Part shown: positions 1 through 64,000 of the stretch, piece after piece
Layout of the letters: every line of letters starts with the position of its first letter
How positions within the stretch are numbered: position 1 is the first letter of the stretch
Source: Spirochaetales bacterium
GTDB lineage: Bacteria > Spirochaetota > Spirochaetia > SZUA-6 > RPPD01
NCBI GenBank assembly: GCA_016929065.1
Contig: JAFGJO010000002.1
Location: 1 to 64,000, forward strand
DNA length: 64,000 nucleotides
Direction: 5' to 3'
Notes under the pieces: model-generated
The model's input: the letters and a program-made list of their open reading frames with translations, nothing else
Told to the model about the DNA's origin: nothing
Databases searched by the model: none
Translations under genes and position numbers: made by a program

Positions 1-107
1 CCATATTATTCCTCTCAGCTGTAGTTTACCAAAAAGGACATTTTAATCGAGTTTATAAGGGGACATTATCACAGAGTTTCAACATAAGAAATGCCGGTGA
101 CGTCGGT

Positions 108-860
108 TTATTTATACTGGATAAAAAAATCACGTGGTTTTTCCGGAAACACAATATATTCAAGGGGAAGGAGAAATTGAATGGTATTGGGTCTGATCTT
201 TTTCCCGTTATGATTCACAATTTCACCGGGAGCGGAGATTTCAACCGAAATTGTTGAATTTTTCAAGAGTTGTGCGCCATTCTCCAGAGAAAAATCAAGC
301 GTTTCAAAATAAGATTCTTTTGTTTCGTTTTTCTGGGGAAGAAAGTACTCATAATCTTCGGGTGAAAACATGCTCATTTCATCAAGAAATAATTCAAAAA
401 TATGCTGATCAAAATGCAAATTCAATGTATTCACATTTTGAACCGTGGTGAATGAAATCATTTTGCTTTTACCAAAAAAGTTTTGGGAGGAAATAAGGGT
501 ATTGATATGGGTGAATGATACAACAAGTTCAAGGGAATTCTTTTTACTTGATGTACAGGAGACGAGCGAAATCCCCTTTTGTGTTTTTATGGTTTCTTTT
601 ATCTGTGCAATGTCAAATACCGCTGCTTTTTCCCGGTCTTCAAAATATCCCGCGGCCTCACCGATATCGAGTATATATTCCACAAGGCTATGATCCAGTG
701 TGCAGGAAAGTCTGCAGGTCCCGCTCCCGTCCCTGTTCAGGGTAATATATTGTTTCGCATCACACGAAACCAGGAACAACCCGGCTGCGATAATACAGAA
801 AACAACAAAAACAAATCCAGGTACGGCAGCTTTTTTTATTGTCTGAATAAAATCTTCCAT
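108..860 (-). CDS. putative lipoprotein, unknown function
   Basis: ORF; internal Met (MEDFIQTIKK...) at 860 preferred; lipobox-like FLVSC after a hydrophobic segment; start overlaps the stop of the upstream gene (TAATG). Confidence 0.65.
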   Translation of the reverse strand: MEDFIQTIKKAAVPGFVFVVFCIIAAGLFLVSCDAKQYITLNRDGSGTCRLSCTLDHSLVEYILDIGEAAGYFEDREKAAVFDIAQIKETIKTQKGISLVSCTSSKKNSLELVVSFTHINTLISSQNFFGKSKMISFTTVQNVNTLNLHFDQHIFELFLDEMSMFSPEDYEYFLPQKNETKESYFETLDFSLENGAQLLKNSTISVEISAPGEIVNHNGKKIRPNTIQFLLPLEYIVFPEKPRDFFIQYK

Positions 861-1477
861 TAAAAACGAAACAACTTTCCGGAGGATTTGTAACACTTTT
901 CTTTTATTGTACTCGTTATAAAATCTGCAAATGCGGATACATCTGCAGAGCGGGAATAAAAGCGGTTGATATGAATATTGGAATTTTTCCATTCAGCGGC
1001 ACATTGCTCAAGAAACAGGGAAATACCTTGAATGCAGATATCATTAATCGGGGATGCAGGAATCTCATAATCGTATTGAATACACGAGAGCGAGCCATGT
1101 TGCTGAGTTGAAAAATACACAAGCAATTCCCGCAATATGAAAAGGGTTCCTTTTAACCAGATGTCAATGCTGTTTTCTATATCAATATATTTAGCAGAAG
1201 TGATAGTTCCGGCAGGCGCATCCGGAGACAGAATCAGGATTGCATCATCAATACCGCTGAATTTGTTGATTCCCTGAAGCACTACGTTTTTGGCTGAAAT
1301 GGGCGATTTCTTATTCCAGGGAATTATTGCGAGAGGTTTTTTTTTCAATGATTTGTAATTATCGATATTGTTATCGTGTGAAGGAGCGGCAATGACCGAG
1401 TGACCGGCCGGAAGCAAGTTTTTTATAATGGCCAGGCCCAGAGAATCATGTGTATCGGTTACAAGAAACGTATTCAT
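860..1477 (-). CDS. SDR-like (short-chain dehydrogenase-like) protein
   Basis: start at MNTFLVTDTHDSLGLAIIKNLLPAGHSVIA, a Rossmann-like N-terminus with a degenerate glycine motif; coupled to the downstream lipoprotein gene. Confidence 0.45.
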   Translation of the reverse strand: MNTFLVTDTHDSLGLAIIKNLLPAGHSVIAAPSHDNNIDNYKSLKKKPLAIIPWNKKSPISAKNVVLQGINKFSGIDDAILILSPDAPAGTITSAKYIDIENSIDIWLKGTLFILRELLVYFSTQQHGSLSCIQYDYEIPASPINDICIQGISLFLEQCAAEWKNSNIHINRFYSRSADVSAFADFITSTIKEKCYKSSGKLFRF

Positions 1478-1596
1478 ATCAGGATCATCATCATAGCGAG
1501 GAAAATGCCGACAGTCAACAGCAGCCCCGAATTCTGGTAAAGTTGATTGCAAACCCGGCTCTCTGTGGTATAGAATATGGTCAGGGGAGGCTGGTG

Positions 1597-3237
1597 GTGA
1601 AAATAGCACTTGCTCAGATAAACAGCATTATCGCCGATTTTGCAGGAAATACACAAAAAATACTTGATGCGGCTGTAAAGGCAAAAAAGAATAATGCAGA
1701 TCTTGTTGTTTTTCCGGAACTGGCACTGGGTGGTTACCCGCCCATGGATCTACTGGATCAGGAAAAATATTCAGAAGCAAGCCGGAAACACATCAGGATG
1801 ATCCAGCATGAAGCGCCGAAAGATATCGGAATAATTATCGGGTATGTGAAAAAATCAGGATCGGTTTCCGGGAAAAATCTGGTCAATGCAGCATCTCTTG
1901 TTTATAATAACCAGATACTGTTTACTCAGGAAAAGACACTGCTTCCAACCTATGATGTTTTTGATGAGGCACGATATTTCCAGCCGGCAGCAGGCAGGTC
2001 CATAATAGAGTTCAAGGGGATGAAAATAGGCATTGCCATTTGCGAGGATGTCTGGTGGGAGCAGGAGCAGCATGGAGGTGAGCGATATCCGGTTGATCCG
2101 GTAGCTGATCTGCTGGATTGCGGAGCGAATTTATTAATTGTTCCGTCTGCATCACCCTATTTTTCCGGCAAACCCGAAATAAGGAGAAATCTTATTGAAG
2201 GGATTACCCGGTCGTCCGGGGTCCCGGTTGTGTATGTAAACATGGTTGGCGGGAATGACAGTCTGATATTCGACGGTCAGTCCATGTTTATTTCCGGTGA
2301 TGGAACCTGTTCGGCGATTGGAAAAGCTTTTCAGGAAGATTTATTTTGTATTGATACAGAAAAAAACAGCCAGCCCGGAAAATTCGAATTTGAAAAATAT
2401 CATGAGATTGAACAGGCGCTCGTGCTCGGTATTCGCGATTACATGAACAAGTGCGGTTTTTCAAAGGTACATTTGGGGCTTTCCGGCGGTATCGATTCTG
2501 CACTGGTGGCAACTCTTGCAACGATGGCAATGGGGCCGGAACATGTTGTGTGCTTTGCCATGCCGTCGCGGTATTCCTCCAAAGGAAGTGTTGACGATGC
2601 CGATGAACTGGCAAAGAGGCTTGGGATAACCTTGCACACTGTTTCGATAGAATCGGTTTTTCCGGGAATGCTTCATGCGCTGGAGCCGGTTTTCAAGGAT
2701 AAAAAAGAAGATGTCACCGAGGAAAACATTCAGGCACGTATCCGGGGCGTCATTTTAATGGCGTATGCAAACAAATTCCAGTCGGTACTGCTGAATACGG
2801 GAAATAAATCTGAACTTGCGACCGGATATTGCACGCTCTATGGAGATATGTGTGGAAGCCTGGCGGTTATCGGGGATTTGTACAAGACTGAAGTCTATGA
2901 ACTGTGTCGTGACATTAACAGGCGATACAATTATATACCAGAGACTATTATCACAAAGCTGCCATCAGCAGAACTGAAACCGGATCAAACCGATCAGGAT
3001 ACACTCCCGCCATATGAGGTGCTGGATACAATTCTTGATAATTACCTTTTAAAAAATCTGTCTTTCGAAGAAATCTGCAGACAGCATCAGGATCCCGAAA
3101 TGGTAAAAAAAGTTATACAGATGATCGGTTTGGCAGAATACAAAAGAAGACAGGCCCCGCCCGTACTCAAGGTATCACAAAAGGCGTTTGGAACAGGCCG
3201 CAGAATACCAATTGCCCGCCGTTTTTTTGAGATTTAG
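1597..3237 (+). CDS. nadE: NAD+ synthase, glutamine-hydrolysing
   Basis: N-terminal nitrilase domain (VVFPELALGGYPPMDLL, ICEDVWW) and synthetase domain (LGLSGGIDSALVATLA, NTGNKSELATGYCTLYGDMCG); GTG start at 1597 after AGGGGAGG; the ORF's 1450 ATG is probably too early. Confidence 0.93.
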   Translation: MKIALAQINSIIADFAGNTQKILDAAVKAKKNNADLVVFPELALGGYPPMDLLDQEKYSEASRKHIRMIQHEAPKDIGIIIGYVKKSGSVSGKNLVNAASLVYNNQILFTQEKTLLPTYDVFDEARYFQPAAGRSIIEFKGMKIGIAICEDVWWEQEQHGGERYPVDPVADLLDCGANLLIVPSASPYFSGKPEIRRNLIEGITRSSGVPVVYVNMVGGNDSLIFDGQSMFISGDGTCSAIGKAFQEDLFCIDTEKNSQPGKFEFEKYHEIEQALVLGIRDYMNKCGFSKVHLGLSGGIDSALVATLATMAMGPEHVVCFAMPSRYSSKGSVDDADELAKRLGITLHTVSIESVFPGMLHALEPVFKDKKEDVTEENIQARIRGVILMAYANKFQSVLLNTGNKSELATGYCTLYGDMCGSLAVIGDLYKTEVYELCRDINRRYNYIPETIITKLPSAELKPDQTDQDTLPPYEVLDTILDNYLLKNLSFEEICRQHQDPEMVKKVIQMIGLAEYKRRQAPPVLKVSQKAFGTGRRIPIARRFFEI

Positions 3238-4694
3238 ATTTTTTCCTGATATTTTTCAAATTCCTGCAGACTGTATCTATTGACGATAATAATACGGTTG
3301 AGCAAAAGAAGGGTATTGCTGAAATCAGTTTGCCTGCGGTCAGATATCCGCCGCAGCAGGGGGGAATTGTTTTCCCTGCCGAGCCATTCACGAAACCCGT
3401 TACTCTTTTCAAATATTTCGTTTAATTCCGAATAGCTTGTGTTAACAAATTTTTCAATATCGCTATACAGCTGCGGATTAACAGTTTTTGAGTAGGAATT
3501 TGATTCAATGACGCCTTTGAATTTTTGCAGATGGTCATCATACAGCGAAATAGTCGTGATAAGTTCTTTCAAGGACACTTTGTTGCGTTCGATTTTACCT
3601 TTTAATGTCAGAAATGAAAAGTGAACATCACCGCCGCTTAATGCATCACCCCGCCCGGTAAAAATAATTCTGAAAAAATTCAGTATGCGCTTGAACAGGG
3701 AGCGCTGTCGCAATAAATCAAGCGACTCTCGCAGAAATTCTCCCAAAATTTGAAGATTTTCGTGCTGTGTACAGTACCGGGCGGCAATTTCACGCAGGCG
3801 GTATGCTTTGCTGACTGCTTTTTTTTTATCAGCAAGCTCGTATTTTGATGAAATTTCTGTAGCAATTTGTGATTCGCTTTTTTCCAGATCTGCGATGATG
3901 ATCAGATTGAGCTCCGGATTGTTCTTTACACCCAGCTCATTGCTCTTTTTCCGGAGCAGCTCATCATACATCGACATTTCTTCACGGTATGTTGTATATG
4001 ATCCGATGATTATTTTTGCATGATCAAAGAGATTGATAAAATAAATATCACCAAGGATCATCTCGAGCCGGTCAAAAAAGGGGGTGATATTTGTTTCTAT
4101 TCTGTCCTCAATATTTTTTTTCAGTGTGAATGCAAGATCCCGCTGATGTTTTTGAAGAAGGTTGATGTTTGGATTTGCAAATTGTTCTGTCAGAAATGCG
4201 AGGAGAAATGTGTGTGCTTTTCGAATCAGCTTGATATCGATAATTTCAATCACCAGGGGATTAAAAAGATATGAATTTTGGATTGCATAAATATTGTTGA
4301 TCACAGCAATCAGTGTATTCGAATTGAACATGGTATCGGTATGAATGTTTTTCGGAACAAGATCGGGAATCGTGAGCCTTGTTGCTTTGTGATTCACTGA
4401 ATCTTTCCATAGTTTTTCATCTGAAAATGCATAGGGGAAAAGATGGTCGCGAAGGCCCTCAAGAGAAGATATTATCTGGTAATAATATGATGAAATATAG
4501 TCTTTTGCCTTGAAAAGTTTTTCCTTTTCCTTGGCAAGAAACTGGTATAGATCCTGTAATGCCATATTTTCCCCATATATAAACTTTTTATAATCATACT
4601 CAATCTGAAGTGTATTAGCAAGTAAATGTTGAATTGTACTGCTTGAGGCCGGTTTTTCATGGCTGTCACAGATGTCTGACTGCTTTTTCAGCAA
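3234..4694 (-). CDS. conserved hypothetical protein, helical
   Basis: 486-aa ORF on the opposite strand to nadE with convergent, overlapping 3' ends; no recognised domain. Confidence 0.65.
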   Translation of the reverse strand: MLKKQSDICDSHEKPASSSTIQHLLANTLQIEYDYKKFIYGENMALQDLYQFLAKEKEKLFKAKDYISSYYYQIISSLEGLRDHLFPYAFSDEKLWKDSVNHKATRLTIPDLVPKNIHTDTMFNSNTLIAVINNIYAIQNSYLFNPLVIEIIDIKLIRKAHTFLLAFLTEQFANPNINLLQKHQRDLAFTLKKNIEDRIETNITPFFDRLEMILGDIYFINLFDHAKIIIGSYTTYREEMSMYDELLRKKSNELGVKNNPELNLIIIADLEKSESQIATEISSKYELADKKKAVSKAYRLREIAARYCTQHENLQILGEFLRESLDLLRQRSLFKRILNFFRIIFTGRGDALSGGDVHFSFLTLKGKIERNKVSLKELITTISLYDDHLQKFKGVIESNSYSKTVNPQLYSDIEKFVNTSYSELNEIFEKSNGFREWLGRENNSPLLRRISDRRQTDFSNTLLLLNRIIIVNRYSLQEFEKYQEKI

Positions 4695-4762
4695 CCGAAT
4701 TATCTTGATATAAAATGATTGTTTTATTACAATAGGTAATTACACGCCCTAAGGAGGTTTTT

Positions 4763-5248
4763 ATGAACGGGAGGGGAAAAACCAACATTACGGCAGCGTT
4801 ACTGTTTTTTTGTGCAGTCACTCTTTCTGCACGGCAACAGCTGCCGGATTCTATTTTTTTTACTGTTGTCTCATCTGCTCCACTTTATCATTTAGCCCAG
4901 GATATATCAGACTCAAAAGATTTAAACTATGCCAATTACTTTTCCACTCCTGAAGAGGAGGGGGGAGTAGTTTCGGTTTTTTACAACAACCTGATTGACT
5001 CTGAGGATAACGAGCAATTTGGCTATGCGCTGCTGTATGGTCTTGATTATGCGTCTGCAACACGAAGCAGTGCGGCAATTATTGCAGTCGGCATTTATTT
5101 CACCAATGGAAAAGGAAAGATTTATTTTATGCCCAGAAAGGCATATGAGGATTTCCGTGCCAAGAAAATCGGCACAGCACAGCTTTTTGATCAATTGTCG
5201 GTGAAAGATGTCGTATTGGAAAATGGAGCATCCAGCAGTATTAATTAA
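4763..5248 (+). CDS. hypothetical secreted protein
   Basis: signal peptide-like N-terminus (TAALLFFCAVTLSARQ); AAGGAGG ribosome-binding site upstream. Confidence 0.6.
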   Translation: MNGRGKTNITAALLFFCAVTLSARQQLPDSIFFTVVSSAPLYHLAQDISDSKDLNYANYFSTPEEEGGVVSVFYNNLIDSEDNEQFGYALLYGLDYASATRSSAAIIAVGIYFTNGKGKIYFMPRKAYEDFRAKKIGTAQLFDQLSVKDVVLENGASSSIN

Positions 5249-5359
5249 AAAACATCTGTGATTTTTCCATGAGCCGTTGATGTCAGACAACCCGGAGGTT
5301 TTTTCTGTTTCTGTTTGGCTTTACTGGACGAATAAAAGCTCCATGTTGAATTGGTATCC

Positions 5360-6568
5360 TTAATTTTCCAATAAAATTATTTCTACGCGCCTGTTCTTTA
5401 TTCGGCCTTCCTCCGTATTATTGTCAGCGACCGGTTCGGTCGCACCCTTGCCGACGGTGGTCATTTTATCCGGTGTCCGGGCACCGATTTTCAGGAGGTA
5501 ATTCGCGACCGCTTTTGCACGGGAGAGTGAAAGGGCCAACTGGCCGGCTTCGGTTCCCCGTTTTGCAGCGTGGCCCACAATTTTGATGTCGCGGTCAGGA
5601 TATTTCTTGAGGATCTCGGATATTTTATTGAGCTTTTGCATCTCGCTTTGCAGGAGATTATCAGAATCGGGCTCGAACTGGATATTGTCGAGGGTGAGTT
5701 TTACCCCTTCCTCGACCTGTTCCACCTTCACATCTTCAACTTTTTCTTTTTCGAGTTCTTTGACAATGTCCTGTTTTGTTTTTTCCCGGTCTAGTGTCTG
5801 CGAGAGGAATACGTTGCCTTGTGATTTTCCGACAAACTCAACAGTATCTCCGGTGGAAAGAAGGTATAAAATATGAAATTCATCATTATATGAATCGGGT
5901 TTTCCGTTTTGTATATCCCAGTTGTATATCATAACTACTTTTCCCGCAATTTGGACAGGGTAGAATTCCACACCCTTGGGGATTTTCACGTTTACTTTTG
6001 AAAAAAATGAATACTGGATCTTGAATTGCGCAATTTTTTTACCGTTTTTATCTGTATTTCCCAGATAAGTATATTCTGCAGTTACTGGAATGATGTATGG
6101 TTCAGGAATACCGTAGTGCTGCATTAAGTCATGAACTTCATTTCCTGTGGCTGTCCATGATTCAGCAGGTTTAATATCTTTTTCCGGAAATACGGGGAGA
6201 TTCCGCATCAGGGGATACAGGTACTTTTTGTCCACAGTGTGATACCCAAGGCTGTTTTGCCAAAATACTGAATCAGCCTCTTCTTCCATGGTATAGCTGT
6301 CGATGTTCAGGCCGTATGTTCTGGATGAGACCTGATAGTGTGCGGCAATATTCCCCGCACCATTTTTTGTATCGAGTACTGAAACAGAGATTTTATTCAG
6401 GAAATCTGCTTTATTGTTAAATTGTTCATTGATATACACTTCTTCATTAACCGTGGTAACGATCCTGTATTTTTCATCTTTTTGGTATTTGAATCGAAAT
6501 ACCTCTGCAAAAAGCACACCTGACGAGAATATCAGTAAAAATAAGAAAAAAACAGCTCTCCGGTTCAT
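5360..6568 (-). CDS. OmpA-family outer-membrane/periplasmic protein
   Basis: signal peptide; C-terminal OmpA motifs (DRDIKIVGHAAKRGTEAGQLALSLSRAKAVANYLLKIGA, TEEGRIKNRRVEIILLE). Confidence 0.85.
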   Translation of the reverse strand: MNRRAVFFLFLLIFSSGVLFAEVFRFKYQKDEKYRIVTTVNEEVYINEQFNNKADFLNKISVSVLDTKNGAGNIAAHYQVSSRTYGLNIDSYTMEEEADSVFWQNSLGYHTVDKKYLYPLMRNLPVFPEKDIKPAESWTATGNEVHDLMQHYGIPEPYIIPVTAEYTYLGNTDKNGKKIAQFKIQYSFFSKVNVKIPKGVEFYPVQIAGKVVMIYNWDIQNGKPDSYNDEFHILYLLSTGDTVEFVGKSQGNVFLSQTLDREKTKQDIVKELEKEKVEDVKVEQVEEGVKLTLDNIQFEPDSDNLLQSEMQKLNKISEILKKYPDRDIKIVGHAAKRGTEAGQLALSLSRAKAVANYLLKIGARTPDKMTTVGKGATEPVADNNTEEGRIKNRRVEIILLEN

Positions 6569-6611
6569 ATAATCCCCCTAAACAGTTTATCGGCATTCGC
6601 TCCCGTTATCC

Positions 6612-6640
6612 TTGACAAAAGGTTTTCATATATTTATATT
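6612..6640 (+). promoter_or_regulatory. sigma70-type promoter candidate for the DEAD-box-like gene
   Basis: TTGACA (6612-6617), 17 bp, TATATT (6635-6640). Confidence 0.6.
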
Positions 6641-6782
6641 TTTACACAGTTTATAGAAGAAAAAGGATTTAGCACCTTTTTATCAATTTTCTTTGAAAAA
6701 AAGCATTTTTGGTAAAAATGTGGGTACATCCTCTATGAAGTAAAACATATTCCATACTTCAAATGAAAGAAATTCGGTTGGT

Positions 6783-8351
6783 ATGTCTACAGAAATAAAA
6801 AAAATGGGACGCTTAAGTTCCGAAGTGATGCGGATTCTTGGAGAGGCTGGTTTTCAAAAACCGACTCATCTGCAGGAACTGGTATTGCCGCCAATACTGG
6901 ACGGCAAGGATGTTTTTGTTGAGTCAGGCAGCCTTCGCGGAAAAACCCTGACCATGATCATTCCCATGGTTCTGCGGTTCAAACACGATCAGAAAACCAT
7001 TCGCGGCCTTGTTCTGACAAATAAAATTGAACAGGCACAGAAATATGTGAAATTCGCCAAGCGTTTGCAGCGCGAAAAAAGCAATTCGTTGTTTGCCGCT
7101 GCAATCGGTTTTTCCGACCTTATAAAAAAGGAAGCCAGACAGCTTGAAGAAAATCCGACGATATGTGTTTCGACACCTCACCGGCTTATCGATCACATCC
7201 GGCGGGGTAATGTTGACCTGTCACATGTGGAAATGGTGTTTCTTGATGAGGATGAGATACGGGGTGAAGAATTTGTCAATGATATTTTCTTTATTTTCTC
7301 GAAATTGAGTCGTCAATTCCAGACTGTCCGGTATGTCTATCCCGGTCAGGAGGGAGAAGATCAGCTGGCAAGCCTGATACGCCGGCAGGTGGTTATTCAG
7401 AAAAAAGAATTTGAAAAAAATAAAACCAGTGCAGGTCATGCATATTATATTGCAGAAAACAGGAATATGCTGGTGCAGCACCTGATTTTTTCATTGCATG
7501 CCGAGGCTCCGGTTATTGTGGCGGCAAATGAAGAAGAGGCAAATATTCTTTCAAAGGAACTGAAATCCGCATATTTAAAAGGGCATGCTATAGATTCAAA
7601 AACCAATGTTGAAAAGACACATAAATTATTTGAGCTTTTAAGCATGCAGTTGATTGATTATATTGTGATCAATACATCGCAATGGGAAAAAATACGGGGA
7701 AAAAATGTCAGTCATATTATTTTTCATCAGGTTCCACGTACGGAACAGGAATATATGGCGTTATGCCATCCGGATATCGCAGGAATTGAACTGCGTGAAA
7801 TAATTTCTGTAATCAGTAAAGATGCAGAACCAATGTTTAAGGAAATGATTCAGAGAGGAAAAATTGTCATGGAAGAAAGAGCAAATCCGCAGGAACATGA
7901 AGCTGTTATCGCAGCTGCAAAAAAAATGAAAGAAAAAATGATCGATTATATCGATCAGGATGAATTTAAAAAAACTGTAAAGGCGCTGAAAAAAGCTATT
8001 CCGTTCGGACAACGGACGCTATTTGCATCATATCTGTTTTTTGAGACGGCACAACGGCTGCTCTCGAGAAAAGCCAAATTCACGACGCTTTTTGTCAATG
8101 TCGGGCGTACCCGGGATATTTCTGCTGAGGAAATCAAAAAACATTTCTGCAGCAAACTCAATATTTCACCGGCACAAATCAAGGATGTACGGATGTTTGA
8201 CAATTACTCGTTTGTGGAAATAGATGATGAGGTTGCCAAAAAGGCGATTGACACCCTTTCAAATACAGAATTCAAGGGCAAGTCAATTGCTGTCAGTTTT
8301 TCGCGCAAAAAGCCGGAGAGAAGAAATTTTGGTCCTCGTCGAAGCAGATGA
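6783..8351 (+). CDS. DEAD-box RNA helicase-like protein with degenerate catalytic motifs and a C-terminal DbpA-type RNA-binding domain
   Basis: N-terminal Q-motif region (GFQKPTHLQELVLPPILDGKDVFVESGSLRGKT), STPHRLIDHI, LDEDE in place of DEAD; C-terminal DbpA RRM-like LFVNVGRTRDISAEEIKKHFC...FDNYSFVEIDDEVA. Confidence 0.8.
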   Translation: MSTEIKKMGRLSSEVMRILGEAGFQKPTHLQELVLPPILDGKDVFVESGSLRGKTLTMIIPMVLRFKHDQKTIRGLVLTNKIEQAQKYVKFAKRLQREKSNSLFAAAIGFSDLIKKEARQLEENPTICVSTPHRLIDHIRRGNVDLSHVEMVFLDEDEIRGEEFVNDIFFIFSKLSRQFQTVRYVYPGQEGEDQLASLIRRQVVIQKKEFEKNKTSAGHAYYIAENRNMLVQHLIFSLHAEAPVIVAANEEEANILSKELKSAYLKGHAIDSKTNVEKTHKLFELLSMQLIDYIVINTSQWEKIRGKNVSHIIFHQVPRTEQEYMALCHPDIAGIELREIISVISKDAEPMFKEMIQRGKIVMEERANPQEHEAVIAAAKKMKEKMIDYIDQDEFKKTVKALKKAIPFGQRTLFASYLFFETAQRLLSRKAKFTTLFVNVGRTRDISAEEIKKHFCSKLNISPAQIKDVRMFDNYSFVEIDDEVAKKAIDTLSNTEFKGKSIAVSFSRKKPERRNFGPRRSR

Positions 8352-8895
8352 TGCTGAAACAATAAAAGCATTCCAGACGAAGTGGCAAAGTATAGATGTT
8401 GAAATAGGAAGCGGCAACGGACATTTTCTTGTGGAATTTGCACAGCGGTATCCGGATATTGGTTTTATCGGGATTGAGGCCAAAAAGAAGCGTTGTCTCA
8501 AGATTCAGCAAAAGATAAAATCCAGGCAGATTGAAAATATCCTCGTATTTCATGGTACTGCAGAGGTTTTTCTTCATGATTTCATAGCAGTCCCGATTCA
8601 TGCACTTCATGTTTACTTCCCGGATCCCTGGCCAAAAACAAAGCATCGGCGAAGACGCTTTATGAAAAAGGATATGTTGTCCGAATTGATGCAGCTTCTT
8701 GCTCCGCACGGAAAACTGTATTTTGCTTCTGATGTTTTTGATTATTATCTACAGGTAAAAATACTGGGCATTCTTGAAACGGGAGCGATGCTTTCGGATG
8801 ACAGTATTCCTGACGAGGCAAAAGGATCCCTGTTCTGTGCCAGGACTGCTGCTGTGGGAAAAAAAACAAACGGTATTGTTCTTCAAAAAATATAA
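8329..8895 (+). CDS. trmB: tRNA (guanine-N7-)-methyltransferase
   Basis: VEIGSGNGHFLVEFAQ, FIGIEAKKKRCLK, VYFPDPWPKTKHRRRRF; probable TTG start at 8329 overlapping the previous gene's 3' end. Confidence 0.88.
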   Translation: MVLVEADDAETIKAFQTKWQSIDVEIGSGNGHFLVEFAQRYPDIGFIGIEAKKKRCLKIQQKIKSRQIENILVFHGTAEVFLHDFIAVPIHALHVYFPDPWPKTKHRRRRFMKKDMLSELMQLLAPHGKLYFASDVFDYYLQVKILGILETGAMLSDDSIPDEAKGSLFCARTAAVGKKTNGIVLQKI

Positions 8896-8899
8896 ACAG

Positions 8900-10108
8900 C
8901 TATGGCCCGAAAATAAAAAAGTTTATTCCGAAAAAAATGAGAAAAAAGTTTATGATAATTCCGGTAAAAATACATAAAGCAGCAGTGATTCCCAGAAGCT
9001 TTGATTTATTATTACATTGTTTTGCCAGCTCTTTTGGATTTCCGGCAATGCAGACGAATTCAACCATTGGATCCGTGGATTCTTTCAGCCGTGTATTATC
9101 TTTGATCCCGAATACGTAATTTACATTTTCCTCAGGTAAAAACTGGTTCAACGATGTCATTCTGATTTTCATTTCCGGATTCAAAGTAAAACTGCTGTTT
9201 TTAGCGCCTGGTCTCCATTTGATAAGTCCGTATTCCTCGCCATTCGGGAGATGTACATAAATCTCATTTTTCTTGAAATCTTCATCTTTATTGAAAAACC
9301 GTAGGGGCAATAAAAAAAGGTCCCGTTCCGAACGAAGTGATCTCGCCTGTTTCCAGAAGTGCCGATAAAGGAAATATAAAAACACTCCTGGCGGCAGCAG
9401 ATACGATATAGGAAAAGTGCTGAGCATGATAGATGCTGCAGCAGCGAACCGCATCGTCGGATTCTGCAGGAGAAAATATGAAATCAATAGCAGAATCAGC
9501 GATCCGCATGCCACTGACACGGGAGTGAACTGGTTCAGGTATTCATTTTTATGTCGTCCGCTCCAGATGCTTCTTTTAAGCAGTGTTTGTTTTTTTCCAT
9601 CATGGATGACGATCAACAGATCCTCTTTTTCTTTTTGCTTGAAAATAAATTGACCGGATTCCTGGTATAAATGACCTGCGACAAAAATGCGGATCCCCGA
9701 AGGCAGTGAATATATTTTTTTCCAGGGGAGATAATCCGGCTCATCATCAGGAATTGTATTCTCGAAATGTTCGACATTCGTTTTGTCTACATCAACAGGG
9801 TATGAACGAAGAAGAAACAGGGAAAGCTGTTCAACATCAAGCCCGATGGTCATGGTGGAATCTGTAATCCACAGCCGGTTGTCTCCCTGAATGGATTCAA
9901 GTTTGCCGAAAAATCTGTATTCGCCAAGATAGCCATCGAGTGAATTTTTTGAAAAAAGGCCGGGCTGGGCAATCGGATGATGGGTTGAATTAATAAGGCG
10001 CTGTCTGAACCGGTACCATTGGCTTCTGATTATAAATGCACCCAGTCCGGGAATGAAACCGTAAAACAAAAATGCGGTAAAAAAAAGTAACAGAACAAGA
10101 ATAAACAT
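8900..10108 (-). CDS. conserved membrane protein, unknown function
   Basis: 402-aa ORF with N-terminal, central and C-terminal hydrophobic segments. Confidence 0.65.
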   Translation of the reverse strand: MFILVLLLFFTAFLFYGFIPGLGAFIIRSQWYRFRQRLINSTHHPIAQPGLFSKNSLDGYLGEYRFFGKLESIQGDNRLWITDSTMTIGLDVEQLSLFLLRSYPVDVDKTNVEHFENTIPDDEPDYLPWKKIYSLPSGIRIFVAGHLYQESGQFIFKQKEKEDLLIVIHDGKKQTLLKRSIWSGRHKNEYLNQFTPVSVACGSLILLLISYFLLQNPTMRFAAAASIMLSTFPISYLLPPGVFLYFLYRHFWKQARSLRSERDLFLLPLRFFNKDEDFKKNEIYVHLPNGEEYGLIKWRPGAKNSSFTLNPEMKIRMTSLNQFLPEENVNYVFGIKDNTRLKESTDPMVEFVCIAGNPKELAKQCNNKSKLLGITAALCIFTGIIINFFLIFFGINFFIFGP

Positions 10109-10249
10109 ACATTACCATTGCCAAAATCACAAAAATTGTAAAGTATATTATAAAAAAAGCGAAGGGCTGCAGCAAGTGCAGTCTGTACTCATTCAGGAAA
10201 TATGATGTACTATTGATAAAATATTTGAAATACCGTACTGTAAAACATC

Positions 10250-10927
10250 ATGATTGAACGCATTATTGTCGGAACAATGTTTACAAATTGTTATTTTTTC
10301 TCATTTAATAAAAAAGACTGTTTGATTATTGATCCAGGCGGGGATCCGGAAAAAATTATTTCATCCATGGAAGTGTTAAACATGATTCCTGTCGGCATTG
10401 TATTTACTCACGGGCATTTCGACCATACCATGGCTGCCGGCGCAATCAAGAAGCATTTCGAAAATAAAAATAGAAAAATCAAGCTCGCCATTCATCTTGC
10501 AGATAAAACATATCTGGGGCGGGCAGGAGAAAGAAATAACCGCAAGCATTTCAAGATACTCGGCCCGGAAGCCGAGTTTGAATTTGACAATATTTTCCAA
10601 TCGCTCCCTGAACCAGATGTAATTCTGAAAGAAGGTGTTGATGTCTTCAAAAGCGGCTTGAAAGTTATTGAGACCCCCGGACATACACCCGGTAGTATCT
10701 GCCTGTATTCCATGAAAGATGATGTTTTATTTACCGGCGATACGTTGTTTTTTGAATCTGTTGGCAGGGCGGATTTGCCGGGCGGGAATGAAAAAAATCT
10801 GTTTAAAAGCATAAAAGAAAAGCTGGTTATCCTGCCATCCAACACCCAGATTTTTCCAGGACATGGACCGTTGACAACGCTTGAACGGGAATTGAAGGGG
10901 AATCCGTATTTGCAGGATTTTAGATAA
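10250..10927 (+). CDS. MBL-fold metallo-hydrolase (glyoxalase II-like)
   Basis: metal-binding motif THGHFDHT; ETPGHTPGSICLY, FTGDTLF, FPGHGP. Confidence 0.9.
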   Translation: MIERIIVGTMFTNCYFFSFNKKDCLIIDPGGDPEKIISSMEVLNMIPVGIVFTHGHFDHTMAAGAIKKHFENKNRKIKLAIHLADKTYLGRAGERNNRKHFKILGPEAEFEFDNIFQSLPEPDVILKEGVDVFKSGLKVIETPGHTPGSICLYSMKDDVLFTGDTLFFESVGRADLPGGNEKNLFKSIKEKLVILPSNTQIFPGHGPLTTLERELKGNPYLQDFR

Positions 10928-10951
10928 AAAATATCTTTACATTACTATATG

Positions 10952-11329
10952 TCAGGCCAAAACATTGATAATAGCCCCTGTTTCTACAAGACTTGTAATT
11001 GAGTAGCCACCGGATTGGTTGGCCCCGGATACCTGTTTTTGAATTTCAGAGATCATGGCATCGACTTTTTCAACGTCAAGTTTTTCATAGGAAATGGCAT
11101 TTTTTCCGTTTAAATGGACCAGGCGGTCAATGAGTGAATCAAGAATTCTCAGTTTGTATACCGGGATGGATTGATTTGATCCCTGTGCAGGAACACCCAG
11201 AATATGCTTGAAAACGGCAAAAGTGGAGAAAGCGGGTTTCACCGGCATTGAAATTCTGCCAGCTGCTTTTTGAGGGGTGAGATACCGCTGATAGAGTGCT
11301 GCAATGGAATTGATTCCCTGAACCACCAT
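10952..11329 (-). CDS. conserved hypothetical protein
   Basis: 125-aa ORF with ribosome-binding site (AAGGAG) upstream. Confidence 0.5.
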   Translation of the reverse strand: MVVQGINSIAALYQRYLTPQKAAGRISMPVKPAFSTFAVFKHILGVPAQGSNQSIPVYKLRILDSLIDRLVHLNGKNAISYEKLDVEKVDAMISEIQKQVSGANQSGGYSITSLVETGAIINVLA

Positions 11330-11405
11330 AAACTCCTTCCTTATTTTTATTTTCGGATAAAAAGAGTAAATGGTTAATAAGCGGAATTTTTATTCTGTGA
11401 TTACT

Positions 11406-11762
11406 TTAACGATTTCGCAATTCTTCTGAGGCTTTACATTTGATGCAGAGTGTTGCATAGGGAATTGCATCGAGCCGTTCTCTTGGTATTTTTTCGCTGC
11501 ATCGCATGCATTGCCCGTAATGCCCGTTTTGAATGCGTGCTATTGCACTTTCGATAAGATGCAGTATTTTCAATTCCTGGTTACCAAGGGCTTCAAGTAT
11601 TTTTCTATCGATATCGTCTGCTGCTATATCTGCAAGATCTTTTGGATCTCTGTCTTCAATAAGTTCATTAAATTCTTCATTCTCGGCTGCAAGGTTGTGC
11701 AGTATTTTATTCTTCATTTCAAGAAGAGTATCTTTCATTTTCTGTATATATCGCTTGTCCAT
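11406..11762 (-). CDS. DksA/TraR-type C4 zinc-finger protein
   Basis: YGQCMRCSEKIPRERLDAIPYATLCIKCK; coiled-coil N-terminus; GAGGAGG ribosome-binding site. Confidence 0.88.
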   Translation of the reverse strand: MDKRYIQKMKDTLLEMKNKILHNLAAENEEFNELIEDRDPKDLADIAADDIDRKILEALGNQELKILHLIESAIARIQNGHYGQCMRCSEKIPRERLDAIPYATLCIKCKASEELRNR

Positions 11763-11803
11763 ATGAATCCTCCTCTAACGGTGCAGATAAATTAGTGTCA
11801 CCG

Positions 11804-11871
11804 AATATGGCCTAAATAAAAAAAATTGTCAACTAGTTTAGGTTGACAAAATGCAGCTGTTATCATAATAA
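11804..11871. promoter_or_regulatory. divergent promoter region between the dksA-like gene and infA with two -35 boxes back-to-back
   Basis: plus: TTGACA 11843-11848 with an AT-rich -10 near 11864-11871; minus: TTGACA (TGTCAA 11827-11832), 17 bp, CATATT (11809-11804). Confidence 0.5.
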
Positions 11872-11890
11872 TAGGCGCAAAGAGGCTAAA

Positions 11891-12109
11891 GTGGCAAAAG
11901 AAGAAGCAATTGAAGTAGAAGGTATTGTAAAAGAATCTCTCCCCAATACGTTGTTTCGTGTTGAATTAGAGAATGGACATGTGATACTTGCTCATCTTTC
12001 CGGAAAAATGAGAAAGCATTATATAAGGATTGTCCCCGGTGACAAGGTGAAAGTCGCTCTTTCTCCTTATGATTTGACCCGCGGCAGAATTATTTTTCGG
12101 GAACATTAA
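11891..12109 (+). CDS. infA: translation initiation factor IF-1
   Basis: (GTG start) [66 protein letters not shown]. Confidence 0.97.
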
Positions 12110-12157
12110 TCAGGAAATTTCAGCCCTGCAAATTTCGTTGTAATAAAATAATCAACT

Positions 12158-13453
12158 CTATGAGCGGTATGCCGCGTTTTCCCTGACGTAGTCATAACTG
12201 AGATCCGCCCCGATGACAGAGCACTCATATTCTCCTGCCTTCAGATCAACAAAAATATCAACGGTTTTTTGATGAGGAGGGTAATGTCCCTGTAAAGAAT
12301 AGGAAGCCTCCTTCAGATAGCTTGTCAGGAGCTGTTCTTTTCGTTTATCGAGGCAAAATCCGTTATTCGAGAAAATATCAATATTTCCCATGGAGATTGA
12401 TAAAGAATCCCTTGGGATTGGTATTTTGTTGTTGCCAAAGTAATCCCCAAGTGCACCGATAATACGCCCGACATTTGGATCATTTCCAAAGATGGCGCTT
12501 TTTACCAACGGGGAATTGACAATCGCTTTTCCCGCCTGTTCGGCAACAGCAAGAGAGGGCGCATGGGATATTGTAGCCTTAATCACATGTTCAACTCCTT
12601 CACCATTGCGTACAATTGCGTGGCTGAGGTTTTTGCACACTGCCAGGAGTGCCAGATTAAATGCACCTAAATCCGCCAATGGTTTTTTATTTGAACTCAG
12701 GATTATTATCATGTCGCTGGTGCTTTGGTCGCCGTCAATTGAAATTCTGTTGAAAGATTGCTCAACAGCCCATGAAAGGGATTGGGCAAGCTGCTCCCGG
12801 CTGACACTGATGTCAGTGCATATAAATGAAAGCATCGTTCCCATGTTGGGCTCAATCATCCCAGCGCCCTTCGCCGTTCCGACGATTGAACCTGATCCGC
12901 ATATCTCTCTGTATACTTTTGGGTAACTGTCAGTGGTCATTATTGCCTGTGCTACACTGAGCAGCGATGTTGAGACCATTGATTTCATCAAGGCTGGAAT
13001 TGCCTGGACCATCTCCTGTACCGGGAGCTGCCAACCGATGATGCCGGTCGAAGAAGGGAACAGCTCTTTTACCGGACAGCCAAGATATTCTGAACAGGTT
13101 TGAAGAACGGTCAGTGCATCCTGCTCACCGGTTTGAACTGCAACGTTGGATATTTTGTTGTTGACAAGAATGCCGCGGCAAAGGCCGTTTTTCAGATGTT
13201 TTTTTCCGATGATCACCGGAGCACCGCAGAAATGATTTTTCGTGAACATTGCATGGAATGACGGGGTCGACTGGTCGCAAAAGATTCCGGAAATGTTCAT
13301 CCTGTATTCTTTTTCACCGCCAAGTTCAGACGGTTTGAAGGTGATTGGTGTTGCCCCGGCAGTAAACCCTTCGGGTAACACGCTTTGGGATTCACAAAAT
13401 GCAAGGTATTCATGCTGTGATGCAAACTCGGACATGTATTGCTCCTGATCCAA
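12158..13453 (-). CDS. argJ: bifunctional glutamate N-acetyltransferase/amino-acid acetyltransferase
   Basis: KGAGMIEPNMGTMLSFICTD autocleavage region, SIDGDQSTSDM, GNDPNVGRIIGALGD. Confidence 0.9.
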   Translation of the reverse strand: MDQEQYMSEFASQHEYLAFCESQSVLPEGFTAGATPITFKPSELGGEKEYRMNISGIFCDQSTPSFHAMFTKNHFCGAPVIIGKKHLKNGLCRGILVNNKISNVAVQTGEQDALTVLQTCSEYLGCPVKELFPSSTGIIGWQLPVQEMVQAIPALMKSMVSTSLLSVAQAIMTTDSYPKVYREICGSGSIVGTAKGAGMIEPNMGTMLSFICTDISVSREQLAQSLSWAVEQSFNRISIDGDQSTSDMIIILSSNKKPLADLGAFNLALLAVCKNLSHAIVRNGEGVEHVIKATISHAPSLAVAEQAGKAIVNSPLVKSAIFGNDPNVGRIIGALGDYFGNNKIPIPRDSLSISMGNIDIFSNNGFCLDKRKEQLLTSYLKEASYSLQGHYPPHQKTVDIFVDLKAGEYECSVIGADLSYDYVRENAAYRS

Positions 13454-13505
13454 AAAAAATTATGAAAACGAAAAAAACAGGTTTATAATCCCATGACCTT
13501 TTCTT

Positions 13506-14888
13506 TTACTTCTGCAGAGAACAAAGTGTATCGTTGAGAATTGATACTGCTTTTTCAAAATCATTTCTTCCGACAATCAGCTGAATGTTTACCTGGCGTA
13601 ATGATTGTGAAATACACTCAACATTTACTTTGTTGGATGCAAGGGCGTCAGCTGTTTTTGCCAAAACACCGGGTTTTGCAATATTTGAACCAATGATACA
13701 CACAATTGCCTCATGATTTATCGTGACCTGTTCATATTTGTCTCTCAATTTGTTCAGGAGCTCTTCATGTAAATCTTTTTCCCAGATCACCAACGTTATA
13801 CTGTTTGCATTCGTTGCCTTCATGATATAACTGATACGGTAATTATGAAACAACTGCATGACATGCATGTCAAATCCGCTTTCCCCTACCATCGAAGAAT
13901 CATGAATTTCAATTACAATTACCTTATTTGATCCTGCAATAATTTCGACCTTGGATTCTTTGCCGATATATGATTTCGAGATGACTGTACCGGGATGGTC
14001 AGGCTCAAATGTGTTTTTTATACGCAAACTAATATTATTTTTTTCCAGGGGTTTTGATGCTTTGGGATGAATTGCTTCCATGCCGACATCTGCGAGCTGA
14101 TCTGCAACATCATAATTGGTGAATCCAACCGGTATGGCTTTTTCAATACCAACAATTTTTGGATCGGCGGATGAAAGGTGAAATTCCTTGTGAATAATTG
14201 CTTCATCCGCTTTCACTTCAACAGCAATTTTGGAAAAGGTCACCTCGGAATATCCCCGGTCAAATTCCCTCATAATGCCTTCTGTCCCTTTTGTGTATCC
14301 GGTTGCGACAACAATTGTTTTTGAAAAATCTATTTTTTTGAAGGCTTTTCGAATTCGTTCGTCTATGGTGAGGTACTCTGAATCATGAAAACCGCTTAAA
14401 TCCACCAATATGGCATTTATATTATTGTTTTTCAGGATGTTTACCGAATTATAGGCGGAATGTGCCTCCCCGACCGAAGCAAGGAGTTCCCGTGCGGCAA
14501 AATGAATATTTGTATGGTCGACATAACCGCTTGCGATAACATCCGTCATGCTTTCCAGGTAATCTTTTGTCTTTTTTATTCTGTCGAGCAGGTATTGTCT
14601 TGCTTCGTTGCTGTTGAGTTTGATATCCAGGAAAGTATCATTGATGCTAAGGAGCTTTTCACATAATTTGTCGAGCGCTTCACTGTATGGTTCATCGTTG
14701 ATAAATTTTGTATATACACCGGGTTCGCCTGTTTTTTTATGCTCGAGAAGCCAATTGGTGACATTGTCGTATGCGGAGACGACAAGAATCCGGTTATAGG
14801 ATACTTTCCCGTTTTTGAGAATGATATTATTCAGCACATCGTGAAATTTTGACATTGATGTGCCGCCAATTTTTTCAACAGTAAGCAT
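13506..14888 (-). CDS. aspartate kinase (KIGGTSMS / Ask_Ect-like type)
   Basis: MLTVEKIGGTSMSKFHDVL, LLEHKKTGEPGVY, GYTKGTEGIMREFDRGYSEVTFSKIA, C-terminal ACT domains. Confidence 0.88.
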   Translation of the reverse strand: MLTVEKIGGTSMSKFHDVLNNIILKNGKVSYNRILVVSAYDNVTNWLLEHKKTGEPGVYTKFINDEPYSEALDKLCEKLLSINDTFLDIKLNSNEARQYLLDRIKKTKDYLESMTDVIASGYVDHTNIHFAARELLASVGEAHSAYNSVNILKNNNINAILVDLSGFHDSEYLTIDERIRKAFKKIDFSKTIVVATGYTKGTEGIMREFDRGYSEVTFSKIAVEVKADEAIIHKEFHLSSADPKIVGIEKAIPVGFTNYDVADQLADVGMEAIHPKASKPLEKNNISLRIKNTFEPDHPGTVISKSYIGKESKVEIIAGSNKVIVIEIHDSSMVGESGFDMHVMQLFHNYRISYIMKATNANSITLVIWEKDLHEELLNKLRDKYEQVTINHEAIVCIIGSNIAKPGVLAKTADALASNKVNVECISQSLRQVNIQLIVGRNDFEKAVSILNDTLCSLQK

Positions 14889-15085
14889 ATATACCTTCCT
14901 TATAAGCTATAATTGATAATATATAAAGTTTTTCGAGTCAAGTAATACCTTATTTTGCGCATAAAATAAAAAAAGTATTGAATAAATTCAGGTTTGTTTA
15001 TAATTAAAAGGAGAGAAGTTGGTTGATCCTCAAAGAAATCACGTATAACATGACTGGATAATTTGAATTCCGAAAGGATCGTTTA

Positions 15086-16480
15086 ATGCCGGTGAATACC
15101 GAGAAATTGAAAAATATTACTATCGCATATATCGGTGGTGGATCTTTGCATTGGGCATATGACCTTATGCATGATCTTGCCCTGGATGGGGATATAGAAG
15201 GCACCGTACGTCTCTATGATATTGATATTCCCGCAGCACAGCAGAACGAGATATACGGAAACCGGCTTGCACAGCACCAAAAGGCCGCTTCCAGGTGGAA
15301 GTATACTGTCTCCAATACATTGAAAGAAGCTCTGGCAGGAGCGGATTTTGTCATTATTTCAATATTTCCGGGAACCTTTGAGGATATGCGGGTGGAAGTC
15401 CATATGCCGGAAGAATATGGGATTTTGCAACCGGTCGGTGATACTGTCGGCCCGGGGGGGCTTTTCCGTGCGTTGCGGTTAATCCCGGTTTTTTGTGAAT
15501 TCGCCCGGGCAATCGAAGAATTTGCGCCGGATGCCTGGGTTATCAATTACACAAATCCGATGTCTTTGTGCGTCGCAACACTGTATTCAGAATATCCCGG
15601 AATCAAGGCGTTTGGATGCTGCCATGAAGTATTTGGTACCCAAAAACTGCTCGCAGCGATGGTGGAAGAGGTTTTTGAAGAAAAGTATGTCCAAAGAGAT
15701 GAAATTGTTATTAACGTTCTTGGATTAAATCATTTTACCTGGTTGACCCGGGCATTTTATAAAACAGAAGATCTTTTTCCCGGTTTCCTGAAATTCGCAG
15801 ATACATACTATACAGAAGGTTTTGAAAAACTTGAATCATGGCAGAAGAATGTCTTTCAATGCGCACATCGTGTGAAGTTTGATCTTTTTAGAAGATTTGG
15901 ATGCATTGCTGCTGCTGGTGACAGGCATCTTGCAGAGTTTATTCCAGAGAAATATGTCCAGGACAAATTCTCGGTTGCCCAATGGAAATTTCATTTGACG
16001 ACAATAGAAGACCGGATTATACGCCGAAACAACCGTATCAAGGAAGTTGCTGCACATCTGTCAGGGGAAAAGCCTGTAGTTCTTGAGCAATCCGAGGAAG
16101 AGGGAGTGCGAATTATGAAAGCTCTTCTTGGTCTGGGAAATTTTGTTACCAATGCGAATTTGCCGAATATGGGTCAGATCCACAATTGTGGACAGCATGC
16201 AATTGTTGAAACAAATGTACTTTTTATGAAAGATTCTGCATGTCCTGTCATTGCCGGAAAAATTCCGGGACCATTGGAAGAGACAATCAACGGCCACATT
16301 GCAAATCAGCAATTGATCCTGAAGGCTGCGTTAAAAAAGGATCAGGAATTGGCTTTTCAGGCTTTTCGAAATGATCCGCTCGTGACCTGTGACGATAACG
16401 ATGCAGAAGAGTTGTTTTTTAAAATGCTTTCGGGGCTGGCTCATTGTCTGCCGGGTTGGAAAATCCCGCAAAAAAAATAG
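15086..16480 (+). CDS. glycoside hydrolase family 4 protein (NAD-dependent alpha-glycosidase-like)
   Basis: AYIGGGSLHWAYDLMHDLA, WVINYTNPMSLC, GCCHEVFG, GLNHFTWL. Confidence 0.87.
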   Translation: MPVNTEKLKNITIAYIGGGSLHWAYDLMHDLALDGDIEGTVRLYDIDIPAAQQNEIYGNRLAQHQKAASRWKYTVSNTLKEALAGADFVIISIFPGTFEDMRVEVHMPEEYGILQPVGDTVGPGGLFRALRLIPVFCEFARAIEEFAPDAWVINYTNPMSLCVATLYSEYPGIKAFGCCHEVFGTQKLLAAMVEEVFEEKYVQRDEIVINVLGLNHFTWLTRAFYKTEDLFPGFLKFADTYYTEGFEKLESWQKNVFQCAHRVKFDLFRRFGCIAAAGDRHLAEFIPEKYVQDKFSVAQWKFHLTTIEDRIIRRNNRIKEVAAHLSGEKPVVLEQSEEEGVRIMKALLGLGNFVTNANLPNMGQIHNCGQHAIVETNVLFMKDSACPVIAGKIPGPLEETINGHIANQQLILKAALKKDQELAFQAFRNDPLVTCDDNDAEELFFKMLSGLAHCLPGWKIPQKK

Positions 16481-16500
16481 TGATGTCACAGACAGGGATA

Positions 16501-17268
16501 CTACTCTGGGCGGTTTTTTCCGGAAAGCTTTTGTATTTTATCCCTGATTTCCGCGGCCTTTTCATAGTTTTCCATTTTCACCGCGTCTTCCAGTTCGATT
16601 TTCAGGGAATCCAGCATTGATACTTTTTTATCGTCGGCTATTTCCTCAAGCATTGATTTCAGATAATTCAAAGACCGCATTTTTTCAAATTGAAATGTGG
16701 TTGTGTTCACCTCGTACATGCTCTTTATTTCCCTGATGGCATCTTCAAGAATCTCTTTTGCCAGTTCGTTCAGGTGCTGTTTGATGCAAATAAGTGCACG
16801 TGCGACCGCATTCATTCGAAAAATGTATGGCCTGTATTGAAGGAGTTGGGCTTTGTCTTCTTCATTCAGGTATGCAGTGTCAAGAAAATCGCATATTTTT
16901 ATATTATGCTCTGTATCGCGGACAGTCCGGTCATAATCGCCGATTTGAAAAAGAATCAGATAGCGGTAGTAATACAACAAAGCTTCTTCATGCAGCAGGG
17001 TAAAATCTTCCGGATCAAGCTCGTATCCGGAATTTGAATCTTTTTTGTGTTTGTCGTATTCATCGGCCCGTGCTGCAAATTCCAGGAAAAGATTTTCCCT
17101 GCCAAATGGTTTTTTTCCGTCAGGACGTCCGTCCATTTCATATTGTTCAATTCCGAGCGGCTTTCTTACCTGTAAAATATCCCTTCCGTCATCTGCTTTG
17201 ATGATCCGGATATTTTTTTTGCTATTGTATTCCCATTCTTTTAACAGAGGCGAGATGTCCATACACAA
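16501..17268 (-). CDS. UVR-motif (UvrB/UvrC motif) containing protein
   Basis: C-terminal LKIELEDAVKMENYEKAAEIRDKIQKL; otherwise helical, unknown. Confidence 0.75.
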   Translation of the reverse strand: MCMDISPLLKEWEYNSKKNIRIIKADDGRDILQVRKPLGIEQYEMDGRPDGKKPFGRENLFLEFAARADEYDKHKKDSNSGYELDPEDFTLLHEEALLYYYRYLILFQIGDYDRTVRDTEHNIKICDFLDTAYLNEEDKAQLLQYRPYIFRMNAVARALICIKQHLNELAKEILEDAIREIKSMYEVNTTTFQFEKMRSLNYLKSMLEEIADDKKVSMLDSLKIELEDAVKMENYEKAAEIRDKIQKLSGKNRPE

Positions 17269-17440
17269 CTCCTGAAAAAGTATTCAAGTATAAATATAGC
17301 ATTCTGTTTTATTTTCGACTACTCAAATCTTTTCCTGTCATAATTCTTTCCTGACGGCCAGTTATCTTGACAGATAGAAGAGAATAGGTTTTAATATCTT
17401 CTTTACACTTCCCTCGTAAATATTTCAAAAGGAGAAATTC

Positions 17441-18655
17441 ATGTCTTCTATCAAGAACATCGGAATTATTACAAGCGGCGGAGACTGCGGCGGATTGAAT
17501 GCTGTGGTCCGCGGTGCTGCACATATGGCTATTGCTAATGGTATCGGGGCGTATATCATCCCCAACGGATATGCCGGTCTGTATAATCTTGTCAATATCG
17601 AGAAACTTACCCGTCTGACCGAGGATCGGGTAGACAGTATCCACTCCACGTCTGCCGGATCCGAGGCTGGCCATTCACGGGTCAAAGTATCAAAAATTGA
17701 TGATGTTAAAAAATATGAACGGATCAAGGAAGGTCTGGCAAAATTCCAGATTGATGCGCTGGTCATTTCCGGCGGTGATGATACCGGGAGTGTTGTCGTC
17801 GATCTGTCCGAAAACGGCATTCCCTGTGTTCATGCTCCAAAGACCATGGATCTGGATTTGCAGACATATTCTGTTGGAGCAGATTCTGCAATCAACCGCA
17901 TTACTGAAATCGTGGAAGATCTGAAAACCACCGGCATGAGTCATAACCGTGTAATGGTGACAGAAGTATTTGGACGGTATGCAGGTCATACGGCTTTCCG
18001 CGGCGGTATTGGAGCAGATGCCGATTGTATTTTAATCCCTGAGGTACCGGTTGATTTTGATATTGTGTATGCGCACATCAAGAAACAGTTTTTCCGGCGT
18101 ATAATGGAAAGTGATGTGAAGGCCGGGACCTACACAATTGTTGTTGCTGAAGGATTGCGGAAATCGGATGGTGAACCGCTCTATGACGAAAGTGCGGGGG
18201 TGGACACCTTTGGTCACAAGAAGCTTGCCGGGGCCGGTAAATATGTCCGTGACCAGATTACACAGCGTTTCAAAAAAGATCCCGATGTCCCTGACTTGAT
18301 GAAAAAGGTGGGGATGTTCGTTGAAAAACTGAATGAAGTTCCCGAAGTTCGTGAAGTGGTCCCCGGCCATTTGATCCGAAGCGGAAATTCAAGTGCTTTT
18401 GATGTGAATTTCGGGGTTGAAGCAGGCGGGGGAGCTGTAGAACTTATTTTGAATGGCATAATTGGAGTGACGGTGCAGGAAGTTATTGACGGCGAAATCC
18501 GCTATCTTCCGACCAAAAAAGCGATCGAACAAAGGCATGTGAGTCTTGATATGGTCGCATTCTATGAAAAACAGGGGTACTGTTTTGGAAGAAAAACAGG
18601 AAAATATACCCCGAAATTCAAGGAGAACCAGGGCGTCATCGAACGGCACTTATAA
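17441..18655 (+). CDS. 6-phosphofructokinase, PPi-type signature residues
   Basis: [48 protein letters not shown]. Confidence 0.9.
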
Positions 18656-18663
18656 AAAGCTCT

Positions 18664-20091
18664 ATGGCAAAAATAACCTCGCGAAGTACAGATTATTCCC
18701 AGTGGTATATTGATATTGTGATGCAGGCACAGTTGGCCGATTATTCTCCGGTCAAAGGGTGCATGGTCATCCGTCCGCGGGGGTATGCACTCTGGGAAAA
18801 AATACAGAGTGTCCTGGATTCAAAATTCAAGGAAACCGGACATTCAAACGCGTATTTTCCCATGTTGATTCCTGAAAGCTTTTTAAAAAAAGAAGCCGAA
18901 CATGTTGAAGGCTTTTCACCGGAGCTTGCCGTTGTCACAATCGCAGGCGGGGAAACTTTGGAGGAGCCGTTGGTTGTCCGCCCGACATCCGAGACAATCA
19001 TTTGGAGCATGTATAAAAAATGGATTCAATCATACCGCGACCTGCCGATCTTGATTAATCAATGGGCGAATGTGATCAGGTGGGAAAAACGGACCCGCTT
19101 GTTTTTACGCACGACAGAATTCCTGTGGCAGGAAGGGCATACTGCCCATGCTACACAGGAAGAGGCCGAAGAAGAAACGCGAAAAATGCTTTTGGTTTAT
19201 AAAAGTTTCGCAGAAGAATATATGGCGCTTCCGGTGATCGCCGGTGAAAAGACAGAAGCAGAAAAGTTTGCCGGGGCAGTCAAAACCTATTCAATCGAAG
19301 CGATGATGCAGGATAAAAAAGCATTGCAGGCAGGCACCTCCCATGATTTGGGACAAAACTTTGCAAAAGCGTTCGACGTTACCTTTCAGAGTCCTGACGG
19401 GAAACTGGAATATGTCTGGGCATCTTCGTGGGGTGTATCGACCCGTCTGATTGGTGCGCTTATTATGGCGCATTCCGATGACCGGGGACTCGTGCTTCCG
19501 CCGCGGCTTGCACCGACATTAATAAGGATTGTCCCGATATTTAAAACCGAAACACGTCCCCGGGTCGTCGAATATGCCATGGGAGTTTTCAATAATTTAA
19601 AACCGCATTTTTCTGTGGAAATTGATCTGGATGATAATACATCGCCCGGGTTCAAGTTTGCTCAAACAGAATTATTGGGAATACCACTTCGAATAGAAAT
19701 TGGCCCCAAGGATATTGAAAATAATGAAATGGTGCTTGTCCGGCGTGACACAGGTGAAAAAATAAAAGCATCGCCGTCAGGATTAATTGACCGGATCAAA
19801 GTATTGTGTGAAGATATTCAGAACACGCTGTATCACCGCGCGCTTGTTTTTCGGAAAGAGAATACAGTGCTTCTGGAAAAGTATTCCGATTTTACTGAGT
19901 TCATGGAAAAAGAGGCCGGGTTTGTAGATACCGGCTGGTGCGGGGATTCAGCCTGTGAAACGAAAATCAAGGAAGAGACGAAAGCGACAATCAGAAATAT
20001 TCCTTTAGGGAGAGATGAGCTCCAGCATGGAGCGTGCATTTACTGCGGGAAGCCTTCCTGTCATGATGTGATATTTGCAAAGGCATACTGA
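18664..20091 (+). CDS. proS: prolyl-tRNA synthetase (archaeal/eukaryotic-like, ProS type 3)
   Basis: [92 protein letters not shown]. Confidence 0.96.
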
Positions 20092-20093
20092 GA

Positions 20094-21197
20094 ATGCGGA
20101 TTTGTAGACAAATCATTATAATTTTTCTCATTCTTTTTTTATCAGCCTGCGGGAACGGAATAAATCAGCTTCACGGTACATGGTTTTTTCTTAAAAACGG
20201 AAAATTCGTCACAATCGAAAATATTCGCTCTGTTGAAAAAATACAACCGGTTGCATGGCAGCATCAGGAGCGGATTTCGGATATTGCCCTGTTTCACAAC
20301 AAACCGGTGTTTTTGATCAACAGTCAGGGTGTTGTTATCCGGACTGCGGAATCCGGCCATCCTGAATTCACCTATGAATACAATGATATCTTTAAAAACA
20401 GGACAGCCACACTTCTTTTACCTGGTGAAAACAGTATTTTTTGTCATCTGTATTATGATAAAGCCTTTCGGAATGACGAACAAACTACTTCCCCGTCGCA
20501 GCCCCTTTGCTTTGTAAAGATTACTTTCCCGGAAAACGACAGTGCGGTATTTGAACCATTTCAGTCTGTTTTTCACCGGAGAAACGGATCATGGGAAGCA
20601 GTTGCAGCATATGCATTTGAAGCGAATTCAGCTGTTCTTGAGTTGAAACGTTCAGAGAATGATTACACGCAGTTCGGATACACGCTTTTTGATTTGAAAA
20701 CAGAAAATGAGGAAGAAAAAACAAAGGAATGGTTTACCGAAAGTTTTCAATTGAATGAATATGAAACCACCCTTTTGAAGGATAAATCCCTGGCCAAACT
20801 GCTGGAAAAAAGTATCGAAGAACGCACAAAAAATTCCCGGCCTGTAATTCTTCATTTTGCTGTTCGGGATCAGATGACCCGGGCAGACCAGCGAATCCGT
20901 TATGCAACAGTCAATACCAGTGTACAGGTCGAGTTTGAGAAAATATTGATTGTCAGAAGTGCTGACCAATATACCGCACTTCTTCCGGATGGAAAGCTGT
21001 TTGTCATCAATAGATCAGAGGTAAGCCATTTTCAACGATATATATTGCCTGCATTGCCTGATTCCTGCGAGTATACTTCCTTTGCCATTGCAGAAGGAAT
21101 CCTGTACATACTATGGGAAGAGACAGATAAACAGGATTTTTATAAAATCAGGGGATCTGGTTTTTTACAAGTGAGCTCGTTGCCTGACAGCCATTGA
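20094..21197 (+). CDS. putative lipoprotein, unknown function
   Basis: lipobox FLSACGNG; starts 3 nt after the proS stop codon. Confidence 0.7.
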   Translation: MRICRQIIIIFLILFLSACGNGINQLHGTWFFLKNGKFVTIENIRSVEKIQPVAWQHQERISDIALFHNKPVFLINSQGVVIRTAESGHPEFTYEYNDIFKNRTATLLLPGENSIFCHLYYDKAFRNDEQTTSPSQPLCFVKITFPENDSAVFEPFQSVFHRRNGSWEAVAAYAFEANSAVLELKRSENDYTQFGYTLFDLKTENEEEKTKEWFTESFQLNEYETTLLKDKSLAKLLEKSIEERTKNSRPVILHFAVRDQMTRADQRIRYATVNTSVQVEFEKILIVRSADQYTALLPDGKLFVINRSEVSHFQRYILPALPDSCEYTSFAIAEGILYILWEETDKQDFYKIRGSGFLQVSSLPDSH

Positions 21198-21275
21198 TAC
21201 TGTGATTTTTAATTATATTAATTTATACCTGAACTGGCATTTGACCGGGAATTGTGATATACTATTACCATATAT

Positions 21276-21899
21276 ATGAAATATGCTTTTTTACTGTTAT
21301 TTGTATTGAGTACAACTCTTTGTTTTTCCCTGCGTTCACTTGACGTAGAGACCGGTCTTGTATTTCACCTGTCTTCAGAGTCCCAAAGTGCTCCTAACCC
21401 GGCGATTTTTCAGGGATTTGGCGTTTCAATGCCTTTTCTGGAAGAAGAGGGGTTTTTTATTGATGCAGGGATTTTATTATACGGCGGTCACTATGAGTAT
21501 GTTAATGGCCGTGCAACACCGGCGGATATGGAGCGGGCGGATACAATCTGGACACTGATGGTTCAGCTGGACGGGCGTATCGGATATACTTTCAGAATTA
21601 ATGATACACTAACTTTTACCTCGGCTTTTGGTCCCACGGTAATCGGCGGTATTCCAATTTTTGCCTTTGACAGCGGAGAAGCTGTTCGCGGAGACTTGTT
21701 TCTGTTTTTTTATACCAATATCCGTTTTTTGCATTTTCAGGGGCAGCTGTCGCTCCAATGGCGTCTGGCCGAGAAATTCAGCCTGGTTTTTAAAGTCAGG
21801 GGGTTATACCCGGTATCGGCCATTCTGGAATTTCTGGATTACGTTCCGATAAACGGGATGAAAATACAGGGCATCGTTGCCGCTGAAATTGATTTTTAA
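21276..21899 (+). CDS. predicted outer-membrane beta-barrel protein
   Basis: signal peptide (LLLFVLSTTLCFSLRS) and alternating amphipathic strand pattern. Confidence 0.55.
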   Translation: MKYAFLLLFVLSTTLCFSLRSLDVETGLVFHLSSESQSAPNPAIFQGFGVSMPFLEEEGFFIDAGILLYGGHYEYVNGRATPADMERADTIWTLMVQLDGRIGYTFRINDTLTFTSAFGPTVIGGIPIFAFDSGEAVRGDLFLFFYTNIRFLHFQGQLSLQWRLAEKFSLVFKVRGLYPVSAILEFLDYVPINGMKIQGIVAAEIDF

Positions 21900-21938
21900 T
21901 GCAAGAAAGCTTTAAAAACTGCCACTTTTCAAAATACC

Positions 21939-23189
21939 TTAAATACACCTTTTGATATCCACAATTTGCTGCGGATGCTTTTCCTGGATGATAATATATG
22001 CAGTCAGCCATGATGTTATGACATCAAGCAGTACCCCTACGCATATCAGTATCGGAGCGATATGCGTGAGATCAAGGTATTTATCCTGGATCATATTGGA
22101 ATCAATATATGTTAGGCAGAGAAATGCAATGGCCGCATACGCACCGGTCCGGGGAAACGAGAAGCTTAACAATCCGGAAAACAGGGAAATAAGAATGCTT
22201 CCACCGAAAATCCAGAAATATTCAATAATTGGAATTTCTGTTCCCAGTGTTGTTTTCCGGAGCAGAATAAAGGAAAGACTCACCACCAGAGCGGTTCCCG
22301 CCCGGGAAAAAACAGCAGCCAGCGAGAAAACAGGAGTGCTCATATTACGGGGGGACAACAGGTTTTCACGTGAATGATGCAGCTGCATCCCTGCAGAGAT
22401 ATAATGATCTCCTGTCATCAAGGCAGTGAGTGCAGGCCCCAGGGCGGCATATATTGCTTTGTAGGGATTTCTTTTTTTTGTGATCACAAAAAGAATTAAA
22501 GGATAGATGACTGCAATGACAAGGATGACATCGATACAAAGTGTCATTAAAAAAGGCAGGTATGCCTCTATTCCCTGAATTGTTTTAATTGAAAAGAACC
22601 GGGCAGCTGATACAGCAATGATTCCTATCCAGAATATTTCCATAAAAAAAGAATTTATATGAAACATGATTCTGGACATACCATCTGCAAATTGAATAAC
22701 TGGACGGGTGAATTGCTTTTCATAATCGACATTCAATCCGACCAGAAACGCAAGAACAATTATGGGGAACAGGGAGAACCCGGCCCTGATAAAAATGATT
22801 GAGAGGTTGTCGGGAAATATCTCATGCTTAAACAAATCCAGTACTGATATTGCCTGGATGGTCGCTGGATTTGGCCCGGGCCCGGGAATTTTTGTGTAGG
22901 GAAGAAAAATTCCGCTTACCGTACCAATCAGGGAGAGCAGTACTGCTGCACCAATCAAATAGAGAAAAGTTTTTTTTATGAGGAAAAACAGTTTCTTTTC
23001 ATTTCGCAGCTCCCACACTGAGATGATTAAAGAAAAGAATACCAGCGGAAACATGGCGTATTTGCCAATATTTATCACAATCTGGGCAATGGATTCGATA
23101 ACAGAAGGATCAATCCCTCCTGCCGGGATGATGAGCGCAATCACAAATCCGATACCAATGCCAATGAGCAGCTTGACCCATATTTTCAT
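21939..23189 (-). CDS. dicarboxylate/amino acid:cation symporter (DAACS family)
   Basis: multi-TM protein; IGIGIGFVIALII, IVINIGKYAMFPLVFFSLI. Confidence 0.75.
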   Translation of the reverse strand: MKIWVKLLIGIGIGFVIALIIPAGGIDPSVIESIAQIVINIGKYAMFPLVFFSLIISVWELRNEKKLFFLIKKTFLYLIGAAVLLSLIGTVSGIFLPYTKIPGPGPNPATIQAISVLDLFKHEIFPDNLSIIFIRAGFSLFPIIVLAFLVGLNVDYEKQFTRPVIQFADGMSRIMFHINSFFMEIFWIGIIAVSAARFFSIKTIQGIEAYLPFLMTLCIDVILVIAVIYPLILFVITKKRNPYKAIYAALGPALTALMTGDHYISAGMQLHHSRENLLSPRNMSTPVFSLAAVFSRAGTALVVSLSFILLRKTTLGTEIPIIEYFWIFGGSILISLFSGLLSFSFPRTGAYAAIAFLCLTYIDSNMIQDKYLDLTHIAPILICVGVLLDVITSWLTAYIIIQEKHPQQIVDIKRCI

Positions 23190-23326
23190 ATTCTTCTCCG
23201 CTATTTGTTAAGTAGAATTATTTTCCTGTCATTTTTTTATAAACGAAAGAAACAGTTTTGTACAGGTCTGTTGTTCCTTTGGGCAATTATAGGGCGGGGA
23301 AATGAAATAGTTTTGTTATTTCTTGA

Positions 23327-23887
23327 TCATGATTGTGATTTGTCTTCAAGTTCCCTGATTTTATCCCTCAATTTTGCCGCTTCCTCATAATTTTCTTCTT
23401 CAACCGCCCTTTCCAGGGATACTTTGAGTTCCGCAAGATGGGATTCTTTTTCGGTTTGTTCAAAATTGTATTGAGCAGCCTCCTGAACAATATTGACAGA
23501 AATGCCTGCCTTGTCAACAACCAGTTCATCGATATACAAAGGACATTTTACCCTGACTGCCAGGGCAATACAGTCAGAAGGCCGGGAATCAATACTGATA
23601 TCTGTTCCGTTCTGATTCAATATCAGCCGTGCAAAGAATGTGTCTTCTTTCAGTTCTGTAATTTCAATTCGAATAATCTCGGTTTTCAAATGTTTCAGTG
23701 TTGATATGAGAAGATCATGAGTCAGGGGCCTCGGTATTGAAAGACTTCCAAGGCCGATGAGAATTGCATGTGCTTCGGCCTGTCCGATAAAAATAGGAAC
23801 TGCTACGTCTGATCCGATTGGTCTGATGAGGACTGCACTTCCATGTTCAGCTTTCGCAACCGTCCACACCTCAGCTGGAACGAGCAT
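23327..23887 (-). CDS. bifunctional nuclease (DUF151) with C-terminal UVR motif
   Basis: VPIFIGQAEAHAI, DSRPSDCIALAVRVKCPLYI; C-terminal LERAVEEENYEEAAKLRDKIRELED. Confidence 0.88.
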   Translation of the reverse strand: MLVPAEVWTVAKAEHGSAVLIRPIGSDVAVPIFIGQAEAHAILIGLGSLSIPRPLTHDLLISTLKHLKTEIIRIEITELKEDTFFARLILNQNGTDISIDSRPSDCIALAVRVKCPLYIDELVVDKAGISVNIVQEAAQYNFEQTEKESHLAELKVSLERAVEEENYEEAAKLRDKIRELEDKSQS

Positions 23888-23891
23888 CTGA

Positions 23892-24092
23892 TTATCCTTT
23901 ATTTGTCATTTTGAGATAATCTATAATCGCCTGAATATCAACAAATCCAAGATCAACTGCAATTTCCCCAAAAAGCCTGCTGTCGCCGTCTTTTTGAAAT
24001 TTTAACACTTTGTATACCTGCTCTTCGGTCATCGCACCGATACGAACCAATCCTTCACCAATTTTTTCTTCCAATGCGTCTTGAGAACTCAA
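23892..24092 (-). CDS. small protein resembling a GspE/MshEN N-terminal-like module
   Basis: 66 aa; IGEGLVRIGAMTEEQVYKVL...FGEIAVDLGFVDIQAIIDYL; 4 nt upstream of the DUF151 gene. Confidence 0.55.
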   Translation of the reverse strand: MSSQDALEEKIGEGLVRIGAMTEEQVYKVLKFQKDGDSRLFGEIAVDLGFVDIQAIIDYLKMTNKG

Positions 24093-24340
24093 TCAGCCAC
24101 CTCTTTCCTTGTAGAGTACTTTTTATCAGTGTTTCCACTACATATAATAATATCGAATCTGCCGGTATTTTTCAAATATTCCGGTTTTTTTTTCTCCTGT
24201 TAATTTAGAAAGCTGTTATGTTTGGGGATAAAATCAGACGATTTTCCCTTGAAATACCTGCGTTTTTTCACTATAACTATTCGGGTATCTATACGATGTA
24301 ATACATTACCTTTGAACAGGTAAAAAGGAAGGATATATAT

Positions 24341-25588
24341 ATGGGTGAGCGAAGAATCGTCGTTACAGGAACGGGAACAATTAATCCTCTTGGACATACG
24401 GTCGAGGAAACATGGAAAAAAGTGAGTACCGGCACGTGTGGAATAGGCAGAATAACCAAATTTGATGTGACAAATTTTACCAGTCAGGTCGCGGGAGAAG
24501 TTCTGGGTTTTGACTATAAAAATTATTTCAAGGAAGAACATCTGAAAACGGCCAAACGTCTTGAGCCGTTTGTTCATTATGCAGAAGCGGCGCTTCAGGA
24601 AGCATTGTCCCAGTCAAAACTGGATGTACAAAAAAACCCGGAAAGAGTCGGAATATGTCTTGGAAGCGGAATCGGGGGGATTCATTCACAGCTTGAAAAC
24701 AGTGATGCATTACTCAACCGGGGAAACAGACGGGTAAGCCCGTTTTTCATTCCCGCAACAATCGGGAACATTGCCTCTGGTTTCTTGAGTATGATTCATG
24801 GCATGAAAGGGCCGAATTTGAGCATGCAGACAGCGTGTGCAACCGCAAACCATTCGATTGGTACGGCACTTATGCTGATAAAAACAGGAATGGCCGATGC
24901 GATGATTGCAGGCGGGACAGAAGCAACAATTATGCCGCTGGCCTTTGCGGGATTCTGCAATATGCATGCCTTGTCAACCCGGTATAACGAAACACCTGAA
25001 CGGGCGTCACGGCCTTTTGACAAGGACCGCGACGGATTTGTCATGGGTGAAGGTGCAGGAATACTGGTTCTGGAAGAATATGAACATGCTAAAAACCGGG
25101 GTGCTGCTATTCTTTGTGAAGTACTGGCCGTTGGTATGTCCGGTGATGCATATGATTTGACGAATCCTGAACCGGAAGGCCTGGGCGCATATCAATCCAT
25201 GAAACAGGCGATTGATCTTGCCGGACTCAAGGGTACCGATATCAACTACATTAATACCCATGGAACTTCCACACCGGTGGGTGATGTTGCAGAGTGCAAG
25301 GCAGTTGCCCGTATTCTGGAAGGAAAAAATGAAAATGTATGTGTTGGCTCCACAAAATCGATGCATGGGCATCTTCTTGGTGCTACCGCAGGTGTTGAAG
25401 CGGTAATTAGTATCAAGGTAATGATGGAAGGGCTGATTCCTCCGAATTTGAATATCGATATCCTTGATCCGGGGATTACATTGAAATGTATCAATATTGA
25501 GCCGGTCACAATGAACGTTGACGTTGTTCTGTCAAACTCATTCGGATTTGGCGGACACAACTCGAGTTTGCTGCTCAGGAAACTGTAA
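24341..25588 (+). CDS. fabF: beta-ketoacyl-ACP synthase II
   Basis: RRIVVTGTGTINPLGHTVEETW, SMQTACATANHSIGTAL (active Cys), NTHGTSTPVGDVAE, STKSMHGHLLGATAGVEA, NSFGFGGHNSSLL. Confidence 0.96.
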   Translation: MGERRIVVTGTGTINPLGHTVEETWKKVSTGTCGIGRITKFDVTNFTSQVAGEVLGFDYKNYFKEEHLKTAKRLEPFVHYAEAALQEALSQSKLDVQKNPERVGICLGSGIGGIHSQLENSDALLNRGNRRVSPFFIPATIGNIASGFLSMIHGMKGPNLSMQTACATANHSIGTALMLIKTGMADAMIAGGTEATIMPLAFAGFCNMHALSTRYNETPERASRPFDKDRDGFVMGEGAGILVLEEYEHAKNRGAAILCEVLAVGMSGDAYDLTNPEPEGLGAYQSMKQAIDLAGLKGTDINYINTHGTSTPVGDVAECKAVARILEGKNENVCVGSTKSMHGHLLGATAGVEAVISIKVMMEGLIPPNLNIDILDPGITLKCINIEPVTMNVDVVLSNSFGFGGHNSSLLLRKL

Positions 25589-25597
25589 TTATATTAA

Positions 25598-25621
25598 CCC
25601 TCCCTGCCGGGAGGGTTTTTT
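25598..25621 (+). terminator. Rho-independent terminator of fabF
   Basis: CCCTCCC TGCC GGGAGGG followed by a T tract. Confidence 0.9.
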
Positions 25622-25661
25622 GGCTTTACAGGGTGTTCCTCTTCTGTTATAAATTTCAGAT

Positions 25662-26216
25662 ATGAATAAAATATTTTTCCTGGCAATGATTATTGCCCTG
25701 TTTACCGGGTGCAATGATAAAGAAAACAATGATGTCTCTGATGACAACAGCGGGGTGGTCCTGGAACGGTCCGTGCAGGAACTTGAAAAGATCGACGGAT
25801 TTGTAAAATCCGGCCTGGAATTTTTCTTTGGGTCAACCCGGGAGTCTATTGAGAATGCTCTTGGAACACCAATAAAAACAAAATATGAAGAGCATCAAAA
25901 CCGTCATGATCCCTCAAAGACTGATGTTATCCATGAACTGTATTATGAAGGACTTTATTTCCAGATTTACAGCGTCACTGAGTATAACAAGGATATATTG
26001 CTTGTTGTTTCTCTCTCTAATGATGCATACCCGGTGCAATTCGGCTTGAATATAAATTCTTCCCGTGACAAAGTGCGTGCTGTGCTGGGCAAACCCGATA
26101 CTGCTTCAGATGAAATGTATCGTTATTTTGCAAGCGAATATGTCATGGGCCTTGTTGAGTTCACTTTTAAGGGAAACAATGTGACATCAATCCGATGGAC
26201 ATTTATTCCGAATTGA
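25662..26216 (+). CDS. putative lipoprotein, unknown function
   Basis: lipobox FTGCND; 184 aa. Confidence 0.65.
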   Translation: MNKIFFLAMIIALFTGCNDKENNDVSDDNSGVVLERSVQELEKIDGFVKSGLEFFFGSTRESIENALGTPIKTKYEEHQNRHDPSKTDVIHELYYEGLYFQIYSVTEYNKDILLVVSLSNDAYPVQFGLNINSSRDKVRAVLGKPDTASDEMYRYFASEYVMGLVEFTFKGNNVTSIRWTFIPN

Positions 26217-26230
26217 CCCTGCCATCCCTG

Positions 26231-27565
26231 TTATCGTCCACCGATTTTATTGATCAGTTCCTGATAACCGTAATGCATCATCAGGTGGTCAAGGATTACC
26301 ATCGCGGTATAATTTTCTGCCACCGGCCATATTCGTGCGACAATCGTGGGGTCGCGGCGGGTGATGGCTTCGAGCATTTTATTTTCAAGTGTATATTTAT
26401 CTATCGTGTGCTGTTCTTTTGCAATGGTCGGTGTCGGTTTGACTGTCAGCCGGACAATTATTTCTTGTCCTGTTGACAGCCCTCCGGTGATTCCTCCTGC
26501 AGCATTTGAATCAAAGTGCACTATCTTGTTTTTTGCGTGCATCTGGTCGTTGGTCTGGATCCCCGTCATATTCTTGACACCGAATCCTGCACCTACTTCG
26601 ACTCCCTTAACCGCGCCAATTCCAAGCATTCTGCCGAGTTCCGCGTCGAGTTTGTTAAAAACAGGTTCACCGAGTCCTGCCGGAACACCGCATACCTTCA
26701 CTTCAACCACTCCGCCGGAAGAATCCCCTTCTGCAGATATTTTGAGTGCTGCTTCGGTCATTGCCCGGGCTGCGTCAATATCAGGACAGTTAATCACCGG
26801 ATGGATTCCGTATTTCTCCCTGATAAAATCATGTTTAAATTCGGGTGCCTTCTGGCGAATATCATCAATCTCGTTTTCAATCTCTGCAAATATTTTCATT
26901 TTTTCCAGAAAACGCATATCCTCATGAATACGTTTTTTCACATAGATTTCCTGATAAAACGGATCATGGTCTTTCCGCATTTCTTTATAAGCCTGACAGC
27001 TTTTCAAAGCAAGCGCGGTGTCGACCTGTTTCATGGCAACTCCTGCTGCTTCCGTCACATACCCGAACACTTCGATACCGCATTTTTTAAGTATTTTTTT
27101 GGCAACATACCCCGCGGCGACAATTGTCGCAGTATATCTGCCGCTGAAAATACCGGCACCGATGGCGTCATCTGAAGGGCCGTACTTAATAAATGATGCA
27201 TAGGATGCATGTCCGGGACGGGGTGTCCGGTTTGTATCCTGGTATTGTTTTATATGAATAAAGTGGCGATCCAAATTTGGAATCAATATGCACAGGGGAG
27301 TTCCGTTTGTATGATTTTTGTTTTTTGCGTTTTCGATGGTGTCTGCGGCATTGAGACCGGTGTAGATGACCGGTAAATCGGGTTCTTTCCGGGGTGAAGA
27401 CAGTTCATCGGCGCCTGGCTTGCGCAGGAGCAGATCTCCGTATATTTCCTGTTCTGTCAAATGCATTCCCGAAGGAACACCATGGAGAGTTGCAGATAAT
27501 CCTTCCTGATATGATCCGCCGGAAACCGACGCCTGAAATAATCTTCCGATATGGCATCCAAACAT
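26231..27565 (-). CDS. aroC: chorismate synthase
   Basis: RPGHASYASFIKYG, GRYTATIVAAGYVAKKIL, AGLGEPVFNKLDAELG, DSNAAGGITGGLSTGQEIIVRLTVKPTPTI, RRDPTIV. Confidence 0.93.
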   Translation of the reverse strand: MFGCHIGRLFQASVSGGSYQEGLSATLHGVPSGMHLTEQEIYGDLLLRKPGADELSSPRKEPDLPVIYTGLNAADTIENAKNKNHTNGTPLCILIPNLDRHFIHIKQYQDTNRTPRPGHASYASFIKYGPSDDAIGAGIFSGRYTATIVAAGYVAKKILKKCGIEVFGYVTEAAGVAMKQVDTALALKSCQAYKEMRKDHDPFYQEIYVKKRIHEDMRFLEKMKIFAEIENEIDDIRQKAPEFKHDFIREKYGIHPVINCPDIDAARAMTEAALKISAEGDSSGGVVEVKVCGVPAGLGEPVFNKLDAELGRMLGIGAVKGVEVGAGFGVKNMTGIQTNDQMHAKNKIVHFDSNAAGGITGGLSTGQEIIVRLTVKPTPTIAKEQHTIDKYTLENKMLEAITRRDPTIVARIWPVAENYTAMVILDHLMMHYGYQELINKIGGR

Positions 27566-27696
27566 TATTTTCTCCTTGTCTTGTTGTGAAAATGTTGTCT
27601 TAAGCTATCGGGACAGAAAAAAATTGTCAAGGTATTTGCCATGCCAAACTTTTTAATTTTCAGAATAACAAACAAAAGCGGAAAAGAACAGTGTTG

Positions 27697-29892
27697 CTAT
27701 TTTTTCCGGATTACAAAGAGCGAAGCATCGTCCGCAAGATGTCCATTATACTTCTTGATGTCCCCTGTTTTTGAATGGAGCTGTACCGCTTCCATGATGG
27801 ATTCCATAATACTATTCAAGTCATCTGATGCGTGTTCCACCAGAATCTGTATCAGGTTTTTTACCCCAAATTGATGGGAGTAATGGTCTTTCGCTTCAAT
27901 GATGCCATCGGTATACAAAAGCAGCACATCTCCACTTTTCATTTCAAAGTATCCGGCAGATGATTCTGATGCGATATGCTCGGAAATTCCCAGAAAAGCC
28001 GTTCTGTTTGAAAGTTCATCCAGTTCTCTCACTGTTTCATCATGTTTCTGGTAAAGGAGTGAGATGACATGACTGCCGGCATGGTATATTTTTCCTTCCC
28101 GTTCCAGAAAGTAGTTTTGGGTCATGAATTTATCACTGCCGATCCGGTTTCGGTTTATTTCACAAAGCACTTTGTTGACCAGGTCGTAAATTTCAAACGG
28201 CTCAAGCCGTTTTTTCAGAGTCCGTGAAGCCATGACTGCGGCCTGAAACGCAGAGAGCTGAATGAGCGCCGTAATACCAGCTGGTAATCCATGGCCGCTG
28301 ACATCGCCGATCCCGAAATAGGTTCCAAATTCCGAAGACGAATAATCATATACATCTCCTCCAACTTCAGTCGCAGTCGTCATGGATGCAGCACACTCAT
28401 ATCCGGGGATGTCAATCGTTTTGGGAACAATGGAGGTTTGAATTTGTTTTGCAATTTCAATTTCACCCTGAAGCCTGTTTCGTTCCATTTGAATATATTT
28501 GCCTTCGATAATTGAATAAATCACCTTTAAATTTTCAATTAATACCTGCAGGGCATTTTCTTCCTCGGGGAAAAAACGGTCGAACGAATCTTTAAAAATA
28601 ACCAGAATTCCCCGCAGATAGTCATTGTCAAAAATCGGGAAAAGTCCGATCATCCGCTGAAGCCCTTTTATTTCTTCCGGAATTTTATCGATAATAACCG
28701 GTTTTTTGGTATCCAGAATGGTTTTTATCAGTTTTTCACCATACATGGACAGATTTTCCGGGTTTGTATTTTGAATTATATCGATATTGAAGGTGGCTTT
28801 TAAAATATTTTCATGAAGCTGTTCTTTTCGTTTCAGATGTTTGAGCATGTCGAGCCGTATAAGTGGAAGACAGTATCCATAAATATGCTCTTCCGAGAAT
28901 ACTTTCAGCAGTTTTCCGGACCGGGAATAAACCAGGGCACCGGAGATACCATACTCATGAATTGTAAGAAGTGCTTTTGCACGGGTTATCGCATCGACAA
29001 TACTGTCCCGGATGATATTGATATCTTCTTCGGTTGTACTATTAATGACACTGCCAATGAGCTCGTTTTTTAGTTGAAGGGTTTCAGCCTGTTTTTCAAT
29101 TCTCCTGTCCAAATTCTGGGTTCTCTGAAAAAAGTACTCATTGATAATGCGAACACCATAGACGATGTTACTGATAATAAAAAACCAGAGATACACATAA
29201 TTGGAAAATCCAAAAATAATAAAATAGAAAACATAGAATACTGTGGTGAGAATCGCTGTATTAGCCAGAATTGCGCTTTTGCGGATCACTCCTTCCTGAA
29301 ACTGAAACAGCCGTCTGTTGAATCCGATGACAAAGACGAGTTGTACTCCAAAAAAGATTAGTGACAAAAACAGAGACACGATTCTGAAATCCTCTTTAAA
29401 CAGTTCGCCTGTCTGACGCAATGTTTCCAAATTGTCCGCACCATGAAAACCGCTCCCCTGTGTTATTGCGCCTTCGAAGGAATTTCTTAAGAAAAAGAGG
29501 ATAATTGCCAGAAGCGAGACACCGGAGAGAATGATTAAAAAAACAAGAAAGCTTTTCAGTTTGGGTGTAAATTCATCCTGAAAGAAACTTTTGGAAATTC
29601 GTTGGGAATGAATTGAGTAATCGGCAAAAAAATACGCCAAAAGATAGATTATTGCAAAGATTGTATACAGCATGAAGGATGATTCCGGGGGGAATATCCC
29701 GGGAACAAGAATTGTCAACAGGGTGACCAGTCCGATTCCCAGCATAAGCAGCATGGAAATACCAAAATATACCGGCCGCTTGCCGAATTGAGGGCGGTCT
29801 GTCACATCTTTCCATAAAATAAAGGCAGTAAACAGGATTGGTACAAAAGATGAAACATAGATAACCATTAAAATATTCATTATTGAATTCAT
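27697..29892 (-). CDS. multi-TM SpoIIE/RsbU-type PP2C serine phosphatase
   Basis: N-terminal TM array; GAF-like middle; QTSIVPKTI...EVGGDVYDY...FGIGDVSGHGLPAGITALI, LLLYTDGIIEAKD. Confidence 0.88.
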   Translation of the reverse strand: MNSIMNILMVIYVSSFVPILFTAFILWKDVTDRPQFGKRPVYFGISMLLMLGIGLVTLLTILVPGIFPPESSFMLYTIFAIIYLLAYFFADYSIHSQRISKSFFQDEFTPKLKSFLVFLIILSGVSLLAIILFFLRNSFEGAITQGSGFHGADNLETLRQTGELFKEDFRIVSLFLSLIFFGVQLVFVIGFNRRLFQFQEGVIRKSAILANTAILTTVFYVFYFIIFGFSNYVYLWFFIISNIVYGVRIINEYFFQRTQNLDRRIEKQAETLQLKNELIGSVINSTTEEDINIIRDSIVDAITRAKALLTIHEYGISGALVYSRSGKLLKVFSEEHIYGYCLPLIRLDMLKHLKRKEQLHENILKATFNIDIIQNTNPENLSMYGEKLIKTILDTKKPVIIDKIPEEIKGLQRMIGLFPIFDNDYLRGILVIFKDSFDRFFPEEENALQVLIENLKVIYSIIEGKYIQMERNRLQGEIEIAKQIQTSIVPKTIDIPGYECAASMTTATEVGGDVYDYSSSEFGTYFGIGDVSGHGLPAGITALIQLSAFQAAVMASRTLKKRLEPFEIYDLVNKVLCEINRNRIGSDKFMTQNYFLEREGKIYHAGSHVISLLYQKHDETVRELDELSNRTAFLGISEHIASESSAGYFEMKSGDVLLLYTDGIIEAKDHYSHQFGVKNLIQILVEHASDDLNSIMESIMEAVQLHSKTGDIKKYNGHLADDASLFVIRKK

Positions 29893-31049
29893 CGTGAATC
29901 CCCCTCATTTTGTTTTTCTGCACTGCCGGAATTGTTCGCCAGAGATTCGGCCGTGTTTAATTGTTCGGTCAGTTCGGCGATATTTTCTTCAAGCGAATTA
30001 AATTGTGTGACCGCCTCGGTAACTTTTTGGGAAGTGTCGATGAGATTTTCCAGAAAATTATGCTGATCAATTGAACGTTCTTTTGCGGTCTTGCTCACTG
30101 CACGGAATACCTCTACGCCCAGAGTAATTCCCTGCAGGGATCCCACGACAGAAAACAGGGCGCTTTTTTCATTGTCTGTCTGGGCAGCTGCATATTTTAT
30201 TTTTTCGACAACATCGTTAATGATCCGGGTAATTGTTCCGATTTGTTCGGATATTTTTAGCAGGGATTTATCGGTTTCCTGTGAAAGTTTTCGGATTTCT
30301 TTGGCAACCACTTCAAACGGTTTCCCATGGATTCCGGCGCGGGCAGAAACAACTGATGCATTGATGGAAAGAATATTAATCCGTGATGAAATATCGGTGA
30401 GCATTTCCACAATACCGTGAATTTCTTCTGATTGCTGGTGCAGTGTCTCCGCAAACTGCATGGAATCCCGTAACGCTGCGATGACTGCCTGCACACCTGT
30501 TTGTACCTTTTCTGAAACGGAAAAGGCTGATTTTGCGGAGGTAGACAGGTTGTCTGCAATGTCAAAGGCTTTTTTGATATTTTCCGTAATAAAACTCATA
30601 TTAGAAATAAATTTATCAGATTCTATTTTTGTGGTCTCGGCAGATCCTTCCTTTATTTTTATGGATTGAAGCAACGTCCGGATTGTGGTCATCATATCGC
30701 TCAATTTTGCCTGACATTGGGCAAAATCCAGTTTTAATTTATACGGAGATTCAGGCTCGGGAGATGATTCTGAAAAAGTATCCGGAATTATGGTTTCAGG
30801 TTCAGGAGAATCATGGAACCTGGCAGTGTATTCACTTTTTACAAGAAGAATTTCACTGGTCAGTGCCGTAATGGATTTTTGCTGGGAAAACAGAACGAAT
30901 ATAAGGGCGAATGCACTCAGGCAAAAAAAGGAAAATGCAATAATGATGCCGCCCGTCTTGAATGGAATCGGAAAGAATAAGAATGTACCTGTTGCGAGGA
31001 TGAAGAAGATTAAAGAAAATGTAATAATAAGTATTTTCTTTTCATACAT
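29889..31049 (-). CDS. methyl-accepting chemotaxis protein-like signalling protein
   Basis: two N-terminal TM segments and an MCP-type hairpin (INILSINASVVSARAGIHGKPFEVVAKEIRKLSQET); overlaps the phosphatase start by ATGA. Confidence 0.78.
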   Translation of the reverse strand: MYEKKILIITFSLIFFILATGTFLFFPIPFKTGGIIIAFSFFCLSAFALIFVLFSQQKSITALTSEILLVKSEYTARFHDSPEPETIIPDTFSESSPEPESPYKLKLDFAQCQAKLSDMMTTIRTLLQSIKIKEGSAETTKIESDKFISNMSFITENIKKAFDIADNLSTSAKSAFSVSEKVQTGVQAVIAALRDSMQFAETLHQQSEEIHGIVEMLTDISSRINILSINASVVSARAGIHGKPFEVVAKEIRKLSQETDKSLLKISEQIGTITRIINDVVEKIKYAAAQTDNEKSALFSVVGSLQGITLGVEVFRAVSKTAKERSIDQHNFLENLIDTSQKVTEAVTQFNSLEENIAELTEQLNTAESLANNSGSAEKQNEGDSR

Positions 31050-31067
31050 AAATACATGTTTTCGAAA

Positions 31068-31448
31068 TTATTCGATCTTTACTCCCCCGGGAACCAGGAA
31101 TGTCAGGGTCGGCAGGCTGGTCACCTGCCAGGTGATATCTTTATTATGGAGAATCTTGATGATGTATTTTGTTTTTTCATCAAGATCGGTCAATTTCATG
31201 ATCCATTTTGCGACTGCTTTGATGCCGCTTGAATTCAAAAAGTTTAACCCCTTGAAATCAGCGACAACCTCCGCTAATCCCTGCGCAATCATTCCTGAAT
31301 GTATTTTTTCGAAAAACGGGTCAAGAAGTATGCTTGGATCTTCCATGTCTATATCACCGGTCATGTTTATCTGGATGCCCTGCGGAATATCTGTGATGTC
31401 AATCTTTATTCTTTCTTCGGCTATCGGTTGAATGTTTAATTTATTCAT
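31068..31448 (-). CDS. STAS-domain protein (anti-sigma factor antagonist-like)
   Basis: VVADFKGLNFLNSSGIKAVAKWI; AAGGAGCAGG ribosome-binding site before ATG at 31448. Confidence 0.75.
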   Translation of the reverse strand: MNKLNIQPIAEERIKIDITDIPQGIQINMTGDIDMEDPSILLDPFFEKIHSGMIAQGLAEVVADFKGLNFLNSSGIKAVAKWIMKLTDLDEKTKYIIKILHNKDITWQVTSLPTLTFLVPGGVKIE

Positions 31449-31477
31449 TGCCTGCTCCTTCATGATTTTGTGTTGTG

Positions 31478-31957
31478 TCACTCAATGACAATGGAAAGAT
31501 TTACAGTATTTCCGCTGATTTTCAGTGAAAGATCTCCGCCAGTCTCATAGCGAATTCTGGCAAGCCCCAGATGGCTTTTCCCGTCACTTCGAACAGCAGC
31601 TTCTTTCATTTGAGCAACATACATTTGAAAAGGATCTCCTTCGATTATTTTATCGTAGACATCTTTCAGCTGAGCAATCGATTCTTTGCTGGATGTGTTT
31701 TCAACTGAAATAACGATCCGTTCTGTTTCAGGGGATACCCGAATAACTATATGGGTTTCATCATGCGATGCATACTTCACCGCATTCTCCAGTAATTCAC
31801 TTGCAGCCATTGCTATTTTATCTGCCTTTGCCTGGTCCACAATGCTTATTGCAAGAAAATTCTGGATAAATCCCCGTACACAGGCAATATATTTCCAGCG
31901 GGGGCCAAATTTCAATTCTATATATCCATCGCGTCCAAGGTTCTCTGTTACTGCCAT
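31478..31957 (-). CDS. HATPase_c-type ATP-binding regulatory protein (RsbW-like)
   Basis: N-box KIAMAASELLENAVKYAS and GLARIRYETGG; GAGGA ribosome-binding site before MAVTENL. Confidence 0.72.
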   Translation of the reverse strand: MAVTENLGRDGYIELKFGPRWKYIACVRGFIQNFLAISIVDQAKADKIAMAASELLENAVKYASHDETHIVIRVSPETERIVISVENTSSKESIAQLKDVYDKIIEGDPFQMYVAQMKEAAVRSDGKSHLGLARIRYETGGDLSLKISGNTVNLSIVIE

Positions 31958-32127
31958 TTTGATCCTCCTCAATTAAACTATATGGAGATTTATGTATTTT
32001 GCAAGAAATATCTGAAAAAACAGGGAAAGCCGATAAATGAATGTATAATGTGAGAAGCAATCACTTTATTATAATAATTGGTGACAGTTTTGAGATAATC
32101 TGGCAAAATATTGTCAGGAGGCCAAAA

Positions 32128-32433
32128 ATGTATATAGTACATGTCCATGTAACCGTTAAACGGGAATTTATTGATGCATTCAAATCAGCAAGCATTAAAA
32201 ACGCCGAAAACAGCATCAGGGAGCCCGGAATTCAGCGTTTTGATGTGATGCAGTCGATGGAAGAGCCTGCACAATTTGTGCTTGTGGAGGTATACGCTAC
32301 CAAAGAAGAAACGCTTCTGCATAAAGAAACAAATCACTATAAAAAATGGCGTGATACGGTCGAAAACATGATGGAAAAGCCCCGAAAAAGCATTAAATAT
32401 GTGAATTTGTTTCCGAATGACAGCAACTGGTAA
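32128..32433 (+). CDS. ABM-domain (LsrG-like, putative quinol monooxygenase) protein
   Basis: [22 protein letters not shown]...[12 protein letters not shown]...[32 protein letters not shown] ribosome-binding site. Confidence 0.82.
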
Positions 32434-32439
32434 ATTCCC

Positions 32440-33591
32440 ATGAGCTATTCGTTTCAAACTGCAGGCAATATCATCGTAGGCCGTGATAAACGTCGGGAGA
32501 TACCGCTCATCTGTTCCGGATTCGGGAAAAGAATATTGTTTGTGACCGGACGCCGTACTGTTTTTCTTGATGAAATGATACCGGAATTTTTAAAACTTGG
32601 CTGCACGGTTATTGCCTTTCAGGTAGAGACAGAACCGACGACCGGAATAATCGAGCGTGGGCTGGAAATTGCCCGAAAGCATAGATGCGATGTTATCGCG
32701 GCTGTCGGCGGGGGCAGTGTGATTGATACAGCGAAAGCGCTCGCCGTGCTTGTGCCAAACTCCGGGACACTCATGGATCATCTGGAAGTGATCGGGGATG
32801 CGGTCCCGCTTGAAAAACAAAAAATACCGCTTGTCGTTGCGCCTACAACGGCGGGGACCGGTGCAGAAGCTACCTGTAATGCGGTGATTAGGTCAAAAAA
32901 GCATAAGGTCAAGGTAAGTCTGCGCAGTGTGAACATGTTTCCCTCCTGTGTTGTTATTGATCCTGTCTGTACCAGGTCAATGACTCCTGAACTGACCGCC
33001 TTTTCCGGTTTTGATGCAATGACTCAGCTCATTGAGTCCTATCTTTCAAAGAATGCAAACCCCATTACTGATGCATTGTGCATTGAGGGCTTAAGGAAAG
33101 TGCATGATTCTTTTTTTAAGGCATATCAGGATGGCACAGACATTCAGGCACGGGAAGAAATGTGTGTGGCGAGTCTGTTGAGTGGCATGGCATTGGCAAA
33201 TTCAAAATTGGGTGCTGTTCACGGCATAGCCGGCCCGTTGGGCGGTATGATCGATGCGCCGCACGGGGGGATTTGTGCGGCATTGCTTGGACCGGTGATG
33301 ATAAAAAATATTGCCCGAATTCAGAAAGATCACATTTCAGATGCGGCATTGCGTGTAAATATCATTTCACAGGTATTGTTTGATGCTTCGAAAGACCATT
33401 CCGACAATCTGGTATCCGGAATTAAAGACCTTGCCCGGAAAATGAAAATACCCGGCCTGGGTTCCTGTGGATTTTCTGATGCGGATTATACAGAGCTCGC
33501 TGATAAGGCACTGCGGGCAAGCAGTATGAAGGGGAATCCGGTTGAGCTGAACACTGAAGAGCTGTTCGAGATTTTTACCATGGCGTTGTAG
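32440..33591 (+). CDS. iron-containing alcohol dehydrogenase
   Basis: AVGGGSVIDTAKALAVL, PTTAGTGAEAT, GFDAMTQLIESYLS, GAVHGIAGPLGGMIDAPHGGICAALLG. Confidence 0.93.
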   Translation: MSYSFQTAGNIIVGRDKRREIPLICSGFGKRILFVTGRRTVFLDEMIPEFLKLGCTVIAFQVETEPTTGIIERGLEIARKHRCDVIAAVGGGSVIDTAKALAVLVPNSGTLMDHLEVIGDAVPLEKQKIPLVVAPTTAGTGAEATCNAVIRSKKHKVKVSLRSVNMFPSCVVIDPVCTRSMTPELTAFSGFDAMTQLIESYLSKNANPITDALCIEGLRKVHDSFFKAYQDGTDIQAREEMCVASLLSGMALANSKLGAVHGIAGPLGGMIDAPHGGICAALLGPVMIKNIARIQKDHISDAALRVNIISQVLFDASKDHSDNLVSGIKDLARKMKIPGLGSCGFSDADYTELADKALRASSMKGNPVELNTEELFEIFTMAL

Positions 33592-33636
33592 TTCGGTTGT
33601 TCTGGTTTCAAATTCATGATTTTCGAATGGGGATGG

Positions 33637-33942
33637 TCACTTTTTTTTATTCCGGTTCTGTTTTTTTCTTTTTAATTCCATCTCACGGTGAAATGTACAG
33701 TAACGGTAGGTTCTGTTTGTAAGCGGGTTTTTGTCTTTTACTTTTATTCCGCAGTGCACACATAATCCCTGCGTTCTTCGGTATTCATATAATCTGCGGG
33801 AGCGTTCACGATTTAAAAGGATGGTTGGTTTTTTAACGATAATTCGTACCCCTTTATAATCATATTCACCAAATACGTTCCGGCTGAATTCTTCGATTTT
33901 TTGAAAGAGTTTTTCAAGCGCTTTTTTGGTTAATACTTTCAT
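33637..33942 (-). CDS. small zinc-binding-like conserved hypothetical protein
   Basis: LCVHCGIKVKDKNPLTNRTYRYCTFHRE (CxxC...CxxH) and a basic tail. Confidence 0.55.
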   Translation of the reverse strand: MKVLTKKALEKLFQKIEEFSRNVFGEYDYKGVRIIVKKPTILLNRERSRRLYEYRRTQGLCVHCGIKVKDKNPLTNRTYRYCTFHREMELKRKKQNRNKKK

Positions 33943-34102
33943 TGCGTTCCCTTTGCATTGATGCCCAATGCCCGGTCTGTATCAAATACCGCCGTGTTGT
34001 TGACCGCAAATTCTACTATAAAGTGTAATGGGAAAAATCAGGAATTCAAGCATTTTATCCGGTAAATTATTTTTTGCATGACAGATGCCGGGCTGATTGC
34101 AG

Positions 34103-34405
34103 TTATATCTTTCTGCGAAGCAAAATAATAAATCCAATTGCAAAAAGTATAAACGGCAGATTGTGTATGATGATATTCAGAATTTCAAAATAGGAAAAAT
34201 TGCCGACAGTCAGAAATTCGGGAATAATCACCTTCATCGAGGTGATTATTCCGAATACAGAAGAAATATACAGCGTCAAAGTCCCGATAATAATGAACAG
34301 CCATGCAATATCACGGTTTCTTGGCCAGTTAAGAATTGCAAAAAGGCTGGCTGCTGCTCCCAATAACAGGCGGACAATAGTATTGATAAATTGAAAACTT
34401 TCCAT
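34103..34405 (-). CDS. small integral membrane protein
   Basis: 100 aa with three hydrophobic segments; ribosome-binding site (AAGGAT) upstream. Confidence 0.5.
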   Translation of the reverse strand: MESFQFINTIVRLLLGAAASLFAILNWPRNRDIAWLFIIIGTLTLYISSVFGIITSMKVIIPEFLTVGNFSYFEILNIIIHNLPFILFAIGFIILLRRKI

Positions 34406-34483
34406 GAAAACAATCCTTCTGTCTTTATAAATCCTGATTTGAGTATACCAGATTCAAAAAAAATGCAATACCCATGGCCGGGA

Positions 34484-35317
34484 TTAAATTGTCCCGCCCT
34501 TTTCAAGTAATTGTGTCAGTTTTTTTATTTCATTTTCCGATACATCAAACGGCAAAATACTTGGTGACGAGTTAAAAGGGGAAAGCAACACACCCTGTCC
34601 CAAAAAATGATCAAACACAGCACGATAATGCGCTCTGTTTTTCTGAAAACAAAGATAGATCCCGTCCTGATAAAACAAATCGGTTCTTTTGTTTTGCAAT
34701 TCATGGATCCATTCGGGGACAAGGGTCTGTTTATACAGTGAGAGGGCAGACCGTAAACTTTGCAGAATTACCGGCGAGGAGAAAATCGGAACCGAATCTT
34801 GTCCCTTCTTTTTTTGACATACAAGAACGGATGCATCCCCGAACCCTGCGGAAAATACAGGGAGAATTATTTCTGAATGGATGTTTTTTTCTGAATAAGG
34901 CCGCCACCATGAAATACCGGATCCGGGGTTGTTTTTTGAATAAAAAGGATTGTAAATATCATTCCTGTTGATTTTTTTTCCAAATCGAATTGAGAAAAAA
35001 TCCAGAGCCTCGGCAAGCGAGGGGAAAACAGAGAAGCTGTTGTATTCAGGAAAAAAGGCAGCAAGTTCATTTTTTAAACGCAGATTGTATACAGACGGCA
35101 GCCGTGCTCCAAGGCCTTTTTCCAGGATAATTTTTAAAGCCTTGATTGATCCTGCGGGCCGATGGCCGAACAGACAGTTTCCGTTATCCCTGTACAGATC
35201 AAGATACCGGTTGCCCTTCATGTCGTAAATATAAAAATTCCGGGCGCGGCGAATGACGGGAACCCTGCTGCTGCATGAAACAATCTGTTGTTGATCCGGC
35301 TTCATGGGCTTCCTCAA
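34484..35317 (-). CDS. degenerate class III aminotransferase-like (glutamate-1-semialdehyde aminomutase-like) protein
   Basis: N-terminal RRARNFYIYDMKGNRYLDLYRDNGNCLFGHRPAG and C-terminal VFDHFLGQGVLLSPFNSSPSILPFDVSENEIKKLTQLLEKG resemble class III ends; ATGA overlap with gatB. Confidence 0.6.
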   Translation of the reverse strand: MRKPMKPDQQQIVSCSSRVPVIRRARNFYIYDMKGNRYLDLYRDNGNCLFGHRPAGSIKALKIILEKGLGARLPSVYNLRLKNELAAFFPEYNSFSVFPSLAEALDFFSIRFGKKINRNDIYNPFYSKNNPGSGISWWRPYSEKNIHSEIILPVFSAGFGDASVLVCQKKKGQDSVPIFSSPVILQSLRSALSLYKQTLVPEWIHELQNKRTDLFYQDGIYLCFQKNRAHYRAVFDHFLGQGVLLSPFNSSPSILPFDVSENEIKKLTQLLEKGGTI

Positions 35318-36765
35318 GATGACAATTTTTCCGACAATAATTTTTCGGCTTCCTGGGGATTTGCTTTCCCTTTTGAGGCTTTCATGACCTGTCCCATCAA
35401 GAATTTGATTGCCTGCAGTTTTCCGTTCCGGTAATCATCTGCCGAGCCGGGATTTGCTGCAATTACTTCAATGACAATTTTCTCGAGTTCCCCCCGGTCT
35501 GAAATCTGGGATAATCCTTCTGCAGAGACAATTTCCTGTGCTGCTTTTCCAGTTGCTGCCATTTTGATAAAAACATCTTTGGCCATTTTTCCGCTGATTT
35601 TTCCTGATTCCTGTAGCAACAACAATTCGGCAATGTGAGCCGGTGTTGTCCTGAAATCACTGATCGAGATGTTGCCGGCATTCAGATATTTTTTAACTTC
35701 ACCAAGAAGCCAGTTGGCTGTTTTTTTGGGATTAGGATAATGGGTGAGTATCTGTTCAAAGTAATCTGCAAAAGCTTTTTCTGTCGTAAGAACAATTGTA
35801 TCAGTTTCAGAGAGTCCCAGCTGATGCATAAAACGCTCCCGTTTTTCCTTTGGCAGTTCACCGATTGTTTTTTCAATTGATTGGATCAAGTCGGCAGAAA
35901 TCGAGAGAGGCTTGAGATCCGGCTCTGGAAAATAACGGTAATCCGCTTCTTCTTCCTTTGTTCTTTGCAGAATTGTTTTCCCAGAGGCTTCATTCCATCC
36001 ACGGGTGGACTTGCCTGCCGCTTCCCGTGTGAGACGGTGGTTCTGCCATTCATCGGCCTGCCTTTGGACTTCATACTCCAGGGCCGCCTGAATAGCTTTG
36101 AATGAGTTCATGTTTTTTATTTCCACGATTGGAGTTGCATATTTTTTTTCTTCTTCATACACCCACAGATTAATGTTGGCATCACAGCGCAGAGACCCTT
36201 CTTCCATATTGCAGTCGGATATCTCGAGATACTGCATGATTTCGTGAATACTCATGACAAAAGCGGCTGCTTCAGCAGGTGACCGCATGTCGGGTTCGGA
36301 GACAATCTCCAAAAGCGGGGTACCGCTCCGGTTGTAATCAACATAGCTTTCGTGCGACCCGTCATCCGCATGAATATTTTTTCCAGTATCTTCTTCCATG
36401 TGGATGCGAAGAATCCGAATATCCCGTGTTCCCTCCTGTGTAAAGACCGTTAACATACCATTGTTGCAGATCGGCATGTCGTATTGTGATATTTGGTATG
36501 CTTTGGGAAGATCGGGGTACATGTAGTTTTTCCGGTCAAACTTTGTCAGCGGGGCAATGGAACAGCCCAGGGCTCTCCCTGCTTTGATGGCCGAGCGAAT
36601 ATGTTCTTTGTTCGGGACGGGAAGGGATCCGGGAAGGCCCAGGCAGACAGGGCATACCCGGGAGTTGGGTTCACCGCCGAACACATTCCGGCAGGTGCAA
36701 AACGCCTTGGATTTTGTCGACAGCTGGACATGAACTTCGCAGCCGATGATGACATCATATTTCAT
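35314..36765 (-). CDS. gatB: Asp/Glu-tRNA amidotransferase subunit B
   Basis: YDVIIGCEVHVQLSTKSKAFC, DRKNYMYPDLPKAYQISQYD, DYNRSGTPLLEIVSEPDMRS, IEIKNMNSFKAI. Confidence 0.96.
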   Translation of the reverse strand: MKYDVIIGCEVHVQLSTKSKAFCTCRNVFGGEPNSRVCPVCLGLPGSLPVPNKEHIRSAIKAGRALGCSIAPLTKFDRKNYMYPDLPKAYQISQYDMPICNNGMLTVFTQEGTRDIRILRIHMEEDTGKNIHADDGSHESYVDYNRSGTPLLEIVSEPDMRSPAEAAAFVMSIHEIMQYLEISDCNMEEGSLRCDANINLWVYEEEKKYATPIVEIKNMNSFKAIQAALEYEVQRQADEWQNHRLTREAAGKSTRGWNEASGKTILQRTKEEEADYRYFPEPDLKPLSISADLIQSIEKTIGELPKEKRERFMHQLGLSETDTIVLTTEKAFADYFEQILTHYPNPKKTANWLLGEVKKYLNAGNISISDFRTTPAHIAELLLLQESGKISGKMAKDVFIKMAATGKAAQEIVSAEGLSQISDRGELEKIVIEVIAANPGSADDYRNGKLQAIKFLMGQVMKASKGKANPQEAEKLLSEKLSS

Positions 36766-38207
36766 GCAGCACCTCCGCGGTTTTTCCATGATTGCGCTAT
36801 GGAAAGCAAAAGGTTTTCATTGCCCTGCCTGCCCGCCAGCTGCATGCCGATCGGGAGATTGTCATTCGACATACCCGCCGGAATTGAAATTGCGGGAATT
36901 CCCACCAGGTTTGCGTAAATTGTACAAATATCCTGCAGGTACATGGTCACCGGATCATCAAGTTTTTCTCCGAGTTTGAAGGGGGGGGTGGGGGATGTCG
37001 GGGAAAGGACAATATCATAGTCTGTAAAGATATTGTCGAATTCATGGGTCAGGAGGCTGCGGACAGCCTGTGCTTTTTTATAGTATGCGTCGTAATACCC
37101 GGAAGATAGCACATAATTCCCGATAAATATCCGCCGTTTGACTTCGCTGCCGAAACCTTCAGACCGGGTATTGATATACATATCGAGCAGATTGCCATTG
37201 TCGTTCCGCAGTCCGTATTCAATGCCGTCATAGCGAGCAAGGTTTGAGGAGGCTTCTGCAGGAGCAATAATATAATAGATCGCAACGGTGTAGGAAAGAT
37301 TCGGAATGGATATTTCTGATACATCAGCACCCTGCTGTTTGAGCCAGTCAATAAAGCCTGCTGCTGTTTTTCGTACTGAATCACTGTTCCCCTCACCATT
37401 CAGCTGCACGGGCAGTGCGACTTTAAGTCCTTTCAGATTTCCCGGAGTAAGCGGAAACATATCGCTGTATGAAAAATCCCGCGAAGTGCTGTCTTTTGAA
37501 TCAATCCCCGCGCAGACTGAGAGGAGCAGGGCAATATCAGCGGGATTGTGTGCGACGATGCCGATTTGATCCAGAGAGGATCCATAGGCAACCAGGCCGT
37601 AGCGGGACAGGGTTCCGTATCCCGGTTTAAGCCCGTATAAGCCGCAGAACGACGCCGGCAGCCGCACCGATCCACCGGTATCGGATCCAAGTGCAGCGGG
37701 AGCCTGAAATGCTCCGACAACCGCCGCGGAACCGCCGGAGCTTCCTCCGGGGACATACTCCCGATTGACCGGATTGCGTGTCGGGCCATACTGCGAATAT
37801 TCGCAGGAAGATCCCATCGCGAACTCGTCCATGTTTGTTCTGCCCAGAAATACTGCACCTTCCTTTTCCAGGCGCCTTATGACCGTTGCTGTATAGGGAG
37901 CGGAAAAACCCTCTAGAATTTTTGAGCCGCAGGTCGCTTTTTTGCCGGTAATAAGGATATTGTCTTTGACTGCGATGGGGAGTCCCGAAAGTCTGCCGTG
38001 TGTATTGTTTTTACGCTTGATATCTTCAGCGGATGCCCGTGTCCTCGCGTCTTTGAAAAACTCAATGTAGCCATTCAATGGAATGTCTGCATTGTTGTCG
38101 TTTTCATAAGCCGTCTGGTAAGCGGATACAATTTCTTCGCTGGTAAGGCTTTTTTTTTCCAGGAGAGTTTTTATCTCTGTAAGGCTGTATCTGGTGATTT
38201 CGCTCAT
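36762..38207 (-). CDS. gatA: Asp/Glu-tRNA amidotransferase subunit A
   Basis: LPIAVKDNILITGKKATCGSKIL, NMDEFAMGSS, VPGGSSGGSAAVV, GSDTGGSVRLPASFCG. Confidence 0.97.
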   Translation of the reverse strand: MSEITRYSLTEIKTLLEKKSLTSEEIVSAYQTAYENDNNADIPLNGYIEFFKDARTRASAEDIKRKNNTHGRLSGLPIAVKDNILITGKKATCGSKILEGFSAPYTATVIRRLEKEGAVFLGRTNMDEFAMGSSCEYSQYGPTRNPVNREYVPGGSSGGSAAVVGAFQAPAALGSDTGGSVRLPASFCGLYGLKPGYGTLSRYGLVAYGSSLDQIGIVAHNPADIALLLSVCAGIDSKDSTSRDFSYSDMFPLTPGNLKGLKVALPVQLNGEGNSDSVRKTAAGFIDWLKQQGADVSEISIPNLSYTVAIYYIIAPAEASSNLARYDGIEYGLRNDNGNLLDMYINTRSEGFGSEVKRRIFIGNYVLSSGYYDAYYKKAQAVRSLLTHEFDNIFTDYDIVLSPTSPTPPFKLGEKLDDPVTMYLQDICTIYANLVGIPAISIPAGMSNDNLPIGMQLAGRQGNENLLLSIAQSWKNRGGAA

Positions 38208-38506
38208 TTTTTTTCTTCCATTTCTTCAATTATTTGGGGAACACGGAAAAAACCGTTTTCGAAATGAGGGGACAACTCTTCCAGTTTTGTGCGGATCAGG
38301 CTTTCCCCCGGTGCATCATCCCGAAGGTCATTCACTGTTATGGTTTTGCCAAGGTCGGGGTCAATATGTGATGTATCGATTTCCTTGAGCTTTTCCACAT
38401 ACGAAATAATGTCCCCTATCTGGTTTTTAAAGTGCTCCTGCTCTGTCCCGCTGATGGAAAAGCGGCAGAGGCCCAAAACGGCATTGAATGTTTTATCATC
38501 AATCAT
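38204..38506 (-). CDS. gatC: Asp/Glu-tRNA amidotransferase subunit C
   Basis: IIDDKTF...FKNQIGDIISYVEKLKEIDTSHIDP...LRDDAPGESL...FRVPQII; overlaps the gatA start. Confidence 0.9.
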   Translation of the reverse strand: MIDDKTFNAVLGLCRFSISGTEQEHFKNQIGDIISYVEKLKEIDTSHIDPDLGKTITVNDLRDDAPGESLIRTKLEELSPHFENGFFRVPQIIEEMEEKK

Positions 38507-38655
38507 GTGGTTCTCTCCTGCACTATATTAATATAGGAACAGAAAAATCTGTTCTGCAGTGCTGTTTTCTATGAAGATTTTTAGTTGTATCACATTCCCT
38601 TTATCCTTGCAAGAAAACAAGAGGGAGAAAACAGAAGAAGGCTGCAGATATTATA

Positions 38656-39159
38656 TCATTGCAGATAATAGGTCGGCGGTGAGTTCTTGTATTTGAATCC
38701 CTGCTGATTTTCTATTTGCCAGACTTTTTTATCGGTAATTCTATAGGCAATTTCATATGAGAAGCTGTTGGTTTTAAAGGTGATAATCTGCCATTTCGAA
38801 TATCCCTGGCCGGGTGGAAACACAAGATTCTGCCCCAGGAGGTCGTCCGGGTCAGGTGAATCAAGATCCCATAATTTAATCACCGGCTGGCCGTTGTTCG
38901 CGTTATAGAAATAGCTTTTATTGACCGTCCAGGTGTTTGACGGTTTCATATCCTTTCGGAGTTTGACTGTGCTTTTTCCGGGAATTTTCAATTCAAGCTG
39001 GACTTCATCCGCGCCAAAATAGTCTTCTGTGTCATTACAGCGGATCCATTGAATGTGCAGGGCAACAGTATCGCCTGCAGATTGGGGGAAACCGGCAGCC
39101 GGACTGGCAATAAAAAAACCGAGAACCATCACGACAACAAGAACAGCTCTATTTTTCAT
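38656..39159 (-). CDS. hypothetical secreted protein
   Basis: signal peptide (MKNRAVLVVVMVLGFFIASPAAG); contains IKLWDLDSPDPDDLLGQ. Confidence 0.5.
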   Translation of the reverse strand: MKNRAVLVVVMVLGFFIASPAAGFPQSAGDTVALHIQWIRCNDTEDYFGADEVQLELKIPGKSTVKLRKDMKPSNTWTVNKSYFYNANNGQPVIKLWDLDSPDPDDLLGQNLVFPPGQGYSKWQIITFKTNSFSYEIAYRITDKKVWQIENQQGFKYKNSPPTYYLQ

Positions 39160-39298
39160 ACCGGCTCCTTTGCAGCACAATAGATTGGATAACTTTAAGA
39201 TTACTATAATAATAGCACACTTTCAAACAAATTAAAAAAGGAGAAAATAAAAATCTCATTCTTGACGAACTGCAGAAGACGGGATATGTTTTTCCATT

Positions 39299-40354
39299 AT
39301 GAATGAATTATTTTTTATGGTTATTTTAGGTTTACACATTGTTGTAAATATTCCTAATTTGATTCTCCTGCTAATCGGTTTTTTTACCAGTTTTTCACGG
39401 ACCATTCAAAAGTCCAGTAAAATACTTTTTGCACTGGGCATGCTGTTCCTTTTATTCGGGCTAATTCCGACTATTCTGGTAAATTACGGATATAATGAGT
39501 TTATCAACAATTACTCTTTTGGATATGCATTATACCTTGCATCCCTGTTTACCGGGGATGTTGTCGCATTCATTTTTTTGGGGATAAGCCTGCTCCGGGA
39601 GTATTCCCTGCTTGTTTCGGGCCAGCGAAGGCTGTGGATAACAAGCCTGGTTATGCTCGCCCTCGCGTATGGGTCGGCATTGACCGCAGTCTTTATTCCG
39701 AATTGGGGCGTATTGTTTGCCCTTCTTTTTCTGCGGTGGGTTTTTGGGCTGCTCACCTGTATTCTGCTTTTAATCACGCTGGGGTCTTTGAAAACCAAAA
39801 CAAACAAGAAAACAAAGACAGGCCAGATTCAGAATATCGGGCAGTATCTGATCAAAGCGCAGGCACTCAGGTCTGATATCCTGAAACTGGTCAACGGGAA
39901 TGCTGACATTCGCAGAGAATTGGGAGACATTGAGCCGTTGCTCAATAAAAGCGTCGAACAGGTAAAGGTTCTTGTAAAACGGCAGCAGGAAATTGTTGAA
40001 TATTTAAAGGCCTTCTCTGCTGCTGACAATGAACGACAGCTTCAGGAACTGCGGTACAAGGAAAACGTTGCCGACACTGCTCTTCTAAAAAAAGAATTCC
40101 AGAAGGCAATAGCCGAACACGAAAAGCAGCATGCTTCCCTCAAGGAACTGAACGGGCAAGTGCAAATTATAGAATTACGGGTAACCTCCGCGGTGTCCGG
40201 ACTTGAAAAATTAAAGATTGATGCGGTCCATATGAAAAATGTAAACAATATTTCGGAACCTGCTTCACTCATGGAACTGCGCCAGAAGACGAAAGACATT
40301 TCCGATTTTATGAAGGACTATAAAGAAAGCTTTGAGGAATTGGAAACACTTTGA
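39299..40354 (+). CDS. multi-TM protein with C-terminal coiled coil
   Basis: N-terminal TM cluster to about residue 165, then a long charged helical region. Confidence 0.6.
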   Translation: MNELFFMVILGLHIVVNIPNLILLLIGFFTSFSRTIQKSSKILFALGMLFLLFGLIPTILVNYGYNEFINNYSFGYALYLASLFTGDVVAFIFLGISLLREYSLLVSGQRRLWITSLVMLALAYGSALTAVFIPNWGVLFALLFLRWVFGLLTCILLLITLGSLKTKTNKKTKTGQIQNIGQYLIKAQALRSDILKLVNGNADIRRELGDIEPLLNKSVEQVKVLVKRQQEIVEYLKAFSAADNERQLQELRYKENVADTALLKKEFQKAIAEHEKQHASLKELNGQVQIIELRVTSAVSGLEKLKIDAVHMKNVNNISEPASLMELRQKTKDISDFMKDYKESFEELETL

Positions 40355-40383
40355 AAAATATTTATAAGGTACTGCAAAAAAAA

Positions 40384-40409
40384 AGCCGGCCATGGGACCG
40401 GCTTTTTTT
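40384..40409. terminator. terminator between convergent genes, possibly bidirectional
   Basis: AAAAAGCCGG(CCATGGGA)CCGGCTTTTTTT; A tract on one side and T tract on the other. Confidence 0.85.
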
Positions 40410-40415
40410 ATTTTC

Positions 40416-41495
40416 CTAACGTTTAACGCGGGCATTCCCCTGCCAGATACTCCATATTTGATCTTCATCTGCGGGCTGTGAATAGTCGGTAAGCAGTGAT
40501 GTGGTGAGCGCCCCGTTTGCCCAGCCGAACTGGATCCATTTTTCCGGCTCCCATCCTTTGAGAATGGCATACAGCATGCCTCCGACAAATCCGTCGCCGC
40601 CGCCGATACGGTCGAGGACAGTGATGGGACGCGGTTCGACTACATGAAAATTGTCGCCTTCACCCATGATTGCACCCCACAGGTGGCTGTTTGCGTTTAC
40701 CACCTGCCGCAGTGTTGTGGCGAAAACCTTTGCATTCGGATAGGCTTTTTTTACACGATTCATCATTTCCTTGAATCCGTCAATTTTTGCAGTGATATCT
40801 TTGCCGCCTGCTTCCGGCCCTTCAATGCCAAGACAGAGCTGAAAATCTTCTTCATTCCCGATCAGAATGTCAGACACGCTCGCAATTTCTGTGAATATTT
40901 CGTGCAGTTCTTTTTCGCGGTTCTTCCAGAATGATGCCCGGTGATTCAGGTCAAAGGAGATGCGGGTTCCGTGTTTTTTTGCAGCACGGGCAATTTCCAG
41001 ACAAAATTTACCGGTTTCCGGCGACAGTGCGCCGATGAGCCCGGAAAGATGAACGATCTGGACACCTTCTTTTCCAAATATCCGTTCCAGGTCAAAGTCC
41101 TTGACGTTCAGGGTTCTTCCTACCTCTCCGGCGCGGTCATTGAGTACACGGGGCCCGCGTGACCCGTACCCGGAGTCTGCGATGTTGATCTGATGACGGT
41201 ATCCCCACGGGTCTCCCTGGGGAACTTCGACGCCTTCATAATCCATATGACGTGACTTGAGATTTGATTTGATAAACTGGGCGATCGGGCTGTCCTTGAC
41301 AAATGTGGTGAGAACTTTCACCGGCAGTCCAAGATATGCTGCGACACTTGCAACGTTAGATTCTGCACTGGTTGCCTGCATGAAAAAAGTGCTGCTGGCA
41401 TGTACTGGCTGGCCGTTTGGCGGTGTTATCCTAATTCCCATGCTGGTAGCAACAAGCATTGCATATGCACAGTCTTTTTTAAGTTCAATACTCAT
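40416..41495 (-). CDS. PfkB-family sugar kinase (2-keto-3-deoxygluconate kinase-like)
   Basis: SAESNVASVAAYLGLPVKVLTTFVKD, SFDLNHRASFW, NEEDFQLCLG, DRIGGGDGFVGGMLYAI. Confidence 0.85.
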   Translation of the reverse strand: MSIELKKDCAYAMLVATSMGIRITPPNGQPVHASSTFFMQATSAESNVASVAAYLGLPVKVLTTFVKDSPIAQFIKSNLKSRHMDYEGVEVPQGDPWGYRHQINIADSGYGSRGPRVLNDRAGEVGRTLNVKDFDLERIFGKEGVQIVHLSGLIGALSPETGKFCLEIARAAKKHGTRISFDLNHRASFWKNREKELHEIFTEIASVSDILIGNEEDFQLCLGIEGPEAGGKDITAKIDGFKEMMNRVKKAYPNAKVFATTLRQVVNANSHLWGAIMGEGDNFHVVEPRPITVLDRIGGGDGFVGGMLYAILKGWEPEKWIQFGWANGALTTSLLTDYSQPADEDQIWSIWQGNARVKR

Positions 41496-41582
41496 GATGA
41501 AATACCTCTTTGTAAAAAAATGATTTCTCTACAATATTTTATTTGGGATATTTGATCAATATGCAGAGAGGTTCGAAATGGA

Positions 41583-42503
41583 TTACTGTTCCATCAGTAA
41601 TTTTATTTCTTCCCCCGAAAGCGCCCGATTAAACACGCGGAGGTCGTCAATTGCGCCGTTCAGGTTATAATACGCAAAAGGTTCGGAGGTGTTTGCTTTT
41701 GCCGTGAGAAGATAGAGCGGGGAGGTGTCGGCAGCCAAAGCAACCGTGGCAGCGGTGTTCTGCATTTTTAATTCACCATTTACATAGACAAATAATCTCC
41801 CGTTTGAAAAAGTAAAGGCGAGATGGGCCCAGGTTCTTGCCGGAAGTGCATTTACTGCAGATACTGAATAATGATTTCCGTTCTCACCGACAATGTAAAA
41901 AAAGACTGACCCCATTGCCGTAGAAACGGCAAATTTCCCCTGAGCTTTCTGGCTCTCGGTACTGGTCCATTTGCTGATAAAATACTGGAGTCTGCTTGAA
42001 TCATTCACGAATGCCCAGAATGAAATGGTGAGTGTTTTACTGGCATCAATCGTCTTGACATTGCTCAACGCGAGATACTGCCCTGTCCCGTCGGAAAATA
42101 TGGCACTCGATGCCATTTTGTCATGGCCATAGGTGAATTCGACACTGTTTTTGTTTTCAAGGGAAAATGTGTTGTTTACAGAACTGCCGAATTTATTATC
42201 AAACAGCATTTCAAGGATCAAGCCGCTTATAATGGTTACCGGTGCGGTGCCTGTGGATGAAGCAGACGGGGCTGCTGTAGAGCTCTCGGCGGAATCTGTC
42301 ATGCCTGTCCCCGAAATGGTCCCTGACTGTATTTTATCACGTGCTATTTCAAGTTTTCCGTAATCAGTTTTTAGAACAACTTTCTTTTCATCGATGGCAA
42401 TAATTGTTCCATGTAGAATATCACCGTTTGAAAGAAGAATCTCATCGGAAAACCCGGGAAGCGCAACAGTTAATAATAAATATACACATACCAAATGCTT
42501 CAT
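41583..42503 (-). CDS. secreted LamG/concanavalin-like jelly-roll protein
   Basis: signal peptide; TLTISFWAFVNDSS...WAHLAFTFSNGRLFVYVNGEL...GAIDDLRVFNRALSGEEI. Confidence 0.75.
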   Translation of the reverse strand: MKHLVCVYLLLTVALPGFSDEILLSNGDILHGTIIAIDEKKVVLKTDYGKLEIARDKIQSGTISGTGMTDSAESSTAAPSASSTGTAPVTIISGLILEMLFDNKFGSSVNNTFSLENKNSVEFTYGHDKMASSAIFSDGTGQYLALSNVKTIDASKTLTISFWAFVNDSSRLQYFISKWTSTESQKAQGKFAVSTAMGSVFFYIVGENGNHYSVSAVNALPARTWAHLAFTFSNGRLFVYVNGELKMQNTAATVALAADTSPLYLLTAKANTSEPFAYYNLNGAIDDLRVFNRALSGEEIKLLMEQ

Positions 42504-42548
42504 GAATACAGTATATCAGAAATTATTTTTTTTAATACTACTCATTCA

Positions 42549-44642
42549 TTAATACTCATCATTAATTTTGACGATTGAGGTGTATTGCGGATACAATTTC
42601 ATGGTTTTTCCTGTATCAAAACGAACGGTGACAATTTCCCTGTGCTCTTGAATGGCAGAGCCAAGGACAAAGCCGTAGCCGTAATCATCATGAAAAATCC
42701 TCTCTCCCTTTTTGTAAAGAGTGTCTCCCATGTTTTTCTGAATGGAAAGGTTGACTGTTTCAATATGCTGCGATGGAATCTCCTGTAGAAAACGGGACGG
42801 AGTGGAATTTGACCAGCGGCCGAAAAGCAGGCGGCGGACAGCGGTGGTAAGAATGAGTTTTTCGCGGGCCCGTGTCATGGCCACGTAAAACAGGCGCCGT
42901 TCTTCCTCGACTGCCCCTGGATCGATTCCTCCCCACTCAAAATCACGTATGACGGGAAATACCCCGTCATCACATCCGGTGATGATAACACGGTCAAACT
43001 CAAGACCTTTTGTATTATGTGCGGTAATGAGCATGATCCGGTTTCCCGGAGGTGTTTCATATTCCGGGGCAGCGAGCATGGTTCCCTCCAGAAATGCGGC
43101 CAGGGATTCACTGCCGGATGCAAATGCAATTCCCGCATTCACCAGCTCATCGAGGTTTTTGCATTTTGCGGTTCCCTCCCGGACATCCTTTTCCCGATAA
43201 TAATCAAACAGCCCGGTGCGGAATATGACATTACGGATAAATTCTGCCGTGGACAGAGATCCGAGCGAATCAGCCAGAATGGAAAACTGTTCGAGGAAGC
43301 CTGTTGCACCGGCACGTGCGCGTTTTGACAGGGCAGAAAGCGATTCGGCCAGGCATTCCAGGACATTGCCGCCGGTATCTCCCGGAAAGGACAGGATAGT
43401 CTCGATGGTTTTTGCCCCGATACCGCGGCTGGGTTTGTTGACGATGCGGCGGAAGGCAATTTCATCAAGCGGATTCACAAATAAATTCAGATATGCAATT
43501 GCGTCTTTTATTTCTTCGCGTTCGTAAAACCGGAGACTTCCCACCAGAACAAACGGAATCCCGTACCGTGTGAAAACTTCTTCAAATGCCCGTGACTGGG
43601 AATTCATGCGGTAAATAACGGCGGTTTCCATGTTGGGGTGTTTATCATACAGTTTTGCGCAGTACATGGCTTCTGCTTCGTGATTGTCCAGAATTACACA
43701 TTGAAGTTTTTCGCCTTCGCCTTTTACCGATATAAGCGTTTTTCCAAGCCGGCTGTTGTTGCAGGAAACCACGGCACCCGCCGCTTCCAGGATGTGTCGG
43801 GTGGAGCGGTAATTTTTCTCGAGCCGGATAATGCAGGTGCCGGGGAAATGATCCTGGAAAGAAAGGATATTGGCGATTTCTGCACCACGGAAACTGTAGA
43901 TCGACTGGTCATCATCTCCGACTACACACAATTCTGTCTGTTGGGTGAACAATTCCTGCAGGAGCAGGTACTGGGCGACGTTCGAATCCTGGTATTCATC
44001 CACCAGAATCATCGTGTATCTGGATTGGATGGCCTCGCGTATCTGCGGTGATGACTGCAACAGTTCAACAGTTTTCATGATAAGATCGCCGAAATCCAGG
44101 TTGCCGGTATTCCGGAGCCGGGTTTCGTAGTATGAATAAATTTCGTGGAAATGAGAGCTTTTGTTCACCTGTTCCAGGTCACCGTCTGCACTGATGCACA
44201 AGTCCTTGCAGCGCATGATATCATTGTAAAACATCTTGATTTTATTGTTGGGAAACTTTTTTTTATATCCTGTTTTGATCAGAGCAAGAGAATCAGATTC
44301 ATCATAGATAAGGAACGACGGGGATATCCCTATCGCATGTCCATATTGGCGCAGCAGCAGTGCCCCGAATGAATGGAAGGTTTTTATTGTCACCCCGTGT
44401 GCATTGTGTGTCATGCGGTGGAGCCGTTCCTCCATTTCCCGTGCGGCCTTGTTGGTAAACGTGACTGCGGCGATATTTTTTGGCAGAACATTCAGACAAT
44501 CGACTGCATATGCAATTTTCGTGGTGATCACCCTGGTTTTGCCTGATCCGGCGCCTGCAAGAATCAACAGAGGGGTCCCGGTATGCAGCACTGCTTCCCG
44601 CTGCTGTTCATTTAATGTCTCAAGGAGAGGATAGTCCTGCAT
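42549..44642 (-). CDS. UvrD/PcrA-family ATP-dependent DNA helicase
   Basis: LILAGAGSGKTRVITTKIAY, VDEYQDSN, VVGDDDQSIYSFRGAE, LEKNYRST, VMLITAHNTKGLEF-type motif, YVAMTRAREKL; start 44642 or 44678. Confidence 0.92.
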   Translation of the reverse strand: MQDYPLLETLNEQQREAVLHTGTPLLILAGAGSGKTRVITTKIAYAVDCLNVLPKNIAAVTFTNKAAREMEERLHRMTHNAHGVTIKTFHSFGALLLRQYGHAIGISPSFLIYDESDSLALIKTGYKKKFPNNKIKMFYNDIMRCKDLCISADGDLEQVNKSSHFHEIYSYYETRLRNTGNLDFGDLIMKTVELLQSSPQIREAIQSRYTMILVDEYQDSNVAQYLLLQELFTQQTELCVVGDDDQSIYSFRGAEIANILSFQDHFPGTCIIRLEKNYRSTRHILEAAGAVVSCNNSRLGKTLISVKGEGEKLQCVILDNHEAEAMYCAKLYDKHPNMETAVIYRMNSQSRAFEEVFTRYGIPFVLVGSLRFYEREEIKDAIAYLNLFVNPLDEIAFRRIVNKPSRGIGAKTIETILSFPGDTGGNVLECLAESLSALSKRARAGATGFLEQFSILADSLGSLSTAEFIRNVIFRTGLFDYYREKDVREGTAKCKNLDELVNAGIAFASGSESLAAFLEGTMLAAPEYETPPGNRIMLITAHNTKGLEFDRVIITGCDDGVFPVIRDFEWGGIDPGAVEEERRLFYVAMTRAREKLILTTAVRRLLFGRWSNSTPSRFLQEIPSQHIETVNLSIQKNMGDTLYKKGERIFHDDYGYGFVLGSAIQEHREIVTVRFDTGKTMKLYPQYTSIVKINDEY

Positions 44643-44646
44643 GAGT

Positions 44647-45975
44647 TCAACCGTTCCCGGGCATACTGTTTGTTTCAATGGCAGTCAAATCGACCCCGCG
44701 CACACCGGTAATGCGGACGGTGATGCGTTCGCCAGGATTTGCTGACGAGTTTTCGATGACGACCAGCCCGTCAACCTCGGGCGCCTGAAACCATGTCCGT
44801 CCCAAAAGAAGGTCTTCGCCCTGGACACGTTCTTCAACCAGCACCTGAAAGGTCTGGCCAGTCATTGCTTTAAGCCATGAGGCAGTTATCTGTTCCTGGA
44901 TTTTTTCCAGCAGCTGTTTTCGTTTTCCTGCGGTTTTAGCGGGGATTTGCCCGGAAAGTGAATACGCCGGGGTTCCCTCTTCGTGTGAATAGGTAAAGAT
45001 GCCCGCCCAGTTTGGCTGGATGCTTCTCTGGAATTCCTTGAGCAGTTCAACATCCTTGTCTGTTTCTCCGGGAAAGCCGGTAAGAAATGTTGTGCGGATT
45101 ATTGCCTTCGGCACTGCTGTTCTAATATCAGCCACGAGTTTTTCATAGACAATATTCGAACCCTTTCTTCCCATCTGATGGAGAATACGAGGGCTTCCGT
45201 GCTGAAACGGAATATCAAAATAGGGTAAAAACCGGCTGTCCCTTTCAGCAATGGCAAGAAGTTCCTTCGGAAATTTGTCGGGATGTAGATACAGGACACG
45301 AAGCCAGAAATCGGCGTTGATCTCAAGAATGGCTTGAATCAGCGATACAATTGAATCGCTGCCAATATCTGTTCCATACGAAGCAGAGTCCTGGGCAACC
45401 AGGTTGATTTCCTGAATGCCCATCGAGAGCAGATTGTTGACTTCCTGCAGAATTTCGTCTTTGGGCCTGCTCTGAAGGTCGCCGCGGATTATCGGGATGG
45501 CGCAATAGGTGCATTTATTGATACACCCCTCTGCGATTTTAACGTATGCACTGCCGGGAAAGGAAAGCCGGGGAGCGTGGTCTGCTTTCCCTGATGATGC
45601 ATCGGCACCGGGTGTATCGCTGCCCGAATACCCGGTTGTTGTATCTACAAAATCGGCAAAGGAGGTAGAATATCCGGTTCCCCAGATACCATCTATTTCG
45701 GTGAGGTCTTTCTCCAGTTCAATGAAATAGCGTTCCGAAAGACATCCGGTCATGATGATTTTTTTATCCGGAAACTGTGACCGGAATTCCATTACTGTTT
45801 CCAAAGATTCCTGTTTTGCCGCGTTGATAAATCCACAGGTATTCACCAGAATGAGATCGGCTTCCTGCGGTTCGCCTGTAAAAACATACCCCCTGTTTTC
45901 GAGGAGCGTGATGATGGTTTCCGAGTCGACCTGATTTTTTGAGCAGCCTAGACTTTCAATGAAAAATTTAATCAT
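44647..45975 (-). CDS. rimO: ribosomal protein S12 methylthiotransferase
   Basis: FFIESLGCSKNQVDSE, LVNTCGFINAAKQESLE, KIAEGCINKCTYCAIPIIRG radical-SAM CxxxCxxC, C-terminal TRAM region. Confidence 0.95.
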   Translation of the reverse strand: MIKFFIESLGCSKNQVDSETIITLLENRGYVFTGEPQEADLILVNTCGFINAAKQESLETVMEFRSQFPDKKIIMTGCLSERYFIELEKDLTEIDGIWGTGYSTSFADFVDTTTGYSGSDTPGADASSGKADHAPRLSFPGSAYVKIAEGCINKCTYCAIPIIRGDLQSRPKDEILQEVNNLLSMGIQEINLVAQDSASYGTDIGSDSIVSLIQAILEINADFWLRVLYLHPDKFPKELLAIAERDSRFLPYFDIPFQHGSPRILHQMGRKGSNIVYEKLVADIRTAVPKAIIRTTFLTGFPGETDKDVELLKEFQRSIQPNWAGIFTYSHEEGTPAYSLSGQIPAKTAGKRKQLLEKIQEQITASWLKAMTGQTFQVLVEERVQGEDLLLGRTWFQAPEVDGLVVIENSSANPGERITVRITGVRGVDLTAIETNSMPGNG

Positions 45976-46029
45976 GGGTTGCTTTTATAATATAAGTGTT
46001 GGAATAGAGAGACAAGCAGAATCTCTTGA

Positions 46030-47106
46030 TTATTTGTTCGGGAAAGCGACCAACTGGAAAATTTCCTTGTCTTTGACCCATTTTATGATTTTTGCCCGAA
46101 TTTTACCCGTACTGCCGATTTCAACCGGATTGCCGTTTACTGTTGCCTGAACAGCTCCCGCATCCGAGAAGCGAATATCGGCAACCCGCTCAACAGGGAG
46201 GGAAAGTGTTTCTCCCTGGGTGAAATATTTTTCCTGCCGTTCCTTTTTGTCCGGAATGTAAATAAAATAGAAATTTTGGAGTGCCGACAGCTCTATGGTA
46301 AATGAGGATGGGGCAGTGTTCTCAGCGATGACTTTTGCAGTTCCGTCCGCGATCAGATCCTTTTCCACCTGAGTAATGGTATATTCGCCGCTGTCTCCGA
46401 CCGCCACAACGCCGGCTGAGACCGCGGGCTTGAGGCTGATGCTGGCCTTTTTCTGGTTCTGTTCAGTAAAGATATCAATGAGTGCAACGAGCAGATCGGG
46501 TATTTCATCCTTGTTGATATCGAGTTCTTTTTGCTGGCCGATGTAAATATCGACAGTTTCATTCCCGATGGTAATGGTAATCCCGGAATCAATTTTCTGG
46601 GTGATGATTTCCACCTGGGTGCTGCCGCTGGGAACTTTGATGACAAATCCCTTGAAAACTACCAGGTCGATTTGCTGGCCGGTGAAAAGCACTTCTTTTT
46701 GAATCTCGTCTTCCGGCTTCTGGGTTACCTCAAGGACTCCCTGAAACGGATTCGTCAGCATCAATACCAGTACAATTGCAGCCACGGCCGCAAGTACTCC
46801 GCCTCCGATGAGAAAAGGACGGGGTGACACCCGTTTCTGCTCGATGAGCTGTTCCATGGGAATCGGCTGCTCCTGGATTTTCATGTTGTGGTAAATTGAA
46901 ATGAGTTCTTCTGCATCCAGTCCCAGGTATTCCGCATAATTGCGGAGAAATCCGCGAAGGTATGTTTCACCGGGGAAAACAGAAAAATCTTCCTCTTCAA
47001 GTCCAATCAAATACCGTTTTGCGATATTTGTGTCCCGTGCGATCTGTTCGATTGAGTAATTGAGATTTTCACGGGTCGATTTGAGCTTTTCGCCGAATGA
47101 TTCCAT
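46030..47106 (-). CDS. RodZ-like helix-turn-helix membrane protein
   Basis: N-terminal HTH (GEKLKSTRENLNYSIEQIARDTNIAKRYLIGLEEEDFSVFPGETYLRGFLRNYAEYLGLD), one TM, C-terminal DUF4115-like domain. Confidence 0.85.
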   Translation of the reverse strand: MESFGEKLKSTRENLNYSIEQIARDTNIAKRYLIGLEEEDFSVFPGETYLRGFLRNYAEYLGLDAEELISIYHNMKIQEQPIPMEQLIEQKRVSPRPFLIGGGVLAAVAAIVLVLMLTNPFQGVLEVTQKPEDEIQKEVLFTGQQIDLVVFKGFVIKVPSGSTQVEIITQKIDSGITITIGNETVDIYIGQQKELDINKDEIPDLLVALIDIFTEQNQKKASISLKPAVSAGVVAVGDSGEYTITQVEKDLIADGTAKVIAENTAPSSFTIELSALQNFYFIYIPDKKERQEKYFTQGETLSLPVERVADIRFSDAGAVQATVNGNPVEIGSTGKIRAKIIKWVKDKEIFQLVAFPNK

Positions 47107-47111
47107 AATTG

Positions 47112-47798
47112 CTACTCTTCACTCCCCGAAAGAAAATCGGGATACACATTTGTAAGATTGGGCGGATCCATTTGAAACCGGGTATAGGGAATTCCGACAT
47201 TCAGGGTGATACCGTCATAGTCTATGGTAATTTTTTCGTTTTTCAGGGTAATCGCCTCGATGCGCCGGATTAACTCGGTTGAGGGATTGATAGAAAGAAT
47301 AATTTCCTTGTACCCCTCGGTCACGCTGGTATTCGGTTCAAGACGTAGTTTGTATACCTGTTCACTGGAGCCGCTCTGCAGCGGGGTGAGGCCGGCAACA
47401 GCAAAGCCGATGTGATAATTGGAATCAAAGAGCGCGAGGCCGCCGGAGGTCAACAGGCTCTCTTTTGAATCCCGAAATTTCTGTTCAAGAATGGTGCGGT
47501 GTGACGGGAGATAAATTTGCAGTTTTTCCCGGTCTATCAGAATAATCTGTCCGCTTGGAGAAGAGAATTCGATCTTCATGTAATTTTTATTTGTATAGAA
47601 CAAGCGTCCGGCCTGTACTGTGTCGCCCTTGCTGATGCGGATGTTGCACTGTAAATCGGTAATTTTGGCATATTTGTCGGATACTCTGTTAAAAATATCC
47701 TGGGCATTTTGCATTCCCTCCTGTGCAAACAGGATAATGGGAAGGAACATGCAGCACATGATGGTAATAACAAGAATTTTTTTCATACATTCACTCAC
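47112..47798 (-). CDS. lolA: outer-membrane lipoprotein carrier protein LolA-like
   Basis: signal peptide; ITDLQCNIRISKGDTVQAGRLFYTNKNYMKIEFSSPSGQIILIDREKLQIYLPSH. Confidence 0.8.
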   Translation of the reverse strand: MSECMKKILVITIMCCMFLPIILFAQEGMQNAQDIFNRVSDKYAKITDLQCNIRISKGDTVQAGRLFYTNKNYMKIEFSSPSGQIILIDREKLQIYLPSHRTILEQKFRDSKESLLTSGGLALFDSNYHIGFAVAGLTPLQSGSSEQVYKLRLEPNTSVTEGYKEIILSINPSTELIRRIEAITLKNEKITIDYDGITLNVGIPYTRFQMDPPNLTNVYPDFLSGSEE

Positions 47799-47969
47799 AA
47801 TTTCATTGTATATCGGTGTCTTTCCATGGAAAGAAATCGTTTTTATTAACGGTGTTTCTGTATTATTCGGACAAATTTTTTATTTGTCAAGTGGCTGGAG
47901 GCGGCTGCGACTTTGACTGCATCATAAAGGCAAAAAATCCCCTGTTTTTTGCCGGTGAGCAGTACCTTG

Positions 47970-50456
47970 TCATGATTTTGGCCGGAACAGGGGCCGGGAA
48001 TCCTTTTTTTCGGGCGGATTGTCTGCCAACTGTTTGCCAATATATTCTTTCAGCAGATATTTAAGGGAATCATCCGGAAGTTTCAGCGGCTCGTCACAGT
48101 CCGGACAGACAAACCGTTTGTCGCGCAGGTGCGCCTGTGCACAGCCAATGCAGTAAATTTTACCGCACGAAGGACATTTTCCTGCTGGCGCTTCTGCAGG
48201 GGGTTCGCCGACAATTTTGCCGAGCTCCTGCGGCCCGGGATTAAGGGGCACCCACCACTGCCTGTTGCACGCGCTGCAGAGAATTTCGGTTTCAAATCGT
48301 TTGCGAATGGCGTTCTGTAGTTTCAGGGCGGGAGCATAATCGGGATGATGTGCCAGTACGCCGGAAACCAGTTCCCTTGCCTGTGTGTAGGCGAGTTTGT
48401 CGGTATAAAAAGCTGCCAGGTTCGTTTTGATCTGCGGGTCGTCCGGGGAAAGCGCCAGTGCTTCCTGAAAACTTGCCTCTGCCCGTTTGAACTCGCCACG
48501 AATGGACGCAAGATTGCCAAGCAGATTGAACACCGGGGCACTGGGTGCGTCATCAACGAGCGCAACGAGAAGTTCATTTGCCCGGGTGTATTGATCGGCT
48601 TCGATGCAGGCGGCTGCACAGTTTTCCCGGTACAGCGGATTGCGGGGCTCTTGACGGATTGCCAGCTCATAATCTGCAACGGCTGAATCATACTCGTTGG
48701 TGCGGACATGAATATTTCCCCGCTGGTTATACAGCCTGGCGGCCATGTGCTTTTCGATACTGCGGTCCAGCAGTTCGAGGGCTTCAGCGGTTTTTCCCTG
48801 AAGAAAATACACTTCAGAGAGATTGATGATGATATCAGCCTCATGCGGCATCTTTTCAAAACTCAGCGTTAAATGTTCTTCTGCTTTTTTTAAATTTGTC
48901 TGATCGATATAATACAGCCCGAATAAATTGTTTACCCAGGGATCATCCGGAGCCAGTTTTTTCGCCTGTTCGATTTCGGTGACATATTCCCGTCCCAAAA
49001 GACGCTTGTTTTCGGCAAGCCGCCAGACATACAGCGGATATTCCGGATCCAGTCCCGCTGCTTTTTCCAGAAAAGCGAGTGCTTCGCTTCGGCGGTTTTC
49101 TTTTATGAAAAACAATCCCAGCAGATAATAGACGCCGCTGTCTGCGATATTCTTTGCGGCAAGCTTTTCGAGAAGCGGACGTGACTGTTCATATTTTTCT
49201 TCATGGAACAGCATTTTTGCCTGCAATGCCTTTGCCTCGTCGCTTTCCGGTTTGTATCGGAGGACCACGCTGATGACCGATTCCAGCTCATCGTATGATT
49301 CATTTTCAAACAGATAATGTGCAGCGGTTACATAACAGGTGCAGGCAGTGTCGATATCCCCGAGCTGTTCTGCAGTATGGGCCCGATTGATGTGATACAG
49401 CGGAATCGCAGGACTGATCTTTGCTGCTGCAGAATATGCGCTGTCGGCTTCCTTCCAGTTGCCGAGGGCATATTCTGTGTTTCCCAGCAGGTTCCACAGC
49501 GTCGCCGAATCCTTGATATCGGTTATTATGCTTTTAATGTATTCTTTTGCCTCGGAGAAGCGATTCTGTAAATAAAACAGGTTTGCTTTTTCAAGGCGGG
49601 CTTCCAGGTGAAAGGGATTTCCCTGCAGAAAATTTTCGATACAGTTGAATGCCTCTGAATACAGGCGGAGATTGATACAGCATTCAGAATAGAGAAGGGC
49701 GGCATCAATGTTCTCCGGATCATTTTTTAATGCTTTCTTCAGTAATATAGCAGCATTGGAAAAATTACCCTGCCCGAACAAAGTTTTTGCAAGGCCGATC
49801 CGGGCAACAGGCTCCACCGGGACATATTTTACCCATCGGTAAAAGGCTTTTTCCACTTCAATTGACCGTGATTCGACAACGAAGTCGTTGATTTGAAAAC
49901 CCGCTTCATCGGCTTCATCATAATTTTGCCCTGCAATCCCCACACGCCCGGAAAACAGTTTTTCATCATCGATTTCTGCAATCCACTCATCATTTGCAAA
50001 AAAAGAAAAATGATCGCTGTGCGCAATAATACGGATTGTGTTTTTTCCTTCAAGCAGGTGTTCTGATGCGGTCCATTCAACAAGATGCAGGGGAGTGCCG
50101 TTGAATAAAACATCAAAGCGGAACATGCCGTGGTTTGATATGAGGAAAAAATAAAAGTTTTCATTGTTGACAAACCGGAAGATGAACCCGAAGGCACTAT
50201 GCGGATTGTTTTTGTGGAATTCAAACTCCGATTCGATCATGAAATCCCTGTATTGAAACATTGACGCGGGCACCCAGGAAAAGATATTTTTACGGAACAA
50301 TGAAAGTTGGTATCCGCCTTTTTTTATCGCAGTGGAGTAGCCGTTTTCATCGAGCACTGGAAATCTGTTTTTCGAGAAAATACCGAAATCGGTTTTATAC
50401 CGTTCAAATACGGTTTCATCAGGATTGATTTCCTTTTTTTTAGAGAACCAGAGCAT
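47970..50456 (-). CDS. TPR protein with N-terminal jelly-roll-like domain and C-terminal zinc-ribbon/RING-like domain
   Basis: many TPRs; N-terminal FGFIFRFVNNENFYFFLISNHGMFRFDVL; C-terminal CSACNRQWW...CPSCGKIYCIGCAQAHLRDKRFVCPDCDEPL. Confidence 0.82.
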   Translation of the reverse strand: MLWFSKKKEINPDETVFERYKTDFGIFSKNRFPVLDENGYSTAIKKGGYQLSLFRKNIFSWVPASMFQYRDFMIESEFEFHKNNPHSAFGFIFRFVNNENFYFFLISNHGMFRFDVLFNGTPLHLVEWTASEHLLEGKNTIRIIAHSDHFSFFANDEWIAEIDDEKLFSGRVGIAGQNYDEADEAGFQINDFVVESRSIEVEKAFYRWVKYVPVEPVARIGLAKTLFGQGNFSNAAILLKKALKNDPENIDAALLYSECCINLRLYSEAFNCIENFLQGNPFHLEARLEKANLFYLQNRFSEAKEYIKSIITDIKDSATLWNLLGNTEYALGNWKEADSAYSAAAKISPAIPLYHINRAHTAEQLGDIDTACTCYVTAAHYLFENESYDELESVISVVLRYKPESDEAKALQAKMLFHEEKYEQSRPLLEKLAAKNIADSGVYYLLGLFFIKENRRSEALAFLEKAAGLDPEYPLYVWRLAENKRLLGREYVTEIEQAKKLAPDDPWVNNLFGLYYIDQTNLKKAEEHLTLSFEKMPHEADIIINLSEVYFLQGKTAEALELLDRSIEKHMAARLYNQRGNIHVRTNEYDSAVADYELAIRQEPRNPLYRENCAAACIEADQYTRANELLVALVDDAPSAPVFNLLGNLASIRGEFKRAEASFQEALALSPDDPQIKTNLAAFYTDKLAYTQARELVSGVLAHHPDYAPALKLQNAIRKRFETEILCSACNRQWWVPLNPGPQELGKIVGEPPAEAPAGKCPSCGKIYCIGCAQAHLRDKRFVCPDCDEPLKLPDDSLKYLLKEYIGKQLADNPPEKKDSRPLFRPKS

Positions 50457-50646
50457 AGAACAACCTCGTTACATCCATAAATAAATATCTGACACACTCA
50501 TCCCTGTGGTTTTAGTCAATCATTTTATGGGAAACACCAAGTATTTACAAGGTCTCACTTTTTCCAATCGAAAATATACTGTTTTGACTTGTAATCAAAC
50601 CTGGAAAAAAGTATTTTATGCAGACAGTTCAAACAGGAAGGCATAT

Positions 50647-51906
50647 ATGGAAGCGACGACGATAGTATTTGTTTTTTTGGGATTTTTTATTGCAGAAAAT
50701 GTGTGGGAAACTCTTCTGCTGATTCTCCACCTGCGCTATATTTCCAGTCACAAGGATGATATCCCCGCCTTTGTTGACCAAGAGGAAGGCAGGGAGAAGA
50801 TGCACAAGTCGGTTGATTACAGCATTACCAGGGGCCGGTTTTCTCTTGTTGCCTCGGTATTTTCTGCGGCATTGCTGTTGGTGATTGTGTTTGCAAAACT
50901 GCTGGGCATGCTTGATGTATGGCTTGCGGGATTTTCTTTGGGAATGTATCTGCACGGGCTGGTGTTTTTGGGCATCGTCTCATTTGCTTTTTCCCTGTTT
51001 TCCCTGCCGTTCTCGATTTACAGCCAGTTTGTCATAGAAAAACATTTCGGATTCAACACGATGACGCCCCTGTTATTTGTATTTGACCGGCTCAAAGGCC
51101 TGGTGTTGGGGCTGCTTCTGGGTGTTCCGCTTTTACTGGGACTGTTCTGGTTCATGGAAACGACCGGCAGTTTCTGGTGGCTGTTTGCAGCGGGATTTGT
51201 TGTTGTCTTCCAGCTTGTAGTATCGGTGCTGTATCCGACGGTCATCGCCCCGCTGTTTAACAAATTTCAGCCGCTTCCGGAGGGCGAACTCAAGGAGAAA
51301 ATACAGCAACTCCTCATAAAACTCAAATACCGCACTGCGGGAATATTCATTATGGACGGGAGCAAACGGTCAAAACACAGTAATGCCTATTTTACGGGAT
51401 TTGGAAAAACAAAACGGATTGTGCTGTTTGACACATTGGTTGATACTTTGTCCCCCGAGGAAATTACGGCGGTATTTGCGCATGAGCTGGGACACGAGAA
51501 AAAGGGGCATATTATCAAGGGATTTCTTGTATCGATTGTCGCAACAATTGTTTCGTTTTTTGTCCTGTCGTTGCTTTTGGGGTGGACACCGCTGTACAAA
51601 GCCTTTGGGTTTGAAGCGGTGAGTTATCCCTATCATGCGTTGATCGCACTGGTGAGTCTGTTTGCCGGGTCGTTCACTTTTTTTCTGAAGCCGCTGGGGT
51701 CGATTTTTTCGCGGAGAAACGAGTACCAGGCTGATTGCTTTGCACGGGACGTGATGGACAACAATCCAAAGCCCCTTGTCAGCGCCCTGCTGAAACTGTC
51801 AAAAGACAATCTGGGGCTGATCAATCCGCATCCATTGTACAGTTTTTTCCATTATTCACACCCGACGCTGCGGGAACGGATCGCGGCTTTGGAGAAAAAA
51901 GGGTAA
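50647..51906 (+). CDS. M48-family (Ste24/CAAX-type) zinc metalloprotease
   Basis: FAHELGHEKKGHI, multiple TM, RRNEYQADCFARDV, HPTLRERIAAL; start at 50647 with AGGAAGG ribosome-binding site. Confidence 0.92.
   Translation: MEATTIVFVFLGFFIAENVWETLLLILHLRYISSHKDDIPAFVDQEEGREKMHKSVDYSITRGRFSLVASVFSAALLLVIVFAKLLGMLDVWLAGFSLGMYLHGLVFLGIVSFAFSLFSLPFSIYSQFVIEKHFGFNTMTPLLFVFDRLKGLVLGLLLGVPLLLGLFWFMETTGSFWWLFAAGFVVVFQLVVSVLYPTVIAPLFNKFQPLPEGELKEKIQQLLIKLKYRTAGIFIMDGSKRSKHSNAYFTGFGKTKRIVLFDTLVDTLSPEEITAVFAHELGHEKKGHIIKGFLVSIVATIVSFFVLSLLLGWTPLYKAFGFEAVSYPYHALIALVSLFAGSFTFFLKPLGSIFSRRNEYQADCFARDVMDNNPKPLVSALLKLSKDNLGLINPHPLYSFFHYSHPTLRERIAALEKKG
51850..51899 (+). repeat. 50-bp direct repeat, copy 1 (3' end of the M48 protease gene)
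   Basis: cattattcacacccgacgctgcgggaacggatcgcggctttggagaaaaa, identical to 53339-53388. Confidence 0.97.
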
Positions 51907-52175
51907 GAGAGCATTCATCGAGGAGATTTCGCACGGAAGAAAACGAAAATAATAGCCTCACAGAAACCTGAATGCCTCATGCAAGCAAAGCGGAATCTGT
52001 ACGAATTCCTGCGGAAATGAGGTTGTGTAATACAGAATATATTTTTCGGGAAAAAACGGATAGGAAATATACAGCAGAAAAATGAAAATTATGCTATTAA
52101 TTTCTATCAATTAATTTTTCTGAAAATTATCAAATTGTTTTCTTTTCCTGTCAGTTTCCCCACAAGGAGGAACAA

Positions 52176-53213
52176 GTGATTGAAATCACACGATATAAAA
52201 TAAAAACCATATTAATGACTCTGATGATTTTATTGCTTATTGGATGTTCTGCGCCCGGACAGTCGGAACAACAAAGCGGTACAGAAGTGACTGTAACGAC
52301 AGGCGCGATAAGTTTTGATCTCCGATATATCCGCAGCGGATCATATTATGTTGGAGACAATCCGCCTGCGGCTGCTAATGTCACATTGACAGACGGGTAC
52401 TGGATTGGCGAGACAGAGGTTACCTATAATCTCTGGTATGAAGTGTATCAATGGGCAACCGATGATACCAACGGCGATGGGATAATTGACGATGACGGGA
52501 ACGGGAGTCGTAATGCAGATGGTGGTCTGCTTTATGATTTTGCAAATTCGGGGGCTGAAGGAAGCAGCGGATCCCCTGGTGCAGCCCCGACACCATCAAC
52601 TTGGGAACCTGTTGTTGCTGTCAGCTGGCGTGATAATATCCTTTTTTGTAATGCCTTATCTGAAAAATCTGGACTAAGCCCTGTGTACTGTTCTGACATC
52701 GATTATTTGACTCCTTTGCGAACAGTTACCACTAACGCTGCTCTTGATACTACTGCCGGACATGAAGATAACCCATATGTTAACTGGAATGCAAACGGGT
52801 ACCGGATGCCAACTGAAGTCGAATGGGAAATAGCAGGCCGGGGAGCCGGGCCAGCTATAAGTGCCGGAACCTACGGGACTACATATGCGGGAAGCGATAT
52901 TATTGATGACGTGGCATGGATTTTTGACAATAGCGGTGTTGAATCACACGATGTGGGGACATTAGATCCCAATGAACTGGGTCTCTATGATATGAGTGGA
53001 AATGTACTGGAGTTTTGCTGGGACTGGTATGGCGGTACGTTCCCGTTTGCAGGCTCGGATCCTTCCGGCCCGGTAACCGGGACAGAGCGGGAAACACGCA
53101 GCGGAACGTTTGGATGGAGCGCGTCAGGCAGCGAGGTCACTCGTCGTGTTGCGGCTTATAGTCCACCGAGTAGCGTCAATGCCCTGGGAATTCGAATTGC
53201 AAAAAATCAGTAA
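52176..53213 (+). CDS. SUMF1/FGE-fold (C-type-lectin-like) lipoprotein
   Basis: lipobox LLIGCSAP; DGYWIGETEVTYNLWYEVYQWA, GYRMPTEVEWEIAGRG, LGLYDMSGNVLEFCWDWYGG; ribosome-binding site AAGGAGG. Confidence 0.85.
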   Translation: MIEITRYKIKTILMTLMILLLIGCSAPGQSEQQSGTEVTVTTGAISFDLRYIRSGSYYVGDNPPAAANVTLTDGYWIGETEVTYNLWYEVYQWATDDTNGDGIIDDDGNGSRNADGGLLYDFANSGAEGSSGSPGAAPTPSTWEPVVAVSWRDNILFCNALSEKSGLSPVYCSDIDYLTPLRTVTTNAALDTTAGHEDNPYVNWNANGYRMPTEVEWEIAGRGAGPAISAGTYGTTYAGSDIIDDVAWIFDNSGVESHDVGTLDPNELGLYDMSGNVLEFCWDWYGGTFPFAGSDPSGPVTGTERETRSGTFGWSASGSEVTRRVAAYSPPSSVNALGIRIAKNQ

Positions 53214-53247
53214 CACAATCATCCCATAGGTAATAAATTGTTTACAC

Positions 53248-53280
53248 GGCAGTTTTAGCATATGCAATTGTAAAACTGCC
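53248..53280 (+). terminator. hairpin downstream of the SUMF1-like lipoprotein gene (possible terminator)
   Basis: GGCAGTTTTA (13-nt loop) TAAAACTGCC, perfect 10-bp stem; the following T tract is weak. Confidence 0.5.
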
Positions 53281-53338
53281 ATGTTTTATTCTAACATACT
53301 TTGTATACAAAAACTTTGTGGTTGAAACATCTCCCTTT

Positions 53339-53388
53339 CATTATTCACACCCGACGCTGCGGGAACGGATCGCGGCTTTGGAGAAAAA
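53339..53388 (+). repeat. 50-bp direct repeat, copy 2 (orphan 3' end of an M48 protease gene)
   Basis: identical 50 nt; encodes HYSHPTLRERIAALEKKK-stop with no upstream gene. Confidence 0.97.
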
Positions 53389-53408
53389 GAAATAACAACT
53401 GAGTAAGA

Positions 53409-53439
53409 AACGGTGCTCGCGGTGAACGCGAAGCCCGTT
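53409..53439. other. GC-rich hairpin
   Basis: AACGG(t)GCTCGCG-gtgaa-CGCGA(a)GCCCGTT; 12 paired bases with two single-nt bulges. Confidence 0.6.
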
Positions 53440-53506
53440 GAGGGAAGAAGGGTGGAGAAAACATGAAAAGAAATACTCTCAAAAAGGTAATAGTGAATTT
53501 TCTTTT

Positions 53507-54193
53507 TTACTCTTCTGATTTGTATATCTGAAAATCCTGAGGTATCTCAAAAACCGATGCAGGAATTTCGTTATTTACCTGTATTGCTGTGGCAATTGTC
53601 GTATCGGTGATTGTCCTGTCCCCTGTGTTAAATTTCATCTCATGCATGAGAATGATCCCGTTCCATCCTGCGATCGTCGTGACAGCCGGGATGCTCTGTT
53701 CTTCAATACTGAATGCGCGGCAATTCTTTCCCGCCACATTCAGGTTGGAAAGTAAATTGGCCCCGGGGTATTTTTCGGGGGCAAACGGCATTTCCGTTCC
53801 AAGGCTGGTGCTTTTCTCCTGAATCCCAACCTTCTTGTCGAAATTCAGCTCATAATGGAAAATCCCGTCATCCACAACCTTGCCGATCAGGATTCCGTTG
53901 ACATAGGTTTCCTTTACTTCCCGACAGCCATAATCGTCAAAATAGAGATTGTAGGTCCATTTTTCGTTTATTGCAGCAAGCATTTCATTGCGTGTTTCAT
54001 ACACAATAATCCCGGAGGCAATAGAGTATTTGGCGGATGTATCAACTGCGGCGGGGGTTTCAGGCTCGCCGGTATCAGCGCAGCTGGATATGCCGGAAAG
54101 TACGAGCATCATGATTATTGCCGCAATAGCTATAACCACCCTGTTCCGTGATTTTGTTTGAAGCCGGCTGATTAAAATTATTTTGTTACACAT
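53507..54193 (-). CDS. putative lipoprotein, unknown function
   Basis: lipobox-like SGISSCADTG; 228 aa. Confidence 0.65.
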   Translation of the reverse strand: MCNKIILISRLQTKSRNRVVIAIAAIIMMLVLSGISSCADTGEPETPAAVDTSAKYSIASGIIVYETRNEMLAAINEKWTYNLYFDDYGCREVKETYVNGILIGKVVDDGIFHYELNFDKKVGIQEKSTSLGTEMPFAPEKYPGANLLSNLNVAGKNCRAFSIEEQSIPAVTTIAGWNGIILMHEMKFNTGDRTITDTTIATAIQVNNEIPASVFEIPQDFQIYKSEE

Positions 54194-54300
54194 GATGAAA
54201 ATCTACGAAAAACACTTATTTGTGTAAATAGGGGAAAACACCTATTTACACAGCTTTGGTATTTTATTTTTTTGTTTATTGTCTCAAGGAGGTTAAAAAA

Positions 54301-54594
54301 ATGTTTCTTTTAGTGATGACTGTAATCCTGATTTTCAGCTGTAAACCATAAGTAGTGCAGGATACCGGGGAGGAGGATAGCCTGGCCGCGGATATCCCCG
54401 AGTCATTCCTACTGTCCGGTTCCAGGTAGGTAGAATCGTGGAAGGAAGGGGCAGTGGCCGTCCTAAAAACGCAGGTAAAATAGTGGTATATAACAAGCGC
54501 GAAAAGTTTCATTTTTATGAGAAAGGGATCACTGCCCGGGCAGCCTGAATTAAAGGGATGGCAGAAGCGGAACGCCGGCTGCGCAATAGCTAAA
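54301..54594 (+). pseudogene. decayed small lipoprotein gene
   Basis: AAGGAGG before ATG; MFLLVMTVILIFSCKP-stop, VVQDTGEEDSLAADIPESFLLSG, then frameshift to VGRIVEGRGSGRPKNAGKIVVYNKREKFHFYEKGITARAA-stop-IKGMAEAERRLRNS-stop. Confidence 0.5.
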
Positions 54595-55318
54595 CCATAT
54601 CATTTTTATTCAAATTAAATTCTTCGTTTTCTTTGCCCGGTGAGGAAATCATATTTTCAAGAACGGATCTTTTCTTGCGGTTTTCAAGCGCGATCTGCGC
54701 TGCAGATTTTGCCACAATGACCAGCACAAGGATTACCAGGTGATGCCACGTTGCGGTCAACCGTAAAAACACACTCGCACCATAGACAAGACCGAAGGCA
54801 GTGAGAAACAAAATCGGAAAAACATAAATTTCAAGCGCATAATCATCAGATTCAAGAAATTTGTTCTCCCTGGTTTTTGCGAATGACAAGATTAATCCCG
54901 CAGTATATTCCCCTGTAATAAGTACAACCGCAGTAAAATTAATCCATAAAAACCCCGTAATATCTTCTATTGCAATAATTGCACCCTCCGCTGCACCCGG
55001 AGCAAATGCAGCGTGAATGATGAATGTACCGGTAAGCAGAAAAAAAGCAATATGGTAAATCATGATAAAAAAAACAGTAAGAATGATTCCAAAAACTGAT
55101 TTCCCCTCTTCATCTCCGGTTTTCATCGCATAAATTATTATCCGGGGAATCATAAAAACAGTGCTCACTGCAAGCTCAAATGCATAAAATAAAAATAGCT
55201 CTCTTCCAGACCAGTTAAAAACAACAAACCCGAAAAAAGGAATGCAGTTTAAAACCACGAAAGCCGCATACTGGCTATAGTCGAATAACCCAAGGGGAGT
55301 GCGAATTTTATTTTTCAC
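54590..55318 (-). CDS. multi-TM protein (DUF6498-like)
   Basis: 242 aa, about six hydrophobic segments; family name tentative. Confidence 0.6.
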   Translation of the reverse strand: MKNKIRTPLGLFDYSQYAAFVVLNCIPFFGFVVFNWSGRELFLFYAFELAVSTVFMIPRIIIYAMKTGDEEGKSVFGIILTVFFIMIYHIAFFLLTGTFIIHAAFAPGAAEGAIIAIEDITGFLWINFTAVVLITGEYTAGLILSFAKTRENKFLESDDYALEIYVFPILFLTAFGLVYGASVFLRLTATWHHLVILVLVIVAKSAAQIALENRKKRSVLENMISSPGKENEEFNLNKNDMV

Positions 55319-55529
55319 GGAATAAAACCTCTGGCTGGGATGATATACCTTTTTTGTTTTTGCGAAAAGCAGGAGAATACCCTCTGAATTTACTGGGCTT
55401 TAAACTATTTTGATCAAACATACTTTACATACTATATCATTATATGATGTAATTTGGTCAAATGAAGTTACAAATACTGAATCAAACAAGAATTGTTTGA
55501 TCGATACTTCATAAAGGAAAATAAAGTTT

Positions 55530-56093
55530 ATGAATAATCAATGTAAATTTACAGTGCTTTTGATTCTTGCAATGGTACTAACCTTTGCTGCCTGCAGCGG
55601 AGCTGGTACAGATCCAATCACCATGTATACCATTGGCGATACGGGCCCAAGTGGAGTAGGTATTGTATTCTACATAACAGATGGCGGACTGCATGGATTA
55701 GAAGCAGCCCCTTCATTATGGGAAAATGTTACTGAAGATCCGGTCGCACAGTGGAAAACATCAGGGACAACAACGGCTGGTACATCAGCAGCTATTGGAA
55801 CAGGTTATGCAAATACATATACTTATCTGACGGGCTCAGAACATCCTGCCGCTGCGTTGTGCAGGGCATATAGCGGCGGCGGCCTGAGTGACTGGTTTTT
55901 ACCGTCTCAAAATGAATTGGATGCGTTATACTGGTGGCAGGATACTAATGGCGGTAGTTTTGTCGAAGATAGTTATTGGAGCTCGACCGAAGCTGGTGAG
56001 ACACTCGCGCGCTACCAGGGATTCATTAATGGCAATCAGGGTTCCGCCACCAAGACTGGTTCATTGTACGTGCGTGCGGTGCGGGCTTTTTAA
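55530..56093 (+). CDS. DUF1566/Lcl-type (C-type-lectin-like) lipoprotein
   Basis: lipobox TFAACSGAG; GDTGPSGVGIVFYITDGGLHGLEAAP, DWFLPSQNELDALY, EDSYWSSTEAGE...LYVRAVRAF. Confidence 0.8.
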   Translation: MNNQCKFTVLLILAMVLTFAACSGAGTDPITMYTIGDTGPSGVGIVFYITDGGLHGLEAAPSLWENVTEDPVAQWKTSGTTTAGTSAAIGTGYANTYTYLTGSEHPAAALCRAYSGGGLSDWFLPSQNELDALYWWQDTNGGSFVEDSYWSSTEAGETLARYQGFINGNQGSATKTGSLYVRAVRAF

Positions 56094-56526
56094 CCATTCA
56101 ACCGGTTGCTTTTTTCAGCTGGTCTTTTGCTCAAGGCCTTCAGGATACAATGGAATACTGGTTTACTATTTATTCAAGCATTCTGTAATGATCGCGCAGA
56201 ATTTCCCCGGTTTTCTCATTCCGCAAATGGAGGCTGTTTCCCTCGCACTATTTGTATTCTTTTCCGTCTGCATAAATCCCCGGCTTCATCCAGCGGCTTG
56301 TCACTGACAGCATTGTCTTTTATACAGTCGCTGACGCAATGAATACAGGTGCGGTTGCACCCCCGCATGAAGCCGCGTACTGATCTTCATACACCACTTC
56401 GTAGCGGGCAAAGATATCCCGAAACAACTGCTGAATGACAATCTGCTGTTTGGGGTGATAGTAGTACTGGGATATTTCAATTTTCGGTTCTTTGTAAAAG
56501 AGTACTGCCACACAGTGTAATCATGG

Positions 56527-56556
56527 GACATCTAATAACTTCAGTTATTTGATGTC
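56527..56556. repeat. 30-bp near-perfect palindrome
   Basis: GACATCtAATAACT-TC-AGTTATTtGATGTC. Confidence 0.85.
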
Positions 56557-56700
56557 TGCCAATACACCCTATCTGGTGTGGAGCTTTCAAAAAAAAGTTC
56601 TGCAACTTTCAGAAATATGTCCGGAGCAGGTTTGCCGAAGGCAACTTCTTCTGCAGATTTTCATGTATCAATCCCATCGTGCGGAAAGAAAAGTGCAGCT
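56541..56700 (-). pseudogene. fragment of a HAD-superfamily hydrolase (beta-phosphoglucomutase-like)
   Basis: minus-strand translation ...FPHDGIDT-stop-KSAEEVAFGKPAPDIFLKVAELFFESSTPDR; GKPAPDIF is the HAD motif III-type signature. Confidence 0.6.
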
Positions 56701-56775
56701 GCATCGATGTGCTTAGATACATTTAATTCTGGTGCAATAAAATGAATACAGATAATGGTAGATGAAATCAGAAGG

Positions 56776-57924
56776 TTACTGAGTCCTCGCAAAGCGAAAT
56801 CTTGAACCGTTGTACGCATCGTCCGGGTAACTCTCACTCCAATAGCCGACTTGCATGTATACAGCAGTACTGATCCAGCTACCACCTCGCCCTATGCGGG
56901 TAGAGCCTCCAGTAAAACACCACTCCCAGACATTTCCGCTCATGTCATACAGTCCCAGCTGATTGGCTGCTTTCTGCGCTACGGGCATCAGTTTATCCCC
57001 ACTCATATCCGGATCTCCTGTAAACCAGGCTACCGCCCTGGTGTCTGTCTCGTTTGAATAGTCTCTCATCGCTCCACTCGCGTAATCCGATGGTGTCCAG
57101 TAATAACCGGCTGTCAATGTCGCATCACCCGAATTAAAACTCTGCGCAACATATTCGGTCCTAAGATTTCCACCTGTCGGCGTGGTTGTACCAATATACC
57201 GGGCCGCGTACTCCCACTCTTCACTGGAAGGGAGGCGATAGCCGTTTCTTTCATTATTATCTACAGTTTCCGAATGATCCCAGATTGAACCAATGCCCGT
57301 GTACACCTCATTATCAGTAGTTCCATCCCGCATCTCCGTCAGCCAGTTGCAGAACATAATGTCGCCGTACCAGGTTATACAGACCACCGGGTGATCCTCA
57401 TACCCGGAAACAACCGTGAAACTGCCCGTGGAATAAGTGATCTTTATATCTGTATCAGCAAGATCAAGAAGCTGTTGTGTGCCATATTTTACTGTTGTGG
57501 AATCGATACCATTATGATCTGTCACGGTTGTGCTGAATTTCCCGTTATCATAGGCCCACTGCAATACTTCTGCCATGAGAGCATTGGTCACCTGCGTCTC
57601 GCTCATGAAAAACTTTCTCGTCAGGGTCGCCGGATTATTGTCAACCGGGTTTCCTGCGCTCGGTGAAAAAGGAAAGGTGATGCTCATCTGATTATTGGCA
57701 TAGATCATGTCAACCGTCTCTGATCCTACGGTTATAGACACTATATCACCGGGCGTGTCGGCTGAATCAAAGGTCACAGGAGTTGAACCGCCAATTCCGT
57801 CGCAGGCAGTGAAGGAAAGCGTGGCCGAGAGCATTACTATTGCCACGAATTTTAATTGAAATTTCATAAGTTCCTCCAGAAATATCAATGATATTTTCTG
57901 AGTGAAATTCTCTATATATTTCAT
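56776..57924 (-). CDS. SUMF1/FGE-fold (C-type-lectin-like) lipoprotein
   Basis: lipobox SFTACDGIG (internal start MKFQLKFVAIV likely); MSETQVTNALMAEVLQWA, GYRLPSSEEWEYAARY, LGLYDMSGNVWEWCFTGGS, IGRGGSW...SRFRFARTQ. Confidence 0.85.
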   Translation of the reverse strand: MKYIENFTQKISLIFLEELMKFQLKFVAIVMLSATLSFTACDGIGGSTPVTFDSADTPGDIVSITVGSETVDMIYANNQMSITFPFSPSAGNPVDNNPATLTRKFFMSETQVTNALMAEVLQWAYDNGKFSTTVTDHNGIDSTTVKYGTQQLLDLADTDIKITYSTGSFTVVSGYEDHPVVCITWYGDIMFCNWLTEMRDGTTDNEVYTGIGSIWDHSETVDNNERNGYRLPSSEEWEYAARYIGTTTPTGGNLRTEYVAQSFNSGDATLTAGYYWTPSDYASGAMRDYSNETDTRAVAWFTGDPDMSGDKLMPVAQKAANQLGLYDMSGNVWEWCFTGGSTRIGRGGSWISTAVYMQVGYWSESYPDDAYNGSRFRFARTQ

Positions 57925-58327
57925 TGAAATCTATTAATAATTGCACTGTATTATCCATGTGTCAATGACTAAAGTTACATTTTCTAATGAATATCATCTG
58001 ATTTAGTCTTAGTAATGTTATATTCAAACAAATGATAGGAATTATTGTAGTCCCCTTTGCCGGTTGCCCTGGATTACGCGGACTCAGCGACTATTATTAC
58101 AGGTTCGTCAAGCTCAAGCACATAGGCCGTACAAACATTTCGCGGAAATTTTCACTGATACGATATTTGAACCCATATCCCATGAGGCAGCCCAGTATAT
58201 TGTAGTCTCAATTAGGGTTGGTGCATCTTGATATGGCCCGGAACTGCCGGTCCGCATCCTGCGTTTGCAGGAACATGCGTTCTTCCGGATGTCGCGCAAG
58301 ACATACACTTTTCACTTGAGGTAATTT

Positions 58328-58502
58328 AAAGGAGACGAGGATGCATCCGGTTATCCGCGGCTTTAAAAAGATTTTTATCGGTGGAGAGCATGAACAGTTT
58401 CTCGTTTGGTGACAGTTTGATGGGGGCAGCTGCCTGGGCAGTGAGCACAACGATGGAAATACAAAAAAGCGCAGAAAATAAAATAAAACGGCTATGTAGC
58501 AT
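58328..58502 (-). pseudogene. short secreted-protein ORF, possibly a truncated gene
   Basis: ribosome-binding site GGAGGAGAAAAGTC before ATG at 58502; MLHSRFILFSALFCISIVVLTAQAAAPIKLSPNEKLFMLSTDKNLFKAADNRMHPRLL then stop. Confidence 0.35.
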
Positions 58503-58597
58503 GACTTTTCTCCTCCTGGCTTCGTCATAACACACCCAAAAAATATTTTCAACCGGTGGCGAAAAAATCGTCACAAGGCAGGGAAGTTTCGTCTGTC

Positions 58598-58960
58598 TCA
58601 ACCCTGATATGCTTTTTGCAATACTGCAATATCGAACTTTTTCATCTGCAGAAATGCCCTGGTAACCCGGCTGATCTGTTCGGCACTGCCGTTCTGCATC
58701 ATCTCATCCATCTTCGCCGGGGTAATCTGCCAGGAGATGCCGAACATATCCTTCAGCCAGCCGCACTGTTCGGCCTCCGGGACTGCCGAAAGGTGTTCCC
58801 AGTAATAATCGATTTCTTCCTTGGTTTCGCAGCGGACCATAAAAGAAACTGCTTCATTAAAAGCGAATTTATGCGGGTGTGCGCTGTCCATAGCTGCGGG
58901 ACTATTTTTTGATTGATTGTTGTCATCACTTTCTCCTGAATAATGGTGTTTTTTTGGCAT
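58598..58960 (-). pseudogene. N-terminally truncated VOC/PhnB-like protein
   Basis: [60 protein letters not shown]...[17 protein letters not shown] matches the C-terminal half; the usual N-terminal half is missing or out of frame. Confidence 0.6.
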
Positions 58961-59146
58961 GCATTGAAGAGACTCACGCTAAAAGAGAAATGCCAGTATT
59001 CTGCCCTTGGGGCAAGAAGTCGCAACTGATTTTCAAACTCCGCATCAAGGCGGGCACTGTGTTCTGGGAAAGCAGTTGACTGACATTTTGCTGCCTGGAT
59101 CGATAATGGTATTGGGATGATAAAAATATCTGTGATACACTAATGA

Positions 59147-60169
59147 GTGCCGCCACATGTGATATACAAACATGTTGCGGTGCTAACCATGCAACATGTT
59201 TGTATTAAAAAGACTATCCTTGTCTTTTCGTCTGCCGCAAGGTATCATTCTCTTGTGAAACCAACAGTAAATCTTTTTTTCCTGACAGGACTTCTGTTCT
59301 ACTCCGGCTGTCTTGGAACAAAAACAAATGCAATCGTTCCGCGGCAAAGGCCTGTAATTTCCAGGGACGGGCATACATTTGTCACGGATGACGGGAAACT
59401 GCTGCGCGGGGCATATTGGTCAACGGATTGGAACGGGGCTTTGCCGCAAAGGTCATATTTTTCGGAATTAAGAAAGCGTAATCTGAACACACTCCACCTG
59501 TATGGTGAATCCTTTGCATCGGGACAAAAAGCCGGAATGTATAAAAATCAGATTGATACCCTTGTACGCTGGACTCGGGAAGAAGGGTTTTACCTGGTTT
59601 TAACAATAGGAAACCTCGATAAAAACGGAACATATGATCCGGATTTCATCAAAGAGTTCTGGAAAATCTATGCACCCCGTTTTGCGAATGAAACCCATGT
59701 GGTGTATGAGATCCAGAATGAGCCATTTGCATGGCAAGCCGGATATGCTGAGGATGTTCTGGAAATGGAGATGGATGCCTGTCTGCAGATCCGCAAGCTC
59801 GCGCCGAACACCCCTGTCCTGCTCATGAGTTATGCGCGATTTGTTACACCGGAAGATGTCCTGAAAGATATGAGAAAGATCGACAGTGTAGTGGATTTTC
59901 AAAATGCAGCTATTGCCTTTCATGGATATGCAGGAGCAGAAGAAACCGGGAAAACATTGCAGCTTGTTCTGGAGGCCGGATATCCTTGCATTAATACAGA
60001 ATTTGCGATTCTGCACGATGCTGATCAGGTACTTTCCGTGGATCCATGGGTCCTGAAGCTTTGTGAAGACTATCAAATATCCTGGATCGTTTTTTTAACC
60101 GAAGGGCAGATAGAAAAGCCGGAGATGTTTTCCGGTCTTTTGAAAAAAAATAACATTGCATGGCAATAA
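59147..60169 (+). CDS. GH5-like secreted/lipoprotein glycosidase
   Basis: YSGCLG lipobox-like; YEIQNEP acid/base motif; CINTEFAI candidate nucleophile; start uncertain (59147 or a downstream Met). Confidence 0.68.
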   Translation: MPPHVIYKHVAVLTMQHVCIKKTILVFSSAARYHSLVKPTVNLFFLTGLLFYSGCLGTKTNAIVPRQRPVISRDGHTFVTDDGKLLRGAYWSTDWNGALPQRSYFSELRKRNLNTLHLYGESFASGQKAGMYKNQIDTLVRWTREEGFYLVLTIGNLDKNGTYDPDFIKEFWKIYAPRFANETHVVYEIQNEPFAWQAGYAEDVLEMEMDACLQIRKLAPNTPVLLMSYARFVTPEDVLKDMRKIDSVVDFQNAAIAFHGYAGAEETGKTLQLVLEAGYPCINTEFAILHDADQVLSVDPWVLKLCEDYQISWIVFLTEGQIEKPEMFSGLLKKNNIAWQ

Positions 60170-60232
60170 GCATGATGCCAATCCAGGTTTTCTTATGAAT
60201 ACTTCTCCCGGTCTTCTTAATAAATTCTTCTT

Positions 60233-60670
60233 CTATTCTTTACTGATCGCGTATTTGTCCACCAGCTTGTTCAGTTCATCGGGAATTGATGGCCTGTTAT
60301 TGACAATACAAGTCGCCGACACAATTGCCTGGGCTGCGGGAATGCGGCCGGGAAGAATCAGGATATCCTGTAAAAACAAAAGCCGCAGCCGGCCTTTACG
60401 TGCGAGATTGCAGCCAATGACAAAAGAGGTCCCGCTTGAAAGCGGCTGTTTGTAATCAATTTCAACGCGGGTAACCACCGCGTCGATACCCCGTTTGTGC
60501 ATGTCGGCAAAATCCATCCCCATGTATTTCAGGAATTCATGGCGGGCATGTTCCAGGTAGTTCAGGTATACCGAGTTGTTGACGATTCCTTCCAGATCCA
60601 GCTCATAGTCTCGGACACTCATTTCCAGTTCGTATTCATATTGTTTCACGGTGTTCTCCTCTGCAGTCAA
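60233..60670 (-). CDS. YbgC-like acyl-CoA thioesterase
   Basis: VRDYELDLEGIVNNSVYLNYLEHARHEFLKYMG hotdog signature. Confidence 0.85.
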   Translation of the reverse strand: MTAEENTVKQYEYELEMSVRDYELDLEGIVNNSVYLNYLEHARHEFLKYMGMDFADMHKRGIDAVVTRVEIDYKQPLSSGTSFVIGCNLARKGRLRLLFLQDILILPGRIPAAQAIVSATCIVNNRPSIPDELNKLVDKYAISKE

Positions 60671-60947
60671 ATTTTGGCTGTTTAATAGGTGTGAATTGTT
60701 TCCAGGCCGACTGAATTGGTGAAATTTATCACATATTTTTCAAAAATAGCAACGGAAAACAAACCAATAAATTTGACAGATATATAAAATATGTTTAAAA
60801 TTTAATTTCCAATCAAAATGACCAATATTTTTTTATGGAAAAGAATGAAGAACCTTTTGAACAGTATTAGAAGTATCCATGCATTACCCGAATATCATTT
60901 GAAAATCAGGTGATCATTGCTCATAATGGAAGCATAAGGCGGAGAGG

Positions 60948-62321
60948 ATGACAAAGCATAAAATACTGATCGTGGAAGACGAACGCATTGTCGCAAAAGA
61001 TATCAAGGGCAGCCTCCGTAATTTCGGGTATGAAGTGATCGACATTGTTGTGACCGGCGAAGACGCGATCAAGGTTGCCGAAGAGCAGCTGCCGGATCTG
61101 GTGTTGATGGATATTATGCTGAAAGGCGAACTGACCGGCATTGATGCCGCCCGCCATATTCGGGACCATCTGTGGATTCCTGTTGTATTTCTGACTGCTT
61201 ATGCAGATGAAAGCACCCTGCAGAATGCGAAACTTACTGAGCCCTTCGGGTATATTATAAAACCCTTTGAAGACGCGGAACTTCACAGTACAATTCAAAT
61301 GGCAATTTACCGTTTTGAGATGGAGCGCAAACTCATCGAGCGGGAACAGTGGCTGACCACCATCCTGAAAAGCATCAGCGATGCCGTTATTGTCACCGAT
61401 AAATCCGGTACAATCACTTTTTCAAATCCCATGACCGAATCGCTTACCGGCTGGCCCATTGACGAGGTGCTGGGTAAAAATCTGTTTGAAATATACAGAA
61501 TCATTGATGACCAGAGCAGCGGGGTCGCCAATGAGATGATCACCGATCAGCTGAAAAATGATGTGTCAATTTACAGAAATAACCAGCTTTTGATGTCGAA
61601 AAATGAGGATATCATTCCTGTGGATACTGTCCTGACAAACCTTGTGGATAAAAATAATGATGTCTCCGGCAGTGTTGTCGTACTCCGTGATATTACTCAG
61701 CGTCTCGAGGCAGAGGCCAAAAACCAGGAGAGTTTCGAAAAATTGAGGATGGCGCTCGGTGGAATCATCCAGGCAATGGCATTTACCGTGGAAAAGCGGG
61801 ATCCGTACACCGCCGGCCACCAGAAACGCGTTTCCGATCTTGCGCGGGCTATCGCGACCGAAATGGGGCTCGACGAAGACCAGGTCGACGGGATACGGCT
61901 TGCCGGTGTGGTTCATGATGTCGGCAAAATTGCAATTCCCAGTGAAATATTGAGCAAGCCGGGTAAATTGAGTGAACTGGAATTCAACCTTGTGCGCAAA
62001 CATCCGGAGGTGGGATATGACATTTTAAAGAACATCGAGTTTCCCTGGCCCATCGCCGATATGGTGATTCAACATCATGAACGGCTGGATGGGACTGGAT
62101 ACCCAAAGAGCCTTAAATCAGACGAGATCAGGCTGGAATCAAAAATACTTGCAGTTGCGGATGTGGTCGAGGCCATGTCGTCGCATCGGCCGTACCGCCC
62201 CGCTCTTGGCGTGGAAAAGGCAATGGAAGAAATTGCAGAGGGGAGCGGTGTAAAATATGATACGACGGTTGTTGCCGCGTGTGCTTCCCTTTTTCAAAAG
62301 AAAAAATACCAATTTAGATAA
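60948..62321 (+). CDS. response regulator with REC, PAS and HD-GYP domains
   Basis: ILIVEDERIVAKDI, LVLMDIML; PAS SDAVIVTDKSGTITFSNP; VVHDVGKIAIPSEIL and HHERLDGTGYP. Confidence 0.93.
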   Translation: MTKHKILIVEDERIVAKDIKGSLRNFGYEVIDIVVTGEDAIKVAEEQLPDLVLMDIMLKGELTGIDAARHIRDHLWIPVVFLTAYADESTLQNAKLTEPFGYIIKPFEDAELHSTIQMAIYRFEMERKLIEREQWLTTILKSISDAVIVTDKSGTITFSNPMTESLTGWPIDEVLGKNLFEIYRIIDDQSSGVANEMITDQLKNDVSIYRNNQLLMSKNEDIIPVDTVLTNLVDKNNDVSGSVVVLRDITQRLEAEAKNQESFEKLRMALGGIIQAMAFTVEKRDPYTAGHQKRVSDLARAIATEMGLDEDQVDGIRLAGVVHDVGKIAIPSEILSKPGKLSELEFNLVRKHPEVGYDILKNIEFPWPIADMVIQHHERLDGTGYPKSLKSDEIRLESKILAVADVVEAMSSHRPYRPALGVEKAMEEIAEGSGVKYDTTVVAACASLFQKKKYQFR

Positions 62322-62330
62322 TTTCCGGCC

Positions 62331-63026
62331 TTACCGGGAGAAGGCTTTCACCCCATTTTTTAAAAGTTTTTTACAGAGTTTGTCGATTGTCTCGTCGGAA
62401 AACGGTTCGGCATCCGCATAGGCAGGACAAAGTGTCTGTGAAGCCGCGAATTTTTGCAAAATATATGTTTGATTGTCCTGTAATAAATCCCCGATAGCCA
62501 TAATATCTTTTTCGGAAAGCAGTCCCTTGACCACAGTTGTCCGAAACTCGTGCTGTACAGACGATGCTGACATAAATGTTAATGATTTTTGAACCTCCGC
62601 TGTTATTGCAGTATCAGAAACCCCGGTTACTTCCCTGTATTTCTCAAGCGGCGCCTTTATGTCCATGGCAATGTAGTCAACGAGTTTTTCCCGGACGAGC
62701 TGAGTCAGCATTTCAGAATTGGTTCCATTTGTATCCAGCTTGACCAAAAAACCCATATCTTTAATTTTTTTACAGAACTCCGGAAGATCCGGCTGCAGGG
62801 TCGGTTCGCCGCCGGTTATAACCACCCCGTCAAGTTTTCCATGCCTGTCCTGTAAAAAATCAAAAAACAATTCAGGGAGCATGCGCTCACTGTGCTGTGC
62901 GGGGTCGACGAGTTCGGGGTTGTGGCAGTAATGACACCGGAGATTGCACCGAAGAGTAAATACCGTGCAGGCGATTTTTTTGGGAAAATCGATCAGGGAA
63001 AAACGGTGTATGCCGCCGATTAACAT
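62331..63026 (-). CDS. nrdG: anaerobic ribonucleoside-triphosphate reductase activating protein
   Basis: CTVFTLRCNLRCHYCHNPEL radical-SAM motif; GVVITGGEPTLQPDL. Confidence 0.92.
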   Translation of the reverse strand: MLIGGIHRFSLIDFPKKIACTVFTLRCNLRCHYCHNPELVDPAQHSERMLPELFFDFLQDRHGKLDGVVITGGEPTLQPDLPEFCKKIKDMGFLVKLDTNGTNSEMLTQLVREKLVDYIAMDIKAPLEKYREVTGVSDTAITAEVQKSLTFMSASSVQHEFRTTVVKGLLSEKDIMAIGDLLQDNQTYILQKFAASQTLCPAYADAEPFSDETIDKLCKKLLKNGVKAFSR

Positions 63027-64000
63027 TACTGGACCTGGAGTTTATACGTCTTCCGTAATTTGAATTCTTCCGCCTTGCCCTCGTTCCACTGGTTGACCGG
63101 CCGCAGATATCCCACAATGCGGGAATAGACTTCGGTCGGGAGGTCGCATTTCGGACAGACAGGCTGTTTTCCCGGCATATACCCGTGCGTGGTACAGATG
63201 CTGAAGGTTGGGGAAATGGTAAAATAGGGGAGATGGTATTTGTCGCAGATTTTTCGAACCAAATTTTTGACATTATCGGTATCGGATATTTCCTCGCCGA
63301 CAAACAGATGGAGTACAGTGCCGCCGGTATATTTTGTCTGGATCTCATCCTGCAGGTCGAGTGCCTCGAAAATATCATCGGTATAATTAACCGGAAGCTG
63401 TGATGAGTTGGTATAGAATGGTTTTGCACCGTGTTCAATGTCTTCGGAATTCGCGCAGACAATGCTCTTGTATTTTGAGCGGTCGATTCGGGCGAGCCGG
63501 TAGGAGGTGCCTTCGGCCGGGGTCGCTTCAAGGTTGAAATTGTCCCCGGTTTCTTCCTGATATTGAATGAGTGTATCGCGCATATAGGTGAGGGTGCGCA
63601 GGGCAAACTGACGGCCTTTTTTGGAAGTGATGGAACATCCCAGGAGGTTCAGGCAAGCTTCGTTCATTCCGATAAGGCCGATTGTCGAAAAGTGGTTTTT
63701 CCAGTATTCATTAAACCGCTCTTTGACATTGCGCAGATAATATTTTGTATACGGATACAGATTTTTATCGGTAAGTCCCTCAAGGATTTTTCGTTTTATT
63801 TCAAGGCTTTTCCGCGCTTCCATCATGAGGTCGCCCAACCGTTCGCGGAACTCTTTTTCGTCGGTTGAAGTAAACCCGATTCTCGGCAGGTTGATGGTTA
63901 CCACGCCGATAGACCCGGTAAGGGGATTTGCGCCGAATAATCCGCCGCCGCGTTTATCGAGCTGTTTTAAATCCAGACGGAGCCTGCAGCACATGGAACG
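63026..64000 (-). CDS. nrdD: anaerobic ribonucleoside-triphosphate reductase, C-terminal part (runs off the window)
   Basis: ITINLPRIG-like, GMNEACLNLLG, TISPTFSICTTHGYMPGKQPVCPKCDLPTEVYSRIVGYLRPVNQWNEGKAEEF; frame open to 64000. Confidence 0.93.
   Translation of the reverse strand, partial: RSMCCRLRLDLKQLDKRGGGLFGANPLTGSIGVVTINLPRIGFTSTDEKEFRERLGDLMMEARKSLEIKRKILEGLTDKNLYPYTKYYLRNVKERFNEYWKNHFSTIGLIGMNEACLNLLGCSITSKKGRQFALRTLTYMRDTLIQYQEETGDNFNLEATPAEGTSYRLARIDRSKYKSIVCANSEDIEHGAKPFYTNSSQLPVNYTDDIFEALDLQDEIQTKYTGGTVLHLFVGEEISDTDNVKNLVRKICDKYHLPYFTISPTFSICTTHGYMPGKQPVCPKCDLPTEVYSRIVGYLRPVNQWNEGKAEEFKLRKTYKLQVQ

Follow-up and report, generated by a model that had tools for sequence, protein, structure and literature searches.

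How does the end of a protease gene come to stand twice, without a single mismatch, on either side of a lipoprotein gene? The question arises in a 64,000-nt stretch of spirochaete DNA (the window), which is part of a 128-kb contig (C50) in a draft genome of 3.49 Mb and 69 contigs. Here, a gene for an M48 metalloprotease is followed by the lipoprotein gene FGE1 and then by a second copy of 50 nt from the protease gene end. The duplication is real, recent and well delimited, it sits at a variable locus and it is an event of a known kind. On present evidence we regard it as an ordinary insertion scar.

The repeat and the gene that it encloses

The M48 gene (CAAX-prenyl-protease/Ste24-type; 50647-51906, forward strand; PF16491, 179 bits; PF01435, 125 bits) is intact, and its orthologues in genomes of the same family are 54-58% identical. 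Copy 1 of the repeat (51850-51899, forward strand) is part of its coding 3' end, and copy 2 lies on the same strand at 53339-53388, 50/50 identical and 1489 nt away; when the alignment starts at 51847/53336, identity is 52/53. Towards 5' the identity ends within the M48 gene, towards 3' just ahead of the stop codon. Copy 1 closes the M48 reading frame (...FFHYSHPTLRERIAALEKKG, then stop), and copy 2 translates as FHYSHPTLRERIAALEKKK followed by a stop, with M48 sequence absent upstream. An earlier note, made from the sequence alone, had described a perfect recurrence of the M48 3' end, a second copy running in frame into a stop with no gene upstream, and a spacing of 1489 bp that encloses the lipoprotein gene. 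All of this holds, with the FGE1 frame (52176-53213) between the copies, and the exact identity, synonymous sites included, agrees with its view that the duplication is recent. At the junctions, copy 1 reads M48 followed by AAGGGTAAG, and the left side of copy 2 reads CATCTCCCTTT followed by CATTATT; the predicted empty or resident allele would read M48 followed by GAAATAACAAC.

Among exact direct repeats of at least 20 nt, this 50-mer is the sole one in the window, which excludes a chance origin. Across the draft genome it occurs at exactly 2 places with up to 3 mismatches allowed, so a dispersed repeat was ruled out, and a degenerate version gave 0 matches in 25 other genomes of the same order; the search of this genome and its relatives that the earlier note had proposed thus ends with the two copies described here. 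The first 30 nt of the 50-mer had 0 matches in viral contigs, and no repeats of at least 15 nt matching the M48 end were found at the M48 genes of relatives. A third, degenerate copy was looked for between 53389 and 60700, up to the YbgC gene, and not found, which rules out several islands accreted at the same site. The flanks beyond the two copies show no convincing similarity to each other. By eye, the internal inverted repeat of the 50-mer amounts to just 4 bp (CCCG/CGGG).

A draft of 69 contigs calls for some suspicion of exact repeats near the k-mer size, and two strain variants might have been joined by the assembler. This is highly improbable. Exact overlaps of 86/87 nt between contig ends indicate a de Bruijn assembly with k near 87; this is far above 50 nt, so both repeat junctions should have been resolved by the assembly, and the contig starts examined contain no N. 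For the same reason, namely overlaps of 86/87 nt and not 50, a k-mer overlap artefact was ruled out as unlikely. Many contig ends, among them the starts of C17, C23, C45 and C51 and the ends of C20 and C65, carry arrays whose AG/CT-rich units measure about 32-33 nt; they seem to belong to a dispersed family of tandem repeats at which the assembly breaks.

FGE1 (52176-53213, forward strand) encodes a 345-aa lipoprotein with a SUMF1/FGE-sulfatase domain (PF03781, 96.2 bits) and the lipobox LLIGC. The region upstream of it (51907-52175, forward strand) has a ribosome-binding site, AAGGAGG, near 52165. Downstream, at 53244-53284 on the forward strand, an inverted repeat (ACACGGCAGTTTTA ... TAAAACTGCCATGT, then TTTTATTCT) forms a hairpin with a T-rich tail, from its sequence a likely transcription terminator; it is absent from the list of our terminator scan, for which the loop limit was 8. 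The FGE1 unit is complete: an intact open reading frame, preceded by a ribosome-binding site of its own and followed by the hairpin. Its codon usage is the most deviating of the 29 window genes compared. Deviating codon usage is common in secreted lipoproteins, hence this is weak evidence for acquisition. Among 395 genomes of the phylum the best homologues of FGE1 are about 48% identical and no donor was found. To the right of copy 2 (53389-53540) lie a stretch resembling a ribosome-binding site and a 22-codon open reading frame, MKRNTLKKVIVNFLFYSSDLYI, which resembles the beginning of a lipoprotein gene that has been lost.

A variable interval and similar repeats elsewhere

Two other genomes of the same family, G001 and G002, share a conserved gene order in which M48 is followed by a convergent gene for a YbgC-like thioesterase and then by an HD-GYP gene. 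The M48 and YbgC frames of G002 are separated by about 38 bp and those of G001 by a single unrelated 489-aa lipoprotein gene, and in the present genome the spacing is 8.3 kb, with YbgC (60233-60670, reverse strand) as the conserved right border. As the contents differ in all three family members, the convergent M48-YbgC spot is variable within the family. The earlier note had proposed to look for an empty site in relatives; the comparison bears out a variable interval, but an empty site is seen at the family level only, and the nearest M48 is 57-58% identical. One further spirochaete M48 relative from the contig scan is 52% identical and carries no empty-site information.

The remainder of the interval (53389-60232) holds a 228-aa lipoprotein (g53507, reverse strand), a DUF6498 protein (reverse), an Lcl_C lipoprotein (forward), a second FGE lipoprotein (reverse) and a putative glycosidase (forward). 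The second FGE lipoprotein gene is flanked by two decayed IS91-type 5' ends (56363-56601 and 59012-59171). This IS91-type repeat also occurs on C10, C29, C60 and C65 and near the end of C50, and a sister copy has a zinc-binding transposase domain.

In the approximately 2.04 Mb of the genome examined for such structures, two further spaced repeats, each lone and well matched, resemble that of the M48 end. One is a 75-nt repeat of 99% identity in a signal-peptide coding stretch (C46:27416-27490 and 29257-29331, locus L162; 1841 nt apart) that encloses a 379-aa open reading frame and a DUF2442 gene, and whose second copy cuts a frame that reads by eye as ParE-like and has no Pfam match. With its ParE-like frame ending abruptly at the repeat, the C46 insert is a fragment with arbitrary ends. 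The other is a 123-nt repeat of 96% identity (C9:1039-1161 and 3708-3830, locus L072; 2669 nt apart), which encloses a 638-aa open reading frame and stands directly upstream of a DUF2569 gene. Neither is at a gene 3' end, which favours a general insertion or duplication process over one site-specific element. On the same contig, a gene end that we read as the 3' end of an IS66-type transposase is repeated at about 80-160 and 19235-19315 (L072), at a distance of 19.2 kb, and close by lies a broken fragment of a tyrosine recombinase.

Weighing the origins of the repeat

Both copies are followed by TAA at the same codon, after EKKG in copy 1 and EKKK in copy 2. Among noncoding positions of the window, a same-codon TAA was counted at 4.2%, and any stop within three codons at 8.8%. 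A shared stop is therefore rare in random downstream sequence (about 4%), which favours two genuine M48 ends over random filler. Judging by the stop position, both copies appear to be true ends of M48 genes that differ in the DNA behind them, and identity that ends before the stop, together with a TAA at the same codon, is what two such M48 alleles would be expected to give. The argument is post hoc and worth a factor of roughly 10-20.

We favour, though tentatively, a recent additive insertion as the source of the repeat, in which a circularised fragment would have joined the M48 end through a Campbell-type single crossover. The donor fragment would have carried the final 50 nt of an M48 allele with its stop and, downstream of these, the FGE1 gene; it would probably have come from a sister strain that has FGE1 beside M48. 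Once circularised, it would have undergone a single crossover at the homologous M48 end of the chromosome. The resident M48 gene would thereby have gained the donor end (EKKG and stop) together with FGE1, and its old end (EKKK and stop) would have been pushed 1489 bp downstream to become copy 2, with the old downstream DNA still attached. We observe the repeat and its uniqueness, its boundaries, the shared stop, the intact FGE1 gene and the variability of the interval, and we infer donor, circle, crossover and direction. The identity at synonymous sites in two places only, the differing contents of the M48-YbgC interval, the complete FGE1 unit with its deviating codon usage and the arbitrarily ended fragment within the comparable C46 repeat all point in this direction, and there is a precedent in Escherichia coli (PMC3240628). 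However, 50 bp is short for homologous recombination, and with the nearest M48 just 57-58% identical there is neither a same-species donor nor an empty allele to compare. Among the alternatives that the earlier note had named, an acquired piece carrying its own copy of the M48 end belongs to the best-supported family of explanations, given the same stop codon, the variable interval and the ribosome-binding site and hairpin of FGE1.

Both a decayed duplication and a filler sequence are disfavoured by the shared stop, which each of them can explain only as a coincidence. Tandem duplications are frequent in bacteria and their partial decay leaves spaced repeats, of which this genome has others. 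Hence the M48 end through FGE1 might have been duplicated in tandem and the second copy then deleted except for its first 50 nt. This possibility, also raised in the earlier note, survives as an unlikely one: downstream of copy 2, neither a second FGE1 nor the region upstream of it has left a trace, and a 4% coincidence would be needed to place the in-frame stop at the same codon. Templated filler, in which break repair placed 50 nt copied from the nearby M48 end into the spacer behind FGE1, would need one step only and would mean that FGE1 is no cassette. Copy 2 does lie in the spacer between the FGE1 hairpin and a convergent gene, and the C46 repeat can be read in the same way. We nevertheless consider filler decidedly unlikely, as its stop would again be coincidental (4.2%) and a filler of 50 nt is unusually long. 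Published work on bacterial spaced repeats and templated insertion offered nothing that applies directly.

The earlier note had also read the repeat as the trace of site-specific integration into a gene end, while stating that no recombinase lies inside. The latter is correct, FGE1 being the sole gene in the insert. In its fullest form, the former would make the locus a CIME-like, integrase-less remnant or a mini-element mobilised in trans, with the copies as attL and attR, the M48 3' end as attB and a tyrosine recombinase that is lost or encoded elsewhere. The anatomy fits (repeat length, gene 3' end, intact M48) and the genome does encode non-Xer tyrosine recombinases, but several results make an att remnant doubtful, and less likely than a RecA-type single crossover. 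The 1.5-kb insert and the window contain no recombinase, and all PF00589 matches of the genome are on contigs other than that of the window. When the M48 loci of 16 other genomes were queried with three recombinases of this genome (a search that covers their closer relatives), no relative was found. The M48 end has no match in phages and in plasmids occurs only within a true M48 gene, and FGE1 has no relative in viral contigs, so a virus, phage or plasmid element was ruled out. The 50-mer has an inverted repeat of 4 bp only, and there is no attC. It is very unlikely that FGE1 is a 1489-bp non-autonomous, integrase-less gene cassette whose moves into and out of the M48 3' end depend on a recombinase supplied in trans, so that surface lipoproteins would be exchanged within a spirochaete population and the protease would stay intact, and excision of the 1489-bp unit, as predicted from its layout, has a low probability.

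Comparison with known systems

The locus offers a fairly clean snapshot of a gene added beside a housekeeping gene without disruption, at the M48-YbgC border, which is different in every family member examined. Should the 1489-bp unit prove excisable, one would have a mobile gene unit of minimal size, lacking a recombinase of its own.

Like an integron gene cassette, FGE1 is a single-gene unit with a 3' hairpin, and the genome carries an integron, at L183 (C67, approximately 15.8-17.0 kb) and the C67 tail, as indicated by an integron integrase (TIGR02249, 422.8 bits) and a pair of attC-like hairpins behind it. However, the island has no attC-type site, and a 50-bp host-gene repeat is not a product of integron insertion. 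A simple attC scan gave 0 sites in 51800-60400 and the two near the genome's own integron integrase, and an integron cassette was thus ruled out.

For tyrosine-recombinase elements, direct repeats of 8-60 bp have been described, with housekeeping protein genes targeted at their 3' ends and kept intact; elements that have lost the integrase but keep their att sites are known as CIMEs (PMC5704250). In common with these IMEs and CIMEs, the locus has a direct repeat in the 8-60 bp range that includes a gene end, an intact target and cargo in between. It differs in having no integrase, a gene that CIMEs lack by definition, no transfer genes, a size of 1.5 kb only and no second example of the site.

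Another close system is the insertion-duplication seen in E. coli conjugation, where linear DNA is trimmed, ligated to a circle and integrated through a RecA-dependent single crossover (PMC3240628). The E. coli events started from a plasmid and duplicated 109-950 bp of the target gene end, whereas here the repeat is 50 bp, the donor is inferred and the example comes from one draft genome. In both, foreign DNA lies between two direct copies of a target gene end, the insert has no dedicated recombinase, and the length of the repeat would be set by the point at which the fragment was trimmed (PMC3240628).
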